The notes beneath the pieces are model-generated. The model was not told the origin of the DNA. It worked only from the letters and a program-made list of their open reading frames with translations, and searched no databases. A DNA stretch of 64,000 bases from Allgaiera indica (lineage in GTDB: Bacteria; Pseudomonadota; Alphaproteobacteria; Rhodobacterales; Rhodobacteraceae), in assembly GCF_900106675.1 (NCBI RefSeq), contig NZ_FNOB01000015.1:1-64000 (forward strand). The letters are read 5' to 3'. This document shows, piece after piece, positions 1 through 64,000 of this stretch. Every line of letters begins with the position of its first letter. Positions within the stretch are counted from its first letter, which is position 1. A program made the translations under genes and the position numbers.

Positions 1-432
1 ATTGGCAGAGAAATGATATCAATCAACCCGATCAGCAGGTGCAACGAGTAGCTTAATTTACGCCAGATCCTGTCCAAGAGACGGGGAGTAGCTCAAGGCT
101 CTTGGCCTTCAGCCGCATGTGCACGGCGCACGGCGCGGTGGTGCGGTCAGCGTTCGGGCCGAATTCCGGGTCTCATTTTCTTTAGCACCGCTGCAAGATG
201 AATCGTGGCTCGGCCAGGCGACCGCAGTTGCTTGCATGGCGCGGGCGGTGTCGCGCTCACGCGCGGCGCTCGTGGAGTTGATGTTTGGGGAAAGAGCGGC
301 CCAGGGCCGAAGCCGCTCGCGCGGCATTGGCGCCTGTGGCTGGTGGTCCGCGATGATCTGAACGCTGTGCATTTGGGCCTGTCCGTTCTGTCCGACGATT
401 GGGGTCTCTCAATTGTCAGACAGGAGGTTCGC
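1..432. other. Non-coding left edge next to mobile-element debris
   Basis: No convincing gene is visible here. Open frames exist on both strands but none has a recognisable domain or a good ribosome binding site until 422-427 (AGGAGG), which serves the integrase start at 433. Because the DNA immediately to the right is a mixture of broken IS91 and IS3 elements, this stretch is probably insertion-element flank or remnant. I could not identify terminal inverted repeats. Confidence 0.4.
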
Positions 433-1318
433 ATGACGAGGAGAGAACCACACTGCTTCGCGAGCGGATGATCGAAGGCATGCGTATCCGCGGGATGGGC
501 GAGAAGGCCCAGCAGGCCCACATCCGGGCGATCAAGGACTTCGCCGCGTTCCTGAAGCGACCCCCTGATGCGGCCACGCCGGAGGAGCTTCACGCCTACC
601 AGTTGTACATGACCGACACCGGGATCACGCCGACCACGTTCAACGCGTGCATCGTGGCGCTCAGGTTCTTCTTCGGTATGACCTGCGGGCGCGAAGACAT
701 GAAGCGCTACATGCAGTTCCGCAGCCAACCGCGGAAGTTGCCGGTCGTCTTCAGCGTTGAGGAGGTGTCCGATCTGCTGATGGCCGCCCCGGGCCGGGTC
801 TCAAATACCGCGCGGCGCTCAGCATCTCCTACGGGGCCGGCCTGAGAGCCGCGGAGGTGTGCAACCTCAAGCTCAGCGACATCGACAGCGACCGGATGCT
901 GATCCATGTCGAGCAGGGCAAGGGCAAGAAGGATCGCAAGATCATCTTGGCGCCGGGGCTGCTGGAGCTGCTGCGCGACTACTGGCGCGAGGCCCGCCCC
1001 GAGGGCTGGCTGTTCCCCGGCAAGCCGAAGATCAACCCGATGTCGCCGCGTCAACTGAACCGGGCCTTCACCTCGGCCAAGCAGATGGCGGGCATCGCCA
1101 AGCCCGCCACCCTGCACACGTTGCGCCACAGCTTCGCGACGCATCTGCTGGAGGCCAATACCGATGTCCGCGTGATCCAGGTGCTGCTCGGCCATGCCAA
1201 GCTCACCACCACCGCCCAGTATACCCATGTGGCGACCCGGACGATCCGCGATGTCGTCAGCCCGTTCGAGGCCCTGAGGAGACCGCAGGACCGGACCGTG
1301 AAGCGAAGCCTGGAGTGA
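433..1318 (+). pseudogene. Frameshifted tyrosine recombinase of the IS91-associated type
   Basis: A lambda-integrase-fold recombinase of the kind carried by some IS91-family elements. The N-terminal SAM-like core-binding domain reads from about 450 to 780 (RERMIEGMRIRG, RKLPVVFSVEEV). The catalytic half reads from about 790 to 1318 in another frame, with LHTLRHSFATHLLE, LLGHAKL and a tyrosine in TTAQYTHVAT. The break is near 790: shifting frame there restores GLKYRAALSISYGAGLRAAEV, joining the two halves. A second shift seems to lie near 440, since the ATG at 433 with AGGAGG at 422-427 is out of frame with the body. The catalytic Arg, His and Tyr residues are present, but the reading frame is broken, so the gene is probably dead unless these are sequencing errors. 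Confidence 0.8.
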
Positions 1319-1324
1319 CGGGCG

Positions 1325-1500
1325 GGGGCGTTGCCCCGGCCAGCGCTGGAGATCGCTGATATCTTCCGTGCCCATGGGTCCGCGTGGCGGCGGGCCAATG
1401 CCGGACATGTCAGCCTCGGCCAGCTCAAGGTGATGTCGGAGATCGAGACCTGCTGGACCGAGGCGCTCGGCGGCCATGTCCGCCATTGGTCCGAGGACAA
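1325..1500 (+). pseudogene. Truncated N-terminus of an IS91-family transposase
   Basis: Directly after the integrase stop the frame starting with TTG at 1331 encodes RPALEIADIFRAHG, RRANAGHVSLGQLKVMS and ALGGHV, which match the start of IS91-family (Y2/HUH) transposases as I know them. The expected zinc-binding cysteines and the rest of the about 400-residue protein are missing. Homology stops near 1500, where IS3-type sequence begins. Integrase followed by transposase is the normal IS91 order, so this is the remaining left part of one element truncated by another insertion or deletion. Confidence 0.7.
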
Positions 1501-1529
1501 TGGCGAGCGGTCGTCACCCGCCGAAAGTT

Positions 1530-2375
1530 CTGGGGCCTGATCGCGAGCGCGAACTGGTTCTCGGGATGTGCCGCGATTGGGCGGTCTCGATCCGTAAGGC
1601 CTATGGGGCCATCGGGTTCGACCGTTTGACGTTTCGCTACAAGTCCCGCCGCGCCGATCAGGCCGCCGTCGCCGAGCGGATCCGGGAGATCTGCGAAACG
1701 CGTGTGCGTTATGGCTGTCGGCGGGTTCACATCCTGCTCGAGCGCGAGGGATGGAACATCAACATCAAGAAAATCTATCGGATTTACGGAGAGTTGGGTT
1801 TGCGACTCGGGAACAAGAACCCGAAGCGGCGGGTGAAGGCCAAGCTGCGTGACGACCGTGCCGGGGCTGTCGGTCCGAACGAGGTCTGGGTTAGGGACTT
1901 CGTTCACGATCAACTGGCGACGGGCAAAAAACTGAGAATGAGCATATTGACGGTCGTAGACACCTTCTCGCGGCTCACGTCCCCGTCCTTGACGCGCGCC
2001 ACAGATACCGCGGCGAGGATGCGGCCACGACGTTGGACCGCGTTTGCGGGAAGACCGGCTATCCGAAGACCACCCGGGTCGACCAGGGCAGCGAATTCGC
2101 GTCCCGTCACATGGACCTCTGGGCCGTTCAGCGTGGCGTGACCCTCAGCCTCTCTCGACCGGGAAAACCGACCGACAATGCGTTCATCGAAGCGTTCCAT
2201 GGCCGGTCCCGGGCTGAGTGTCTGAACCAGCACTGGTTTCTGTCCCTTGAAGATGTGGCGAAAAGCTGGAGGCTTGGCGTAGGTGTTACAATAAGCATCG
2301 ATCCCTCAGCGCGATCGGCGCAAGGTCCCGGTCATGCTGATGAAATCGGGGGACGCAGCCAGCCCGTGTGCCTGA
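1530..2375 (+). pseudogene. IS3-family transposase (orfB, IS407-like), multiply frameshifted
   Basis: DDE transposase remnant. The HTH_21-like and rve integrase-core regions are readable: ETRVRYGCRRVHILLEREGW, GPNEVWVRDFVHDQLATGKK, then after a shift near 1980 RYRGEDAATTLDRV, TRVDQGSEFASRH and GKPTDNAFIEAFHGR. After another shift near 2255 comes KKLEAWRRCYNKHR and after a third near 2320 VPVMLMKSGDAASP, ending with TGA at 2373-2375. The DDE residues can be matched to D in VRDFVH, D in VDQGSEF and E in FIEAF, but they are spread over different frames. The upstream orfA of a normal IS3 element is absent; the 5' end abuts IS91 sequence. Non-functional. Confidence 0.8.
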
Positions 2376-2646
2376 TGAACGGCGGAAACTCTGATAACGC
2401 CCGAGGGCGCTTCGCGTAGCACAGCATAAACCCGCAGCCTCTTGTCATGAACGACGGACTCAAGGGGGGGGGGGCAGGGCATCGTCTGCACATTTGCGGG
2501 GCATGGCAAGGCGGGCCTTCGCCGACCGCGCTTCCAGCCGCCCCTTGCTGCACCGGAATGGGGTGCTAGACTCATCGGAGCGCTGCGGCTAAAACGACAT
2601 CCGTTAGCGCTAACGAGCATCCGTAACGCGGTGGAAGCGAGGGCAG
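2376..2646. promoter_or_regulatory. zwf upstream region with candidate promoter and G11 tract
   Basis: No gene. A run of eleven G lies at 2464-2474. A sigma70-like promoter candidate is TTGCTG at 2545-2550, a 16-base spacer, then TAGACT at 2567-2572, about 75 bases before the zwf ATG. The same general form of promoter (TTG-rich -35, TAGnCT -10) recurs at other genes in this window. The left part is probably the tail of the IS3 remnant. Confidence 0.5.
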
Positions 2647-4112
<1,466 letters not shown>

Positions 4113-4116
<4 letters not shown>

Positions 4117-4784
4117 AATTCGTCGAATATCCGGACCGTGACATGATGTTCCTGTCGCTGGCCGACAAGCTGACCTCCGAACTGGGGGATTTCCTGCGCC
4201 GCGAGCCGCGCGCCACCTTCTGCGTGCCCGGCGGCACCACGCCGGGGGCGGTCTTCGATGTGCTGGGCGATATCGATCTGGATTGGGGCCGGGTGTCGAT
4301 CCTGCCGGGCGATGAGCGTTGGCTGCCCGAGGACGCGCCGCGGTCGAACGCGCGGTTGGTGCGCAGCCGGTTGATGCAGCACAAGGCCGCGGCGGCGCAA
4401 TTCGTGTCGCTTTACAACGGTGCCGAGACGCCCGAGGCCCGGCTTGACGACCTGACCGAAGCCGTGCGCCCGCATCTGCCGATCTCGGTGCTGCTGCTGG
4501 GGATGGGGGGCGACATGCATACCGCCTCGATCATTCCGGGCGCGGAGGGCGCCGATGCGGCGTTGGCCGCCGACGCGCCGCTTCTGGTGCCGATTCGCGT
4601 GCCCGGAGCCAACGAGGCGCGGATCACCCTGTCGATGCCGGTGCTGAAGGAAGCGATGAAGATCCATGTGTTGATCACCGGCCCCGAGAAGCGCGCGGCG
4701 CTGGAGAAGGCGGCCAAGCTTTCGCCGGCCGAGGCGCCGATCCGCGCCGTGCTGGACGATGCCACCGTCCACTGGGCCGAATAG
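4113..4784 (+). CDS. pgl: 6-phosphogluconolactonase
   Basis: Hydrolyses 6-phosphogluconolactone produced by Zwf. 223 residues, typical for the DevB/SOL family of sugar-phosphate isomerase-fold lactonases. Visible motifs are CVPGGTTPGAVFD, LPGDERWLPED and LLGMGGDMHTASI. The last motif is usually GxDGHTAS; here the Gly before His is Met (DMH). The catalytic His itself is retained, so activity is likely. The ATG at 4113 overlaps the zwf stop (ATGA). pgi begins nine bases after its stop, so all three are one transcription unit. Confidence 0.93.
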
Positions 4785-4793
4785 GGGACAACC

Positions 4794-6392
4794 ATGAGCA
4801 CCTGGGATGACCTTGCCGCGCATCAGGCATCGGTGGGGCAGCGCGCCTTGGCGCAATTGTTCGAAAATGAAAATCGGGCGGCCGAGTTTTCTGCGCGAGC
4901 AGAGGGCATCCTGTTCGATTATTCGAAGACAAACATCGACGCCACAGCCCGGGCGCTGTTGATCCGGCTGGCCGAGGAGGCCGGTGTTGCCCGCCGCCGT
5001 GACGCCATGTTCGCGGGCGCCAAGATCAACGAGACCGAGGACCGCGCGGTCCTGCATACGGCGCTGCGCGACCTGAACGCCAAGGTCACGGTCGACGGCG
5101 CCGACGTGATGCCCGCGGTGCGCGAGGTTCACGCCCGCATGTCCGCCTTCGCCCGCGACGTGCGCGAGGGCCGCTTCGCCGGACAGGGAGGCGCGATCAC
5201 CGATGTGGTCAATATCGGCATCGGTGGCTCGGACCTGGGCCCGGCGATGGGCGCGCAGGCGCTTGCCCCCTATGCCGACGGGCCGCGGACGCATTTCGTC
5301 TCGAACGTCGATCCGGCCCATATCCATGACGTTCTGGCGCCGCTCGATCCGGCGACGACGCTGGTGATCGTGGCCTCGAAGACCTTCACCACGCAGGAGA
5401 CGATGGCCAACGCCGCCGCCGCGCGCGACTGGATGGCGGCGGGCGTCACCGATCCGGCGGCGCAATTCGCCGCCGTCTCGACGGCCGAGGACAAGACCGC
5501 GGCCTTCGGCATCGCGCCCCAGCGGGTCTTCGGCTTTGCCGATTGGGTCGGCGGGCGCTATTCGATGTGGGGTCCGGTGGGGCTTAGCCTGATGATCGCC
5601 ATCGGGCCCGAACGTTTCGACGATTTCCTCGCCGGCGGCCGCGCCATGGACAATCACTTCCGCACCGCGGCTTTCGTCGACAACTTGCCCGTGCTGCTGG
5701 CGTTGGTGGGGGTCTGGCACAACCAGATCTGCGGCTATGCCACCCGCGCGGTGCTGCCCTACGACCAGCACCTGGCGCGGCTGCCCGCCTATCTTCAGCA
5801 GCTCGAGATGGAATCGAACGGCAAGCGCGTCGCGATGGACGGCACCACGCTGCCGATGAATTCCGGCCCGGTGGTCTGGGGAGAACCGGGGACCAACGGC
5901 CAGCATGCCTTCTACCAGCTGATCCACCAGGGGACGCGGGTCGTTCCTTGCGAATTCCTGCTGGCGCGCGAGGGACATGAGCCGGAACTCGCGCCGATGC
6001 ACCGGCTGCTGGCGGCCAATTGCCTGGCGCAGTCCGAGGCACTGATGCGCGGCCGCTCGCTTGACGAGGCCCGCGCGGCCATGGCGCGCAAGGGGCTGCG
6101 GGGCGACGAACTGGAACGGCAGGCCCGGCACCGGGTCTTCCCGGGCAACCGGCCTTCCACCACGCTGCTCTATCCTCGGCTCACCCCCTTCACCCTGGGC
6201 CAGATCATCGCGCTCTATGAACACCGGGTGTTCGTCGAAGGCGTCATTCTGGGGATCAACAGCTTCGATCAATGGGGGGTAGAGCTTGGCAAGGAACTGG
6301 CCGCCACGCTGGTCCCGATGCTGGAGGAAGGCGCCGACGCGGATACCAAGGACGCCTCCACCCGGATGCTGATCGATTACCTGCGCGGCTAG
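4794..6392 (+). CDS. pgi: Glucose-6-phosphate isomerase
   Basis: Interconverts glucose 6-phosphate and fructose 6-phosphate; in Entner-Doudoroff organisms it mainly feeds fructose- and gluconeogenesis-derived carbon into the Zwf route. 532 residues, normal length. The SIS-domain motif [10 protein letters not shown] is at about 141-150, MESNGKRV near 338-345 (catalytic Glu), [12 protein letters not shown] near 369-380 (catalytic His) and the C-terminal [10 protein letters not shown] near 495 (catalytic Lys). Third gene of the zwf-pgl-pgi operon. Followed by a REPIN-like inverted repeat and a strong GC hairpin that probably ends the transcript. Confidence 0.97.
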
Positions 6393-6460
6393 TGCGGCTG
6401 TAGCCCCCGGCGCCGGGGGGCGCACCCCGTTGCCATTGTCGATCGGACCGATGGCGACCC

Positions 6461-6552
6461 CATGGAATATTTTCCAAGGTGAAGAACAAAGAACGCCCCT
6501 TCTGCTTTCACTTTGGCCCAAATACTCCGGGGGCGCAGGGGGCAGAGCCCCC
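6461..6552. repeat. REPIN-like inverted repeat plus terminator-type hairpin (copy A)
   Basis: Left arm 6465-6482 (AATATTTTCCAAGGTGAAG) and right arm 6505-6527 (read on the minus strand as GGAGTATTTGGGCCAAAGTG) face each other and can pair into a long imperfect hairpin. Immediately after comes GGGGGC-AGA-GCCCCC at 6538-6552, a perfect six-base stem. The same arm and the same GC hairpin recur elsewhere in the window. The position after pgi fits a transcript end. Confidence 0.7.
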
Positions 6553-6665
6553 GCCGCGGCCTCGCGACCAGCCAAAGCGGCGAGGATCGGCCGCCGGATG
6601 CCGCAAACGCCCATTGCACCGCCTGCGGCAGCCCCTAGAACGGAGGCAGGACGAAGGAGCGGTTC

Positions 6666-8702
6666 ATGGCTGACGACGACGCGCTGGTGATCTTCACGCC
6701 CTCGGGCAAGCGGGGCCGGGTGGCCCGGGGCACCCCGGTGCTGCAGGCGGCACGGCAATTGGGGGTCGATCTCGATTCCGTCTGTGGGATGCGCGGGATT
6801 TGCTCGAAATGCCAGATCACGCCGGGCTACGGCGAATTCCCCAAGCACGGCGTCCATGTGAAGCCCGACGCGCTGAGCGAATGGAACGCCGTCGAGGAAC
6901 GCTATGACCGGGTGCGCGGCCTCAAGGAAGGTCGGCGCCTGGGCTGTCAGGCCAGGATCATGGGCGACGTGGTGATCGATGTTCCGCGCGAAAGCCAGGT
7001 TCACAAGCAGGTGGTGCGCAAGGAGGCCGATGCCCGGCCGATCGTGATGGACCCGGCCACGCGGCTTTACTACGTCGAGGTGGCCGAGCCCGACATGCAT
7101 GTCCCCACCGGCGATCTGGAGCGGCTGAAGGCGGCGCTGAAGGATCAATGGGAGATCCCCGAGATCAGCGCCAATCTCGACGTGCTGCGCCAATTGCAGC
7201 CGGCGCTGCGAAAAGGGGAGTGGAAGGTGACGGTGGCGCTGAGCCAGGGCAATCACGACGCCCACCCCCGGCTGATCGACATCTGGCCCGGCTTCTACGA
7301 GGGGCGGCTATATGGCCTTGCGGTCGATCTGGGCTCGACCACGATTGCGGCGCATCTGGTGGATCTGCGCAACGGTTCGGTCGCGGCCTCGGCCGGGGTG
7401 ATGAACCCGCAGATCCGCTTCGGCGAGGATCTGATGAGCCGGGTGAGCTACGCGATGATGAACCCCGGCGGCGATGTCGAAATGACCCGCGCGGTCCGCG
7501 AGGCGCTTGATGGCCTGGCCGAGGATCTGGCGGAGGCGGCGAAGATCGAGCCGCCCCAGATCGTCGAGGCGGTGATCGTATGCAATCCCGTGATGCATCA
7601 TCTGCTTCTGGGCATCGACCCGGTCGAACTGGGCCAGGCGCCCTTCGCGCTGGCGGTGTCCAGCGCGCTTGACCTGCAGGCCCCCGATCTGCAGCTTTCG
7701 GCGATCAACCCGCGCGCCGGGATCTACATCCTGCCCTGCATCGCCGGACATGTGGGTGCCGATTGCGCCGCCGTGGCGCTGGCCGAGCAGCCGCAGAAAT
7801 CCGAGGACATGGTGCTGATCGTCGATGTCGGAACCAATGCCGAGCTGCTTCTGGGCAACAAGGAAAAGGTCGTGGCCTGCTCCTCTCCCACCGGGCCGGC
7901 CTTCGAGGGGGCGCAGATCAGTTCGGGCCAGCGCGCCGCACCCGGCGCGATCGAGCGGATCGAGATCGACCCGGTCACCAAGGAGCCGCGATTCCGGGTG
8001 ATCGGCTGCGACATATGGTCCGATCAGCCCGGATTCCAGGAGGCCATCGCAGGCACTGGAATCACCGGGATCTGCGGGTCGGGCATCATCGAGGCGGTGG
8101 CCGAGATGCGCATGGCCGGCATCGTCGACGCGAAGGGCCTGATCGGCTCGGCCGCGCAGGTCGGCACGCCCCGGATGGTCGCGCAGGGCCGCACGCACAG
8201 CTACCTGATTCACGACGCAAGTCCCGATGGTGGCCCGATAATCAGCGTCACCCAGGGCGATATCCGCGCGATCCAGCTGGCCAAGTCGGCGCTGTACGCC
8301 GGGGCGCGGCTGCTGATGGATGAACTGGGCATCGACACCGTCGACCGGGTGGTCCTGGCCGGGGCGTTCGGGGCGCATATTTCGCCAAAGCATGCAATGG
8401 CCATCGGCATGATTCCGGATGTTGCTCTTGAAAATGTGATCTCGGCGGGCAATGCTGCTGGAACGGGAGCGCGGATTGCCCTGTGCAACACCGAAGCCCG
8501 CAGCGAGATCGAGGCCGTGGTACGCGGCATTCACAAGGTGGAGACGGCGATAGAACCGAGGTTTCAGGAGCATTTCGTCAACGCGAACGCGCTGCCGCAC
8601 GCCACTGATCCCTTCCCCCATCTGAATGCGATCGTGCCTTTGCCAGATGTCTCGTTCAACATCGGCAGCGACCGGGAGGGCGGTCGCAGGAGGAGGCGCT
8701 GA
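6666..8702 (+). CDS. RACo-like ASKHA protein with N-terminal [2Fe-2S] ferredoxin domain (DUF4445 family)
   Basis: 678 residues. The first 100 residues form a ferredoxin-type domain with C40-x5-C46-x2-C49 and C94 (RLGCQA) as the likely [2Fe-2S] ligands. A linker/middle domain follows. From about residue 217 an ASKHA ATPase fold begins (LAVDLGSTTIAAHLVDL), with LIVDVGTNAELLL near 384 and VVLAGAFGAHISP near 560. Known family members (RACo, RamA-like activators) use ATP to drive reduction of Co(II)-corrinoid proteins to the active Co(I) form for methyl transfer. No corrinoid protein lies next to it, but an MttB-family methyltransferase is at 54140. The gene ends TGATG into the sigma/anti-sigma fusion gene (one-base overlap), so the two are co-translated. 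Substrate partner unknown. Confidence 0.85.
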   Translation: MADDDALVIFTPSGKRGRVARGTPVLQAARQLGVDLDSVCGMRGICSKCQITPGYGEFPKHGVHVKPDALSEWNAVEERYDRVRGLKEGRRLGCQARIMGDVVIDVPRESQVHKQVVRKEADARPIVMDPATRLYYVEVAEPDMHVPTGDLERLKAALKDQWEIPEISANLDVLRQLQPALRKGEWKVTVALSQGNHDAHPRLIDIWPGFYEGRLYGLAVDLGSTTIAAHLVDLRNGSVAASAGVMNPQIRFGEDLMSRVSYAMMNPGGDVEMTRAVREALDGLAEDLAEAAKIEPPQIVEAVIVCNPVMHHLLLGIDPVELGQAPFALAVSSALDLQAPDLQLSAINPRAGIYILPCIAGHVGADCAAVALAEQPQKSEDMVLIVDVGTNAELLLGNKEKVVACSSPTGPAFEGAQISSGQRAAPGAIERIEIDPVTKEPRFRVIGCDIWSDQPGFQEAIAGTGITGICGSGIIEAVAEMRMAGIVDAKGLIGSAAQVGTPRMVAQGRTHSYLIHDASPDGGPIISVTQGDIRAIQLAKSALYAGARLLMDELGIDTVDRVVLAGAFGAHISPKHAMAIGMIPDVALENVISAGNAAGTGARIALCNTEARSEIEAVVRGIHKVETAIEPRFQEHFVNANALPHATDPFPHLNAIVPLPDVSFNIGSDREGGRRRRR

Positions 8703-9913
8703 TGACTGATCACACCGGCCCCAGTGCGGGCCTATTGTTGAGGATTGCCCAGCAGGACCGCGAGGCGTTCCGAGGGCTCTACCGAACCGTTTCGGCCAAA
8801 CTCTACGGGGTCGCGTTGCGCATTCTGGGCAACAAGGCCGAGGCCGAGTTGACCGTGCAGGATCTGTTCACCCGGATCTGGCTGCACGCGGGGCGATTCA
8901 ATCCCGATCGCGAACGAGGGCTGGATTTCCTGATCTGCATGGCGCGCGACAGCGCGATCGACAGGCGTCGCGCCCGCGGCCCGGTGCCTGCCGACGGATC
9001 GGGCCACGAGACCGCGTTTATGGCGCATGAGGCGGATTTGCGCCATCCCGAAGGCCTGTCGCGGGTCGAACCGCGCTGTGCGCAGGCGATCACCGCCGCC
9101 TATCTGGGCGGGCTGACCCATGCCGAGATCGCCGCGGCCTGCGGTAAGCAGGAAGCCGAGGTGCGCCCGCTTCTGCACGATGCCTTCCGCCAGATCGCCG
9201 CCGTCGGGGAACCGAAGGCATTGCCGGGGCTCGTGGTGCCAGACGACGACTGCTCTGAGGATGGGATGCTGGCGGCGGAATTCGTGCTGGGCTCGCTAAG
9301 CCTGGAAGAGCGCCGCATGGTGCAAAGACGTCTGGCCAATCTGCATGATACCGCCTTTGCCGCCCATGTCGCGCTGTGGCGGGCGCGGCTGGCGCCGCTG
9401 AATGCGGCCTATGCGGCGGTTTCCGCGCCGGATCTGCTGACCATGATCGAGGCGCGCATCTTCGGCACGCCGGTGGCCGTGCAGCAAAGCAACCTCAAGC
9501 GGATGGCGGTTGCGATGTTCGGCGGGGTCGCCGCGATCGCAGTGGTCGCGGCGCTGACCGCGATCGCGGTGCGCGACACCACCCCGCCGCCCGAACTGTA
9601 TGCCGCAACGCTGGAAGCCGGTGGCAATCAGCTGATCTTCGCGGCGGCCTGGGATCCGGGCAGCCGCAAGTTCGAAGTGCTGCGCACGGGCGGGCCGGCA
9701 CCGGCGCCGGGCAAGGATTATCAGATCTGGCTGCTGCGCGCGGATGGCGCGGTGCAGCCGCTGATGATGCTGCGCGGCGAAGAAAACGTCACCCTGATCT
9801 CGCATATCCCGCGCGACGCCAAGCTCGGCGTCACGCTGGAGCCAACTAGCGACGGCCTGGCGGCGAAGCCTTCGGGGCCGATGCTGCTGACTGGCAAGGT
9901 GCAAAGGCTCTGA
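8702..9913 (+). CDS. Single-chain ECF sigma factor fused to RskA-type anti-sigma membrane protein
   Basis: 403 residues in one uninterrupted frame. Residues about 14-90 look like sigma region 2 (LYGVALRILGNKAEAELTVQ, TRIWLHAGRF, ARDSAIDRRR). Residues about 118-168 look like a weak sigma region 4 (AITAAYLGGLTHAEIAAACG), with the usual recognition-helix GTVK replaced by EAEV. Residues about 188-258 match the cytoplasmic anti-sigma domain of RskA proteins (AAEFVLGSLSLEERR, LWRARLAPL). A transmembrane helix lies at about 265-285, and 292-403 is an RskA C-terminal periplasmic domain (YQIWLLRADGAVQPLMMLRG). Normally sigma and anti-sigma are separate adjacent genes. The ATG overlaps the upstream stop by one base. 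Whether it is a working, tethered sigma factor or a pure regulator is unknown. Confidence 0.8.
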   Translation: MTDHTGPSAGLLLRIAQQDREAFRGLYRTVSAKLYGVALRILGNKAEAELTVQDLFTRIWLHAGRFNPDRERGLDFLICMARDSAIDRRRARGPVPADGSGHETAFMAHEADLRHPEGLSRVEPRCAQAITAAYLGGLTHAEIAAACGKQEAEVRPLLHDAFRQIAAVGEPKALPGLVVPDDDCSEDGMLAAEFVLGSLSLEERRMVQRRLANLHDTAFAAHVALWRARLAPLNAAYAAVSAPDLLTMIEARIFGTPVAVQQSNLKRMAVAMFGGVAAIAVVAALTAIAVRDTTPPPELYAATLEAGGNQLIFAAAWDPGSRKFEVLRTGGPAPAPGKDYQIWLLRADGAVQPLMMLRGEENVTLISHIPRDAKLGVTLEPTSDGLAAKPSGPMLLTGKVQRL

Positions 9914-9934
9914 CCGCGCTCCGCGCGGCCTGAG

Positions 9935-9961
9935 CGGGCCTTCGACGGGGGAGGCCCGTTT
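9935..9961 (+). terminator. Candidate intrinsic terminator after the first sigma/anti-sigma fusion
   Basis: CGGGCC at 9935-9940 and GGCCCG at 9953-9958 form a six-base stem, followed directly by TTT. It lies 22 bases after the stop codon of the fusion gene. Short T-tract, so only moderately convincing. Confidence 0.5.
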
Positions 9962-10260
9962 CGGCCTTTGGGCAGAGGCGGGCCCACGCAAGCAGTGCGA
10001 CGCGCGCCGCCCGCGCCATGCAGGCGGGCGCCTCGGGGGGCGGCGCGATGGCGGTGGCCCTGGTGGCAGCGCCTTGCCGCGGCACGCTGTCGCGGACCCC
10101 AGTGCCGCCATGCTTCGATAGGGCCATGCAGCCCGGCGCGCCTGCTCCGCGCCGACCCTTGGTGGTGGCGGACTCAGGCCGATCCGCCCCTCTTGCCGGG
10201 GCGGGAAGGGTCTGTTCAAATCGCCGCACGCCCGCGCCCATGCGGGCAAAGGGTTCTTGC
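9962..10260. other. Non-coding gap between the two sigma/anti-sigma fusion genes
   Basis: About 300 bases with no recognisable gene. Frames are open on both strands, as expected at this GC content, but none shows a domain. It presumably contains the promoter for the second fusion gene; I see no clear sigma70 hexamers. AAAGGG at 10248-10253 could be a ribosome binding site for the ATG at 10261. Confidence 0.4.
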
Positions 10261-10317
10261 ATGAGTCTCGAAACGATCACGGCCGAAGCCGGCGGCGCGG
10301 CGGGGCGGCAGGCATGA
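10261..10317 (+). CDS. Possible 18-residue leader peptide coupled to the second fusion gene
   Basis: ATG at 10261, seven bases after AAAGGG, opens an 18-codon frame (MSLETITAEAGGAAGRQA) whose TGA at 10315-10317 overlaps the ATG at 10314 of the next gene as ATGA. This is the arrangement expected for a translational-coupling leader. It is too short for a domain call and could be chance. The alternative is that the downstream protein starts at the TTG at 10257 in its own frame, with a longer basic N-terminus. Confidence 0.3.
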   Translation: MSLETITAEAGGAAGRQA

Positions 10318-11123
10318 GCGCCGATCCCCTTGCCGATCTGATCGGGCGGCTCGCCGCGCGCGACCGCGCCGCGCTGCGCGATCTTTACGATGCGGCGGCG
10401 GACAGGCTTTTCGCGGCCATCTTGCACATCCTGCGCGACCGGGCCGAGGCCGAGGACGCGCTGCAAGAGACATTCGCCCGCATCTGGCAGCGCGCGAAGC
10501 GCTTCGATCCGGCGCGGGAAGGGGCGATGGCCTGGCTGACTGCCATCGCCCGCGATTGCGCGGCCGAACGGCGGCGCACCAAACCCGCCGCGCCCGGCCG
10601 GGCCGCGAAGGATCCGCGCCCCGCAGCCGACCCCCTGCCTGCGCCCGACCTGCTGCCCGGGATCGAGGTGCGTCTGTTCGGCAACCGCGCGCCCGGCCGC
10701 CGGCGCTACTTGCTGCGCGCGATTTTCGTCCTGACGGCGGCGCTGGCGCTGGCGCTGGCGGTCGTGGTGTTCTGGCAGGCCGGCGGCCAGCGCCCGACGG
10801 CGCCCCGTTCCGCCGCCACGCTGGAACAGCGCGGCGTGAAGCTGGCCTTCTCCGCCGAGTGGAGCCCCGCAACCCGCGAATTGCAGGTCACCCGCACCCT
10901 GGGGCCGCCGGCCGGGCCGGGGCACGATTACGAATTGTGGCTGATCGACCGATCCGGGGCGCCGGTCTCGTTGGGCCTGTTGCGCGGCCATCTGTACCGG
11001 GCGGCGGTGCCGGCGCTGCCGCCAGGCGCGGAATTGGCGGTCAGCCTGGAACCCATGGGGGGCTCGCGCACGGGGCAGCCAACGGGGCCGGTGCTGGTCA
11101 AGGGTGTGGTCGCGCGGCTCTGA
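10314..11123 (+). CDS. Shortened sigma-region-2 / RskA C-terminal fusion protein (paralogue of the upstream fusion)
   Basis: 269 residues from the ATG at 10314. Residues about 8-85 match ECF sigma region 2 strongly (LYDAAADRLFAAILHILRD, AEDALQETFARIWQRAKRFD, AWLTAIARDCAAERRR). A Pro/Ala linker follows, then PAPDLLPGIEVRLFG, which aligns with SAPDLLTMIEARIFG at the end of the anti-sigma domain of the upstream fusion. A transmembrane helix spans about 131-155 and residues 165-269 match the RskA C-terminal domain (YELWLIDRSGAPVSLGLLRG). Sigma region 4 and most of the anti-sigma domain are missing. Without region 4 it should not recognise a -35 element alone. It looks like a duplicate of the upstream gene with an internal in-frame deletion. 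Confidence 0.8.
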   Translation: MSADPLADLIGRLAARDRAALRDLYDAAADRLFAAILHILRDRAEAEDALQETFARIWQRAKRFDPAREGAMAWLTAIARDCAAERRRTKPAAPGRAAKDPRPAADPLPAPDLLPGIEVRLFGNRAPGRRRYLLRAIFVLTAALALALAVVVFWQAGGQRPTAPRSAATLEQRGVKLAFSAEWSPATRELQVTRTLGPPAGPGHDYELWLIDRSGAPVSLGLLRGHLYRAAVPALPPGAELAVSLEPMGGSRTGQPTGPVLVKGVVARL

Positions 11124-11245
11124 CGATGTGCCCGCCTGGGTGACGGTTGGGGTGGCGGCTGGGAGGCAACACCTGTTCGCTACGGCGCGCGCGGGGCGTT
11201 CCCCGCCCGTCCCGCTTGCGCTAATGTGGCCGAAAAAGGCGAGGC

Positions 11246-12484
11246 ATGAGCAGGCTTGTCGCGATTTTCAGGCTGGGTTTCCTGGCGTGGCTTCTGGCCG
11301 CGCCGCTTGGTCATGCCGAACCGGCGCTGTCGGCGCTTGCGCGGTTCGAGCCGCGGGCGTCGGCCATTACCGACAGCGGCGGCGACATCGCGGTGCGCCT
11401 GGCGATCAGCCAGCCGGTGCCCTGGCGGGTCCGGGTGCTGGACCATCCCGCCCGGCTGGTCGTCGATTTCCGAGAAGTCGACTGGGGCGATGTCTCGCGC
11501 ATGTCGCTGTCGCAATCCCGCCATATCAAGGCCTTGCGCGCCGGCCCGCTGCGCCCGGGCTGGTCGCGGCTGGTTCTGGAACTTGACGGCCCCTTCGGTG
11601 TCGCGACGGCCGAGATGCGCACCGATCAGGGCGGCGCGGGCGGCGCGGTGGTGCATCTGCGACTGCGCCCCGAGTCCGAGGCCGATTTCGCCACTGCCGC
11701 CGCACGCCCCGACCCCCCGGGCTGGTCGCTGCCGAAGCCCGCGCAGATCGGCCTGTCGAAGCACCGCCAGACCGGGGACCATCCGCTGATGGTCGTGATC
11801 GACCCTGGCCATGGCGGCATCGACCCGGGCGCGGTCTATGGCAAGGAACACGAGGCCGATATCGTGCTGGCCGTGGCGCGAAAACTGCGCGAGGCGCTGC
11901 TGCGCGCGGGCGGTTTCGACGTGGTGATGACACGCGATGCCGATGTCTTCGTGCCGCTCGAGACGCGGGTTTCGGTCGCGCGCGAGGCGGGGGCGGATCT
12001 GTTCCTGTCGCTTCATGCCGATGCGATCCCGGTCGGGCATGCGACCGGCGCCACCGTCTATACGCTGTCGCGCAAGGCGACCAACCGGGCCTCGGCGCTG
12101 CTGGCCGAACATCACAACCGCGACGATCTGCTGTCGGGCGTCGATCTGTCGGGAACCGACGATATCGTCGCCGGCCTGCTGATGAGCATGGCGCAGGCCG
12201 ACAACATGCCACGATCGGATGCCTTTGCCCGCGATCTGGTCCAGGTGATCCGGCACGCCGGCATCCGGATGCACGACCCCGCCCATGAAGAGGCCGATTT
12301 CGCGGTGATCCGATCCCCCGACATCCCCTCGGCGCTGCTGGAACTGGGCTTTCTGTCTTCGCCCCGGGACCGCAAGCGGCTGGAGGATCCGGCCTGGCAG
12401 GACCGCATGGTCGCGGCAATCGTCCGCGGCATCCGTGCCTGGGCGGTGAAGGATGCGGCGCAGGCGGCGCTCTTGCGGCGCTAG
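11246..12484 (+). CDS. amiC: N-acetylmuramoyl-L-alanine amidase (AMIN + Amidase_3)
   Basis: Periplasmic zinc amidase that cleaves the stem peptide from peptidoglycan during daughter-cell separation. 412 residues. A signal peptide covers about 1-24 (ends GHA). An AMIN domain (about 25-150) targets septal peptidoglycan, and an Amidase_3 catalytic domain covers about 182-400. Zinc ligands are visible in VIDPGHGGIDPG (His near 189), KEHEADIV (Glu near 202) and SLHADA (His near 256). The catalytic Glu is in LLELGFLSS near 366. No internal autoinhibitory segment is obvious. Located just before a class A penicillin-binding protein, a common pairing in Alphaproteobacteria. Confidence 0.92.
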   Translation: MSRLVAIFRLGFLAWLLAAPLGHAEPALSALARFEPRASAITDSGGDIAVRLAISQPVPWRVRVLDHPARLVVDFREVDWGDVSRMSLSQSRHIKALRAGPLRPGWSRLVLELDGPFGVATAEMRTDQGGAGGAVVHLRLRPESEADFATAAARPDPPGWSLPKPAQIGLSKHRQTGDHPLMVVIDPGHGGIDPGAVYGKEHEADIVLAVARKLREALLRAGGFDVVMTRDADVFVPLETRVSVAREAGADLFLSLHADAIPVGHATGATVYTLSRKATNRASALLAEHHNRDDLLSGVDLSGTDDIVAGLLMSMAQADNMPRSDAFARDLVQVIRHAGIRMHDPAHEEADFAVIRSPDIPSALLELGFLSSPRDRKRLEDPAWQDRMVAAIVRGIRAWAVKDAAQAALLRR

Positions 12485-12684
12485 CGGGGCCCGCTTCCGC
12501 CCGGCGCACGCGTGAAGGACGTGGCGCGCGCCCGGGCGGGGCTGGCGCGGCCCGCCCGAACTGGCCCCTGTTTTGGCCCGCTACGCGCCCCGGGTCATGC
12601 AATCGCGCGCCCGCCTTGCGCCCTCTTCTCGCGTCCATGTGACGCGCTGTGGCGGAAAACGGCGCGGGCGCGGACGCTCTTGTT

Positions 12685-12713
12685 TTGACCCCGGGGGGGC
12701 GAGTGCGTATATG
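12685..12713 (+). promoter_or_regulatory. Candidate sigma70 promoter for the class A PBP gene
   Basis: TTGACC at 12685-12690, a 17-base spacer and TATATG at 12708-12713. The -10 hexamer overlaps the ATG at 12711, which would otherwise be a possible start, so translation must begin downstream of about 12720 if this promoter is used. Confidence 0.65.
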
Positions 12714-12740
12714 AGGAGCGATTTTGACGTGGGGCGATCC

Positions 12741-15311
<2,571 letters not shown>

Positions 15312-15413
15312 GCTTGCCCGGGGCCGGGGATGACGTTATCACCGATCGTCCATTTCGCGTGAACCGTGTCACCGGTTTCACCTTTCCAACCCGCGATAGC
15401 CGAAGGGGCCCAA

Positions 15414-16538
15414 ATGCGCGCCGAGATCCAGTCCATCGTCTCCGAGATCGAGAAAAGCCTGAGCCTGCTGGGCCAGCGGCTCGACGTCGAGACGGCGCCG
15501 CACCGGCTGGAGGAATTCAATGCGATGATCGAGGATGGCGATCTGTGGTCCGATCCCGCCCGCGCGCAGAAGCTGATGCGCGACCGCCAGGCGCTGATGG
15601 ACGCGCTGGGCACCTATGAAGGCATCGCCAAGGAATTGTCCGACAATGTCGAGCTGATCGAGATGGGCGAGGCCGAGGCCGACGCCGAGGTCGTGGCCGA
15701 GGCCGAGGACGCGCTGCGCGGCCTGCGCGACAGGGCCGCCGAGAAGGAGCTGGAGGCACTTCTGGACGGCGAGGCCGACGCCAATGACACCTTCCTCGAG
15801 ATCAACGCCGGCGCCGGCGGCACCGAGGCCTGCGACTGGGCCCAGATGCTGCAACGGATGTATGTGCGCTGGGCCGAGAAACGCGGCTTCAAGGTCGAGC
15901 TGCAATCTGAAGAGGCGGGCTCCGAGGCCGGGATCAAGTCCTGCGCCTACAAGATTTCGGGCCACAACGCCTATGGCTGGCTGAAGTCGGAATCGGGCGT
16001 GCATCGGCTGGTCCGGATCTCGCCCTTCGGCAAGGGTACGCGCGAAACCTCCTTTGCCTCGGTCTGGGTCTATCCGGTGGTCGACGACAATATCGAGGTC
16101 GAGGTGAACCCCTCGGATATCCGCATCGACACCTACCGCTCGTCGGGGGCCGGCGGGCAGCATGTGAACACCACCGATTCGGCGGTACGGATCACCCACC
16201 TGCCGACCGGGATCGTGGTGACCTCGTCGATGAAATCGCAGCACCAGAACCGCGAGATCGCCATGAATGCCTTGAAATCAAGGCTTTATCAGATGGAACT
16301 GGATCGGCGGAACGCGGCGATCAACGAGGCGCACGAGGCCAAGGGCTCGGCCGGCTGGGGCAACCAGATCCGGTCCTATGTGTTGCAGCCCTACCAGATG
16401 GTTAAGGACCTGCGCACCGGGCACGAGACATCGGATACCCAGGGCGTGCTGGACGGCGACCTCGACCCCTTCATGGCCGCGACCCTGGCGATGGACGTCG
16501 CCGGTAAAAGCCGCGCCGAAGCCCGCTCCGATCTCTGA
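15414..16538 (+). CDS. prfB: Peptide chain release factor 2
   Basis: Class I release factor that reads UGA and UAA. 374 residues. The anticodon-like tripeptide SPF is in LVRISPFGKGTRETSF and the universally conserved GGQ is at residues 247-249, in SSGAGGQHVNTTDSA. The usual UGA-based programmed frameshift near codon 25 of many bacterial prfB genes is absent; the frame is continuous from the ATG at 15414, preceded by GAAGGGG. Follows the PBP gene by about 100 bases. Confidence 0.96.
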   Translation: MRAEIQSIVSEIEKSLSLLGQRLDVETAPHRLEEFNAMIEDGDLWSDPARAQKLMRDRQALMDALGTYEGIAKELSDNVELIEMGEAEADAEVVAEAEDALRGLRDRAAEKELEALLDGEADANDTFLEINAGAGGTEACDWAQMLQRMYVRWAEKRGFKVELQSEEAGSEAGIKSCAYKISGHNAYGWLKSESGVHRLVRISPFGKGTRETSFASVWVYPVVDDNIEVEVNPSDIRIDTYRSSGAGGQHVNTTDSAVRITHLPTGIVVTSSMKSQHQNREIAMNALKSRLYQMELDRRNAAINEAHEAKGSAGWGNQIRSYVLQPYQMVKDLRTGHETSDTQGVLDGDLDPFMAATLAMDVAGKSRAEARSDL

Positions 16539-16616
16539 CCCGACCGCGCGCGCCCCGGCCATGACGCCATGCCAGACCGGGACCGGCTGCGCCCCGTGCG
16601 GGAACCTGTCCGTGTT

Positions 16617-16671
16617 CCGTCTTCATTCTGATGGAAATATCCCGGCGTTGCAGGGGGCAAAGCCCCCGCCC
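16617..16671. repeat. REPIN-like single arm plus GC hairpin (copy B)
   Basis: Read on the minus strand this is CGGGATATTTCCATCAGAATGAAGAC, a variant of the arm seen at 6505-6527 and 30767-30787. It is followed on the plus strand by GGGGG at 16653-16657 with C, AAA and GCCCCC at 16662-16667, nearly identical to the hairpin at 6538-6552. It lies downstream of prfB. Only one arm is present here. Confidence 0.6.
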
Positions 16672-16817
16672 GCCGCGTCGGCATCCCCTGCCGCACCGGC
16701 AACCGGATCGCCTTTCCTGCGGCGAAGGGCCGGGTTTCGCGCCGCCCGTCCGGCGGAATCCTCACGGACATTGCCCAAGACCCCGTCCTCCCTTAGCCTT
16801 CGTTCAAGGAGGATTGC

Positions 16818-17654
16818 ATGACCCGAGACGAGGCTCATCTACAGGCATCCGGAATACCGGTGGTGCGCATGATCGGCCTGCAGGATCTGACCTGGGCGCT
16901 GCGCCAAGGCTGGCGCGATTTCCGCACCGCCCCGCGCTGCGGGCTGGTGTTCTCGGGGATCTTCGTGCTGGGCGGGCTGGCGCTGGTCTGGCTTCTGGCG
17001 ATTTCCGGCTATCTCTGGGTCAGCTTGCCGGCCGCGGCGGGCTTTCCGATCCTCGCGCCCTTCGCGGCGGTCGGGCTTTATGAGGTCAGCCACCGGCTGG
17101 AACGGGGCGAGCGCACCAACATGGCCGGGATCCTGCGCGTGGTGTTTCGCCAGAAGGACCGCCAGATCCCTTCCATGGCGGCGGTGATCGTGATCTTCTT
17201 TCTGTTCTGGAACTTCCTGTCGCACATGATCTTCGCGCTGTTTCTCGGCGTCTCGACCATGACCAACATCAGTTCTTCCTGGGAGGTGTTCCTTACCCCC
17301 AACGGTCTGATGATGCTGGGATTCGGCACGCTGGCGGGCGCGGCCTTCGCAGGGCTGTTGTTCTCGATCACCGTGGTCAGCCTGCCCTTGCTGCTGGACC
17401 GAGAGGTCGATTTCGTCACCGCGATGATCACCAGCGTGACCACCTGCCTTGCCAATCCCGGCACCATGCTGACCTGGGGCGCGCTTTGCGCAGCGCTATT
17501 GTTTCTGGGGATGATCCCCGGCTTTCTGGGCCTGTTCGTCGTGCTGCCGGTGCTGGGCCACGCCAGCTGGCACCTTTACCGCCGCGCGCTGGAACCGGAA
17601 CCGGCGCGCCCGCTCAGGACGGCGCGCGCCACATCGAGCGACGTGAGAGGCTGA
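16818..17654 (+). CDS. DUF2189 family integral membrane protein
   Basis: 278 residues with about six transmembrane helices (for example LVFSGIFVLGGLALVWLLAI, VIVIFFLFWNFLSHMIFALF, ALCAALLFLGMIPGFLGLFVV). The N-terminal part, WALRQGWRDFRTAPRCGLVF and YEVSHRLERGE, is characteristic of DUF2189, an uncharacterised family common in Rhodobacteraceae and sometimes near cytochrome oxidase genes. No enzymatic motif. Its 3' end overlaps the convergent MFS gene by 41 bases. AGGAGGATTGC precedes the ATG, a strong ribosome binding site. Confidence 0.85.
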   Translation: MTRDEAHLQASGIPVVRMIGLQDLTWALRQGWRDFRTAPRCGLVFSGIFVLGGLALVWLLAISGYLWVSLPAAAGFPILAPFAAVGLYEVSHRLERGERTNMAGILRVVFRQKDRQIPSMAAVIVIFFLFWNFLSHMIFALFLGVSTMTNISSSWEVFLTPNGLMMLGFGTLAGAAFAGLLFSITVVSLPLLLDREVDFVTAMITSVTTCLANPGTMLTWGALCAALLFLGMIPGFLGLFVVLPVLGHASWHLYRRALEPEPARPLRTARATSSDVRG

Positions 17655-19032
17655 AAAGCGCGGCCAGCGCGGCCGCCGCGCCGCCCAGATAAAGCGCATA
17701 GACCGAGCCCGCCATCCCGAACCGCGCCAGCATAAGCGCCACCAGCGCCGCCCCCACCGATTGCCCGGTCAGCCGCGCGGTGCCCAGCACGCCGCTGGCC
17801 GCGCCGGATCGTTCCTTCGGCGCGGTGCCCACCATGGTGCGATTGTTGGGCGCCTGGAACAGGCCAAAGCCCACCCCGCAGACCGCCATGCGCCAGGCGA
17901 TATCCCAGATATTCGGATGTGGCGGCAGCACCGCCAGCAACACCATCCCCGCCGCCAGCAAGACCATTCCCCCCGCGCCCAGCAGCGCCGGCGATCGGCT
18001 GTCCGACAAGCGCCCCGCCAGCGGCGCGGCGAAGGCGATCGCCAGCGGCCAGGGCATCATCAGCAGGCCCACCATTTCGGGGCGGAAACCCATGCGTATC
18101 TGAAACAGGAACGGCAGCGCGACGAAGGCCAGAAGCTGTGTGGTGAAGGCCGCGACCGAGGCCGCCACCGACAGGCTGAAGATCGGGATGCGCAGCAGAT
18201 CGACCGGCAGCATCGGGTGGGACCTTTGCGCCTCGCGGCGCACCAGCAGGGCAAAGCCCGCCACGCAGGCGATCACCTGGGCGGCGACCAGCGGCCAGCT
18301 CAGCGCATGTCCGATCGAATCGATGGTCGAGATCACCAGCCCCAGCGACAGCGCGCTCAGCCCGGCGCTGATCCAGTCGAACCGGTGGTCCGAGCGGTCC
18401 GAATGCGGCAGGCTGGGCCAGCCTACCGCCAGCGCCAGCACCCCCAGCGGGATGTTGATCGCGAACAGCCATTGCCAGCTTAACCGGCTAAGCATCGCAC
18501 CGGCCAGCACCGGCCCCACGGTGGCGGCGATCGCGACGACCAGCGCGTTGATCCCCAGCGCCGCGCCGAAGCGGTCGCGCGGCACGACATAACGCAGCAC
18601 CGCGGTGTTGACGCTCATCAATCCCGCCGCGCCCAGCCCCTGCACCACCCGCGCCATGGTCAGCGTGGCCAGCGAATCCGACATCACGCAGCCGACCGAG
18701 GCCAGGGTGAACAGCGCGATCCCGCCCAGATAGACCCGCCGGTAGCCGAAGATCTCGCCCAGCGAGGCCAGCGGCAACAGCGCCATCACGATCGCCAGTT
18801 GATAGCCGTTGACGATCCAGATCGAAACCGAGGCCGGGGCGTTGAAATCCTGTGCGATGGTGGGCAGGGCGACGTTGGCGATGGTTCCGTCCAATACCGC
18901 CAGCATCAGCCCCAGGATGATTGCGACCCAGGCGAATTGGCGGCGCGGGCGCGGCAACCCGTCGACATGGACGGCAGGGGCTGCGGGGCGGGATCGTGCG
19001 CCCTGGCCCGGATCTACCTGTATGTCTCGCAT
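17614..19032 (-). CDS. MFS transporter, DHA2 (14-helix drug:proton antiporter) type
   Basis: 472 residues with about 14 hydrophobic helices. The DHA2 signatures are visible: AVLDGTIANVALPTIAQDF in helix 1, GEIFGYRRVYLGGI after helix 2, and ARVVQGLGAAGLMSVNTAVL in helix 4. These families export drugs, dyes or metabolites using the proton gradient; the substrate cannot be read. No regulator is adjacent. The last 41 bases are antisense to the DUF2189 gene. Confidence 0.9.
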   Translation of the reverse strand: MRDIQVDPGQGARSRPAAPAVHVDGLPRPRRQFAWVAIILGLMLAVLDGTIANVALPTIAQDFNAPASVSIWIVNGYQLAIVMALLPLASLGEIFGYRRVYLGGIALFTLASVGCVMSDSLATLTMARVVQGLGAAGLMSVNTAVLRYVVPRDRFGAALGINALVVAIAATVGPVLAGAMLSRLSWQWLFAINIPLGVLALAVGWPSLPHSDRSDHRFDWISAGLSALSLGLVISTIDSIGHALSWPLVAAQVIACVAGFALLVRREAQRSHPMLPVDLLRIPIFSLSVAASVAAFTTQLLAFVALPFLFQIRMGFRPEMVGLLMMPWPLAIAFAAPLAGRLSDSRSPALLGAGGMVLLAAGMVLLAVLPPHPNIWDIAWRMAVCGVGFGLFQAPNNRTMVGTAPKERSGAASGVLGTARLTGQSVGAALVALMLARFGMAGSVYALYLGGAAAALAALFSLSRRSMWRAPS

Positions 19033-19425
19033 CCGCCGCCTTGTTCCCGCCAGCGCAAACCCATTGTCAGCACGGCGAAAAATAGCGTGGCCCCCGGCAA
19101 GATCCAGCCCCGGGGGATGTTTTCGCCAAGCGACACCGGTCGCGTGGGGGGGGGGCTCGGCAGGCAGATATGGGGGGCCCGGGGCTTGCGTCCGCCGCCG
19201 GCGGACGAATCAGCCAGAGCCCGGCCGAAGCGGGTGCGAGGCGTGTCGGCGCGCGTCGTCCCGAAATCGCGATGCCACGGATCCGACCGGCGCCGGGGCC
19301 TAGGCCGTTGCCTCGCTTGCCCAGGTGCGCGCGATCCGTTCCAAGTGCCATCTCGTGGGTCGCGGCGGGCCTCGAATGGTGGATAATGCGCGAACGGATA
19401 CACTGATTCACACCAGGAGACCTGA
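19033..19425. other. Intergenic region with G10 tract and degenerate REPIN arm (copy F)
   Basis: About 390 bases upstream of the MFS gene with no recognisable gene. At 19109-19130 CCGGGGGATGTTTTCGCCAAGC resembles the recurrent arm. A run of ten G lies at 19146-19155. AGGAGA at 19412-19417 is a ribosome binding site for the small ORF that follows. Open frames here show no domain. Confidence 0.4.
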
Positions 19426-19608
19426 ATGCGCCGACACTCCCCCAGAGCCCCGCAGATCGCCACCGGAGCCCTATTTTTCGCCGCACTCACCTTCGGCGCC
19501 GAGGCCGGAACCGGCATGGAACTGCATGCGGCCGTTGCCGTCGCGGCGGTCTCGGGGGTGGCTTTTGGCGTGATGGCCAGCATCTGGCGCCTGCTGCGCG
19601 GGGGCTAA
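19426..19608 (+). CDS. Small hydrophobic protein of unknown function
   Basis: 60 residues starting at an ATG well spaced after AGGAGA. Basic N-terminus, then two hydrophobic stretches (GALFFAALTFGAEAG and AVAVAAVSGVAFGVMASIW), ending RLLRGG. It may be a one- or two-helix membrane protein. I do not recognise a family. The ribosome binding site is the main support; conservation would have to be shown. Confidence 0.45.
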   Translation: MRRHSPRAPQIATGALFFAALTFGAEAGTGMELHAAVAVAAVSGVAFGVMASIWRLLRGG

Positions 19609-19627
19609 GGCCCTGGCCATAGGCCTG

Positions 19628-19680
19628 GTCTTCCTTGTGGCGAAAATATCCCCGGGGCGGGCGCAGGGCGCGCGCCCCCT
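19628..19680. repeat. REPIN-like single arm plus hairpin (copy C)
   Basis: Minus-strand reading CCGGGGATATTTTCGCCACAAGGAAG is another variant of the arm, followed by a GC-rich hairpin GGGCGC/GCGCGCCC at about 19660-19678. It sits between the convergent 60-residue ORF and the DUF2793 gene. Confidence 0.5.
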
Positions 19681-19719
19681 CCAGAGCCCGGTCTTGCGCG
19701 CGAAGCGCGCGCCGCCGGA

Positions 19720-20568
19720 TCAGACGCTGACCACGGCCCGGTCCGTCACCCGGCGCCAGGCTGCGCCGTCCGAAAATGCCGGCACCGCGCCGCCCAGTTC
19801 ATCGGTGACGAACAGCATCGCCCCGGCGCCGGCGGCCACTGGATCGGGCAGGGCGGCCACCGCGAAATTCCCCATCCGCACCGGCCCCGCGACATCCAGC
19901 GCCGTCGAAGGCGCCGCGGTGCCGATGCCGACATTGCCGCTCGCCGCCGCGACCACCAGCGCCTCGTGCCAGGTGCCGCCGTCGGCGGAAACCTTGACGT
20001 GCCAGTTGTCGTCGCCGGTGCAGCCGAATTCCGCGCGCCCTGACCAGTTGCTTTGAAACAGCATTGAGGCGGTGTTGCCCGGCGCGCCCTTGTTCACCAC
20101 CACCCGCGCGTCGCCCGTGCCCGGCGTGACGTCGTCATGCGAAATCAGCACCGCATCCGATTTCACCGTCAGCCGGTTGGTGGTATCGGCCGCCGCGTTG
20201 ATCCCGAACAGGGGCGCGCCGGTCACCGCCGGCACCACCGGGGTCCAGGATGCGCCGGTCCAGACGACAAGCCGCGCCTCGTCCTCGACCCAGGCAAGCC
20301 ACCCGTCCTGCGGCGGATGAAAGACCCACACGCCCTCGACATAGACCGCAAGTTCCAGCGGATGCCCGGCCCATAGCCCGCTGGCGGCGGCGGCGACGAT
20401 ATGGCGCTCGCCCTCGGCGGGGCTTGCGGGCGGGCTGCCGGCGCTGCGCCCGACCACGCCGATCTGCACCAACGCGTCAAGGATGCGCAGCGCCTCGTTG
20501 TGGGTGACATGTTTCTGGGCCTGGTTCGGCTCGATGAAGGGCAGGCCCAGGTTGGCAGTGTTTTGCAT
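19720..20568 (-). CDS. DUF2793 domain-containing protein
   Basis: 282 residues from the ATG at 20568, preceded by AAGGA. The first 130 residues carry the DUF2793 pattern (TANLGLPFIEPNQAQKHVTHNEALRILDALVQ, SGLWAGHPLELAVYVEGVWVF). The C-terminal part has phage-tail-fibre-like phrases (GNVGIGTAAPSTALDVAGPVRMG, GGAVPAFSDGAAWRRV). DUF2793 proteins are widespread in Rhodobacterales and, as far as I recall, include surface or spike proteins of gene transfer agents and prophages. No other phage gene is present here. A longer start at 20631 is possible but lacks a comparable ribosome site. Confidence 0.8.
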   Translation of the reverse strand: MQNTANLGLPFIEPNQAQKHVTHNEALRILDALVQIGVVGRSAGSPPASPAEGERHIVAAAASGLWAGHPLELAVYVEGVWVFHPPQDGWLAWVEDEARLVVWTGASWTPVVPAVTGAPLFGINAAADTTNRLTVKSDAVLISHDDVTPGTGDARVVVNKGAPGNTASMLFQSNWSGRAEFGCTGDDNWHVKVSADGGTWHEALVVAAASGNVGIGTAAPSTALDVAGPVRMGNFAVAALPDPVAAGAGAMLFVTDELGGAVPAFSDGAAWRRVTDRAVVSV

Positions 20569-20669
20569 GCGCTCGGTCCTTGTTGGCAAATTCACCGCGC
20601 AACATGCCAAGGCGCGGTTAACGCCGGGCAAGCGGGGCGTGCGCTGCCCCGCGCGAAAGGCGCAACACC

Positions 20670-21365
20670 CTAGACCGAGACGCTTTGCTTCAGCACCTCG
20701 CGGTCGAGATCGGCCTTGCGCCCGGCCAGCGCCACCTGACCGCGCTTGAGCACGCAGAAGGCATCGGCCAGCCCATAGGCGAAATCGAAATATTGCTCGA
20801 CCAGAACGATCGCCACATCGCCGCGCGCCTTCAAAAGCGCAATTACCCGGCCGATCTGCTGGATGATGTTGGGCTGGATGCCCTCGGTCGGCTCGTCGAG
20901 CAGCAGCACCTTCGGCCGGGTGATCATGGCCCGCGCGATCGCCAATTGCTGCTGCTGTCCGCCCGACAGATCGCCGCCGCGCCGGTGGCCCATGTCGCGC
21001 AGCACCGGGAACAGTTCATAGATCTCGTCGGGCACCCGGCGTTCGGTCCGGGGCAGCAGGGCAAAGCCGGTTTCCAGGTTCTCGCGCACCGTGAGCAGCG
21101 GAAAGATCATCCGCCCCTGCGGCACATATCCCAGCCCCTTGCGCGCCATCGCCTGCGCGGGCAGGCGGCCCAGCTCCTCTCCATCGAGGCGCAGGGTTCC
21201 GTCCGAGCGCGCATGCGCCCCGGCAAGCGCCTTCATCAGGCTGGTCTTGCCCACGCCATTGGTGCCCATGACGCAGGTGACCTCTCCCGCGCGGGCCTGA
21301 AGGTCGATCCCGTGAAGGATCTGAGAGCCCCCGTAATGCAGTGTAAGGCCTTGGCATTCCAGCAT
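20670..21365 (-). CDS. urtE: Urea ABC transporter ATP-binding protein UrtE
   Basis: 231 residues, LivF-like ATPase. Walker A is GTNGVGKTS near residues 34-42 (Thr in place of the common Pro), the signature LSGGQQQQLAIARA near 135 and Walker B KVLLLDEPTEGIQP near 155, followed by the H-loop-type segment IVLVEQYFDFAYGLAD. Last gene of urtABCDE, starting two bases after the urtD stop. EPTEGIQPNIIQQIG is typical of UrtE as opposed to LivF. No urease genes follow in this window. Confidence 0.92.
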   Translation of the reverse strand: MLECQGLTLHYGGSQILHGIDLQARAGEVTCVMGTNGVGKTSLMKALAGAHARSDGTLRLDGEELGRLPAQAMARKGLGYVPQGRMIFPLLTVRENLETGFALLPRTERRVPDEIYELFPVLRDMGHRRGGDLSGGQQQQLAIARAMITRPKVLLLDEPTEGIQPNIIQQIGRVIALLKARGDVAIVLVEQYFDFAYGLADAFCVLKRGQVALAGRKADLDREVLKQSVSV

Positions 21366-21367
21366 GA

Positions 21368-22108
21368 TCAGCGCCCCAGATAAACCTCGACGACCTGCGG
21401 ATCGGCGGTGACATGGTCGATCGAGCCCTCGGCCAGCACCGACCCCTCATGCAGCACCGTGACCTTGCAGTTCAGTCGCCGGACGAACTCCATGTCGTGT
21501 TCCACCACCACCACGGCACGGGTCTTCGCCAGATCGACCAGCATCGCGGTGGTCTGTTCGCGCTCGGCCAGGGTCATGCCTGCCGCCGGTTCGTCGACCA
21601 GCAGAAGCCGCGGCTCTTGCGCCAGCAGCATGCCTATCTCCAGCCATTGCTTCTGGCCGTGGCTCAACTCTCCCGATTTGCGCGCCAGATGCGCGGCCAG
21701 GCCCACCTGATCGGCCAGTTCCAGCACCCGGGCGTGATCGGCGGGGCCGGGGCGCCAGAACAACACCTTCCACGGGCCCCGCGCCGCCTTCAGCGCCGTC
21801 ATCAGGTTGTCGGCGACGGATTGGTCCTCGAACACCGTGGGGCGCTGGAACTTGCGGCCGACGCCGATGCGGGCGATCTCGGCCTCGGATCGGCGCAGGA
21901 GCGAGATCGATTTCTCGCCAAACAGCACGCGGCCCGCGTCGGGGCGGGTCTTGCCGGTGACGATATCCATGAAGGTGGTCTTGCCGGCGCCGTTCGGCCC
22001 GATCACGGCGCGCAGTTCCGCCGGGCCGATCTGGAACGACAGGTTGTTGATCGCGCGAAAGCCGTCGAAGGTGACGCAGACGCCGGAAACCTCCAGCAGG
22101 GAACTCAT
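21368..22108 (-). CDS. urtD: Urea ABC transporter ATP-binding protein UrtD
   Basis: 246 residues from the ATG at 22108, which overlaps the urtC stop (ATGA). LivG-like ATPase: Walker A GPNGAGKTT near 37, RKFQRPTVFEDQSVADNL, signature GELSHGQKQWLEIGMLL near 148 and Walker B RLLLVDEPAAGMT near 171, followed by VVVVEHDMEFVR. The SHGQKQWLEIGM form of the signature is the UrtD variant. Works with UrtE on the cytoplasmic face of the UrtBC permease. Confidence 0.92.
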   Translation of the reverse strand: MSSLLEVSGVCVTFDGFRAINNLSFQIGPAELRAVIGPNGAGKTTFMDIVTGKTRPDAGRVLFGEKSISLLRRSEAEIARIGVGRKFQRPTVFEDQSVADNLMTALKAARGPWKVLFWRPGPADHARVLELADQVGLAAHLARKSGELSHGQKQWLEIGMLLAQEPRLLLVDEPAAGMTLAEREQTTAMLVDLAKTRAVVVVEHDMEFVRRLNCKVTVLHEGSVLAEGSIDHVTADPQVVEVYLGR

Positions 22109-23331
22109 TCCTCGGCCTCCCTTTCCTGCAGCGATCCGGTGTCCGGCCCCAGCGGCGCGCCATGGCGCGGCGGCGCGCGGCGTCCGGTGATCAGGTCCAC
22201 CAGCCCGCCCAGCCCCTGCGGCGCGAACAGGGTGACCAGCACGAAGGCCAGCCCCAGAAGCACCTGCCACCAATCGACCCAGTGGATCGTGGCAAAGCCC
22301 AGCGGCACATCGGGCGCCCGCCCGCCGGTGAACCACGACGACAGAAGCGAGACGAACACTGCCCCCATCACCGCGCCGTACAGCCGCCCGCGCCCGCCGA
22401 TCGCCACCCAGACGGCCAGATAGATCGACGCGATCGGGGCCAGTTCCGCGGGGTTGATGATGCCTGCCTGCGGATAGTAAAGCGCGCCGCCGATCCCGGC
22501 GATCACCGCCGTCAGTGCAAAGACGAAAAGCTTGTACCCTTCAACGGGATAGCCAAGGAACCTTACCCTTTGCTCGTCGTCGCGGATCGCCCGGATCACG
22601 GATCCGAACTTGCCCGACACGACCCAGGCAAGCAGCACATAGGCCAGTGCCAGCGCGGCGGCCGAGGCCCAGAAGAACCAGATCGACAGCCATTCCTGCG
22701 GCACATGGTTCAGGCCGGGGATGTTCTGCAGCCCCGACAGGCCGTTGTTGCCGCGCAGGCCGCTGTCGTTCTGAAACAGCCACAGCGCCAGCGCCAGTGT
22801 CATCGCCTGGGTCAGGATCGACAGATAGACGCCCGCGACGCGGCTGCGGAACGCCAGCCAGCCGAACGCCAGCGCCAGCGCCGCCGGCACCAGCACCACC
22901 AGCGCCAGCTGCGCGGGCAGGGATCCCGCGAAGGCCCAGATCGCGGGCATCTTCGACGATCCGACCACCCCGAAGATCTGGCTGGCGATGCCGTCGTGAA
23001 GCTCGGCCGGGGTAGGGGGGATCGGGCTTTTCGCCAGCGCGGCGAAGACGATCTCCTCCGTGCGGGCATACATCAGCCACATGCCGATCATGTAGCCGCC
23101 GACCGCGAAGAACGCCATGTGCCCGAGCGACAGGATGCCCGTGTAGCCCCAGACCAGATCCATCGCCAAGGCCACCATCGCAAGGCACAGCGTCTTGCCC
23201 AGCGTCTTGACGAAAGAGGTCGAGATCACCCCCGTCCCGGTCCCCGGCGACATCAGCGTCACCGCCAGGGTGAAGACCGCAAGGATCACCAGAAACCACA
23301 GCACCGAGGGGTTCTTCTTCACAAACGTCAT
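22105..23331 (-). CDS. urtC: Urea ABC transporter permease UrtC
   Basis: 408 residues, LivM-like inner-membrane permease with about nine to ten helices. Recognisable segments are LVWGYTGILSLGHMAFFAVGGYMIG near 60, GRGRLYGAVMGAVFVSLLSSW near 315 and RAIRDDEQRVRFLGYPVEGYKLFVF near 250, the conserved loop that contacts the ATPase. Starts three bases after the urtB stop and overlaps urtD, so it is translationally coupled on both sides. Confidence 0.92.
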   Translation of the reverse strand: MTFVKKNPSVLWFLVILAVFTLAVTLMSPGTGTGVISTSFVKTLGKTLCLAMVALAMDLVWGYTGILSLGHMAFFAVGGYMIGMWLMYARTEEIVFAALAKSPIPPTPAELHDGIASQIFGVVGSSKMPAIWAFAGSLPAQLALVVLVPAALALAFGWLAFRSRVAGVYLSILTQAMTLALALWLFQNDSGLRGNNGLSGLQNIPGLNHVPQEWLSIWFFWASAAALALAYVLLAWVVSGKFGSVIRAIRDDEQRVRFLGYPVEGYKLFVFALTAVIAGIGGALYYPQAGIINPAELAPIASIYLAVWVAIGGRGRLYGAVMGAVFVSLLSSWFTGGRAPDVPLGFATIHWVDWWQVLLGLAFVLVTLFAPQGLGGLVDLITGRRAPPRHGAPLGPDTGSLQEREAEE

Positions 23332-23334
23332 GGC

Positions 23335-25278
23335 TCAATCCCCCGCCGCACGGCCCTTGAGCGCGATGATCCCGCGCGGCCGGACCTGAATAAACAGGAT
23401 GATGAACAGGATCATGTATGTCTGCGCGGCCAGGGTGTTCGACGGGTTCAGCCACTCGATCCCCTTTTGCAGCGTGCCGATCAGCGCGGCCCCTGCCAGC
23501 GTTCCCCAGATGTTGCCGACGCCGCCCACCACCACCGTCATGAAACTTTGCACGATGTAATCCTGCCCGAGTTCCGAGGTGACCTTGGCGTAAAGCCCCA
23601 GCGCCACCCCCGCGATCCCTGCGATCCCCGATCCAAGGCCGAAGGCCAGCATGTTGATCCGGTCGGGGTTGATCCCCATCGAGGCCGCCATTGCGGGGTT
23701 CTGCGTCACCGCGCGCAATTCCAGCCCCAGCCTTGTGCGCTTCATCACCCACAGGAACAGGCCCAGGAACACCACGCCCAGCACGAAGATCGCGATCCGG
23801 ATGTAGCTGATCGACACCACGTCGTTCAGCACCCAGGCGCCATCCAGCCAACCCGGAGAGGTCAGCGGCCGCGCCTGGGTGCCGAAGATGTTCTTGGCGA
23901 TCTGCTGCAGCGCGATCGAGACGCCGAAAGTCGCCAGCAACGTCTCCAGCGGACGCTTGTAGAGATGGCGCACCACCAGCCGCTCCATCGCGACGCCGGC
24001 GGCGAAGGTGACGGCGAAGGCCAGGGGCAGGGCGATCAGCAGCGAGAGCGTGTAATCGGGCACGATCTGCTGCACGACATAGCCGGTATAGGCGCCCATC
24101 ATGATGAATTCGCCATGCGCCATGTTGATCACGCCCATCACCCCGAAGGTCAGCGCCAGCCCGATTGCCGCAAGGAAGTAGATCGAGGCCAGCGACAGCG
24201 CCTCAATCAGCAGATCGAGGCCCTGCATCGCATCGACCTTCACCGCGATCTTGGCCAGCGCCGCCTTGGCGGCCGTGGTCATCGCCGGGTCGGCCTCTTG
24301 ATAGACCCGCCAATAGGCATGGCCCGCCACCGCCGCCGCGACCTCATGCCGGGTGGCGGCCCCCGGCACCTTTCCCGCCTTTTCCAGCGCCGCATAGGCG
24401 CGGTCGCGGGCCTCGGGATCGGACATCTGCGCCACCGGCACACCGCCGACCTTGCCGCCCTCGATATGCGCCTCCAGCGCCTGGCGCCGGGCCAGGGGCG
24501 TCAACCGTGCGGGCGCGTCGCCGCGCGCCACCAGCAGGTCATAGGCGGCCTCGGGGGTGATGGTCTTGCCCGGGATCAGCTGGCGCTCGACATTGCCTTG
24601 GGGTCTTTCGCCCGCTTTGGTGATGACGCGGTGACTGTCGAGAAGCGGGTTCAGCGTGCCGCGCAGATCAAGGCCCGTGTCGGCGCCGAAACTGTCGATC
24701 GCGGCGATGCGCTTTGGCGTGCTCTCGCCGAAGCGGATGGTCAGCAGCCGAAGCAGGCGTTCCTTGCGGGCCCGAAGCGCGGGGTCGGTCTCGGCCTTCA
24801 GCGAGGCCTCCAGCGGTTTCAGTTGCCCGGCCTCGGGGTGGCGGTCGATGATCGACAGCGCCTCGGTCCGGGTCTTCAGGTCGGGGCTGGACAGCTGGAA
24901 TTCCACCAGCGCCCCGTCGATCAGCCGCCGTACCCCAGCATTGGGGCGCAAGATGTTGATATCACTACGCTTCGCCGTACCGTCGCCGGAACCGTCCGGC
25001 AGCGTCAGCGCGTAATCCCCGCCCTTGCGCGTCAGCAGCACGAAGGTACCGTCGGACTTGCGCAGCCCCAGTTTCTTGTCTCCCCAGGCCTTCAGCAGCG
25101 CCTCGGTGCGGGGATCGCCCGAGGCCGCCAGCTTGTCGATCACCGGCCCGATCGTCAGGCGCGAGGCATGTTCGACCAGCGCCTTGTTGGCGTTCAGGAT
25201 GTCGCCCAGGCTGTCGGCGCGCGCCAGGCCTGGGGCCAGCGCAAGCGCCAGCGCCGCGGCAAGAAGTATGCGGATCAT
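23335..25278 (-). CDS. urtB: Urea ABC transporter permease UrtB with N-terminal periplasmic extension
   Basis: 647 residues from the ATG at 25278. A signal peptide (about 1-21, ends ARA) precedes an approximately 340-residue soluble domain rich in helical repeats, then a LivH-like permease from about residue 355 (IYFLAAIGLALTFGVMGVINMAHGEFIMMGAY, and TVVVGGVGNIWGTLAGAALIG near 590). The N-terminal extension is usual for proteobacterial UrtB and distinguishes it from LivH. Separated from urtA by a strong hairpin that should lower its expression relative to the binding protein. Confidence 0.92.
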   Translation of the reverse strand: MIRILLAAALALALAPGLARADSLGDILNANKALVEHASRLTIGPVIDKLAASGDPRTEALLKAWGDKKLGLRKSDGTFVLLTRKGGDYALTLPDGSGDGTAKRSDINILRPNAGVRRLIDGALVEFQLSSPDLKTRTEALSIIDRHPEAGQLKPLEASLKAETDPALRARKERLLRLLTIRFGESTPKRIAAIDSFGADTGLDLRGTLNPLLDSHRVITKAGERPQGNVERQLIPGKTITPEAAYDLLVARGDAPARLTPLARRQALEAHIEGGKVGGVPVAQMSDPEARDRAYAALEKAGKVPGAATRHEVAAAVAGHAYWRVYQEADPAMTTAAKAALAKIAVKVDAMQGLDLLIEALSLASIYFLAAIGLALTFGVMGVINMAHGEFIMMGAYTGYVVQQIVPDYTLSLLIALPLAFAVTFAAGVAMERLVVRHLYKRPLETLLATFGVSIALQQIAKNIFGTQARPLTSPGWLDGAWVLNDVVSISYIRIAIFVLGVVFLGLFLWVMKRTRLGLELRAVTQNPAMAASMGINPDRINMLAFGLGSGIAGIAGVALGLYAKVTSELGQDYIVQSFMTVVVGGVGNIWGTLAGAALIGTLQKGIEWLNPSNTLAAQTYMILFIILFIQVRPRGIIALKGRAAGD

Positions 25279-25289
25279 GAATCCCCCCT

Positions 25290-25324
25290 GGAACGGGGGC
25301 GGCCCGCCGGGCCCGCCCCCTTCC
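25290..25324 (-). promoter_or_regulatory. Strong hairpin between urtA and urtB
   Basis: GGAA-C-GGGGGCGG at 25290-25302 pairs with CCGCCCCC-TTCC at 25313-25324, a 12-base-pair stem with one bulge and a ten-base loop, in the 49-base gap between the urtA stop and the urtB start. No T-run follows, so it more likely protects the urtA message or partly attenuates transcription than ends it. Confidence 0.65.
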
Positions 25325-25327
25325 GGA

Positions 25328-26638
25328 TCAGTAGTTCGACTTGATCTGGACGCAGGTGTTGGTCTGCGTGTTGAACATGCCGCAGTGTTTTCCCTTCCAG
25401 TCCGAGACCAGGTATTTCGACTCGGGCAGGTAATCCGACCAGGCATCGCCCGGCACGGGGGCGGTCTTCTTGACCACGTCGAACTGGCCATCGGCGCGGA
25501 TCTCGCCGATCAGCACCGGCTTGGTCAGGTGGTGGTTGGTCAGCATCTCGGCGGTGGTGCCGGTCAGGTTGGGGAATTTCTGACCGATCATCGCCTCCTG
25601 GATCGCGTCGCTGGCCACCGATTTCGCCTGCTCGGCGGCCTGCACCCACATGTTGAAGCCGATGTAATGGGCCTCCATCGGGTCGTTGGTCACGCGCTTC
25701 GGGTCGCCGGTGAACTTGTGCCAGGCCTTGATGAAGGCCTCGTTTTCGGGCGTGTCGACGCTTTCGAAATAGTTCCAGGCGGCCAACTGGCCCACCAGGT
25801 TCTGAAGATCCCCCTTGCCCAGCCCCGAAAGCTCCTCTTCCCCGACCGAGAAGGCCACCACGGGGATGTCATCGGCGGTGATGCCGCTTGCCGCCAGCTC
25901 CTTGTAGAAGCCGATGTTGGCATCGCCGTTGATGGTCGAGATCACGCCCACCTGCTTGCCGTCGGCGGTCAGCGCCTTGACGTCGGCGACGATCTTCGAC
26001 CAGTCCGACTGACCGAAGGGGGTGTAGTTGATGAAGATGTCTTCCTTCTTGATTCCCTTTTGCTGCAGATAGGCCTCGAGGATCTTGTTGGTGGTGCGCG
26101 GATAGACGTAATCGGTGCCCAGCAGCGCGAATTTCTGCACGCCCAGCTCATTGAGGAAATAATCAACCGCCGGGATCGCCTGCTGGTTCGGCGCGGCGCC
26201 GGTGTAGAACACGTTCTTCGAGCTTTCCTGCCCCTCATATTGCACCGGATAGTAAAGCAGGCCGTTCAACTCCTCGACCACCGGCAGCACCGACTTGCGG
26301 CTGACCGAGGTCCAGCAGCCGAAGATCGCCGCCACCTTGTCGACGGTCAGCAATTCGCGCGCCTTTTCGGCGAACAGCGGCCAGTTCGAGGCCGGATCCA
26401 CCACGACCGGTTCGATCTTCTTGCCCAGCACGCCGCCCTTGGCGTTCTGCTCGGCGATCAGCATCAGCATGGTGTCCTTCAGCGTGGTCTCGGAAATCGC
26501 CATCGTCCCCGACAGCGAATGCAGGATGCCCAGCTTGATCGTGTCCGTGTCTGCAGCGCGCAGAATGGTTGGCGCGGCCAGCGGCACGGCCATCGCGGCG
26601 CCCGTCAGCAGCATCTGGCGGCGGTTCATGTTCGTCAT
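25328..26638 (-). CDS. urtA: Urea ABC transporter substrate-binding protein UrtA
   Basis: 436 residues. The twin-arginine-like start MTNMNRRQMLLTGAAMAVPLAAPTILRAA suggests Tat export (RRQMLL) or a lipid-free secretory signal. The Peripla_BP_5 fold follows, with KLGILHSLSGTMAISE, EPVVVDPASNWPLFAEKARELL, VAAIFGCWTSVSRKSVLPVVEE and YYPVQYEGQESSKNVFYTGA, all typical of UrtA/AmiC-like urea and amide receptors. First gene of the operon; AGAGGGA precedes the start. In other bacteria the urt operon is induced by nitrogen limitation; I found no convincing NtrC or sigma54 site here. Confidence 0.94.
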   Translation of the reverse strand: MTNMNRRQMLLTGAAMAVPLAAPTILRAADTDTIKLGILHSLSGTMAISETTLKDTMLMLIAEQNAKGGVLGKKIEPVVVDPASNWPLFAEKARELLTVDKVAAIFGCWTSVSRKSVLPVVEELNGLLYYPVQYEGQESSKNVFYTGAAPNQQAIPAVDYFLNELGVQKFALLGTDYVYPRTTNKILEAYLQQKGIKKEDIFINYTPFGQSDWSKIVADVKALTADGKQVGVISTINGDANIGFYKELAASGITADDIPVVAFSVGEEELSGLGKGDLQNLVGQLAAWNYFESVDTPENEAFIKAWHKFTGDPKRVTNDPMEAHYIGFNMWVQAAEQAKSVASDAIQEAMIGQKFPNLTGTTAEMLTNHHLTKPVLIGEIRADGQFDVVKKTAPVPGDAWSDYLPESKYLVSDWKGKHCGMFNTQTNTCVQIKSNY

Positions 26639-27190
26639 GGTTTCTGTCCCTCTTCGGCCCGGCCATGCGGGATCAAGGCTTTCCCCGCAGCGGAGGAGAG
26701 CGTCGTCTTGACCGGCAACCCTGTTGCACCCGGCGCGGTGGTGGTCGCGTGTCCGAACACACCGCCATCGCGCCGCCCTGTTGACGACCGCGCGCCCCGT
26801 CTGCTCGGGCACCGGTCAGGTGAAGCTTGGGCGGGCGCGGTGTTGCGCTCTACACAAAATCGTCGATCACGGGGACGCGAAGTCGCGTGACGCGCGGACG
26901 TGCCGCAATATTGGGCTGATACTTGCGCGCCCGCCGTATTTCGCGGCAAGAATATAGCCCTCGTCGCGTGGCCGCGTGCCAGGCCGCTTTTGCCGGCGGC
27001 GGGCCCTGTTTGGCCGCCGGGGCGTCTCTCGCCAGGGTTGCGCCGCGCAAGGCCGGTTTCCGCGCAGCGCGGGGCTGCGGGAGGTCTCTCGCCGGGGCAG
27101 GCGACAAGAGAGCCCGTTGCGCCCCGGCGCGGGGCTTGGCAAGGGCGCGGGCTTGCGTGTAAGACGGGGCCAAAGGCAGGAGGCCGCACG
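26639..27190. promoter_or_regulatory. Divergent intergenic region between urtA and the TPR gene
   Basis: About 550 bases with no recognisable gene on either strand. It must contain the promoters of the urt operon (leftward) and of the TPR-bamB-der operon (rightward). GC-rich with several short inverted repeats. No hexamer pair stands out. AGGAGG at 27178-27183 is the ribosome binding site for the TTG start at 27191. Short open frames on both strands here look spurious. Confidence 0.45.
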
Positions 27191-27847
27191 TTGAGCGAAG
27201 TCGACAGTTTCATCGACGAAGTCACCGAGGAAGTTCGCCGCGACAAGCTCTTCGCGGCGTTCCGGAAATATGGCTGGATCGCGATCCTCGCCGTGGTGCT
27301 GCTGGTCGGCGGCGCGGCCTGGAAGGAATATCGCGCGGCGCAGCACAAGGCGGGGGCTCAGGCCTTCGGCGATGCGGTGCTGGCGGCCCAGTCCAAGGAC
27401 AAGCCCGAGGCCGTCTACAAGGCGCTGGCCGCGATCAAGGCGCAGGGCGCCCAGGCCGCGGTGGCCGATCTTCTGGCCGCGGCCGAGGCCGAGAAGGCCG
27501 GCGACACCAAGGCCGCGCTGGCGCGGCTTGACGCGGTGTCGGGCGACAAGAGCCTGCCGCCGGCCTTCCGCGATCTGGCGCTGCTGAAGTCGGTCACCCT
27601 GGCCGGCGACACGATGAGCGCCGATCGGCGCGATCAGGTGCTGGCCGCGCTCAGCCAGCCGGGCCGGCCCTACCGGCCGCTGGCGCTGGAACAATTGGCA
27701 TTGCTTGCGGTGAAGGCGGGCAAGACCAAGGACGCGATCGAGCAATTCACCAAGATCGCGCAGGATGCGGGCGTCACGCCGGGCTTGCGTCAGCGCGCCA
27801 CGCAGATGATTGTGGCCCTGGGCGGTTCGCCCAAGGCGGCGGGTTGA
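27191..27847 (+). CDS. Membrane-anchored tetratricopeptide-repeat protein (YfgM-like)
   Basis: 218 residues from a TTG start that follows AGGAGG by seven bases. A short cytoplasmic N-terminus (SFIDEVTEEVRRDKLFAAFRKYG) is followed by one transmembrane helix at about 29-48 (WIAILAVVLLVGGAAW). A periplasmic helical-repeat domain of TPR_21/DUF2659 type comes next (QAFGDAVLAAQSK, ALEQLALLAVKAGKTKDAIEQF). YfgM-like proteins work beside BamB and the SecYEG/chaperone network, and yfgM-bamB-der is an old conserved gene order. Here bamB follows about 50 bases downstream, consistent with that. Confidence 0.85.
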   Translation: MSEVDSFIDEVTEEVRRDKLFAAFRKYGWIAILAVVLLVGGAAWKEYRAAQHKAGAQAFGDAVLAAQSKDKPEAVYKALAAIKAQGAQAAVADLLAAAEAEKAGDTKAALARLDAVSGDKSLPPAFRDLALLKSVTLAGDTMSADRRDQVLAALSQPGRPYRPLALEQLALLAVKAGKTKDAIEQFTKIAQDAGVTPGLRQRATQMIVALGGSPKAAG

Positions 27848-27899
27848 CGGTGCTGGCCGGCATCCCCCCCGAACGGACCGAATCTTGAGGAGCTGGGCC

Positions 27900-29228
27900 T
27901 TGAAGCTGAACCACGCCATTTTCTGTCTGGCTTGCGCGGCCCTTCTGGCATCCTGCGCGCCCAAGAAGATCCCGCTGAAGGGCGAACGCCTGGATCCGCG
28001 CAGCATCGTCGGCGCGGGCGAGGCCGGCCCGCCGCCGGGCGATTATGCGCCCCACAACGTGCCGGTAAGCCTGCCCGCGCCGCGGGTGAATGCCCAATGG
28101 ACCGAGCGCAACGGCAGCCCCGCCCATCTGATCGCCCAGCCGGCGCTGGACACATCGCTGACGCCGCTGTGGTCGGTCTCGATCGGGCGCGGCGACGACA
28201 AGCGCCACAAGATCACCTCGGATCCGGTGGTCGCGGGCGGACGCATCTTCACGCTTGACGCCGAGGCGACCGTGACCGCCACCACCACGGCGGGCAAGAC
28301 CGCCTGGTCGACCGACATCACCCCGCCGGGTGCGCGTGCGGGCCTGGTTTCGGGCGGCGGGCTGGCTTACGGCGACGGCAAGCTTTTCGTGACCTCGGCC
28401 TTTGGCGAGCTGGTGGCAATGGATCCGGCCTCGGGGCGCATCCTGTGGCGGCAGAAATTCGATGCCCCGGCCACCGGCGCGCCCACCGTGCGGGGCAACA
28501 CCGTCTATGTCATCTCGCGCGATGCTGCGGCCTGGGCGATCAACACCGCCGATGGCAAGGTGCGCTGGATGGTGCAGGGCACGCCCTCGATCGCCAGCCT
28601 CACGGGCGGCCCGGCGCCGGCGGTGGCGGGCGATACCGTGGTCTTCCCGTTCTCCAGCGACGAAATGATCGGCGCCCTGGCCAGCGGCGGCACCATCGCG
28701 TGGACAACCAATATCGCCGGTCGCCGGCTGGGCCATGTCTATGCCCAGATCTCGGATATCGCGGGGGATCCGGTGATCGACGGCCGGACGATCTATGTCG
28801 GCAACGCCACCGGCCGCGTCGGCGCCTACGATCTGGCTTCGGGGCAGGCGAAATGGACCTCGCCCGAGGGCATGCTGGGCCCGGTCTGGCCGGCGGGCGG
28901 GCAGCTTTACTTCATATCGGACGAGATGAAGCTGGTGCGGATGAACGCGGCCACGGGCGCCGTGGTGTGGAAAGCGCAACTGCCCTATTACAAGCCCTAC
29001 CGCAAGGACAAGCGGCGCCGCGACATCTATGTCAACTTCGGTCCGCTCTTGGCCGGGAACCGGCTGATCGTGCCTTCATCGGATGGCAATTTCATGATCT
29101 TCGACCCGGCTTCGGGCAAGCTGATCGCCACCCGGCCGATCGGCGACGGGGCCACGACGAACGCGGTGGTCGCGAACCGCACGCTGTATATCGTCACCGA
29201 AGACGGCAAACTTCGGGCTTTCCGCTAG
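27900..29228 (+). CDS. bamB: Outer-membrane protein assembly lipoprotein BamB-like (PQQ beta-propeller)
   Basis: 442 residues from the TTG at 27900, seven bases after AGGAG; starting upstream would put the signal peptide internally. Lipoprotein signal with lipobox LLAS-C, acylated Cys19. The rest is a beta-propeller of PQQ-like repeats (PVVAGGRIFTLDAEATVTA, GKLFVTSAFGELVAMDPASGRILWRQ, RTIYVGNATGRVGAYDLASGQAKW). BamB helps the BAM complex insert beta-barrel proteins. The neighbour pair TPR protein and Der supports this identity over a PQQ-dependent dehydrogenase, which would be longer and have catalytic calcium ligands. Confidence 0.88.
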   Translation: MKLNHAIFCLACAALLASCAPKKIPLKGERLDPRSIVGAGEAGPPPGDYAPHNVPVSLPAPRVNAQWTERNGSPAHLIAQPALDTSLTPLWSVSIGRGDDKRHKITSDPVVAGGRIFTLDAEATVTATTTAGKTAWSTDITPPGARAGLVSGGGLAYGDGKLFVTSAFGELVAMDPASGRILWRQKFDAPATGAPTVRGNTVYVISRDAAAWAINTADGKVRWMVQGTPSIASLTGGPAPAVAGDTVVFPFSSDEMIGALASGGTIAWTTNIAGRRLGHVYAQISDIAGDPVIDGRTIYVGNATGRVGAYDLASGQAKWTSPEGMLGPVWPAGGQLYFISDEMKLVRMNAATGAVVWKAQLPYYKPYRKDKRRRDIYVNFGPLLAGNRLIVPSSDGNFMIFDPASGKLIATRPIGDGATTNAVVANRTLYIVTEDGKLRAFR

Positions 29229-29276
29229 GCGCGTTCCGGTGTAGGCGGACGGCTTCGACCGGATCGGAGCGGGCTG

Positions 29277-30749
29277 ATGTCCTTTACCCTTGCCATCGTG
29301 GGGCGCCCCAACGTGGGCAAATCCACGCTATTCAACCGCCTCGTCGGCAAGCGCCTGGCGCTGGTCGACGACCAGCCGGGCGTCACCCGCGACCTGCGCG
29401 AAGGCGACGCGAAGCTGGGCGATCTGCGCTTTACCGTGATCGACACCGCCGGGCTAGAGGAGGCGACCGACGACAGCCTGCAGGGCCGGATGCGGCGCCT
29501 GACCGAACGCGCGGTCGAGATGGCGGATATCTCGCTGTTTCTGATCGACGGGCGCGCGGGGGTGACGGCGGCGGATCAGGGCTTTGCCGAGATCCTGCGC
29601 CGCCAGGGCAAGCAGGTGATCCTGGGCGTCAACAAGGCCGAGGGCCGCGCCGGCGAAGAGGGCGTGCTGGAGGCCTATGCCCTGGGTCTGGGCGAACCGC
29701 TGCGCCTGTCGGCCGAGCATGGCGAGGGCATGGATGATCTTTACCGCGCGCTGCAGCCGCTGGCCGACCGCTTTGCCGAACGGGCCGAGGCCGACGCGCC
29801 GGAAACCGATGTGGATGTGGCCGAGGACGAAAGCGACGACGCCGAGGAAGGGGCGCGCCTGCGCCCCACGCGCGCGCGCCCGCTGCAGATCGCGGTGATC
29901 GGCCGGCCCAATGCGGGCAAGTCCACCTTGATCAACAAGATCCTCGGCGAGGACCGGCTGCTGACCGGCCCCGAGGCGGGCATCACCCGTGACGCGATCT
30001 CGGTCGGGGCCGACTGGCAGGGCACGCCGATCCGGATCTTCGACACGGCGGGGATGCGCAAGCGTGCCAAGATCACCGACAAGGTGGAAAAGCTTTCCGT
30101 CTCGGACGGGTTGCGCGCGGTGCGTTTCGCAGAGGTGGTCGTGGTGCTTCTGGACGTGGAGATCCCGTTTGAAAGCCAGGACCTGCGGATCGCGGATTAT
30201 GCCGAGGCCGAGGGCCGCGCCGTCGTCGTGGCGGTGAACAAATGGGATCTGGAGGACGACAAGCAGGGCAAGCTGAAGGAGCTGAAGGAGATGTTCGACC
30301 GTCTCCTGCCGCAGCTGCGTGGCGCGCCGCTGATTACCGTCTCGGCGCGCACCGGCCGCGGGCTCGACCGGCTGCACGAGGCGGTCCTGAAGGCGCATGA
30401 GGTCTGGAACCGGCGTGTGCCGACGGCCAAGCTGAACCAGTGGCTGGGCGCGATGACCGAGGCCCATCCGCCGCCCGCGCCGGGCGGCCGCCGGATCAAG
30501 CTGCGCTATGCGACCCAGGTGAAGACGCGCCCGCCGGGCTTCGTGGTGATGTGTTCGCACCCGCAGGAGATGCCGGAAAGCTATAAGCGCTATCTGGTGA
30601 ACGGGTTGCGCGAGAGCTTTGACATGCCGGGCACGCCGATCCGGCTGACGCTGCGCGGCCAGGGTGACAAGAACCCGTTCAAGAACAAGAGATACACCAC
30701 GCCCTCACGGCTGCGCAAACATTTGGGCAAGGGACCCGCCGGCGGCTGA
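29277..30749 (+). CDS. der: Ribosome biogenesis GTPase Der
   Basis: 490 residues with two tandem GTPase domains. The first G1 is GRPNVGKST (residues 9-17), with DTAGLEEA and the second NKxD-type motif NKAEG in domain 1. The second G1 is GRPNAGKST near 207, followed by [11 protein letters not shown] and NKWDL. A C-terminal KH-like domain ends with the basic tail [13 protein letters not shown]. An acidic linker ([15 protein letters not shown]) separates the domains. Essential for 50S subunit maturation. Third gene in the TPR-bamB-der run. Confidence 0.97.
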
Positions 30750-30751
30750 AA

Positions 30752-30790
30752 GACGCCTCCGGCGGGAGTATTTGGGCCAAGATGAAGACC
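30752..30790. repeat. REPIN-like single arm (copy D) between der and tpiA
   Basis: CTCC-GGCG-GGAG short stem at about 30757-30768 followed by GGGAGTATTTGGGCCAAGATG, the clearest version of the recurrent arm. It lies between the convergent der and tpiA genes, with only 51 bases separating their stops, so it probably serves as the shared transcript end. Confidence 0.65.
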
Positions 30791-30800
30791 GGCGGGAAGG

Positions 30801-31550
30801 TCAGGCGTTTTCCAGCGCGGCGATGATCGCGCCGAAATCCGTGGCTTTCAAAGAGGCGCCGCCGACCAGCGCGCCGTCGACATTCGAGACCGCGAAGATC
30901 TCGGCCGCGTTGCCGGGCTTGACCGAGCCGCCGTACAGCAGACGCATCGCCTCACCCGCCTTGCCGAAGCGGCTGATGAGGGTGGAGCGCATGAAATCGT
31001 GCACCTCGGCGATTTCGGCCAGCGACGGCGTGCGGCCGGTGCCGATCGCCCAGACGGGTTCATAGGCCACCACCAGGGTTTCGGCGCGCATCCCTTCGGG
31101 CAACGAACCGGCAAGCTGGGTGCCGATCACCTCAAGCGTCTGGCCCGCGTCGCGCTGGGCTTCGGTCTCGCCCACGCAGACCACGGCGCCAAGGCCCGCG
31201 GCCAGGGCGGCTTCGGTCTTGGCATGGACGATCGCGTCGGTCTCGGCATGGTCGGCGCGGCGCTCGGAATGGCCCAGGATCACATAATCGGCGCCCGCGT
31301 CCTGCAGCATCGCCGCAGAGATATCGCCGGTATGTGCGCCCGAGGCGGCGGGGTGGCAATCCTGGCCTCCCACCGCGATCGGGTGATCGGCCAGCCGGTC
31401 GGCCATACGCGACAGCAGCGTGGCGGGCGGGCAGATCAGCACCTCGCAGGCCGGTGCGGGATAGGCCAGGGTCAGGGCGTCGATCTCGGCCAGGCTTTCG
31501 CCCAGCCCGTTCATCTTCCAGTTTCCGGCGGCAAGTTTGCGGGGGGTCAT
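30801..31550 (-). CDS. tpiA: Triosephosphate isomerase
   Basis: 249 residues from the ATG at 31550. Complete TIM barrel: AAGNWKMNG (catalytic Lys), VILGHSERR (catalytic His), [13 protein letters not shown] (catalytic Glu) and LLYGGSVKP phosphate loop, with the final [10 protein letters not shown]. Interconverts dihydroxyacetone phosphate and glyceraldehyde 3-phosphate. Convergent with der; upstream frames would add 39 residues without homology. Confidence 0.97.
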
Positions 31551-31685
31551 GCGGCTCTCTCCTGATGCGACCCTTCCGAGATAGCCAATACGGCGCGTGA
31601 TCGGAAGCCCCTCGGGGGCAGGTGCTATTGCGGCAACGCGCGGCGCGCGGGACCCCGAGGCCCCCATCGGGCGGGGCGCCGCATC

Positions 31686-31703
31686 ATTATTCTGCGTAAT
31701 AAT
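31686..31703. promoter_or_regulatory. AT-rich palindrome upstream of the GMC oxidoreductase
   Basis: ATTATT (31686-31691), CTGCGT, AATAAT (31698-31703): a perfect inverted repeat in otherwise GC-rich DNA, about 95 bases before the GMC gene ATG. The size and symmetry fit a LysR- or GntR-type operator and the flanking AT bases a promoter. A LysR gene lies at the other end of the GMC gene. Confidence 0.45.
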
Positions 31704-31798
31704 CCTACCCTATGGTTTTATTGGGCGGCCGGCCCGACCTGGGGTAAACCGCAAGCCGAGGCGCGCCGCTGCCGCGCGCGGAGAGTGGGGAGAGAGTG

Positions 31799-33469
31799 AT
31801 GAGCGACCAGGCCGAAACCTTCGACTATATCGTGATTGGCGCGGGGACGGCGGGCTGCCTGCTGGCCAACCGCCTCAGCCGCGATCCGCGCGTCCGGGTG
31901 CTGTTGCTGGAGGCCGGCAAGCGCGACAATTACCCCTGGATCCACATTCCCGTGGGTTACCTTTACTGCATCGGCAATCCCCGCACCGATTGGCTTTACA
32001 ACACCGAGGCCGAGACCGGGCTGAACGGCCGCAGTCTGCGCTATCCGCGCGGCAAGGCGTTGGGGGGATGTTCGTCGATCAACGGCATGATCTACATGCG
32101 CGGTCAGGCGCGCGACTACGACGGCTGGGCCAAGGAGACGGGCGATCCCGGCTGGGCCTGGGACAACGTGCTGCCCGCCTTCAAGGCGCATGAGGATCAT
32201 TACCGGCTGGATGGCGGCGAGGATCCGGCCTCGCGCCGCAACCTGCGGTTTTCCGACCTGCATGGCCATGGCGGCGAATGGCGCGTGGAAAAGCAGCGCC
32301 TGCGCTGGGACGTGCTTGACAGTTTCGCCGAGGCGGCCGAGCAGGCCGGCGTTCCGCGCACCGACGATTTCAACACCGGCGACAATGAGGGCGTGGGCTA
32401 TTTCGACGTCAACCAGCGCTCGGGCTGGCGCTGGAACGCCTCGAAGGCCTTCCTGCGCCCGGCCAGGAAGCGCCCGAACCTGGCGGTCTGGACCGAGGCC
32501 CATGTCCAGCGATTGACGCTGGAGGAAGACGCCGACGGCGGGCTGCGCTGCACCGGGGCGCGGGTCCGCGTGGCGGGGCGCGGCGAGGTGGGCGTGGCGG
32601 TGCGGCGCGAGGTTGTGCTGTCGGCGGGTGCGATCGGCTCGCCGCAGATCCTGCAGCTTTCGGGCATCGGCCCGGCCGACGTGCTGAAGGCCAACGGCAT
32701 CGCCCCGCGCGCCGATCTGCCCGGCGTGGGGCGCAACCTGCAAGACCATCTGCAGATCCGCACGATCTTCAAGGTCGAGGGCACGCGCACGCTGAACAAG
32801 CTGGCCGCCACGCTGACCGGCCGGGCGATGTTCGGGCTTGAATATGCGCTGCGCCGGTCCGGCCCGATGAGCATGGCCCCCAGCCAGTTGGGCGCCTTCA
32901 CCCGTTCGGATCCGTCGCGGCCTCATGCCAATCTGCAATATCATGTGCAGCCGCTCAGCCTCGATGCCTTCGGCGAGCCGCTGCATACCTTCCCCGCGAT
33001 CACCGCCAGCGTGTGCAACCTGAACCCGACCTCGCGCGGGATGGTCGAGATCCGCTCGGCCAGCCCCGCCGATGCGCCGAAGATCGCGCCGAACTATCTG
33101 TCCACGGATGAGGACCGCCTGGTTGCCGCCCAAAGCCTGCGCCATGTGCGCAAGATCATGTCGCGGCCGGCGATGGCGAAATACCGGCCGGTCGAATGGA
33201 AGCCCGGCGCCCAATACCAGACCGAGGAGGAACTGGCGCGGCTGGCGGGGGATATCGCCTCGACCATTTTCCATCCGGTGGGCACCACCAAGATGGGGCG
33301 CGCCGACGATCCGATGGCGGTGGTCGACAGCCGGCTGCGGGTGCGCGGGGTGCGCGGACTGCGGGTGGCCGATGCCGGGGTGATGCCGCGGATCACCTCG
33401 GGCAACACCAATTCCCCGACGCTGATGATTGCCGAAAAGGCCGCCGGTTTCATCCTGGAAGACGCCTGA
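31799..33469 (+). CDS. GMC-family FAD-dependent oxidoreductase (choline dehydrogenase-like)
   Basis: 556 residues. The FAD-binding motif YIVIGAGTAGCLLANRLS is at about 10-27, GMC signature 1 GKALGGCSSINGMIYMRG near 86-103 and signature 2 GAIGSPQILQLSGIG near 278-292. The C-terminal catalytic His is in FHPVGTTKMG near 500 and Asn in SGNTNSPTLMIAEKAA. These enzymes oxidise choline, alcohols or polyethylene glycol; the true substrate cannot be read. No betB or betC is beside it, so a betaine-synthesis role is doubtful. Start: ATG at 31799, with GGGGAGAGAG upstream. Confidence 0.88.
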   Translation: MSDQAETFDYIVIGAGTAGCLLANRLSRDPRVRVLLLEAGKRDNYPWIHIPVGYLYCIGNPRTDWLYNTEAETGLNGRSLRYPRGKALGGCSSINGMIYMRGQARDYDGWAKETGDPGWAWDNVLPAFKAHEDHYRLDGGEDPASRRNLRFSDLHGHGGEWRVEKQRLRWDVLDSFAEAAEQAGVPRTDDFNTGDNEGVGYFDVNQRSGWRWNASKAFLRPARKRPNLAVWTEAHVQRLTLEEDADGGLRCTGARVRVAGRGEVGVAVRREVVLSAGAIGSPQILQLSGIGPADVLKANGIAPRADLPGVGRNLQDHLQIRTIFKVEGTRTLNKLAATLTGRAMFGLEYALRRSGPMSMAPSQLGAFTRSDPSRPHANLQYHVQPLSLDAFGEPLHTFPAITASVCNLNPTSRGMVEIRSASPADAPKIAPNYLSTDEDRLVAAQSLRHVRKIMSRPAMAKYRPVEWKPGAQYQTEEELARLAGDIASTIFHPVGTTKMGRADDPMAVVDSRLRVRGVRGLRVADAGVMPRITSGNTNSPTLMIAEKAAGFILEDA

Positions 33470-33516
33470 GCAGGGCTCCGGCCCCTGGCCCGGGGCGCGG
33501 ACCGGGCCAGGGCGCC

Positions 33517-34485
33517 CTAGTGTCCCCAGACATGGTCTATCGCGCGGAACGCGGCGGCGATCACCGGGTCGTCGGCGCGCGCCGCCTGACACTGGAAGGT
33601 CAGTTCGGTCTCTAGCGGCTGCTGATCCAGGATCACCACGCTGCCCGATTGCGCCTCGTGCAGGGCGATCAAATCGCGGCACAGGCTTAGCCCCACGCCG
33701 GTGCGCGCCATGGCCAGCATCGAGGCTTCCTGATCCACCTGCGCGACCACGTTCTGTTGCACCCCGCAGGCGGCGAAGCGCGCGCCCAGCAGCCGGTTGT
33801 GCACCGAGGCCGGTGGCGTGCCGACCCAGGGCAGGCGGGCAAGCTGGGCCCAATCCATCCCCCGGGCCCTTTGCGCCAGCGGTGGCGCGGCCACCACCCG
33901 GTAGCGCAGCCGCGCCAGATGACGACCATGGAAACGGCCGGCCTCGGCCTCGGCCGGCGCGCCCAGATAGAAACCGACATCCAGTTGGCCCTGGCCGATC
34001 TGGTCCAGCACCTCGCCGCTGACCCCGTGGCGCAGCGAGGTGGACAGTTGCGGCGCGGTTTCCAGCAGCCGTTGCAGCAGCGCGCCCAGGCGGGTGAATT
34101 CAGGGTCGATGATGGTGCCGATGCGCAGCGTGCCGCGCAACTGGCTGCGCATGGTGCGCAGCAATTGGTCGAATTCCTGCAGCGCGTCGAGCACGGTTTC
34201 GGCCTTGGCGGCCAGCATCTCGCCGTCGGCGGTCAGGCGCAATCCGCGGACGTTACGCTGAAAAAGCGTCAGATCCGTGAGGTCGGACAACTTGCGCAAT
34301 TGCACGCTAAGCGCCGGCTGGGTGAGGTTCAGAAGCTCGGCCGCCCGGGTGACGTTGCCGGTATGCGCCACCGCGACCAGCGCGCGCAGCAGGCGCAGAT
34401 CCTGCACCGCGAGGCGTCCCAGCGCAGTCACGCCGGCTGCTCCGGCCGACGGGAAAGACGGCGCGCGCGGCGGCGGACGGGACAA
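33517..34485 (-). CDS. LysR-family transcriptional regulator
   Basis: About 300 residues. The HTH is near residues 28-85 counted from 34485 (LRLLRALVAVAHTGNVTRAAELLNLTQPALSVQLRKLS), followed by a LysR effector domain (LRIGTIIDPEFTRLGALLQRLL). The start is uncertain: TTG at 34485 or GTG at 34431 (VTALGRLAVQDLRLL); the latter gives a more typical length. Convergent with the GMC gene and divergent from the TAXI-TRAP operon, either of which may be its target. Confidence 0.85.
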   Translation of the reverse strand: MSRPPPRAPSFPSAGAAGVTALGRLAVQDLRLLRALVAVAHTGNVTRAAELLNLTQPALSVQLRKLSDLTDLTLFQRNVRGLRLTADGEMLAAKAETVLDALQEFDQLLRTMRSQLRGTLRIGTIIDPEFTRLGALLQRLLETAPQLSTSLRHGVSGEVLDQIGQGQLDVGFYLGAPAEAEAGRFHGRHLARLRYRVVAAPPLAQRARGMDWAQLARLPWVGTPPASVHNRLLGARFAACGVQQNVVAQVDQEASMLAMARTGVGLSLCRDLIALHEAQSGSVVILDQQPLETELTFQCQAARADDPVIAAAFRAIDHVWGH

Positions 34486-34826
34486 AGCGGGGCGCGGCTG
34501 GCTGTCATGGGGCTGTCCTGAAGCTGCGGGGCCAGCCTAGACCAAAGCCGGCGCGCCAGCCAGCATGCGCCGCGCGCGCCGGGCCGGGCGGGTTGCGGCC
34601 CTCGGGGGCCACCCCGGTTTTCACCGGTACGCAGAGGACGCGCGCCATCCCGCCAATGGTCGGTCCCGGCACGCCACGGGCCGTTGACAATCGGTCCGGG
34701 CGGCAAATGTTACTGGAAAATGACTCCCGCAAACGTGAGAATCGGTGACATGGACGTGTTCCGGCGGCTAACTGGTTGGGCCTGGGCGCCGCAGAGCGCC
34801 CGACGTCGTTCTACGGGAGAAAGATT
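34486..34826. promoter_or_regulatory. Region between the LysR gene and the TAXI-TRAP operon with candidate promoter
   Basis: About 340 bases with no recognised gene. TTGACA at 34684-34689 is a perfect -35 hexamer; 18 bases later TGTTAC at 34708-34713 is a weak -10. GGGAGAAAG just before the ATG at 34827 is the ribosome binding site. The rest shows no structure I can name. Confidence 0.45.
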
Positions 34827-35780
34827 ATGAAAAGTTTGAAGGGCAAGATCCTTGCCTTGGCCGCCGCCGCATCGCTGCTCAGCCCGGCGGTGGCCCGGGC
34901 GGATCAATTCGTGAACATCCTGACGGGGGGGACGTCGGGGGTCTATTATCCACTCGGGGTGGCGCTTTCGAAGATCTATTCCGAGAACATGAAGGGCACC
35001 AAGGTCCAGGTGCAATCCACCAAGGCTTCGGTCGAAAACCTCAACCTGCTGCAGCAGGGGCGCGGGGAACTTGCCTTCGCGCTGGGCGATTCGGTGAAAC
35101 TGGCCTGGGAAGGCGATGCCGAGGCGGGCTTCAAGAAGAAGCTCGACAAGCTGCGCGGGATCGCGGCGATCTATCCGAACTACATCCAGATCGTGGCCTC
35201 GAAGGACAGCGGCATCAAGACGCTGGCCGATCTGAAGGGCAAGCGCGTCTCGGTGGGGGCGCCGAAATCGGGCACCGAGCTGAACGCGCGCAAGATCTTC
35301 GCCGCCGCGGGGATCAGCTACAAGGATTTTGCCAAGACCGAATATCTGCCGTTCGGAGAATCGGTCGAGCTGATCAAGAACCGCCAGCTTGACGCGACGC
35401 TGCAATCGGCCGGTCTGGGCGTGGCCTCGATCAAGGATCTGTCCACCTCGGTCCCGATCACCATGGTCGCGGTGCCCGCGGACGTGGCGGGGAAACTGGG
35501 CGCGCCCTATATCAGCGCGACGATTCCGGCCGGCACCTATGACGGCCAGGATGCCGACGTGCCGACCGTGGCGGTGGTGAACTTCCTGGTCACCCGCAAG
35601 GGCGTGTCGGACAAGACCGCCTATGAGATGACCAAGCTGCTGTTCGACAACCTCGGCACGCTGGAGGCGTCGCACAAGGCCGCGGCGCAGATCAAGCTGG
35701 CCAATGCGATCAAGGGGATGCCGCTGCCGCTGCATCCGGGCGCCGAGAAGTTCTATAAGGAAAAGGGCCTCATCAAGTAG
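34827..35780 (+). CDS. TAXI-family TRAP transporter solute-binding protein
   Basis: 317 residues with a Sec signal peptide (1-25, ends ARA). The TAXI fold is recognisable from FVNILTGGTSGVYYPLGVALS, VQVQSTKASVENLNLLQQGRGELAFALGD, KRVSVGAPKSGTELNARKI and FGESVELIKNRQLDATLQSAG. It delivers substrate to a sodium-driven fused permease; known or suspected ligands of the family include glutamate and other organic acids. First gene of the operon; a nine-base-pair hairpin lies between it and the permease gene. Confidence 0.92.
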   Translation: MKSLKGKILALAAAASLLSPAVARADQFVNILTGGTSGVYYPLGVALSKIYSENMKGTKVQVQSTKASVENLNLLQQGRGELAFALGDSVKLAWEGDAEAGFKKKLDKLRGIAAIYPNYIQIVASKDSGIKTLADLKGKRVSVGAPKSGTELNARKIFAAAGISYKDFAKTEYLPFGESVELIKNRQLDATLQSAGLGVASIKDLSTSVPITMVAVPADVAGKLGAPYISATIPAGTYDGQDADVPTVAVVNFLVTRKGVSDKTAYEMTKLLFDNLGTLEASHKAAAQIKLANAIKGMPLPLHPGAEKFYKEKGLIK

Positions 35781-35787
35781 GTCCGGT

Positions 35788-35811
35788 CGGGGCGGCCACG
35801 CAGCCGCCCCG
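35788..35811 (+). promoter_or_regulatory. Perfect hairpin between TRAP binding protein and permease genes
   Basis: CGGGGCGGC (35788-35796), loop CACGCA, GCCGCCCCG (35803-35811). A perfect nine-base-pair stem in the 50-base intergenic gap, with no T-run. It is positioned like the urtA-urtB hairpin and probably raises the relative amount of the upstream binding-protein message. Confidence 0.65.
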
Positions 35812-35830
35812 TCCCATTCGGAGGCAGGCT

Positions 35831-37948
35831 ATGCAGGCAGGCGACACGGCACATGAACTGGCCGGGAAGAATCCCGACCTTGGTATTCACGACCCCTTGG
35901 CGGGCAGCTTCCCGCGCGGGTTCGAAGGGCGGCTGTTGTTCTGGATCGCGGTGATGTTCTCGCTGTTCCAGATCGCGACCGCCGCGCATCTGACCAACCT
36001 GCCCAGCCAGGTGATCCGGGCGGTTCATGTGGGCTTTCTGGGGCTTCTGGGCTTTCCCTTCCTGGCGCTGGTGCACGGGCGCGGGCCGGGGTTGCGGGCG
36101 CTGGCGTGGGTGCTGGCCGCCGTGGGGGTGGTCGTCGCGGTCTATCAATGGGTCGAATACGCGCCGCTGATCATCCGCGCGGGCGACCCCACGACCGCCG
36201 ACACCCTGATCGGCGTCGCCGCGCTGATCGTGGTCTTTGCCGCCGCCTATGCGCTGATGGGGCCGGCGCTGCCGATCATCGCGGGCGCCTTCCTGGCCTA
36301 TTGCTTCTGGGGCCAGTACCTGCCCAGCCCGTTCGAGACCCGGGGCTACCCGTTTTCCCAGGTGATCGACCACATGTCCTTCGGCACCGAAGGGATCTAC
36401 GGCATCCCGGTCTATGTGTCGTCGTCCTATATCTTCCTGTTCATCCTGTTCGGCGCCTTTCTGGAAAAGGCCGGGATGATCAAGCTGTTCACCGATGTCT
36501 CGCTGGGCCTCGTCGGTCACCGGCAGGGCGGCGCGGCGAAGGTCGCCGTGGTGTCCTCGGGGCTGATGGGCACGATCTCTGGCTCGGGCGTCGCCAATGT
36601 GGTCACGACGGGTCAGTTCACCATCCCGCTGATGAAGCGCTTCGGCTATCGACCGGCCTTCGCGGGGGGCGTCGAATCCACGGCCTCGATGGGCGGGCAG
36701 ATCATGCCGCCGGTGATGGGGGCGGTCGCCTTCATCATGGCCGAAACCCTGGGCGTCGAATACCACGAGGTGGTGAAGGCCGCGCTGATCCCCGCGATCC
36801 TCTATTTCGCATCGGCCTTCTGGATGGTGCATCTGGAGGCAGAAAAATGGGGCCTGCGCGGCATGGCCAAGGCCGATCTGCCCTCGCCCCGGCTGGCGTT
36901 GCAGGCGGGTTGGTATCTGCTTCTGCCGCTGGCGGTGTTGGTCTATCTGCTGTTCACCGGCTATACGCCGCTTTACGCGGGCACCATCGGCCTGGCGCTG
37001 ACGGTGATGCTGATCCTGGGCGGCTCGATCGCGCTGGGCCTGCCCGCCGGCGTGCTGCGCTATGTCTTCTGGATCGGGCTGGGCGTGGTCGCCGCGGGGT
37101 TCTTTGAATACGGCATCAACGTGATCGTCGCGGCGATGGCGGCGCTGATCGCGGTGAACCTGTTCGTCAAGGGCGGGCGCCAGACGCTGGCGCTGTGCCG
37201 CGACAGCTTGGCCGAGGGCGCCAAGACCGCGCTGCCGGTGGGCATCGCCTGCGCGCTGGTCGGCGTGATCATCGGCACCATGACGCTGACCGGCATCGCC
37301 ACCACCTTCGGCGACTATATCGTCAGCGTCGGCAAGTCGAACCTGTTCCTGTCATTGGTGCTGACGATGATCACCTGCATCATCCTTGGGATGGGGATCC
37401 CGACGATCCCGAACTACATCATCACCTCCTCGATTGCCGGGCCGGCACTGCTGGCGCTGGGGGTGCCGCTGATCGTGTCGCATATGTTCGTCTTCTATTT
37501 CGGCATCCTGGCCGATCTGACGCCGCCGGTCGCGCTGGCCTGTTTCGCGGCCGCGCCGATCGCTAGGGAATCGGGGCTGAAGATTTCGATCGAGGCGATC
37601 AAGGTCGCCGCCGCCGGTTTCGTCATCCCGTTCATGGCGGTCTATACGCCGGCGCTGATGCTGCAAGATGGCGGGCCGCTGGCGGCCGAGATCGGCTATG
37701 CCCCCGCCGTCGCCTATATCGTGATCAAGGCGGTGCTGGCGATCGGGCTGTGGGGGGCTGCGGTGATCGGCTGGCTGGGGGTGCGCCTGAACCCGTTGGA
37801 GCGCCTGCTGGCGGTGGCCGCGGCCTTCACCCTGGTCGCCGCGCTGCCGCTGACCGACGAGATCGGCTTCGCGCTGGTCGCGGGTTTCGCGCTGATCGCC
37901 TGGCGGCGCAACCGGGCGGCCCGTTCCGGCGGCGGCGCGCCGGCATGA
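35831..37948 (+). CDS. TRAP transporter fused permease (DctQ-DctM type, TAXI system)
   Basis: 705 residues with about 17-18 transmembrane helices. The N-terminal four-helix DctQ-like part (to about residue 170) is fused to a DctM-like 12-helix domain. Recognisable are LMGTISGSGVANVVTTGQFTIPLMKRFGY, ESTASMGGQIMPPVMGAVAFIMAE near 285 and MGIPTIPNYIITSSIAGPALLALG near 520, typical of the TRAP_fused family. Partner of the upstream TAXI binding protein. Its TGA overlaps the ATG of the DUF1850 gene (ATGA). Confidence 0.93.
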   Translation: MQAGDTAHELAGKNPDLGIHDPLAGSFPRGFEGRLLFWIAVMFSLFQIATAAHLTNLPSQVIRAVHVGFLGLLGFPFLALVHGRGPGLRALAWVLAAVGVVVAVYQWVEYAPLIIRAGDPTTADTLIGVAALIVVFAAAYALMGPALPIIAGAFLAYCFWGQYLPSPFETRGYPFSQVIDHMSFGTEGIYGIPVYVSSSYIFLFILFGAFLEKAGMIKLFTDVSLGLVGHRQGGAAKVAVVSSGLMGTISGSGVANVVTTGQFTIPLMKRFGYRPAFAGGVESTASMGGQIMPPVMGAVAFIMAETLGVEYHEVVKAALIPAILYFASAFWMVHLEAEKWGLRGMAKADLPSPRLALQAGWYLLLPLAVLVYLLFTGYTPLYAGTIGLALTVMLILGGSIALGLPAGVLRYVFWIGLGVVAAGFFEYGINVIVAAMAALIAVNLFVKGGRQTLALCRDSLAEGAKTALPVGIACALVGVIIGTMTLTGIATTFGDYIVSVGKSNLFLSLVLTMITCIILGMGIPTIPNYIITSSIAGPALLALGVPLIVSHMFVFYFGILADLTPPVALACFAAAPIARESGLKISIEAIKVAAAGFVIPFMAVYTPALMLQDGGPLAAEIGYAPAVAYIVIKAVLAIGLWGAAVIGWLGVRLNPLERLLAVAAAFTLVAALPLTDEIGFALVAGFALIAWRRNRAARSGGGAPA

Positions 37949-38319
37949 GCGCGGCCTGCCTGATGGTCGGGGCCAAGGCGGTGACGCTGGCCTCGGCGCT
38001 GTTCACGCTGAGCTGGACACATTCGGTGGAAAAGACCGGCTGGTCGGAAACCTACGCCGTCACCGCGCGGGGGCTGCAACTGACGCAGGCCCGCGTCATG
38101 GGCTCGGGCGCGGGGATGGATCCGGGGCCGGGCGCGGTGCTGAAGGGCGATTGGTGGGTCTGGAAACCGACGCTTGGCCCGGTTCCGGATCTGGTGCTGG
38201 CGGCCTCGGGGGCGACGGTGGGCGGCTGGCATCTGTGCCAGGGCGCCTGGCCCGGAAGCGATTGCCGCACACTGGGCCGGACGGCGGGCGCGCCGATCGT
38301 GCTGCGGCCCTGCGGCTAG
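37945..38319 (+). CDS. DUF1850 domain-containing protein
   Basis: 124 residues. Contains SWTHSVEKTGWSETYAV, ARVMGSGAGMDP and related segments characteristic of DUF1850, a small family that is nearly always encoded beside TAXI-TRAP permeases. N-terminal hydrophobic segment (ACLMVGAKAVTLASALFTL) may be a signal or anchor. Translationally coupled to the permease (ATGA). The function is not known; the context suggests an accessory role in the transporter. Confidence 0.85.
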   Translation: MSAACLMVGAKAVTLASALFTLSWTHSVEKTGWSETYAVTARGLQLTQARVMGSGAGMDPGPGAVLKGDWWVWKPTLGPVPDLVLAASGATVGGWHLCQGAWPGSDCRTLGRTAGAPIVLRPCG

Positions 38320-38467
38320 GCCGGGTCCTGGCGCCGCCCGGCGGCCCTTGCAAGCGCGGGCGCCAGGGTGCACCAATCGGATCCGAAGTCCGCGGGCTGG
38401 CCGCGATCTGCGGTTCCGACGGCAGACAGGCAGCGCCGCGGAGGGGCTGCGAACTGGAGGGACGCTG

Positions 38468-39220
38468 ATGCAGGTCGATCTGAATTCCGATATGGGCGAG
38501 GGCTTTGGCCACTGGGTGATGGGCGACGATGCGGCGCTTCTGGATGTCGTCACCTCGGCCAATATCGCCTGCGGTTTCCATGCCGGCGATCCCGGCACGA
38601 TGGCCGCGACCATGGCCCGGGCCGAAGCCCGCGGCGTGGGCATCGGCGCGCACCCCGGTTTCGCCGATCTGCAGGGGTTCGGGCGGCGGCGGATCTCGCT
38701 TTCGACCGAGGAGCTGGGCAATCTGGTGGCCTATCAACTGGGCGCGGCCCAAGCGATGGCGCGGCGCGCCGGCGGAAGGGTGCGGCATCTGAAACTGCAC
38801 GGCGCGCTGGCCAACATGGCCAGCGAAGCCCCCGAGATCGCCCGCGCCTGCTATTCCGCGGCGCTTGCGGTCGATCCCGAAATCATCCTGGTGGTCCTGG
38901 CCGCCACCCCGATGGAGGCGGTGGCGCGCGATCTGGGCGCGCGCTGGGCGGGCGAGATCTTCGCCGACCGCGCCTATGAGGACGACGCCACCCTGGTGGA
39001 CCGGCGCAAGCCGGGCGCGGTGCTGCATGATCCCCAGGCCGCCGGCAAGCGCATGGTCGAGATGCTGCGCGCGGGTGCGATCATCACCGCGGGCGGCAAG
39101 CACATCCCCTGCCGGATTGACACGATCTGCGTGCATGGCGACAGCGCCGAGGCCGTCGCCATGGCCCGCGGCGTGCGCGCCCATCTGGAAGACGCGGGCA
39201 TCGCGGTGACGCGGTTCTAA
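38468..39220 (+). CDS. pxpA: LamB/YcsF family protein, 5-oxoprolinase subunit A-like
   Basis: 250 residues. Conserved LNSDMGEGFG, ANIACGFHAGDP, GAHPGFADLQGFGRR, HLKLHGALAN and FADRAYEDDATLV identify the LamB/YcsF family. PxpA acts with PxpB and PxpC in ATP-dependent cleavage of 5-oxoproline to glutamate. The usual PxpBC (allophanate-hydrolase-like) genes are not adjacent; instead it follows the TAXI-TRAP operon by about 150 bases on the same strand. This proximity could mean the transporter imports a related compound such as pyroglutamate, but that is inference. Confidence 0.88.
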   Translation: MQVDLNSDMGEGFGHWVMGDDAALLDVVTSANIACGFHAGDPGTMAATMARAEARGVGIGAHPGFADLQGFGRRRISLSTEELGNLVAYQLGAAQAMARRAGGRVRHLKLHGALANMASEAPEIARACYSAALAVDPEIILVVLAATPMEAVARDLGARWAGEIFADRAYEDDATLVDRRKPGAVLHDPQAAGKRMVEMLRAGAIITAGGKHIPCRIDTICVHGDSAEAVAMARGVRAHLEDAGIAVTRF

Positions 39221-39270
39221 GGCCGCTCGGCGGATCCGCGGAAAGGCCGAGCGCGGCGCACCCCCAGGGC

Positions 39271-40176
39271 CTATGCCCGCTGCAACTTCACCGGCTCGGT
39301 CCGGGCCAGGCGCAGGAAATGCGCCATCCAGGGCTGGGTGGCGTCCTCTTCGCGGATCGCGGCATAGAGGCGCCGGGTAAGGCCTTGCTCGGTCACCGGC
39401 AGGGTCACGAAATCCGGCTGCCCACGGACCGAGCGCACCACCCAGTCCGGCAGCACCGCCACGCCCCGGTTCGAGGCGACCAGCATCAGCATGATCGCCG
39501 TCAGTTCCACCTGCCGGATCGCCAGCGGCTCGACGCGCGCGGGGGTCAGCAGTTCGGTGAACACATCAAGGCGCGCGCGGTCCATCGGATAGGTAAGCAA
39601 GGTCTGGTCCGCGAAATCCTCGGCCATGACATAGGGCTTTTGCGCCAGGGGATTGCGGGGCGAGCAGATGAACACCGGGGCGTAGTCGAACAGCGGCTGG
39701 AAGACCACGCCGGGCAGATCCTCGGGGTCGGAAGAGATCACCAGATCCACCTCTTCGCGCACCAGCGCGGGCAGCGCCTCGAACGCCAGCCGGGCGCGGA
39801 TGTCCACATCCACCTGCGGCCAGGCGCTGCGGAAATGTTCCAGACACGGCATCAGCCACTCGAAACAGGCGTGGCATTCCATCGCGATGTGCAGCCGCCC
39901 CGCCTTGCCCTCGCGCAGCGCCCGGAACTCGGCGTTCAGGGCGTCGATCTCGGGCAGCACCTTCTGCGCCAACCGAAGCAGCCGCTGCCCCGCCGCCGAC
40001 AGCCGCAAGGGCTTGGACCGGCGCGCGAAAAGCTCTACCCCCGCCTGATCTTCCAGCCCCTTGATCTGATGCGACAGCGCCGATTGCGTCATGTTCATCA
40101 TCTCGGCGGCGCGGGCCAGCCCGCCGGCCTCGTGTATCGCCCTGATCGAGCGGAGATGGCGCAGTTCCAGATGCAT
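39271..40176 (-). CDS. metR: LysR-family regulator MetR-like
   Basis: 301 residues. N-terminal HTH LELRHLRSIRAIHEAGGLARAAEMMNMTQSALSHQIKGLE, then the MetR-type effector domain (AMECHACFEWLMPCLEHFRSAWPQVDVDI, FEALPALVREEVDLVISSDPED, LLTYPMDRARLDVF). ECHACFEWL is a known MetR hallmark. MetR, with homocysteine as co-inducer, activates methionine-synthesis genes. It is divergent from metF with a 93-base shared region containing a palindrome, as expected for such control. Confidence 0.85.
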   Translation of the reverse strand: MHLELRHLRSIRAIHEAGGLARAAEMMNMTQSALSHQIKGLEDQAGVELFARRSKPLRLSAAGQRLLRLAQKVLPEIDALNAEFRALREGKAGRLHIAMECHACFEWLMPCLEHFRSAWPQVDVDIRARLAFEALPALVREEVDLVISSDPEDLPGVVFQPLFDYAPVFICSPRNPLAQKPYVMAEDFADQTLLTYPMDRARLDVFTELLTPARVEPLAIRQVELTAIMLMLVASNRGVAVLPDWVVRSVRGQPDFVTLPVTEQGLTRRLYAAIREEDATQPWMAHFLRLARTEPVKLQRA

Positions 40177-40204
40177 CTTGTGGCGTGACTCATGTTGGTG
40201 ATGA

Positions 40205-40217
40205 AAATTATGAATTT
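40205..40217. promoter_or_regulatory. Candidate MetR operator between metR and metF
   Basis: AAATT-ATG-AATTT, a perfect inverted repeat preceded by TGA, in the 93-base region between the divergent metR and metF genes. The AT-rich symmetry stands out from the surrounding GC-rich DNA and fits a LysR-type (T-N11-A) site, though it is not an exact match to the enterobacterial TGAA-N5-TTCA MetR box. Confidence 0.5.
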
Positions 40218-40269
40218 GTCTCACGTTCGAAAATCTGCGACAAGGGGTGAAATCAACGGAGTCCGTGCC

Positions 40270-41136
40270 ATGCCCACCCCTCGCGTTTCTTTCGAGTTCT
40301 TCCCACCGCAGACGCTGGACGCCAGCTTCCGTCTGTGGGAGACCGTGCAGACGCTGGCCCCGCTGAAGCCGAATTTCGTCTCGGTCACCTATGGCGCGGG
40401 CGGTACCACGCGCAAGCTGACGCATGAGGCCGTGACGACGATCGGCAAGCAGTTCGATCTGAACGTGGCCGCCCACCTGACCTGTGTCGAGGCGACCCGG
40501 GCCGAGACGCTGGAAATCGCGCAATCTTATGCCGAGGCCGGCGTGACCGAGATCGTCGCGCTGCGCGGTGACGCGCCCAAAGGGGCCGAGCGTTTCACCC
40601 CGCATCCCGAGGGCTTCGCCAATTCGGTCGAACTGATCGAGGCGCTGGCGGCGACCGGCAGTTTCACCCTGCGCGTCGGCGCCTATCCCGAACCGCATCC
40701 CGACGCCGCCGACACCTTGGCCGATGTGCGCTGGCTGAAGCGCAAGATCGACGCCGGCGCCACCAGCGCCATCACCCAGTTCTTCTTCGAGGCCGAGACC
40801 TTCCTGCGGTTCCGCGATCTTTGCGCGAAAGAGGGCATCACCGCCCCGATCATCCCCGGCATCCTGCCGATCGAGAACTGGAACGGCGCCAAGCGTTTCG
40901 CCCAGCGCTGCGGCGCGAACGTGCCCGCCTTCCTTGACGACGCCTTCGCCACCGCCAAGCGCGACGGGCGAGAGGACCTATTGGCCACCGCGATCTGCAC
41001 CGAGATGTGCGACAAGCTGATCCAGGAAGGGGTGGAGGATCTGCATTTCTACACCCTCAACCGCCCGCATCTGACGCGCGAGGTCTGCCATGCGCTGGGC
41101 GTGGCGCCCGATGTCGTGCTGGAAAACGTGGCGTAA
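40270..41136 (+). CDS. metF: Methylenetetrahydrofolate reductase
   Basis: 288 residues from the ATG at 40270. FAD-dependent TIM-barrel enzyme that reduces methylene-THF to methyl-THF for methionine synthase. Conserved VSFEFFPPQT, FVSVTYGAGGTTR, HLTCVEATRAE, VALRGDAPKG, AITQFFFEAETFLRF and PGILPI are all present. Divergent from metR. An earlier in-frame ATG at 40192 would overlap the presumed operator and is unlikely. Confidence 0.95.
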   Translation: MPTPRVSFEFFPPQTLDASFRLWETVQTLAPLKPNFVSVTYGAGGTTRKLTHEAVTTIGKQFDLNVAAHLTCVEATRAETLEIAQSYAEAGVTEIVALRGDAPKGAERFTPHPEGFANSVELIEALAATGSFTLRVGAYPEPHPDAADTLADVRWLKRKIDAGATSAITQFFFEAETFLRFRDLCAKEGITAPIIPGILPIENWNGAKRFAQRCGANVPAFLDDAFATAKRDGREDLLATAICTEMCDKLIQEGVEDLHFYTLNRPHLTREVCHALGVAPDVVLENVA

Positions 41137-41139
41137 CGA

Positions 41140-41167
41140 TTGCGCCCGGGGCGGCGCCGGCTAGTCT
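41140..41167 (+). promoter_or_regulatory. Candidate promoter for the thioesterase gene
   Basis: TTGCGC at 41140-41145, 16-base spacer, TAGTCT at 41162-41167, 23 bases before the ATG at 41190. Same style as the candidate zwf promoter (TTGCTG-N16-TAGACT). Confidence 0.4.
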
Positions 41168-41189
41168 GGCGCCGCAACCGGAGACGCAG

Positions 41190-41684
41190 ATGAGCAGACA
41201 ATTCACCGCCCAAACCCCTGAAGAGCTTCCCACCCTGGCCGATCTGGCCGGTCAGTCGGGGCTGGATTTCATGCGCGCAATGCTGGAAGGGCGGCTTTCG
41301 GGTCCGCCGATCGCGGGGGTGATGAACTATCGCCTGCATGCGGTCGAACCCGGCCGTGTGGCGTTTCGCGGCGCGCCAGAGTTTGCCCATGTGAACCCGA
41401 TGGGCGGGGTGCATGGGGGCTGGTACGGCACCCTGCTGGACAGCTGCATGGCCTGCGCGGTGATGACTATGCTGCCCAAGGGCCGCGTCTACACGACGCT
41501 GGAATACAAGATCAACATCACCCGCGCCCTGCCCGTGGACGTGGAAATCGAGGCGTTGGGCGTGGTCAGCCATGCCGGCCGCACCACCGGCGTGGCCGAG
41601 GGCACGATCCGCGGGTTGAAGGACGGCAAGCTTTACGCCACCGGCTCGACCACCTGTCTGATGATGGACGCACCGCAACGCTGA
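41190..41684 (+). CDS. PaaI/hotdog-fold thioesterase
   Basis: 164 residues, single hotdog domain. HVNPMGGVHGGWYGTLLDSCMACAVMTML carries the HGG and the helix residues typical of PaaI-like acyl-CoA thioesterases; TTLEYKINITRAL and the final DGKLYATGSTTCLM are also characteristic. Probably hydrolyses small or aromatic acyl-CoA. No phenylacetate genes nearby, so the substrate is unknown. Confidence 0.88.
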   Translation: MSRQFTAQTPEELPTLADLAGQSGLDFMRAMLEGRLSGPPIAGVMNYRLHAVEPGRVAFRGAPEFAHVNPMGGVHGGWYGTLLDSCMACAVMTMLPKGRVYTTLEYKINITRALPVDVEIEALGVVSHAGRTTGVAEGTIRGLKDGKLYATGSTTCLMMDAPQR

Positions 41685-41756
41685 TGTGGCTCGGGCCGCC
41701 CCCGCCCGGGGGGCGGCGCCCCCGCTGGTGTCGGCAAGGCGCGCGTCGGGCCGGCC

Positions 41757-43670
41757 CTAGCCGCCGTCGACCTTCACCCCGACAGGCGGCTCGCGATGCG
41801 GGTGATCCTCGTCCAGCTCATCCAGCAGCGCGGCTTCGAGTTCCGTATCCAGTTCCTTCGCCCGTGCGATATAGGCCTCGTTCAGATGGATGGGTTGCCC
41901 GGAAACCCATAGCTCGGCAAGTTCCCGGATCGAGGCGCGGTCGCGCTGGTAATAGGCCTGGGTGACCTTGGCGGCCTCGTATTCGGTGAGGCCCGCGTTT
42001 TCCAGCACATAGCGCCCGGCGCGGACAGAACTGTCGAAGGTTTCGCGCACGATGTCGTCGGCTCCGGCCTGGTACAGCTCGTACACATCGGCGCGGTCGC
42101 GGGCGCGGGCGACGATATGGATGCCGGGGTTTTCAAGCCGGGCATGGCGCACGATCTTAAGGGCGCTTTCGCGGTCGTCGACGGCGACCACCAGCACCTG
42201 GGCCTCGTGCAGCCCGGCGGCGGCCAGCAGTTCGGGGCGGGTCGGGTCGCCGTAGAAGCCCTTGACCCCGAAGCGGCGCATCAGTTGCACCGCGGCCATG
42301 TCGGCATCCAGCACCACGGTCTGGATACCGCTCATCCGCACCAGCCGGTTGACGACCTGGCCGAAGCGGCCGATGCCGGCGATGATCACCTTGCCCTTCT
42401 CGTCGATCTCGTCCGCGGCCTGATCGGCGCCGGCCTTTTCAGAGAAGCGCCGGGCAATGCGCGCCTGGGCCACGAACAGCAGCGGTGTCAGCAGCATCGA
42501 CAGCCCGATCACCAGCAACAGGATATCGCCCACCGGTCGCGGCAGCACCGTTTGCTGGACCGAGAAGCCCACCAGCAGGAAACCGAACTCTCCCGCCTGG
42601 GCCAGCGACAGTGCGAACAGCCAGCGGTCGCGGCCCTTGATGCCGAAGATCGGCGTCAGCCCCAGCAGAACGCCAAGCTTCAGCGCCATCACCCCCAGCG
42701 TCAGGCCAAGAATCAAAAGCGGCTCGGCCGCGAGCACCTGAAAATCGATCCCCGCGCCCACGGTGATGAAGAAAAGCCCCATCAGCAGGCCCTTGAATGG
42801 CTGGATATCGGCCGACAACTGGTGCCGGAATTCCGAGTTCGCCAGCACCACGCCCGCCAGGAAGGTACCCAGCGCCGGCGACAGGCCCACCAGCGTCATC
42901 AGAAAGGCGATGCCCAGCACGATCAGAAGCGCGATCGCGGTCGAGATCTCTGGCAGATGCGCGGCATGGACGAAACGAAACACCGGCCGCGTCAGGTAAT
43001 GCCCGCCCAGCACGATCGCCGCCACGATCGCCAACGTCAGCAGCGTCACCCCCCAGCCGGGCAGGCCCTGCACCAGGCTGACCACCGCATTCGCCGGATG
43101 GTCGCCCGTGGTGCCGTTGCTGGCGCCCAGCATCTTCAGCAGCGCCTCGGGAGAGATCCCGTAGGCCAGCAGCGGCAGGAAGGCCAGCATCGGCACCACC
43201 GCGATATCCTGGGTCAACAGTACCGCGAAGGCCGAGCGCCCGCCATTGGTGCGCATCAGGTTGCGCTCATTCAGGGTCTGCAGCACGATCGCGGTAGAGG
43301 AAAGCGACAGGATCAGCCCCACCGCCAGCGCCATCTTCCAGGTCAGCCCCAGCGCGATTCCCGCCGCCATCACCCCCGCCGCGGTGCCCAGGATCTGCAG
43401 CCCGCCCAGTCCGATCAGCTTGTGCCGCATGGTCCACAACACGCGCGGCTCCAGCTCCAGCCCGATCAGGAACAGCATCATCACCACGCCGAATTCGGCC
43501 ACATGCTGCAGATCGCCGGTCTCGTGCCCGGTCAGCCCCATCACCGGCCCGATCACGATCCCCGCCGCCAGGAACCCCAGCACCGAGCCCAGCCCCATCC
43601 GTACCGCAAGCGGCACCAGGATCACGGCGCTAAGCAGATAGAGGCTGGCAAGGTAAAGCGGCGCTTCCAT
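41757..43670 (-). CDS. CPA2-type monovalent cation:proton antiporter with RCK domain (KefB/KefC-like)
   Basis: 637 residues. The membrane domain covers about 1-390 (FGVVMMLFLIGLELEP, SLSSTAIVLQTL, LTQDIAVVPML, SPALGTFLAGVVLANSEFRHQ, FFITVGAGIDF). A TrkA-N/RCK domain follows at about 420-540 with the nucleotide-binding GIGRFGQ near 426-432. The C-terminal tail is acidic. Kef-type systems expel potassium under electrophile stress in enteric bacteria. No kefF/kefG ancillary gene is adjacent. It starts seven bases after the Lrp gene stop, so it may share that transcript. Confidence 0.9.
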   Translation of the reverse strand: MEAPLYLASLYLLSAVILVPLAVRMGLGSVLGFLAAGIVIGPVMGLTGHETGDLQHVAEFGVVMMLFLIGLELEPRVLWTMRHKLIGLGGLQILGTAAGVMAAGIALGLTWKMALAVGLILSLSSTAIVLQTLNERNLMRTNGGRSAFAVLLTQDIAVVPMLAFLPLLAYGISPEALLKMLGASNGTTGDHPANAVVSLVQGLPGWGVTLLTLAIVAAIVLGGHYLTRPVFRFVHAAHLPEISTAIALLIVLGIAFLMTLVGLSPALGTFLAGVVLANSEFRHQLSADIQPFKGLLMGLFFITVGAGIDFQVLAAEPLLILGLTLGVMALKLGVLLGLTPIFGIKGRDRWLFALSLAQAGEFGFLLVGFSVQQTVLPRPVGDILLLVIGLSMLLTPLLFVAQARIARRFSEKAGADQAADEIDEKGKVIIAGIGRFGQVVNRLVRMSGIQTVVLDADMAAVQLMRRFGVKGFYGDPTRPELLAAAGLHEAQVLVVAVDDRESALKIVRHARLENPGIHIVARARDRADVYELYQAGADDIVRETFDSSVRAGRYVLENAGLTEYEAAKVTQAYYQRDRASIRELAELWVSGQPIHLNEAYIARAKELDTELEAALLDELDEDHPHREPPVGVKVDGG

Positions 43671-43677
43671 GGGCTCC

Positions 43678-44136
43678 TCAGGTCGGCAGGGGGGCGTCGG
43701 ATTTGAACTGATCCATGACGATCTGGCTATGCACCCGGGCGACGGAAGGGTGCGGCAGCAGCGTCTGATGGATCAGCCGGTTCAGCGCCGCCAGATCTTT
43801 GCAATAAACCCTTAGAAGATAGTCCGCCGTGCCGGTCAGCGTCCATGCGCTTATTACCTCGGGGCGCGCCGCAATCAGCGTGTGGAACGCTTTTGCGGCA
43901 TTGGGGGCATGGGTTGCCATCTCGACCTGCACGAAGGCCTGCACGGACAGGCCCAAAAGCCCCGGATCCAGCCGCGCGGCATAGCCCAGGATATAGCCCA
44001 CTGATTCGAGGCGCTGGCGCCGCCGCCCGGCCTGGCTGGGCGACAGGTTCAGCACCTTGCCCAGCGCTTCGGCCGTGAGGTGGGCGTCTTGCTGCAGGGC
44101 GGTCAGGATTCGGGAATCGGTTGGGTCCAGCGTCAT
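43678..44136 (-). CDS. Lrp/AsnC-family transcriptional regulator
   Basis: 152 residues. Winged HTH near 5-60 (DPTDSRILTALQQDAHLTAEALGKVLNLSPSQAGRRRQRLE), then a RAM/AsnC ligand domain (AFVQVEMATHAPN, VISAWTLTGTADYLLRV). Divergent from hppD with a perfect palindrome between them. This pairing is common in Alphaproteobacteria and points to control of tyrosine/phenylalanine catabolism. Probably co-transcribed with the Kef-like gene downstream. Confidence 0.9.
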   Translation of the reverse strand: MTLDPTDSRILTALQQDAHLTAEALGKVLNLSPSQAGRRRQRLESVGYILGYAARLDPGLLGLSVQAFVQVEMATHAPNAAKAFHTLIAARPEVISAWTLTGTADYLLRVYCKDLAALNRLIHQTLLPHPSVARVHSQIVMDQFKSDAPLPT

Positions 44137-44206
44137 GCGGATTCCTCGCGCGTCGGTCCGGGTTCATGAAGGTTTCCCGCATGACCGTACCACGACGCGC
44201 CCCAAA

Positions 44207-44227
44207 ATGCGCGCAAATTCCGCGCAT
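44207..44227. promoter_or_regulatory. Perfect palindrome between Lrp regulator and hppD
   Basis: ATGCGCG (44207-44213), CAAATTC, CGCGCAT (44221-44227): a 7-7-7 perfect inverted repeat, 45 bases upstream of the hppD ATG and 70 bases from the start of the divergent Lrp gene. The 21-base overall size with an AT-containing centre fits an Lrp/AsnC-type dimer site. Confidence 0.6.
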
Positions 44228-44271
44228 CCGGGCGCATGATGGGTCTAGCGCAAGGAACAGGAGAATTTCCC

Positions 44272-45366
<1,095 letters not shown>

Positions 45367-45379
45367 GCGCGTGGCGGGC

Positions 45380-45396
45380 ACGCCCGAGCGGGGCGT
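45380..45396 (+). terminator. Hairpin after hppD
   Basis: ACGCCC-GAGCG-GGGCGT, a perfect six-base stem 14 bases after the hppD stop. No T-run follows, so it is only a possible terminator. Confidence 0.35.
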
Positions 45397-45441
45397 CTTG
45401 CCGGGGGGGCATCCCGGCGTGGCGGCCAGGGCGCGGGCCCG

Positions 45442-48069
45442 TCAGCCCTTGGGCATGGCCAGGCGGATGTTGCGCCCGCCCTTGACGTAATACAGTTCAT
45501 GCTCGCCGATGGCGGAAACCTGGCCGCCATCCAGCCGGTCGCCCACCTTCACCTTGAGGATCTTGCCGCGCGAGGTGCGCACCAGTGCCTGGCGCTGCGA
45601 TTGTGCGCCGAAGACTCCGATCAGGCTCAGCCGGTTCAGGCTGATGGCGTTCTTGACGGTCGCACGTTTCGCGACCGAAGAGCGGGTCGGAATGCGCGGG
45701 GCGACGGCCGCGGGTTCGGGTTCGGCGTCCTGGGCTTCGACCGCGCCGGAATCCGTGACCGCCGACGCCGAGGCTGCCGTCGAGGCCGCGCGCGCCGCCT
45801 GCGCGGCGGCCAGAGCGGCCGCGACGATCTTCGAGAAATCCGCCGGCCGCTGCGGCGGCACCAGCGAAGAGGCGACCGCCAGGCGGCTCGCATCGGGGAA
45901 GCTCTCGGGTTGCGGTGCGGGTTGGGGCGCGGGTTGCGGCGCGACCTGGCCCTGCGCGGGCTGGTCCTGCAACGGGGCGGCGGCGGTTGGGCTGCCGGGT
46001 CGGGGGGGGGGAACCACGGGCGGGCGTCCGGCATAGACCACGGCCCCATCGGGGGTGCGGGCGCCCTTGGCTGTCGGCACCACCAGCCCGTCGGGCCCAA
46101 GATCGAACTTGGTGCCATAGGCGGGCGGATCGACCGGCGCGCGGAATGCGGTGTCCTGCCGTTCGGCCGGCACCGGGGCCGGGGGATGCGCGGTGGCGCT
46201 GGCGGCGGGGGGCGGGGCGGCGATGCCGGGCCAGGTGATCGTGCCAAGCGCGCTGGGGGCGGGGGGGCGTGACGGCGCGGGCGCCTTCTGGACCCGGATC
46301 GTCGCCGGCACCAGCCGGGTGACCGGATCTGACGGCAGTGCCGGGGTGTCGCCCGCGGGCTGGGCGCCGGGCCCGGCGTCGCGCGGGGCGGCATGCGGCG
46401 CGGCCGGACGCAGCGTCTCGGCGGCGGCGGGCGTTTCGGGGCCGGGGGCGATGTCGGCAGGGCTTTCACCGGGTGCGGTCAATGGCCCGAGGTTGGCCAG
46501 CACCGGATTTGGCAGTGTCAGGTTGGGCAGCGGGTTGGGCTCGGTGATCCGGGGCTTCGCCGGGCCGGACAAGGGGGGCGGCGCGGGCTGTACGAGGGCG
46601 GTGCGGGTCTGGTCGGGGCCGGTCCCTCGGTTGCCGAAGTCCAGGACCGACCACCCCAGCAGGAACGCCAGCGCCCCCACGGCCGCGACCGCCAGCGCGA
46701 TCAGCACCAGGCGCGGGTTCCGGCGCGGATGCGTCCGGGCCATCATTGCAAGGAAGGGATCTTCCTGCGGCCGTGCGGCGGCGTCGACCGCGGCGCCGAT
46801 CAGCAGCGGCGGCACGGCGGCGGTGTGCGATCCCCGGGGCGGCGCGGATGCCGGCGGAGAAGCCATCACGCCGGTGGCGCCCTCGTGGGACGGAGAAGCT
46901 GCTGGGCGCGCCTTCGGGCGGCGCTGCGCCGGAGGAGACGGGGACTTGGGCGGCCGGCGGCGGGAAGGCGGCTTGCCGCGGCCGCGCGTGTCTTCGGCGG
47001 CGGCGTCTTTCGGGGCGGCGGCCTCGGGCGTCGCCCCGGTGTCGGGCGCGTCGGGCGCGTCCGGTTGCGTCTGGCGGCGCGACGCGAAGACCACGTGCCC
47101 GCCGGCGATTTCCGTCAGCGATTTTGCCATATTGGCCGCCAGCGCCCCCGCCAGCGACTCGGTGGGCGGTGCAGGGGTGGTCAGGCCGCCGGGCGCCTGG
47201 GCATCATCCTTCTGCGCTGGCGTCCGGTCGTCGTGATGGGGCTGCCGGGGCGCGTCAGCTTCGGCTTCGGCGGCCGAGACATCGGCGACAGGGGCTTTGG
47301 CCGGGGTGCCGGGGCGGGCAGCCGCTGGGGCTTCCGCGACCTTTTCTTTGGGATCCGCGGCTGCGCGCGCCCCATGCGGGTGCTGGGCGGCGTCTTCTGG
47401 CGTTTCGGCGCCGTCCCGCACGGGAACGGGCGGTGTCGAAGCGCCTGGATCCCGCCGCGCGGGTTCCGCCGCCGGCGGCTTTGCCTCGGCCGCGGCGGCG
47501 ACCGGTGCGCGGGGCAACACGGCCTTGCCCACGATCGCCACCGGCATGTCGTCGCGGTCAACCCTTGCATCCTTTCCCAGGACCTTCGCGCAGTTCTCGG
47601 TCTGGCCGAAGAAGGGCTCGCCGTCGAAGCTGCCGGGATCGGGGGCGGCGACGAAGGAGACCGGGTTGAACCCATGCTGGGCGGCGAAGGCTTCGGCCTC
47701 TTGCAGCGTCGCGCGCGCGACGGCGGCGACCTGCAGTTCGGGCCCCTCGCCGGCGATGTCAAAGACGATTTGGTCCAGCGCATAGGGGGTTTGCCCGTCG
47801 AGCGCCGCGGCCACCTGCGCGCGGCGCTGCGCCTCGGATCGGCCGGGGGCGGTGATGGTCGTGTACAGGATCTGGTCTTGTGGCAGGATCAGCTTGGTCG
47901 TCAGGCCGTGCGGGTCCAGATCCAGCGCGGTACGGCGCAGATAGGCCAGCGCCTGGCCAAGTTTCGGGTCATCGGGCGCGGCTTCGCCCACGACCAGCCA
48001 GCCGCGGATCGCGCGGTGCAAAAGCACAATGCCTTCGCTCGACAATTTCAGGGCGAAACCGGGTTTCAT
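45442..48069 (-). CDS. Large orphan membrane protein: PilM/GspL-like N-terminus, Pro/Ala-rich linker, PilP/GspC-like C-terminus
   Basis: 875 residues. Residues about 1-190 resemble the actin-like cytoplasmic domain of PilM/GspL (LTTKLILPQDQILYTTITAPG, QVAAALDGQTPYALDQIVFDI, AAQHGFNPVSFVAAPDPGSF). Residues 190-445 are a low-complexity Ala/Pro/charged region. A transmembrane helix lies at about 456-477 (LVLIALAVAAVGALAFLLGW). A second Pro-rich region reaches about 800, and the last 65 residues resemble PilP/GspC homology regions (LSLIGVFGAQSQRQALVRTSRGKILKVKVGDRLDGGQVSAIGE, split here by my reading). Pro-rich proteins like this are easily misnamed as translation initiation factor IF-2. No pilus or secretion gene is adjacent. 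A C10 tract on the coding strand lies in the linker (46002-46011). Function unknown. Confidence 0.7.
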   Translation of the reverse strand: MKPGFALKLSSEGIVLLHRAIRGWLVVGEAAPDDPKLGQALAYLRRTALDLDPHGLTTKLILPQDQILYTTITAPGRSEAQRRAQVAAALDGQTPYALDQIVFDIAGEGPELQVAAVARATLQEAEAFAAQHGFNPVSFVAAPDPGSFDGEPFFGQTENCAKVLGKDARVDRDDMPVAIVGKAVLPRAPVAAAAEAKPPAAEPARRDPGASTPPVPVRDGAETPEDAAQHPHGARAAADPKEKVAEAPAAARPGTPAKAPVADVSAAEAEADAPRQPHHDDRTPAQKDDAQAPGGLTTPAPPTESLAGALAANMAKSLTEIAGGHVVFASRRQTQPDAPDAPDTGATPEAAAPKDAAAEDTRGRGKPPSRRRPPKSPSPPAQRRPKARPAASPSHEGATGVMASPPASAPPRGSHTAAVPPLLIGAAVDAAARPQEDPFLAMMARTHPRRNPRLVLIALAVAAVGALAFLLGWSVLDFGNRGTGPDQTRTALVQPAPPPLSGPAKPRITEPNPLPNLTLPNPVLANLGPLTAPGESPADIAPGPETPAAAETLRPAAPHAAPRDAGPGAQPAGDTPALPSDPVTRLVPATIRVQKAPAPSRPPAPSALGTITWPGIAAPPPAASATAHPPAPVPAERQDTAFRAPVDPPAYGTKFDLGPDGLVVPTAKGARTPDGAVVYAGRPPVVPPPRPGSPTAAAPLQDQPAQGQVAPQPAPQPAPQPESFPDASRLAVASSLVPPQRPADFSKIVAAALAAAQAARAASTAASASAVTDSGAVEAQDAEPEPAAVAPRIPTRSSVAKRATVKNAISLNRLSLIGVFGAQSQRQALVRTSRGKILKVKVGDRLDGGQVSAIGEHELYYVKGGRNIRLAMPKG

Positions 48070-48219
48070 CGCATGGCTCTAGCACAGGTCGGCCCACCCT
48101 CGGGAGTCGCCGCCGGGCCTTGTCCGTTCCTATAGCAGGAAATTGCCGAACGGAAGTTGCTTGGGGCTTGCGGCGCCGCGTGCGCCCGGGGGATGCTGGC
48201 GGCGATCAGGGAGGTGCCG

Positions 48220-48960
48220 ATGAAGATCGTGAAGCAGATGCGGGCGGGGGCCGCCGTGCTGGGGCTGGTCCTGGGTCTGACACTGGGGCTGGGGGCCGGG
48301 ACGCCTACGCAGGCAGAGACAGCGAGTGTGGCAGGGCCGGCCAGGATCACCGTGACCGGCCGGGCCGAGGTCAGCGCCGCCCCCGACATGGCGGTGGTGA
48401 CCCTGGGTGTCACGACCGAGGCAAAGACTGCCGCCCAGGCAATGGCTGAAAACAGCCGTGGTCTGGATCGGGTCTTCGCGGCGCTGAAGACTGCGGGGGT
48501 CGCGGCGCGCGATATGCAGACCTCGGGCCTGTCGCTTGGCCCCCGCTGGGCACGCCCGACCGAGGGCGCGGCGCAGCGGGTCGTGGGCTTTACGGCTGCG
48601 AACGGCGTCACCGTCCGGGTGCGCAAGCTTGACGCGCTGGGTGGGGTATTGGATGCGTTGGTAAGGGCCGGTGCAAATACGATCAACGGGTTGCAATTCA
48701 GCGTGTCCAACCCCGGCCCGTTGCAGGACGCAGTCCGCGCGCAGGCGGTGAAGGACGCCCATCGCAAGGCCGCGCTGATGGCCGAGGCCGCGGGGGCCAA
48801 GCTGGGCCGGGTTCTCTCGATTTCCGAAAACGGCGGTGGCCCGCGCCCCTTGCCGATGCTGCGGATGGCGGCCCCGGCCGGGGCCTCCACGGTGCCGGTC
48901 TCGGGGGGTGAGGTCGGCTTTTCCGCCGATGTGACGGTGACTTACGCACTGGCGCAGTAG
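48220..48960 (+). CDS. SIMPL-domain (DUF541) periplasmic protein
   Basis: 246 residues from the ATG at 48220 (AGGGAGG upstream). Signal peptide to about residue 34 (AVLGLVLGLTLGLGAGTPTQA). The SIMPL domain has ITVTGRAEVSAAPDMAVVTLGVTTEAKTAA at its start, then GFTAANGVTVRVRKLDALGGVLDALVRAGANTINGLQF read in parts, and DAHRKAALMAEAAGAKLGRV. Members include YggE and BP26; roles in oxidative stress have been suggested, without a defined activity. Divergent from the large orphan gene with a 150-base spacer. Confidence 0.88.
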   Translation: MKIVKQMRAGAAVLGLVLGLTLGLGAGTPTQAETASVAGPARITVTGRAEVSAAPDMAVVTLGVTTEAKTAAQAMAENSRGLDRVFAALKTAGVAARDMQTSGLSLGPRWARPTEGAAQRVVGFTAANGVTVRVRKLDALGGVLDALVRAGANTINGLQFSVSNPGPLQDAVRAQAVKDAHRKAALMAEAAGAKLGRVLSISENGGGPRPLPMLRMAAPAGASTVPVSGGEVGFSADVTVTYALAQ

Positions 48961-48998
48961 GCGCAGGGTCTGCGCCTCAGATGCCGCGCTCGGCCCGC

Positions 48999-50285
48999 TC
49001 AGGCCGTCGCCCTTGCCAGCGCCTGATCGAGATCGGCGATCAGGTCGTCGGCATCCTCGATCCCGATCGAAAGCCGCACGACCTCGGGCGCGGCGCCGGC
49101 GGCGCGTTGCTGCGTTTCGGTCAACTGCCGATGCGTGGTCGAGGCCGGATGAATGATCAGCGATCGCGCATCGCCCAGGTTCGCCACGTGGCTGAACAAT
49201 TCCAGGCTGTCGACCAGCCTGACACAGGCGTCGTAGCCGCCCTTCACCCCGAAAGTGAACAACGCGCCCGCGCCCTTGGGGCAGATCCGCGGCACCCGTG
49301 CGTGATAGGGCGAGGACGCGAGGCCCGGATAGGTCACCTCGGTCACCCGCGGATCGGCCTCCAGCCATTCGGCGATCTTCTGGGCGTTCTCGACATGGCG
49401 GGCCATGCGCAGGCTCAGCGTCTCGATCCCCATCAGCGTGTAATGCGCGGCCTGCGGGTTCATGGTCATGCCCAGATCGCGCAGGCCCACGGCGATCGAA
49501 TGGAAGGTGAAGGCGAGCGAGCCGAAGGTTTCGTGGAATTTCAGCCCGTGATAGGCGGGCTCGGGCTGGGAAAGCGAGGGGAACTTGTCGCTGGCCGACC
49601 AGTCGAAGGTGCCACTGTCGACCACCGCGCCGCCGGTGACGGTGCCATTGCCGGTGAGATATTTGGTGGTCGAATGCACGACTAGGGCCGCGCCATGCTC
49701 GATCGGGCGGCACAGATAGGGCGTGGCGCTGGTGTTGTCGACGATCAGCGGCAGGCCCGCGTCCCGGGCGATGGCGGAAATTGCATCCAGATCGGTGATA
49801 TAGCCGCCGGGGTTGGCGATGGTCTCGCAAAAGATCGCGCGGGTATCATCGTCGATCGCGGCCTTCACGGCATCCAGATCGTCCATGTCGACGAACCTCG
49901 CCGTCCAGCCGAAGCGTTTGAACGTCTGGCCGAACTGGGTGATCGTGCCGCCATATGCCCTGCTGGACGCCACCACGTTGCGCCCCGGCGCCATCAGCGG
50001 AAACAACGCCATGATCTGCGCCGCATGGCCCGAGGCGCAGCACATGGCCCCCACGCCGCCCTCCAGCGTGGCGATGCGTTCTTGCAGCACGGCGACCGTA
50101 GGGTTGGTGAGGCGCGAATAGATGAACCCCACCTCCTGCAGATTGAACAGCGCCGCGGCATGGTCGGCGTCGCGAAACACATAGGCGGTGGTCTGGTAGA
50201 TCGGCGTCTGCCGCGCGCCGGTGGCCGGATCGGGCCGCGCGCCGGCATGGATTTGCAGGGTGTCGAAACCGTAGGTTTTGCTCAT
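48999..50285 (-). CDS. metY: O-acetylhomoserine aminocarboxypropyltransferase (O-acetylhomoserine sulfhydrylase)
   Basis: 428 residues, PLP enzyme of the Cys/Met metabolism family. Makes homocysteine from O-acetylhomoserine and sulfide. Motifs: FDTLQIHAGARPDPATGARQTPIYQTTAYVF split over the N-terminus, YSRLTNPT, PLIVDNTSATPYLCRP and the PLP-lysine segment VHSTTKYLTGNG near 208. The 420-plus length and the start motif favour MetY over MetB/MetZ. A promoter candidate on the minus strand is TTGTGC (50337-50342), 17 bases, TAGGCT (50314-50319). No SAM-II riboswitch is recognisable upstream. Confidence 0.92.
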   Translation of the reverse strand: MSKTYGFDTLQIHAGARPDPATGARQTPIYQTTAYVFRDADHAAALFNLQEVGFIYSRLTNPTVAVLQERIATLEGGVGAMCCASGHAAQIMALFPLMAPGRNVVASSRAYGGTITQFGQTFKRFGWTARFVDMDDLDAVKAAIDDDTRAIFCETIANPGGYITDLDAISAIARDAGLPLIVDNTSATPYLCRPIEHGAALVVHSTTKYLTGNGTVTGGAVVDSGTFDWSASDKFPSLSQPEPAYHGLKFHETFGSLAFTFHSIAVGLRDLGMTMNPQAAHYTLMGIETLSLRMARHVENAQKIAEWLEADPRVTEVTYPGLASSPYHARVPRICPKGAGALFTFGVKGGYDACVRLVDSLELFSHVANLGDARSLIIHPASTTHRQLTETQQRAAGAAPEVVRLSIGIEDADDLIADLDQALARATA

Positions 50286-50313
50286 CGGGGCCTCCCTCGA
50301 ATGCCTGGGACAG

Positions 50314-50342
50314 AGCCTAGGGCAGGCCGGAACGGCGCACAA
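50314..50342 (-). promoter_or_regulatory. Candidate promoter of metY
   Basis: On the minus strand TTGTGC (plus 50337-50342), 17-base spacer, TAGGCT (plus 50314-50319), about 28 bases before the metY ATG. Same TAGnCT-type -10 as other candidates in this window. Confidence 0.45.
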
Positions 50343-50385
50343 CGGGCGGGCGGCGCACCGACCGGCGGGCCGCGTCAGGTTTCAT

Positions 50386-50490
50386 GCCTCCCGCCAAGAT
50401 ATTTGGGCCAGAAAGCAGACAGGGTTCCTCTATTTCCGTCTTTCTGGTGAAAATATCCCGGGGAGCGCGAGGGGCTCGCCCCTCGCTTCC
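50386..50490. repeat. REPIN-like inverted repeat plus perfect hairpin (copy E)
   Basis: Left arm 50400-50416 (TATTTGGGCCAGAAAG) and right arm 50440-50456 (CTTTCTGGTGAAAATA) are imperfect inverted repeats around a 23-base centre. Next comes GCGAGGGG-CTCG-CCCCTCGC at 50467-50486, a perfect eight-base stem with a four-base loop. The arrangement is the same as copy A at 6461-6552. It lies between the metY promoter and the DUF1330 remnant. Confidence 0.7.
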
Positions 50491-50494
50491 TTAT

Positions 50495-50704
50495 CTGGTC
50501 TTCGAGCATCGGCAGGGTGGCCACGGCATGAAGGTCATAGGCTTTGGCGCCGCTGATCGGGGCGGGCGGGGCGAGGCCGGGGTTGGAGCGGTAATCGGCG
50601 ATGTCGCGGAAGCTCAGCAGGTTCAGCATCACCATCGGGCCCGCGATGCCGCAGGTGAAGAGGGCGTTGGCGGCGGCGTGCGGATCGGCCGGCCGATATG
50701 GGGC
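50495..50704 (-). pseudogene. Remnant of a DUF1330-like protein
   Basis: On the minus strand, directly after and in frame with the DUF2239 stop, the translation reads ALFTCGIAGPMVMLNLLSFRD, ADYRSNPGLAP and PAPISGAKAYDLH, which matches the start of DUF1330-type proteins as I know them. No start codon exists upstream of the homology; the first ATG (50635) would drop about 23 conserved residues. The C-terminal half is replaced by repeat copy E. Likely a decayed gene. Confidence 0.55.
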
Positions 50705-51229
50705 TCAGTCATCCCCGTCCCCGGTGGCAAGCGCTAGGGCATAGGTGCGCAAGTCCTCGGGCCAGGCGGCAACGCAGGCCGCGAAGCGGTCGGTGTCGCC
50801 GGCGAAAAGGGCGCGCAGGGCCTCTTCATAACCCGGCAGGTCGCCGGCGAGCGCCTGCAGCGCGTGATAGGTGCGTTCCTGGGCGACCCGGGCGCGGGCG
50901 TCGGGCGACCGCCGGGCGGCCTCGACCAGCCTGCGCAGCGTGGCCGAAGCGCCGCCGGGCTGCGCGTTCAGCCAGTCCCAGTGGCGCGGCAGCAAGGTCA
51001 CCTCGCGCGCCACCACGCCCAGCTTCGGCCGCCCCGGTCCGCGCGGCGTGGGCGCGTAGCGCGCCGCGATCGCCGCCGCCCCGCCGCTCAGGTCCAGATC
51101 GACCACCCGGCCGGTGGCATCGTCGATCACCAGCGCCGGATCCTGCCCGGCCAGCGCCTTTGCCACTTCGGCCATCCCGCCCGCGGCGACCCGCCGGCCC
51201 GCGCGAAAGGCAGTCACAGAACGCTCCAT
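50705..51229 (-). CDS. DUF2239 family protein
   Basis: 174 residues. FRAGRRVAAGGMAEVAKALA, LVIDDATGRVVDLDLSGG, PTPRGPGRPKLGVVAREVTLLPRHWDWLNAQPGGASATLRRLV (read in parts) and FAGDTDRFAACVAAWPEDLR identify DUF2239, an uncharacterised family that includes a segment resembling repressor C-terminal or DNA-binding basic motifs. Divergent from the GIY-YIG gene with a 68-base shared promoter region carrying two CCGGGT repeats. Confidence 0.82.
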   Translation of the reverse strand: MERSVTAFRAGRRVAAGGMAEVAKALAGQDPALVIDDATGRVVDLDLSGGAAAIAARYAPTPRGPGRPKLGVVAREVTLLPRHWDWLNAQPGGASATLRRLVEAARRSPDARARVAQERTYHALQALAGDLPGYEEALRALFAGDTDRFAACVAAWPEDLRTYALALATGDGDD

Positions 51230-51239
51230 CCGTCTCTCC

Positions 51240-51282
51240 TTGATTATTTCATCCGGGTCAAATATATCGCCCGGGTAATATT
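51240..51282. promoter_or_regulatory. Shared promoter with paired CCGGGT repeats between DUF2239 and GIY-YIG genes
   Basis: TTGATT (51240-51245), 17-base spacer, TATATC (51263-51268) is a good rightward promoter for the GIY-YIG gene. Two direct repeats, CCGGGTCAAATAT (51253-51265) and CCGGGTAATATT (51271-51282), 18 bases apart, flank and overlap the -10, as an operator would. AAGGAG on the minus strand serves the DUF2239 ATG. Confidence 0.6.
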
Positions 51283-51297
51283 CGCAAGAGGCAAGAG

Positions 51298-51627
51298 ATG
51301 TCGGTGGATCGCAAGGCCGCGGCGGCGGCGTGGAAGGAGAAGAAGGTCGCGGCGGGGGTCTATGCCTTCCGTGCGCCGGATGGCGTGGTCTGGGTGGGCG
51401 CGACGCCGACCCTGGACGCGGCCGAGAACCGGCTGCGCTTCACCCTGCGCACTGGCAGTTGCCGGGTGCCGGCCCTGGCCCGGACCTGGCGGGCGGCGGG
51501 GGGTGAGGGCTTTGTTTTTGAGGTGCTCGAGACGCTGGACCCCGAGCTTGGCGCGATGACGCGGGCGCGGCTTCTGAAGGAGCGTCTTGCCCATTGGCGC
51601 GGGGATCTGGGGGCGGAACCGCTTTAG
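51298..51627 (+). CDS. GIY-YIG nuclease-fold protein
   Basis: 109 residues. AAGVYAFRAPDGVVWVGAT corresponds to the GIY...YIG pair (here GVY...WVG), followed by an Arg in ENRLRFTLRTG and a Glu in FVFEVLETLD that could complete the active site. Stand-alone GIY-YIG proteins of this size have unknown roles, possibly DNA repair. Its last four bases overlap the convergent glycosyltransferase-like gene. Divergent from DUF2239. Confidence 0.78.
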   Translation: MSVDRKAAAAAWKEKKVAAGVYAFRAPDGVVWVGATPTLDAAENRLRFTLRTGSCRVPALARTWRAAGGEGFVFEVLETLDPELGAMTRARLLKERLAHWRGDLGAEPL

Positions 51628-52649
51628 CGCAGCCAGAGGTTTTCGCGTTTGATCGCGTTGCGGATCATCTGCTCGCGCCGGGGCAGCGCGTCGCGGTCGA
51701 ACAGGGCGCGGATGCGGGCGCCCTTGCCCTGATAGACCAGCTTGCGCACCGCCTCCGAGCCGCGCAGCAGCTTCTTCATCGGGTTCGGGGCGGCGATCTC
51801 TTCCAGCACCTCGACCACCCGGTCGCTTTCGCGTGCGTAAAGCAGCGGCAACAGCCGGTAGTGGCAGGTGACATCACCGTCGAGCCCTGCCAGGCTCGGC
51901 CCCGGTCGCCCGCCGCCGAGGGAATGGATCACCAGCGGCAACGCCACCTGATCGAGCCAGGGATCAAGCGACTGGCAGACGATTTCCTCGGGCCCGTCGT
52001 CGCGGATCGCCAACGCATAGTCCAGAAAGCGCCGGCCAAAGGCCTGCGGGTCGCGATGAAAGAACCAGCCTGCGTTGAAATAAAGGTAGCGGCCCCAGTA
52101 TTCGTCGGGCTGGTCAAGATCCAGCGTCGGTGCGAAATCCAGCCCGAACTTGTCGTAAAGCGATTTCCAAGTGGCGCTGTAGCCCGGCCCGTAAAGCTCG
52201 ATCTCGGGCCAGGTGCCTTCGCGCCGCATCGAGGCCGCGGGGCGGTCGAAATCGAAGCCCAGCGTGCTCAGATCGCCGGTGATCAGCGTGTCGGTGTCGA
52301 AGAAGACGAAGGGCGCGTCCGGGGGCAGGGCGGTCAGCGCCTCGATCTTGTTGCCATAGGGGTAATCGGCGCCGAAATGGCGGCTATCAAACGGCAGGAA
52401 GCTGGCGCCGAGGCTTTCCAGCATCTCGCGGACCTGCGGATCACCGATGCGCGGATCCTTGGGCCAAAGCGGGCCCGGCTGCGGTTCTGCGATGAACAGC
52501 TGGCCCGCGAAATCGGGGTTGGTTGCGCGCAGCGAGGCCGCGAACAGCAGCGCCTCATATTGAAGGCGACCGGCCTGGGCGATGATCAGGATGTTGAAGG
52601 GGCGGGGCGCCTGGGCCGCGCCCGGGGCGGTGTCGTTCGTCGCTGCCAT
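51624..52649 (-). CDS. Glycosyltransferase-like protein
   Basis: 341 residues. A GT-A-like start (FNILIIAQAGRLQYEALLFAASLRA) and a DxD motif in APFVFFDTDTLI near 115-122 suggest a nucleotide-sugar transferase fold. GRYLYFNAGWFFHRDPQAFG and WLDQVALPLVIHSLGG resemble acceptor regions of that class. I cannot name a substrate. No signal peptide. The four-base convergent overlap with the GIY-YIG gene is the only context. Confidence 0.6.
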   Translation of the reverse strand: MAATNDTAPGAAQAPRPFNILIIAQAGRLQYEALLFAASLRATNPDFAGQLFIAEPQPGPLWPKDPRIGDPQVREMLESLGASFLPFDSRHFGADYPYGNKIEALTALPPDAPFVFFDTDTLITGDLSTLGFDFDRPAASMRREGTWPEIELYGPGYSATWKSLYDKFGLDFAPTLDLDQPDEYWGRYLYFNAGWFFHRDPQAFGRRFLDYALAIRDDGPEEIVCQSLDPWLDQVALPLVIHSLGGGRPGPSLAGLDGDVTCHYRLLPLLYARESDRVVEVLEEIAAPNPMKKLLRGSEAVRKLVYQGKGARIRALFDRDALPRREQMIRNAIKRENLWLR

Positions 52650-52784
52650 TCGCTGCCTCGGGGGTTGTCGCGACGCAGTATAGGCGCTTTGCCGCCCGGC
52701 GAAAGGCCCGGCGCCGGCAGGTGCTTTGCGCGGCGAGGGGGCCACCCGCCCTCTGTTTTGCGCCCTGGTCTTCGCTTTCTGGCC

Positions 52785-53234
52785 TCAGAACCGCGGCAGG
52801 TTGCGCGCTTCGCCTTCGCGCAGACGGGCCATCAGTTCCTGCAGGGCGCGGGCTCCGCCCTCGGGCAGTTTCGACAGGAAATGGCGGGCGTTTTCCTCGG
52901 CCACCGGGGTGGCGCGTTCACACAGCGCGGCGCCCTCGGGGGTGGTCTCGACGCGGGTCGTGCGCCGGTCGGTGGTACCCCCCGAGCGTGCGATCCAGCC
53001 CGCGGCCTCCATCTGCCGCAACGCGCGAGAGATCGCCGTTCGGTCGATGCCGATGAATTCCGCGATCTCGGAAGGCCGGGTCAGCCGCTCGACATGCAGC
53101 GCCAGCAGAACGCACCAGGTAAGGCGCGTCAGCCCGTGTTGGCGCAGGCCCTCGTCCAGCCGGCGTTCCTGCAATCGCGAGGTCAGCGTCAGTTGATAGA
53201 GCAGCGATTGATGAAGCCGGTAACCTTCTGTCAT
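52785..53234 (-). CDS. MarR-family transcriptional regulator
   Basis: 149 residues. Winged-helix core RLTRPSEIAEFIGIDRTAISRALRQMEAAGWIARSGGTTDRRTTRVETTPEG (read in parts) is typical of MarR proteins, including the wing DRRTTRV. Divergent from the HAD hydrolase gene by about 115 bases. Target unknown. Confidence 0.88.
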   Translation of the reverse strand: MTEGYRLHQSLLYQLTLTSRLQERRLDEGLRQHGLTRLTWCVLLALHVERLTRPSEIAEFIGIDRTAISRALRQMEAAGWIARSGGTTDRRTTRVETTPEGAALCERATPVAEENARHFLSKLPEGGARALQELMARLREGEARNLPRF

Positions 53235-53285
53235 CGGCCCTCTGTTCCCGATCCGCCGCAAACTGTCAATTGCGCGGGCGTTGCA

Positions 53286-53314
53286 TTGGCCGCCGCGCCG
53301 GGCGATGCTAAAGG
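53286..53314 (+). promoter_or_regulatory. Candidate promoter of the HAD hydrolase gene
   Basis: TTGGCC (53286-53291), 17-base spacer, TAAAGG (53309-53314), 36 bases before the ATG at 53350. Confidence 0.35.
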
Positions 53315-53349
53315 CGGTCGGGCCGCGTCTGGCCAGCCGGGAGGACACC

Positions 53350-54060
53350 ATGATCACGGGCATTCTGTTCGACAAGGATGGCACCTTGTTCGATTTCAAC
53401 GCGACGTGGCGCGATTGGACCGAAGGCCTGCTGCTGGAACTGGCGCGGGGCGACAGCCTGCGGGCCGGGCGGCTGGCGACGGTATTGGGCTATGATCTGG
53501 CAGAGGGGCGGTTCAGCCCCGATTCCATCGTCATCGCCCATACGCCCGAAGAGGTCGCCGCGGCTCTGCTGCCGCATCTGCCCGGGCAGACGCCGGCCAG
53601 CCTGGTGGCGCGCATGAACGTGATCGCGGCCGACGCGCCGCAGGTCGAGGCGCTGCCGCTGGCGCCGCTGCTGACCGGGCTGCGCGCCCGCGGCCTGCGC
53701 CTGGGCGTGGCCACGAACGACAGCGAGGTCGCGGCGCAGGCGCATCTGGAAACGGCCGGCATCACGGCCTATTTCGATTTCATTGCGGGTTTCGATTCCG
53801 GCCATGGCGGTAAGCCGAGCCCCGGAATGCTGCTGGCCTTTGCCGACCGCTTCGGCCTTGATCCTGCTCAGGTACTGATGGTGGGCGACAGCCTGCACGA
53901 CCTGATCGCCGGCCGCGCCGCGGGGATGCGCACCGTCGCCGTGCTGACCGGCCTTGCCGGCGCCGAGGAACTGGCGCCGCTGGCCGAGGCCGTGCTGCCC
54001 GATATCGGCCATCTGCCGCGCTGGCTGGATTCCCAGCCCGCCGATCGCGCGAAAGTCTGA
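53350..54060 (+). CDS. HAD-superfamily hydrolase (phosphoglycolate phosphatase-like)
   Basis: 236 residues from the ATG at 53350. HAD motif I LFDKDGTLFDF (nucleophile Asp8), motif II GVATNDSE, motif III Lys in GGKPSPGMLLAF and motif IV VLMVGDSLHDLIAG. The helical cap between motifs I and II makes it a subfamily I phosphatase close to Gph. Substrate not certain. Divergent from the MarR gene and 80 bases upstream of the MttB-like gene. Confidence 0.85.
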   Translation: MITGILFDKDGTLFDFNATWRDWTEGLLLELARGDSLRAGRLATVLGYDLAEGRFSPDSIVIAHTPEEVAAALLPHLPGQTPASLVARMNVIAADAPQVEALPLAPLLTGLRARGLRLGVATNDSEVAAQAHLETAGITAYFDFIAGFDSGHGGKPSPGMLLAFADRFGLDPAQVLMVGDSLHDLIAGRAAGMRTVAVLTGLAGAEELAPLAEAVLPDIGHLPRWLDSQPADRAKV

Positions 54061-54139
54061 AAGCGACGAAATCCGTCGCAAAGGAAAAGATTGCCCACCG
54101 CGCCCATGGTTTCCTGTGCCGAAGCACAGGAGAAAACGC

Positions 54140-55696
54140 ATGAGCGAAACGGCAACGCGGCGCCGCCGGTCGGGCGGACGGGCCGGACATCAGACCCGCG
54201 CGGGACATGCGGCGATCGAGCAGATGCCCTGGCGCATCCCGCTCAACCCCGACCGCCCGGTCGAGCCGCTGGACGACGCGGGCGTCGAGGCGATCCACCG
54301 CGGCGCGATGCGGATCCTGCAAGAGATCGGGATCGAATTCCTGAACCCCGAGGCCGTCGAGATCCTGCGCCGGGCGGGCTGCCGCGTCGCGGGCACCAAC
54401 GTCCGCATGGACGAGGATTTCGTGACCGAGATGCTGGGCCACGCGCCCGAAAGCTTCACCATCACCCCGCGCAACCCGGGGCGCGAGATCGTGGTGGGCG
54501 GCAGGCACATGGTCTTCGTCAATGTCTCGTCTCCGCCCAACGCCTGGGACATGGTGCGCGGCAAGCGCCCCGGCGATTTCGCCACCTTCCAGGAATTCAT
54601 CAAGCTCACCCAGTATTTCAACTGCATCCACGTCGCCGGGGGTTATCCGGTGGAACCTATCGACATCCACCCTTCGGTGCGCCATCTCGACTGCCTGCGC
54701 GAAAAACTGATCACCACCGACAAGGTGGTCCACGCCTATTCCCTGGGCGCCGAGCGGGTCGAGGACGTGATGGAGATGACGCGCCTTGCCGGCGGGCTCA
54801 GCCATGACGCGTTCGAGGCCAGGCCGCGGATGTACACCAACATCAACTCGGTCTCGCCGCTGAAGCATGATTACCCGATGCTCGATGGCGCGATGCGTCT
54901 GGCGCGGCGAAATCAGCCGGTTCTGGTCACGCCGTTCACCCTGGCCGGGGCGATGGCGCCGGTGACGATGGCCGGCGCGGTGGCGCTCAGCCTCGCCGAG
55001 GGGCTGAGCGCGATTGCACTTTTGCAATATATTCGGCCCGGGTGCCCGGTCGGAATCGGGACTTTCACGTCAAATGTCGACATGAAGTCCGGCGCGCCCG
55101 CCTTCGGGACGCCGGAATACATCCGCGCAACCCAGATGACCGGGCAATTGGCGCGGCGCTACAAGTTGCCGATGCGTTCATCGGGTGTCTGCGCGGCCAA
55201 TGTGCCGGATGGCCAGGCGATGTGGGAAACCTCAAATTCCCTATGGGCTGCAGTCACTTCCGGGACGAACTTCGTCTATCACGCGGCGGGGTGGCTGGAG
55301 GGCGGGCTGATCGCCAGCCCCGAGAAATTCGTGATGGATTGCGAGTTGTTGCAGATGATCCAGCGCTATTTCGAACCCGCCATCACCGACACATCGGATG
55401 ACGCCATCGCGCTGGACGCGATCCGCGAGGTCGGTTCGGTGGGGCATTACTTCGGCTGCGAACATACCCAGCAGCGCTATGCCACCGCCTTCTATGCTCC
55501 CTTCGCCAGCGACTGGCGCAATTACGAGGCCTGGGTGGCGGACGGCGCCGTCTGGACGCAGGAGCGCGCGCACCGGATCTACAAGGCGATCCTGGCCGAC
55601 TTTGCCCCGCCGCCGATGGACGATGCCGCGCGCGGCGCGCTGGAGGAATTCGTGATCCGACGCAAGGAAGAGGGCGGGGCGCCCACCGACTTCTAG
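54140..55696 (+). CDS. MttB-family corrinoid-dependent methyltransferase (non-pyrrolysine)
   Basis: 518 residues. IHRGAMRILQEIGIEFLNPEAVEILRRAG, YTNINSVSPLKHDYPMLDGAMRLARRNQP, TLAGAMAPVTMAGAVALSLAEGL and REVGSVGHYFGCEHTQQRYATAFY (each read in part) are the MttB/MtgB superfamily pattern. Archaeal MttB has a pyrrolysine at an amber codon; no in-frame TAG is present here, so this is the MtgB-like form that demethylates quaternary amines such as glycine betaine. AGGAGAA precedes the ATG. The usual partner corrinoid protein (MttC/MtgC) is not in the window, though a RACo-like activator is at 6666. Confidence 0.88.
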   Translation: MSETATRRRRSGGRAGHQTRAGHAAIEQMPWRIPLNPDRPVEPLDDAGVEAIHRGAMRILQEIGIEFLNPEAVEILRRAGCRVAGTNVRMDEDFVTEMLGHAPESFTITPRNPGREIVVGGRHMVFVNVSSPPNAWDMVRGKRPGDFATFQEFIKLTQYFNCIHVAGGYPVEPIDIHPSVRHLDCLREKLITTDKVVHAYSLGAERVEDVMEMTRLAGGLSHDAFEARPRMYTNINSVSPLKHDYPMLDGAMRLARRNQPVLVTPFTLAGAMAPVTMAGAVALSLAEGLSAIALLQYIRPGCPVGIGTFTSNVDMKSGAPAFGTPEYIRATQMTGQLARRYKLPMRSSGVCAANVPDGQAMWETSNSLWAAVTSGTNFVYHAAGWLEGGLIASPEKFVMDCELLQMIQRYFEPAITDTSDDAIALDAIREVGSVGHYFGCEHTQQRYATAFYAPFASDWRNYEAWVADGAVWTQERAHRIYKAILADFAPPPMDDAARGALEEFVIRRKEEGGAPTDF

Positions 55697-55792
55697 GCGC
55701 CGCGCTGCCGGCGGCGCGGGCATCGCGCCGCACCGGGGGCGCAGCGGCTGGCGCGGGCGGTCGCGCCCCGCTAATGTGGCGGCGATGCAGAC

Positions 55793-57580
55793 ATGAGGAT
55801 CGCCGTGTCGGAAGAGAACGTGCTTGGCCCGCGGCTGCGTGTGGTGCTGGGATTGGCGGGGGCGCTGTGCGGGGTTTCGGCCTGGCTGTTGTTCGACGTC
55901 TATGCCCAGGGGCAGTTGGCGCCGCGCCTGCACCTGTTTCTGGCGCTGTTCTTCGGGGTGTTCTTCGGCGCGTTCCTGATATCGGTCGGGCCTTTGCGGC
56001 TGGCCCGCGCGGCACTGTCGTCGCTGGCGCTGGCGGCGGTCGTGGCCAGCCTGGTGTGGTGGGCAAGCTTTCGCTTCGCCGATCCGCGCGACCTGTTCGC
56101 CTCGACCGAGACGCTGCTGGCGGTGGTGCTGCTTTCGACCCTGCCGTTGCCCTTCCTGATCGCCGCAGGGCTGCCCGGGGCGGGCTGGCACGACTATCCG
56201 GCGCTTTTCACCCAATCCTGGTCGATCGTCGTGCGCTATGCCTCGGCCTGGCTGTTCGTTGCGGTGGTCTGGGCGGTATTGTTCCTGTCGGATCAGCTGT
56301 TCTTGCTGGTTGGGATCACGCTGCTGAGCCACCTGATCAGCACCGACTGGCTGGCCTATGTGCTGACCGGCCTGTCGCTGGGGATCGGGCTTTCGGTGGT
56401 TGACGAGCTTTCCGATTATGTCTCGCCCTTCCTGATCTTGCGACTCTTGCGGGTGATCATGCCGGTGGTGACCCTCGTGGTCGCGGTATTCCTGGCGGCG
56501 CTGCCGTTTCAGGGGCTGAGCAACCTTTTCGGGCAGATATCGGTGGCGGGGACGCTGCTGGCGATGGCGGTGGCGGCGGCGACGCTGGTGACGGCGGCGC
56601 TGGACCGCGACGACGACGAGGCGGTCCGCAGCAAGCCGATGCAGTTTTCGATCCAGCTTCTGGCGCTGATGCTGCCGGCGCTGGCCTTGCTGGGCGGCTG
56701 GGCGATCTGGCTGAGGGTGGCCGAGCACGGGCTGACACCACCGCGGATCGGCGGGCTGACGGGCGCGGGCCTGTTGCTGCTTTACGGGCTGAGCTATGCG
56801 GTGTCGGTGCTGCGGCGCGGGCGTTGGGGGGCGCGGATCCGGCGCGACAACCGGGTGCTGGCGCTGGTGGTGATCGCGGTCGCGGGCCTGTGGCTGACGC
56901 CGCTGTTCAACGCCGATGCGATCACCGCGGCGAACCGCGTCGCGCGCTACCAACGCGCGGCCACCCCGCCGGGCGCGGTGGATCTATACTACCTCAAGAC
57001 CCGGCTGGGACATGCCGGGACCGAGGCGCTGGCAACCCTGCGCGCGATCGCCGCCCGCCCGGAGCAGAAGGCATTGGCCGAACGTTTCGCCGATCTCGAT
57101 GCCGGGCGGCTGGGGCCGGGGGCCAAGGTGCCTGCCGACATCGCCGATCTGCGCGCCCGGCTGACCCGCGATCTGGCGGTGCGCCCGAAGGGAGAGGGCG
57201 CAAACCTGAAGGCCCAGATCCTGTCCACCCGCAGCGTCTGGCAGCTGAAGCTTTGGGCCGAGGCCTGTACCCGTACTCTGCCTTCGGGGCAGCCCGGCTG
57301 CGTGCTGCTGGTCGGCGATTTCCTGCCCGACAGTCCCGGGCAGGAAGCGCTGTTGCTGACGCGCGACAATGCCGGGCGGCTGCGCATCGACGGCTTTGCC
57401 CACCGCAGCGAGGGCGGGGCGCTGATGCGGGTGAACGGCGCGCGGCAATTGCTGCCCGGGGCCAAGGCGCCGTCCTCCGTGGCGGTGATCGAGGCGGTGC
57501 TGGCCGGCAAGACCTCGCTGTCTCCGGCCCGGGTGCAGGCGCTGGATATCGGCGGGCTGCAGCTGATGGTGCAGCCCTAG
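55793..57580 (+). CDS. DUF4153 family integral membrane protein
   Basis: 595 residues. About ten transmembrane helices in the first 370 residues (for example LHLFLALFFGVFFGAFLISVG, IVVRYASAWLFVAVVWAVLFLSDQLFLLVGI), then a soluble region of about 200 residues with VARYQRAATPPGAVDLYYLKTRLGHAGTEAL. The middle (SDYVSPFLILRLLRVIMPVVTLVVAVF, PFQGLSNLFGQISVAGTLL) is the DUF4153 signature. No function is known for the family. Confidence 0.82.
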   Translation: MRIAVSEENVLGPRLRVVLGLAGALCGVSAWLLFDVYAQGQLAPRLHLFLALFFGVFFGAFLISVGPLRLARAALSSLALAAVVASLVWWASFRFADPRDLFASTETLLAVVLLSTLPLPFLIAAGLPGAGWHDYPALFTQSWSIVVRYASAWLFVAVVWAVLFLSDQLFLLVGITLLSHLISTDWLAYVLTGLSLGIGLSVVDELSDYVSPFLILRLLRVIMPVVTLVVAVFLAALPFQGLSNLFGQISVAGTLLAMAVAAATLVTAALDRDDDEAVRSKPMQFSIQLLALMLPALALLGGWAIWLRVAEHGLTPPRIGGLTGAGLLLLYGLSYAVSVLRRGRWGARIRRDNRVLALVVIAVAGLWLTPLFNADAITAANRVARYQRAATPPGAVDLYYLKTRLGHAGTEALATLRAIAARPEQKALAERFADLDAGRLGPGAKVPADIADLRARLTRDLAVRPKGEGANLKAQILSTRSVWQLKLWAEACTRTLPSGQPGCVLLVGDFLPDSPGQEALLLTRDNAGRLRIDGFAHRSEGGALMRVNGARQLLPGAKAPSSVAVIEAVLAGKTSLSPARVQALDIGGLQLMVQP

Positions 57581-57634
57581 AATCCGGGAAGGACCGGCGC
57601 GGGGCCGGTGCGGGGCCGGTGCGGAGGGACGCCT

Positions 57635-58834
57635 TCAGCGTCCCGCGATCACCGCCGTCGCGGCCTCGATCCCGCCGGGGGAATGGGGGATCTGCAGGGC
57701 GCGCAGGCCGGCCTCCATCACCGCGATGGCGCCCAGGGTCATATGGGCGTTCACATGGCCCATATGGGCCACGCGCAGGAAGCCGTGATAGGCCGGATCG
57801 CCCGGCGCGGCCATGCCCAGCCCGATGCCCAGGGTCACGCCGGCCTCGGTCTCGGTCCAGTCGCGCAGCGCCGTGGCATGGGGCGCGCCCAGCCGGGCCG
57901 CTGTGACGGATCGGCCGCGATGGGCCGGGTCGGCGATGTTCAGCGCGATATCGGGCACATCGCGGCCCCAGGCCTCGAAGGCCGCCCAGACCGCGCGGGC
58001 CAGGGTGTCGTGGCGGGCCCAGATGGCCTGCAACCCTTCCTCGGCGATCATGTCGAGCGCCTCGCGCAGACCGTAGAGGTGATGGGTCGGCGCCGTGCCG
58101 CCGAAATACTGGTAGAATTCCTCGGGCGCCGCGCGTTCGGTCCAGTCCCAGTAGGGCGTGCGCAGGTCCGCGCCCTCGCAGGCCGCGCGGGCCTTTTCGG
58201 AGAACCACAGAAAGCCCAGGCCCGGCGGCGTCATCAGGCCTTTCTGGCTGGCGCCCACGGTCACGTCGACGCCCCAGGCGTCCATGTGATATTCCTCGCA
58301 CCCCAAGGAGGCGATCGTATCCACCGCCAGCAACGCCGGATGGCCCGCCGCGTCCAGCGTGGCCCGCACCGCCGCGATGTCGTTGCGCACCGAACTGGCG
58401 GTGTCGATATGGGTGACCATCACCGCCTTGATGCGGTGGTCGGGGTCGGCTTCCAGCGCCTCGGCCAGCCGCGCGCAATCGACCGGCGAGCGCTTGCCGA
58501 AATCCAGTGTCTCGACCGCGACCCCCAGGCGCCGGGCGCTGTCGGCCCAGCCTTCGCCGAAGCGGCCGGTGACCAGCACCAGCGCGCGGTCGCCGCGCGA
58601 GAACAGGTTGCAGTTCGCGGCTTCCCAGGTGCCGTGCCCATTGGCGATGTAGATCGCCACGTTGTGGCGGGTGCCCGCGACGGCCTTCAGATCGGCGGTC
58701 AGCCTGGGCATCATGCCGGGCAATTCGCCGGCATAGATGTTGGGCGCGGCGCGGTGCATCGCGCGCAGCACCCGGTCGGGCATGGTCGACGGGCCGGGAA
58801 TGGCAAGATAGGGGCGGCCATGGGCAAGGGACAT
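57635..58834 (-). CDS. PLP-dependent alanine/serine-glyoxylate aminotransferase-like protein
   Basis: 399 residues, class V aminotransferase fold. LAIPGPSTMPDRVLRAMHRAAPNIYAGE, ANGHGTWEAANCNLFSRGD, VTHIDTASSVRNDI, LLAVDTIASLGCEEYHMDAWGVD and the PLP-lysine segment TVGASQKGLMTPPGLGF near 190-206 (read in parts) fit serine-glyoxylate or alanine-glyoxylate transaminases. The family also covers pyridoxamine-pyruvate and 2-aminoethylphosphonate enzymes, so the exact reaction is open. Single gene. Confidence 0.85.
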   Translation of the reverse strand: MSLAHGRPYLAIPGPSTMPDRVLRAMHRAAPNIYAGELPGMMPRLTADLKAVAGTRHNVAIYIANGHGTWEAANCNLFSRGDRALVLVTGRFGEGWADSARRLGVAVETLDFGKRSPVDCARLAEALEADPDHRIKAVMVTHIDTASSVRNDIAAVRATLDAAGHPALLAVDTIASLGCEEYHMDAWGVDVTVGASQKGLMTPPGLGFLWFSEKARAACEGADLRTPYWDWTERAAPEEFYQYFGGTAPTHHLYGLREALDMIAEEGLQAIWARHDTLARAVWAAFEAWGRDVPDIALNIADPAHRGRSVTAARLGAPHATALRDWTETEAGVTLGIGLGMAAPGDPAYHGFLRVAHMGHVNAHMTLGAIAVMEAGLRALQIPHSPGGIEAATAVIAGR

Positions 58835-59176
58835 CGGGAAACTCCGCAAGGCTTTTGATTTCCGTAGTCCGGGGCGCAGGGGGCGTCAATGCGCGACGCC
58901 CCGGGCGCGCACCGCAATCGCGCCCCCGGGCGGGGTGCGCGCATGATCTGCCCACATCAGGGGCAGGTCGGGCCAGCAGCCGACCGATCCCGCGCCCCCG
59001 GGGCTGGGCGCCTTCATCGGCGTGTCCGGCCCCGCCCGGGCACCGGCCGAAACGGACCTGGCGATCCGGGCCGGATGCGCGCGTCGCGGTGGCATTGCTT
59101 GCCAGGCTTCGGCTTAGCCGCTAGACCCCGCGCGACGGGTCGCCTCGCGCGCCCGGGGGCCGGATGCGGAGTGCGG
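58835..59176. other. Intergenic region before the phosphatase-ABC operon
   Basis: About 340 bases. The phosphatase frame stays open upstream for 96 codons from 58889, but that extension has no homology I recognise and a low-complexity composition. TTGCCA (about 59099-59104), 17 bases, TAGACC (about 59122-59127) is a possible promoter consistent with a start at 59177. Nothing else seen. Confidence 0.4.
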
Positions 59177-59875
59177 ATGTTCAAGGCGATGCAACAGCGG
59201 CTGAAGGCGATCGAAAACAGCCTCAACAGCACCGACTTCACGAACCTGGCCGATCCCGTGGTCCGCCGCCGGGCGCGCTGGCAGTTCCTGCTGCTCGACC
59301 ATGGCTTCCTGCGCACGTTCTGGACCAACCTCTATCCGGTGGCCGAAGGCGTCTGGCGTTCGAACCAGCCCGACGCGAAACGCGTGGCGCGCTACCGCGC
59401 GATGGGGATCCGCGCGATCCTTAATCTGCGCGGCGAGGGGCGGCTGCCGTTCTACCTGTTCGAAAGCGCCGCCGCCCGCGAGGCCGGGATCGAGATGGTC
59501 AACCTGCCGCTTTCGGCCCGCGATCTGGTGCCGCCAGAACGGCTGATTGAGCTGGAACAGGCCTTCCGCACGATCCCGCGCCCCTTCGTGATGCATTGCA
59601 AATCGGGCGCCGACCGGGCGGGTTTCGCCGCCGCGCTCTACCAGATGATGATCGAGGGCGCGCCCGTCGAGGTTGCTCAGAAACAGCTTGGCCTGAAGTT
59701 CGCGCATCTGAAGCGGTCGAAGACCGGGGTGCTGGATCATTTCCTGCGCTATTATGCGCGCGAACACAGACGCACGGGGATCACGCTGATGGATTGGATC
59801 CGCACCGGATACGACCCCGAAGAGGTGACGCGCTCCTTCGCTCAATGGCGCGCGGGCAACTGGGATCCCAGATGA
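59177..59875 (+). CDS. Tyrosine/dual-specificity phosphatase-like protein
   Basis: 232 residues from the ATG at 59177. CX5R active-site loop MHCKSGADRAG with Cys141 and Arg147. The upstream part, NLYPVAEGVWRSNQPDAKRVARYRAMGIRAILNLRGEG, is the start of the cyclic DSP/PTP domain; the Asp general acid may lie in SARDLVPPE. The substrate could be a phosphoprotein or a phosphorylated lipid or sugar. Its TGA overlaps the ATG of the ABC exporter (ATGA), so the two are made together. This coupling suggests a joint role at the envelope. Confidence 0.85.
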   Translation: MFKAMQQRLKAIENSLNSTDFTNLADPVVRRRARWQFLLLDHGFLRTFWTNLYPVAEGVWRSNQPDAKRVARYRAMGIRAILNLRGEGRLPFYLFESAAAREAGIEMVNLPLSARDLVPPERLIELEQAFRTIPRPFVMHCKSGADRAGFAAALYQMMIEGAPVEVAQKQLGLKFAHLKRSKTGVLDHFLRYYAREHRRTGITLMDWIRTGYDPEEVTRSFAQWRAGNWDPR

Positions 59876-61599
59876 CCGGCGCGGCGATGATCGCCTGGCT
59901 TTGGCGCAGCTACATGCGCCCCTACCGCTGGCTTTTGCTGGCGGCGCTGGTGCTGATGGCGGTCGAGGGCTCGATGATGGGGGCGCTGTCCTATCTGGTG
60001 AAGCCGATGTTCGACCGGGTCTTCGTCGGTGGATCGGCCGGCGCGGTCTATTGGGTGGCGGCGGCGGTATCGGGGGTGTTCGTGGTGCGCGCGCTGTCGG
60101 GCGTGGGGCAGCGGGCGTTGATGGCGATCGCGGGAGAGCGGTTCATCGCCGCGATCCAGTCGGACCTGCTGGCGCATCTGATGACGCTCGATCAGCGCTT
60201 CCACCAGACCCATCCGCCCGGCGCGCTGATCGAACGCGTGCGCGGCGATACCACCACGCTGCGCAACCTGTGGACCTCGGTGCTGGCAGCGGTCGGGCGC
60301 GACGTGGTGGCGCTGGTGTCGCTGTTCGCGGTGGCGATTTCGGTCGATTGGCGCTGGACGCTGGTGGCGGTGGCGGGCACGCCGCTGCTGATCCTGCCGA
60401 TCCTGGCGCTGCAACGCCTGGTGCGCCACACCTCGCGCGCCGCCCGCGCCAGCGCGGCGGATCTGGCGACCCGGCTGGACGAGATCTTCCACGGCCTGAC
60501 CACGATCCAGCTAAGCGGCACCGAGGCCCGCGAGGCCGCGCGCTACCGCAAGGAACTGGATCGTTTCGTCGGCGCCCAGGTGCGGGCCGATACCGGATCT
60601 GCCGGGATCCCGGCGATGATGGACGTGGTGGCGGCGATCGGCTTTGCCGGGGTGCTGGTCTACGGCGGCTTCCAGATCATCGGCGGGGAAAAGACGGTGG
60701 GCGAATTCATGTCCTTCTTCACCGCCATGGCGCTGATCTTCGAACCCCTGCGCCGCATCGGCGCGGTTTCGGGCGCCTGGCAGATGGCGCGTGCCAGCCT
60801 CGAACGTCTGCGCGCGCTGTTCGACCGCCCCGCCACGATCGTGACCCCGGCCAATCCCGCGCCGCTGCCCGACACCCTGCGCATCGAGATCGACAACGTC
60901 ACCTTCGCCTATGACGAGACCCCGGCGCTGAACGGCCTTTCCTTCACCGCCGAGCCGGGTCAGACCACCGCGCTTGTGGGGCCGTCCGGCGCGGGCAAGT
61001 CCACGGTCTTCGCGCTGCTTGCCCGGCTGGTGGATCCGCAGTCGGGCGCGGTGCGCATCGGCGGGCGCGATATCCGCACGCTCGACCTTGCCGCGCTGCG
61101 CGGGTTGTTCTCGGTGGTCAGCCAGGATGCGGCGCTGTTCGACGAATCGATCCGCGACAACGTGCTGATGGGGCGCGCGGGCGTGACCCCGGCGCAGTTC
61201 GACGCCGCCCTGGGCGCCGCCCATGCCGCCGATTTCGTCGCCGCGATGCCGCGCGGCGCCGACATGCCCGCGGGGCCGCGCGGTTCGGCCTTGTCGGGCG
61301 GCCAGCGCCAGCGCGTGGCGATCGCCCGCGCGCTGCTGCGCGATGCGCCGATCCTGCTTCTGGACGAGGCGACCTCGGCCCTCGACGCGCAATCCGAAAA
61401 ACTCGTGGCCGAGGCGCTGGGCACGCTGTCGCACGGCCGCACCACGCTGGTCATCGCGCATCGCCTGTCGACCGTGCGCGACGCCGACAAGATCGTCGTT
61501 CTCGATCAGGGCCGTGTGGTCGAGCAAGGCACCCACGAGGACCTCATCGCCCTGGGCGGCACCTATGCCCGGCTGCACCAGCTGCAGTTCCGCGACTGA
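59872..61599 (+). CDS. ABC exporter, MsbA-like half-transporter
   Basis: 575 residues. Six-helix type I exporter domain in the first 320 residues (LLLAALVLMAVEGSMMGALSYLVKPMFDRVFVGG, DEIFHGLTTIQLSGTEAREAARYRKEL). ATPase domain: Walker A GPSGAGKST at about 369-377, Q-loop SVVSQDAALFDESIRDNVLMG, signature LSGGQRQRVAIARALL near 474 and Walker B ILLLDEATSALD near 496, then H-loop IAHRLSTV. The MsbA-like family flips lipid A precursors or other lipids. KPMFDRVFV near residue 44 resembles MsbA. Coupled to a phosphatase gene. Confidence 0.9.
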   Translation: MTGAAMIAWLWRSYMRPYRWLLLAALVLMAVEGSMMGALSYLVKPMFDRVFVGGSAGAVYWVAAAVSGVFVVRALSGVGQRALMAIAGERFIAAIQSDLLAHLMTLDQRFHQTHPPGALIERVRGDTTTLRNLWTSVLAAVGRDVVALVSLFAVAISVDWRWTLVAVAGTPLLILPILALQRLVRHTSRAARASAADLATRLDEIFHGLTTIQLSGTEAREAARYRKELDRFVGAQVRADTGSAGIPAMMDVVAAIGFAGVLVYGGFQIIGGEKTVGEFMSFFTAMALIFEPLRRIGAVSGAWQMARASLERLRALFDRPATIVTPANPAPLPDTLRIEIDNVTFAYDETPALNGLSFTAEPGQTTALVGPSGAGKSTVFALLARLVDPQSGAVRIGGRDIRTLDLAALRGLFSVVSQDAALFDESIRDNVLMGRAGVTPAQFDAALGAAHAADFVAAMPRGADMPAGPRGSALSGGQRQRVAIARALLRDAPILLLDEATSALDAQSEKLVAEALGTLSHGRTTLVIAHRLSTVRDADKIVVLDQGRVVEQGTHEDLIALGGTYARLHQLQFRD

Positions 61600-61711
61600 A
61601 CCTTCGTCCTGTTTCGAATAGCCTCGGGGGATGGCGGCCTTGGGGACACCCCCCTGTCGAAACGCCTGTCCCATGCTATATCCCCCGGGAACGACCGAAA
61701 AGAGGATCAAG

Positions 61712-62506
61712 ATGCCCGGCGAACGCGCCCCCGACCGCCGCCTGTTCCGCCTGACCGGCGAGGACACCCGCGACTTCCTGCAAGGCCTGGTCTCGAACGA
61801 TGTCGGCCGGCTCGATCAGGGCGTGGTCTATGCCGCGCTGCTGACGCCGCAGGGCAAGTATCTGGCCGATTTCTTCCTGGTGCCCGACGCCGGCGACGTG
61901 CTGCTTGACACCCATGCCAGCCTGGCCGAGGGGCTGCTGCGCCGGCTGAACATGTACCGCCTGCGCGCCAAGGTGCAGATCCATGAGACCGATCTTCAGG
62001 TCCGCCGCGGCCTGGGCGAGGCCCCCGCCGGCGCCTTTGCCGATCCGCGCCACCCGGCGCTTGGCTGGCGCAGCTACGGCGCGTCTGGCGCCGGGCCGGA
62101 CGCCGCTGCCGGGCCGGACGCCGCCGCCGCGATCGACTGGGACGCGATCCGCGTCGCCCATTGCATCCCAGAGACCGGGGTCGAACTGATCCCCGATGAC
62201 ACCTTCCTGCTGGAGGCCGGGTTCGAGCGCCTCCACGGCGTCGATTTCCGCAAGGGCTGCTATGTGGGCCAGGAGGTCACCGCGCGGATGAAGCACAAGA
62301 CCGAACTGCGCAAGGGACTGCGCCGCGTGCGCGTCGAGGGCGCGGCCCCGGTCGGCACCGAGATCGTGACCGAGTCGGGCAAGACCGCCGGCACGCTCTA
62401 TACCCAGTCGGGTGGCCAGGGGATCGCCTATCTGCGTTTTGACCGGGCCGAGGGGGGGCTGACGGCGGGTGCCGCGCGCGTCTTCGCCGCCCCGGATCAG
62501 CCCTAG
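61712..62506 (+). CDS. ygfZ: Folate-binding protein YgfZ (GcvT-like)
   Basis: 264 residues from the ATG at 61712. Folate-dependent iron-sulfur-cluster maintenance protein. Conserved KGCYVGQEVTARM near 180-192, RLFRLTGEDTRDFLQGLVSNDV at the start, TPQGKYLADFFLV, and IPETGVELIPDDTFLLEAGFERLHGVDF (read in parts). A short repeat GPDAAAGPDAAAA in the middle replaces a variable loop. Convergent with the Lrp gene, with a four-base overlap of their stops. Confidence 0.9.
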   Translation: MPGERAPDRRLFRLTGEDTRDFLQGLVSNDVGRLDQGVVYAALLTPQGKYLADFFLVPDAGDVLLDTHASLAEGLLRRLNMYRLRAKVQIHETDLQVRRGLGEAPAGAFADPRHPALGWRSYGASGAGPDAAAGPDAAAAIDWDAIRVAHCIPETGVELIPDDTFLLEAGFERLHGVDFRKGCYVGQEVTARMKHKTELRKGLRRVRVEGAAPVGTEIVTESGKTAGTLYTQSGGQGIAYLRFDRAEGGLTAGAARVFAAPDQP

Positions 62507-62934
62507 ACCGCCCGGTCGATCTTGGTCGACAGCTGGATCAGGCTTTCGGAAGACCGCACCCCGGTGATCGCGCCAAGCTGATCAAGCACCACATCGAGCG
62601 CCTGGGTCGTCTCGGCCGCGATCTGCACGATCAGGTCGAACCGCCCGGTCGTGGTATGCACGATCTCAACCTCCGGCATGGCCTTCAGCCGTTGCAGGAT
62701 CTGCGGCGTCGAACGCGGTTCGACCTGCAACAGCACGGTGGCGCGAATCCGCCGTGCCAGCACCACATTGCCCAGCTTCACCGTGTAACCGGCAATCACC
62801 CCCCCGCGCTCCAGCCGCTCGATCCGGGCCTGCACGGTCGACCGCGCCACCTTGAATCGCCGCGCCAGGCGCGAGGTCGAGGTGCTCGAATCCGACACCA
62901 GCGCGGTCAGAAGTTTCTCGTCGAGGTCGTCCAT
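62503..62934 (-). CDS. Lrp/AsnC-family transcriptional regulator
   Basis: 143 residues. HTH LDEKLLTALVSDSSTSTSRLARRFKVARSTVQARIERLERGGVI (read in parts), then the AsnC ligand domain (ATVLLQVEPRSTPQILQRLKAMPEVE, TTGRFDLIVQIAAET). Divergent from the ornithine-decarboxylase-like gene with a 222-base shared region holding two palindromes. It probably controls that gene. Confidence 0.9.
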   Translation of the reverse strand: MDDLDEKLLTALVSDSSTSTSRLARRFKVARSTVQARIERLERGGVIAGYTVKLGNVVLARRIRATVLLQVEPRSTPQILQRLKAMPEVEIVHTTTGRFDLIVQIAAETTQALDVVLDQLGAITGVRSSESLIQLSTKIDRAV

Positions 62935-62952
62935 GAAATCTGCCCAAGGTTT

Positions 62953-63004
62953 TCGTCATTTTGACGACGATTTCGTACAATTCAACCCTTTTCATCGGTG
63001 AAAA
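62953..63004. promoter_or_regulatory. Two inverted repeats in the Lrp-decarboxylase intergenic region
   Basis: TCGTCA-TTT-TGACGA at 62953-62967 and TTTTCA-TCGG-TGAAAA at 62989-63004, both perfect six-base inverted repeats, 36 bases apart centre to centre, in a locally AT-rich stretch just upstream of the Lrp start. Spacing of about three to four helical turns fits binding by an Lrp octamer. Confidence 0.5.
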
Positions 63005-63156
63005 CAACATTCATATGCGGAACACTCGTTTTCAGGATCAAAGGGCGGCAAGTCGTCAGCACCTGGCCTGGTTTGGTTGAATGCGCATGCTTCTCCGAAC
63101 TGGTGATGCCAGGGCAGGGTAGCTTGCGCTCTGTTGGCAGCGAAAGGGACACGCCG

Positions 63157-64000
63157 ATGGGGCTCTCGAAAACGATCTGGACCAATCCGTCCGAATTCCT
63201 GAAGGCAAATCAACCCAATAACCCGGTGATGTTCTTCTCTCCGGGGATCTTGCAGGCCACCGCGCGCCGCTTTCTGAACGGCTTTCCGGGGCTCGTGACC
63301 TATGCGGTCAAGTCGAACCCCGACGAGATCGTGATTCACAACCTCGCCACCGCCGGCATTCGCGGCTTCGACGTCGCCTCGCCCGCCGAGATCGCCCTGA
63401 TCCGGCGCCTCGCGCCCCAGGCGGCGCTGCACTACAACAACCCGGTCCGCGGGCGCTCGGAAATCCGTGCCGCTGTCGAGATGGGGGTGAAATCCTGGTC
63501 GGTCGACAGCCATTCCGAACTGGCCAAGCTGATCGAGATGGTGCCGGCGGACAATTGCGAAATCTCGGTGCGCTTCAAGCTGCCGGTGCAGGGCGCGGCC
63601 TATAATTTCGGCGCCAAGTTCGGCGCCACGGTGGAACTGGCGACCGAGCTGCTGAAAGCCGCCGCCAACGCCGGCTTCATCCCGTCGCTGACCTTCCATC
63701 CCGGCACCCAATGCACCGACCCCGCCGCGTGGGAGACCTATATCCACACCGCAGCCGAGATCGCCCGCGCAGCCGGCGTGACCATCGCCCGGCTGAACGT
63801 CGGCGGCGGCTTCCCCTCGCACCGGCTGACCGAGGTCCAGCCGATGCTGGAGGCGATCTTCGCCCGCATCGACGAGGCCGCGACCGAGGCCTTCGGGGCC
63901 GAGCGCCCGGCGCTGGTGTGCGAACCCGGCCGCGGCCTGTGTGCCGAGGCCTTCACCCTGGCCGCCCGCGTCAAGGCGATCCGCGACGACGCGCATGTGT
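63157..64000 (+). CDS. Type III PLP decarboxylase (ornithine/lysine decarboxylase-like), cut by the window edge
   Basis: ATG at 63157 after AAAGGGA; the frame is open to the end of the window, giving 281 residues of an expected 370-400. Alanine-racemase-fold PLP enzyme: TYAVKSNPD with the PLP-lysine at 52, GFDVASPAEIALI, WSVDSHSELAKL, FHPGTQCTDPAAW, LNVGGGFPSHRL and the phosphate-binding VCEPGRGLCAEA. The His in TFHPGTQ stacks on PLP in the family. Makes putrescine (or cadaverine). The C-terminal half with the catalytic Cys is outside the window. Confidence 0.9.
   Translation, partial: MGLSKTIWTNPSEFLKANQPNNPVMFFSPGILQATARRFLNGFPGLVTYAVKSNPDEIVIHNLATAGIRGFDVASPAEIALIRRLAPQAALHYNNPVRGRSEIRAAVEMGVKSWSVDSHSELAKLIEMVPADNCEISVRFKLPVQGAAYNFGAKFGATVELATELLKAAANAGFIPSLTFHPGTQCTDPAAWETYIHTAAEIARAAGVTIARLNVGGGFPSHRLTEVQPMLEAIFARIDEAATEAFGAERPALVCEPGRGLCAEAFTLAARVKAIRDDAHV

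Follow-up and report, generated by a model that had tools for sequence, protein, structure and literature searches.

An ECF sigma factor and an RskA-type anti-sigma factor joined in one chain in Acidimangrovimonas, a possible membrane-anchored sigma mimic

In the window (the whole 64,000-nucleotide stretch of DNA analysed), a single gene, P0001, encodes an ECF sigma factor and an RskA-type anti-sigma factor as one polypeptide, and the same unbroken fusion is present in 3/3 genomes of the genus Acidimangrovimonas, this genome included. Sequence comparison shows that the sigma half lacks a number of the residues with which its family reads and opens DNA, together with part of its interdomain linker. 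The reading we lean towards, tentatively, is that the fusion is a selected, membrane-anchored pseudo-sigma which its own anti-sigma domain holds clamped and which acts by protein contacts, in a mimicry similar to that of PhyR.

Gene organization and domain architecture

The open reading frame runs from ATG to stop over 403 codons, and the predicted domain order of region 2, region 4, anti-sigma domain, transmembrane helix and RskA_C in one chain was confirmed by the frame, Pfam and NCBIfam. The fusion and the gene upstream of it comprise the following features:

6666..8702, + strand: RACo/AcsV-like ASKHA gene, upstream of the fusion (Pfam, NCBIfam)
8702..9913, + strand: P0001, fused ECF-sigma/RskA anti-sigma gene, 403 aa (Pfam, NCBIfam, unbroken orthologues)
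8777..8977, + strand: sigma region 2, residues 26-92 (Pfam and alignment columns; region 2.2 largely kept, W76F and N83D in the -10 pocket)
8978..9052, + strand: shortened sigma2-sigma4 linker, residues 93-117 (residue count against 35 canonical sigmas)
9056..9193, + strand: degenerate region 4, residues 119-164, with a changed -35 recognition helix (Pfam and conserved columns)
9257..9409, + strand: anti-sigma domain helices 1-3, residues 186-236 (AF2 helices and conserved columns)
9428..9463, + strand: anti-sigma helix 4, PDLLTMIEARIF, residues 243-254 (conserved columns; helix 246-254 in the model)
9503..9571, + strand: single hydrophobic stretch, probable transmembrane helix, about residues 268-290 (by eye; low-confidence in the model)
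9527..9883, + strand: RskA_C match, expected to be periplasmic (Pfam; first residues overlap the hydrophobic stretch)

Regions 2 and 4 follow each other in the order expected of an ECF sigma factor, and both Sigma70_r2 (26-92, E 2.8e-10) and Sigma70_r4_2 (119-164, E 4.2e-6, 26.7 bits against a cut-off of 25.7) exceed their Pfam cut-offs; the sister model Sigma70_r4 remains below its own (22.5 against 24.1), and TIGR02937 scores 45.4 bits against a cut-off of 42.9. In the second half, RskA_C matches residues 276-394 (E 6.1e-15, 56.1 bits against a Pfam cut-off of 29.4), and the NCBIfam model NF052375 'anti-sigma factor' spans residues 190-382 (E 1.9e-19) with 70.5 bits, under its cut-off of 100. 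No receiver family was found among the Pfam hits of P0001 up to E 1.

The stop codon of the RACo-like gene overlaps the start codon of the fusion (TGATG, 8700-8704). The fusion adjoins the RACo gene in all three genus members, and no sigma or RskA frame lies beside RACo at 17/17 other RACo loci. Upstream alignments and a sigma-70 scan, which does not cover ECF promoters, yielded nothing usable on a promoter of the fusion's own.

Distribution of the fusion

The two orthologous fusions, in A. sediminis MS2-2 (59% identity) and in the MAG CAJYAD01 (89%), are further assemblies with the same unbroken frame, which answers the concern, raised with the original prediction, that a stop or frameshift had been missed. 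Across the three genus genomes, the fusion shows a dN/dS of 0.15-0.44. The second concern, that homologues would always be two genes, holds for the loci tested outside the genus, where sigma and anti-sigma occupy separate frames in 32/32 cases, and fails within it. RskA-type anti-sigma factors are normally encoded next to the sigma gene by a gene of their own; here the anti-sigma part shares one frame with the sigma part in all three members.

Among the matches listed in the family, order, class and phylum samples, no further full-length stop-free fusion was detected. The four samples overlap, at most four candidates per genome were scored in each, and the family sample, with about one genome for each genus, is without a row for G001. 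In the order and class searches the query was the fusion by itself (E 1e-31 and 1e-29), and distant fusions could escape them; given these limits of sampling and search, rare fusions outside the genus could exist. Three full-span, same-frame matches (G1213, G1041 and G1316) were rejected as fusions, each being two genes with a stop between them, and matches in Blastomonas and Marinobacter proved to be separate genes. In G711, the match extends over 9-331 with one TAG inside.

Changed and conserved residues of the sigma half

The fusions were compared with 35 canonical sigma relatives, a column being taken as conserved at 90% or more; a partial match (L023) was dropped before all column counts. 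In region 2 the three fusions keep 19, 19 and 20 of 24 conserved columns, including 4, 4 and 6 of the 6 in region 2.2, and in region 4 they keep 6, 8 and 14 of 20, the last count being that of G001. All three fusions retain E49, Q53 and W60 in region 2.2; I86 and D87 are kept as well. W76 is W in 35/35 canonical relatives and F in every fusion, a mild change, and N83 is N in 34/35 relatives and D in every fusion. The W and N of the -10 pocket (region 2.3-2.4) are thus both replaced, the N not being absolute, as SigK has R there. By spacing, these positions correspond to W81 and N88 of sigma-H, whose alanine mutants are defective (PMC6411747).

Region 4 had been predicted to be degenerate, with a recognition helix lacking GTVK, and this proved correct. 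The motif [GN]T[VML][KR][TS]W[LI][RH]R occurs in 35/35 canonical relatives and in 0/3 fusions, whose -35 recognition helices read AEVRPLLHD, DEVRPLLHD and AEMRSFLHG. T153, W157 and R160, each invariant in the 35 relatives, are replaced by E, E, E, by L, L, F and by D, D, G, respectively, and the N152 site, N or G in the relatives, is A, D, A. H159 of the fusions is also found in the Marinobacter sigma, and S156 of G001 is one of the canonical choices. The sigma2-sigma4 linker, counted from R90 to L122, measures 30-31 residues in the fusions against 40-49 in the canonical sigmas. In alignments, the functional SigK of M. tuberculosis itself departs from the 35 relatives, with D at the R160 site, R at the W157 and N83 sites and M at position 80; D160 and M80 are therefore no evidence of loss by themselves. 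At the T153 and W76 sites, SigK has T and W.

Anti-sigma half and predicted structure

Anti-sigma columns were derived from 33 canonical rows, after the partial rows L043 and L045 had been dropped. The fusions keep 9, 9 and 8 of 9 conserved columns in helices 1-3 and 3/3 in helix 4, which binds sigma2 in class I anti-sigma factors (PMC7406223). With this conserved bundle and helix 4, and with RskA_C above its cut-off, P0001 has the parts of an RskA-type class I anti-sigma factor. Sensing by RskA_C in the fusions may have changed or weakened, because only 5, 7 and 6 of its 10 conserved columns remain. In SigK, L177 is described as contacting anti-sigma helix 1 (PMC7406223); the equivalent site of the fusions has F, F and L.

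The AF2 model of the fusion (pLDDT 74, pTM 0.61, from an alignment of 16 rows) resembles RskA-bound SigK (4nqw; Z 13.4, 144 residues, 4.0 A), which is the best PDB match both in fold and in sequence (4.5e-13); a PDB sequence search with the anti-sigma half alone, up to E 10, found nothing. The model fits the other ECFs bound to an anti-sigma factor (5wuq, 8z6g, 1or7) poorly over both sigma domains (11-16 A), and with RNA polymerase-bound ECFs both domains align only at about 20-27 A.

Evolutionary rates

In the fusion, fast evolution of region 4 stands beside slow evolution of region 2. Between G000 and G001, region 2 is 74% identical (dN/dS 0.14), region 4 is 36% identical (0.62), and helix 4 with its approach is 75% identical (0.31), whereas regions 2 and 4 of the canonical sigma paralogue in the same genomes, at 80% and 79% identity, show no such rate split. 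In Fisher tests on counts taken from rounded identities, region 2 versus region 4 gave p 9e-6 in the fusion and p 1.0 in the control sigma, and region 4 of the fusion versus that of the control gave p 7e-6. Region 4 dN/dS is 0.13 between the two closer species and 0.62-0.97 in the two wider pairs, and slightly different domain bounds gave 0.15, 0.69 and 1.11 for region 4 and 0.05, 0.16 and 0.29 for region 2. With the original bounds, region 2 ranges over 0.05-0.25 and RskA_C of the fusion over 0.24-0.42. The segment connecting region 4 to the anti-sigma domain varies, with identities of 44-69%.

In neutral simulations, the frame stayed open in 7.5% of 1000 runs at 159 changes, the G000-G002 count, and in 0.5% at 400 changes (398 seen between G000 and G001). 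Phylogenetic trees included the partial rows L023, L043 and L045 and left out L057; placement was flagged as unsure for these three rows, P0002, Marinobacter and the long branches meeting the fused rows.

A second, shorter fused gene

Downstream of the fusion lies P0002, which was absent from the original prediction:

10314..11123, + strand: P0002, second, shorter fused gene, 269 aa from ATG (frames, Pfam)
10383..10580, + strand: P0002 region 2 (Pfam, 5.7e-12)
10644..10679, + strand: P0002 helix 4, PDLLPGIEVRLF (3/3 conserved columns kept)
10737..11093, + strand: P0002 RskA_C (Pfam, 5.6e-18; 10/10 conserved columns kept)

P0002 is a shrunken second copy, with region 2 joined to helix 4, a transmembrane helix and RskA_C, and without region 4 and anti-sigma helices 1-3. 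Its open frame also has a TTG at 10257. At the same position, A. sediminis carries a separate sigma and RskA pair, and the MAG carries a sigma remnant of about 31 codons and an RskA with a scrambled helix 4. Region 2 of P0002 against the A. sediminis copy has a dN/dS of 0.43. RskA_C of the second copies keeps 10/10 conserved columns, with a dN/dS of 0.30 between P0002 and the MAG copy. The three related genomes thus offer a natural series of separate pair, full fusion, shrunken fusion and RskA with a sigma remnant.

Possible function of the fusion

The original prediction had left two outcomes, activation by cleavage inside the chain or a protein that no longer acts as a sigma factor; the latter is mildly favoured, with the -35 helix, -10 pocket and linker altered in all three species. 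In the likely history, duplication of an ECF/RskA pair beside a RACo gene was followed by the joining of one copy into a single chain. Within the chain's own anti-sigma domain, sigma2 would occupy helix 4 and the remnant of region 4 would occupy helix 1, and a protein clamped on itself in this way would probably not start transcription. It could instead exchange partners: either a true SigK-type sigma has to compete with the sigma-like face for an RskA-type anti-sigma factor, or a true sigma is captured by the anti-sigma domain, on which the decayed sigma forms a loose cap. Signals from the periplasm that reach the protein through RskA_C, possibly involving RseP-type cleavage, might shift this balance, which would amount to sigma mimicry as in PhyR, placed inside an anti-sigma chain. 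Targets in trans are conjecture, and our guess at the likeliest is a SigK-like/RskA pair that the same genome carries separately on contig C56.

On the side of the pseudo-sigma are the retention of most of the sigma2 protein-binding face and of the anti-sigma contact helices, and the joint loss in P0002 of region 4 and anti-sigma helices 1-3, with the region 2/helix 4 couple retained. On the other side, region 4 scores above its Pfam cut-off and is constrained between the two closer species, and G001 keeps 14/20 of its columns. The mild nature of W76F, the intact I86 and D87, the departures seen in functional SigK too, the reduced RskA_C conservation and the poor fit of the model to other anti-sigma-bound ECFs weigh in the same direction.

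It is unlikely that the fusion is a decaying duplicate, its sigma half an evolutionary remnant, in which only the membrane and periplasmic RskA_C part, or nothing, matters. The second copy is plainly eroding across the genus, from separate pair to sigma remnant to P0002 with its region 2 dN/dS of 0.43, while its RskA_C is conserved, and in the wider pairs the full fusion has a region 4 dN/dS of 0.62-0.97. Decay of this kind predicts the opposite of what is seen in the fusion, where region 2 is more constrained than RskA_C, and the open frame rarely survives neutral simulation.

A one-chain sigma of the IutY type seems rather improbable; there, a periplasmic signal would lead to cleavage in or near the membrane by RseP, removal of the anti-sigma part and release of the N-terminal half, active as a sigma but with a changed choice of promoters. 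IutY does work this way, ECF52 probably too (PMC8999054, PMC5411451), constraint is strongest in region 2 and helix 4, the variable stretch between region 4 and the anti-sigma domain could be a cleavage linker, and four of the changed sites read D, R, R and M in the working sigma SigK. Yet T153, W76 and the linker length, common to the 35 relatives, are changed in all three species, T and W being present in SigK as well, and a cut in the membrane would not by itself detach the anti-sigma domain. The genome does contain a gene of the site-2 protease family (PF02163), but the family was matched in 14/14 control genomes, and its presence is therefore not specific.

We consider it very unlikely that the protein is a membrane depot whose sigma2 face holds core RNA polymerase, or competes with sigmas for core, without promoter recognition. 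E49, Q53 and W60 are kept, and in the ECF holoenzyme conserved residues of sigma2 lie in contact with the beta' coiled coil (PMC6411747); since the anti-sigma- and polymerase-binding faces of sigma2 overlap, region 2 conservation cannot separate mimicry from core binding. However, that same face is covered by helix 4 in class I anti-sigma factors (PMC7406223), and the fusion retains its helix 4 in cis, which should keep core from binding unless the face is released. An assembly or sequencing artefact, a missed stop or frameshift between two genes, can be dismissed, for although some distant genomes have two genes in the same frame with one stop between, three assemblies agree here and the domains on either side of the junction are constrained.

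If the sigma half is indeed a mimic, the fusion would offer a compact test of how an anti-sigma factor recognises a sigma that does not read DNA, and of the way in which a duplicated regulator becomes a decoy. A new layout is conceivable, though doubtful, in which a transmembrane anti-sigma factor carries a DNA-blind sigma mimic as its built-in ligand, and a periplasmic signal controls whether the anti-sigma face (or the mimic) is available to capture a true sigma (or its anti-sigma). PhyR-type mimicry would then have moved into a membrane sensor, and P0002 would be a still smaller module of sigma2, helix 4 and sensor.

Comparison with known systems

The SigK/RskA system of M. tuberculosis (4nqw) and the C56 SigK-like/RskA pair of the same genome have the parts of the fusion in the same order; unlike the fusion, each is made of two genes, and the family's -10 and -35 residues, changed in the fusion, are intact in the C56-type pair. 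A sigma/anti-sigma fusion as such is not new. To see the fusion itself as a break with known biology is therefore too strong: sigma and inhibitor are one chain here and separate genes in relatives, but the single-chain proteins IutY, ECF52, ECF48, ECF53 and ECF36 had already been described. IutY of Pseudomonas putida is an active one-chain sigma of an iron-uptake system, released by Prc and RseP, and ECF52 probably works likewise (PMC8999054, PMC5411451). IutY shares with the fusion an N-terminal ECF sigma, a transmembrane helix and a periplasmic C-terminal part in one polypeptide, and differs in that the fusion has changed DNA-reading residues and an RskA_C half. In ECF52 (SCO4117), ECF48, ECF53 and ECF36, as far as the passage describing them goes, an ECF is likewise joined to anti-sigma-like and transmembrane parts, but the extensions are of zinc-finger or DUF2275 type, and that passage makes no mention of RskA_C fusions or of loss of DNA reading.

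Sigma mimicry is established for PhyR of the alphaproteobacterial general stress response, whose sigma-like domain, degenerate in its promoter- and RNA polymerase-binding regions, binds an anti-sigma factor (PMC8103513). In PhyR a receiver domain is attached and NepR is a separate protein, whereas in the fusion no receiver domain was matched and the pseudo-sigma is joined to the anti-sigma. One-chain sigma/anti-sigma proteins and degenerate sigma mimics are known separately, in different settings, and this locus may join them.

Organization and conservation of the fused gene

The fused gene is a single frame of 403 aa. Its sigma part comprises region 2 and then a weak region 4, and its anti-sigma part begins with an RskA-like domain, followed by one hydrophobic stretch and RskA_C. 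The start ATG of the gene overlaps the stop codon of a RACo/AcsV-like gene (TGATG, 8700-8704), and a second open frame, P0002, lies downstream:

6666-8702, + strand: RACo/AcsV-like corrinoid-activation gene, upstream of the fusion
8702-9913, + strand: full ECF sigma/RskA-type anti-sigma fusion
10314-11123, + strand: P0002, 400 bases downstream of the fusion, matching Sigma70_r2 (5.7e-12) and RskA_C (5.6e-18)

After both fusions, 11246-15311 (+) holds genes for an amidase (AMIN/Amidase_3) and for a class A penicillin-binding protein, which places cell-wall genes beside envelope-type sensors. A short frame at 1476-2141 (+), with an HTH_21 match (1.5e-11) and a partial rve match below the cut-off, probably encodes all or part of an insertion-sequence transposase.

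The original prediction of a sigma factor and its anti-sigma in one chain holds: the frame is stop-free at full length in all three Acidimangrovimonas genomes of the searched set, its own included (identity to the window copy 100, 89 and 59%). Whole-gene dN/dS is 0.15 between the window genome and the MAG CAJYAD01, and 0.34 and 0.44 in the other pairs. When neutral substitution was simulated from the window gene, its frame stayed open in 7.5% of 1000 runs at 159 changes (as many as separate that first pair) and in 0.5% at 400 changes; the window genome and A. sediminis MS2-2 differ at 398 of 1203 compared bases. Among the matches listed for overlapping samples of the family (394 genomes), order (390), class (385) and phylum (388), stop-free full-length matches came from genus members only, and sigma and anti-sigma lie in different frames at all 32 outside loci tested (28 same-family, three Blastomonas, one Marinobacter). 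The fusion is genuine, is conserved within its genus and evolves under selection. It adjoins the RACo gene in all three genus members, where that gene has a dN/dS of 0.10-0.16; RACo is present in 20 of the 31 genomes searched, and no sigma or RskA frame was found within flanks of up to 1.5 kb at the other 17 loci.

Promoter-reading residues and domain-specific rates

Conserved columns were defined as at least 90% conserved among 35 canonical sigmas: 27 same-family, three Blastomonas, one Marinobacter, three of the type on contig C56 (a separate SigK-like/RskA gene pair of the window genome) and one A. sediminis second copy. The fusions keep 19, 19 and 20 of 24 such columns in region 2 and 6, 8 and 14 of 20 in region 4. 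E49, Q53 and W60 are retained in all three. W76 (35/35 canonical) is F and N83 (N in 34, H in one) is D in every fusion; by spacing these match W81 and N88 of the sigma-H -10 pocket, whose alanine mutants are described as defective in passages of PMC6411747. In the -35 helix, the invariant T153, W157 and R160 (35/35 each) are replaced by E in all fusions, by L, L, F and by D, D, G, respectively, and T156 (T or S in canonical sigmas) by P, P, S; the same passages report a requirement for sigma-H S182 and R186, which occupy sites 156 and 160. The R90-L122 spacing is 31, 31 and 30 residues, versus 40-49 in the canonical set.

M. tuberculosis SigK, a working sigma factor and the nearest relative with a solved structure, has D, R, R and M at sites 160, 157, 83 and 80, respectively, in alignments read by eye, so these sites are not absolute; unlike the fusions, it has the canonical T and W at sites 153 and 76. 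Nor is its linker shortened, since its alignment with the A. sediminis sigma, whose linker is 42 residues, spans 175 versus 174 residues. Judged from sequence, the sigma half of the fusion is likely unable to read promoters, with confidence reduced by the SigK comparison.

Between the window genome and A. sediminis, regions 2 and 4 of the fusion are 74% and 36% identical (Fisher p 9e-6), compared with 80% and 79% for the canonical sigma of those two genomes (p 1.0). Across the three genus pairs, dN/dS is 0.05, 0.14 and 0.25 in region 2; 0.13, 0.62 and 0.97 in region 4; 0.07, 0.31 and 0.32 in the fourth anti-sigma helix and its approach; and 0.24, 0.42 and 0.42 in RskA_C. These rates agree with a putative loss of region 4 function, while the value of 0.13 in the closest species pair indicates that region 4 is not free there. 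Against 33 canonical rows, the fusions keep 5, 7 and 6 of 10 conserved RskA_C columns and the three second copies keep all 10; the full fusion and the second copy seem to have retained opposite ends.

Origin and the second copy

In both trees the three fusions group as a single clade (support 100/99 for sigma, 99/100 for anti-sigma). Fusions and second copies group at 89/78 in the anti-sigma tree, below the tree tool's star threshold, and the sigma tree leaves the fork joining them open; long branches, those of the fusions included, may be joined falsely. The simplest account, albeit unproven, is a tandem duplication near RACo with subsequent fusion.

In P0002, absent from the original prediction, region 2 runs straight into helix 4, followed by the hydrophobic stretch/TM and RskA_C; region 4 and anti-sigma helices 1-3 are missing together. 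Passages of PMC7406223 on class I anti-sigmas assign sigma4 binding to helix 1 and sigma2 binding to helix 4, so P0002 keeps a matched sigma2/helix-4 couple. Its -10 pocket has N changed to D like the full fusion and retains W, and its region 2 is less strictly constrained (dN/dS 0.43 in comparison with its A. sediminis counterpart). The second copy is a separate sigma and RskA pair in A. sediminis; in MAG CAJYAD01 (L053, 7074-8281) the sigma is a remnant of ~31 codons ending like region 4, followed by an RskA with scrambled helix 4 and conserved RskA_C.

Predicted structure

The AF2 model of the fusion (16 alignment rows, unfused relatives among them; pLDDT 74.0, pTM 0.61) is confident for region 2, region 4 and the anti-sigma helices and poor at residues 1-5, 96-114, 256-297 and 398-403. 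Its top PDB match is SigK from the SigK/RskA complex (Foldseek 4.4e-6, 5.5 A; VIA-align Z 13.4, 144 residues, 4.0 A); other anti-sigma-bound ECFs match at 11-16 A (Foldseek), and RNAP-bound ECFs fit both domains no better than about 20-27 A. Given these fits, the predicted arrangement resembles the SigK/RskA state, which is support and not proof because the alignment takes in unfused relatives. In SigK, according to part of PMC7406223, L177 makes a hydrophobic contact with helix 1 of the anti-sigma; the fusions have F, F and L at the corresponding site.

Functional interpretation and known systems

Our best guess, held tentatively, is that the fusion functions as a mimic in an exchange of partners. 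We rank this ahead of a decaying duplicate, which appears unlikely. An active sigma resembling IutY, an ECF/anti-sigma single chain described in portions of PMC8999054 and PMC5411451 as released by Prc and RseP, is slightly less likely still.

The same portions list fused members in ECF48, ECF52, ECF53 and ECF36; no fused sigma-RskA protein was found in search listings of the open-access literature. Passages of PMC8103513 describe PhyR as titrating an anti-sigma through an ECF-like domain whose promoter and RNAP regions are degenerate, and part of PMC7509140 reports that RskA can activate SigK besides inhibiting it. At L050, on C56 of the window genome, separate SigK-like sigma and RskA genes lie near a gene that is fasciclin-like by eye; such a neighbour, again by eye, also occurs in L051 and beside the sigma/RskA pairs of Blastomonas L055 and L057. 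The L050-type setting is reminiscent of the mycobacterial SigK regulon.
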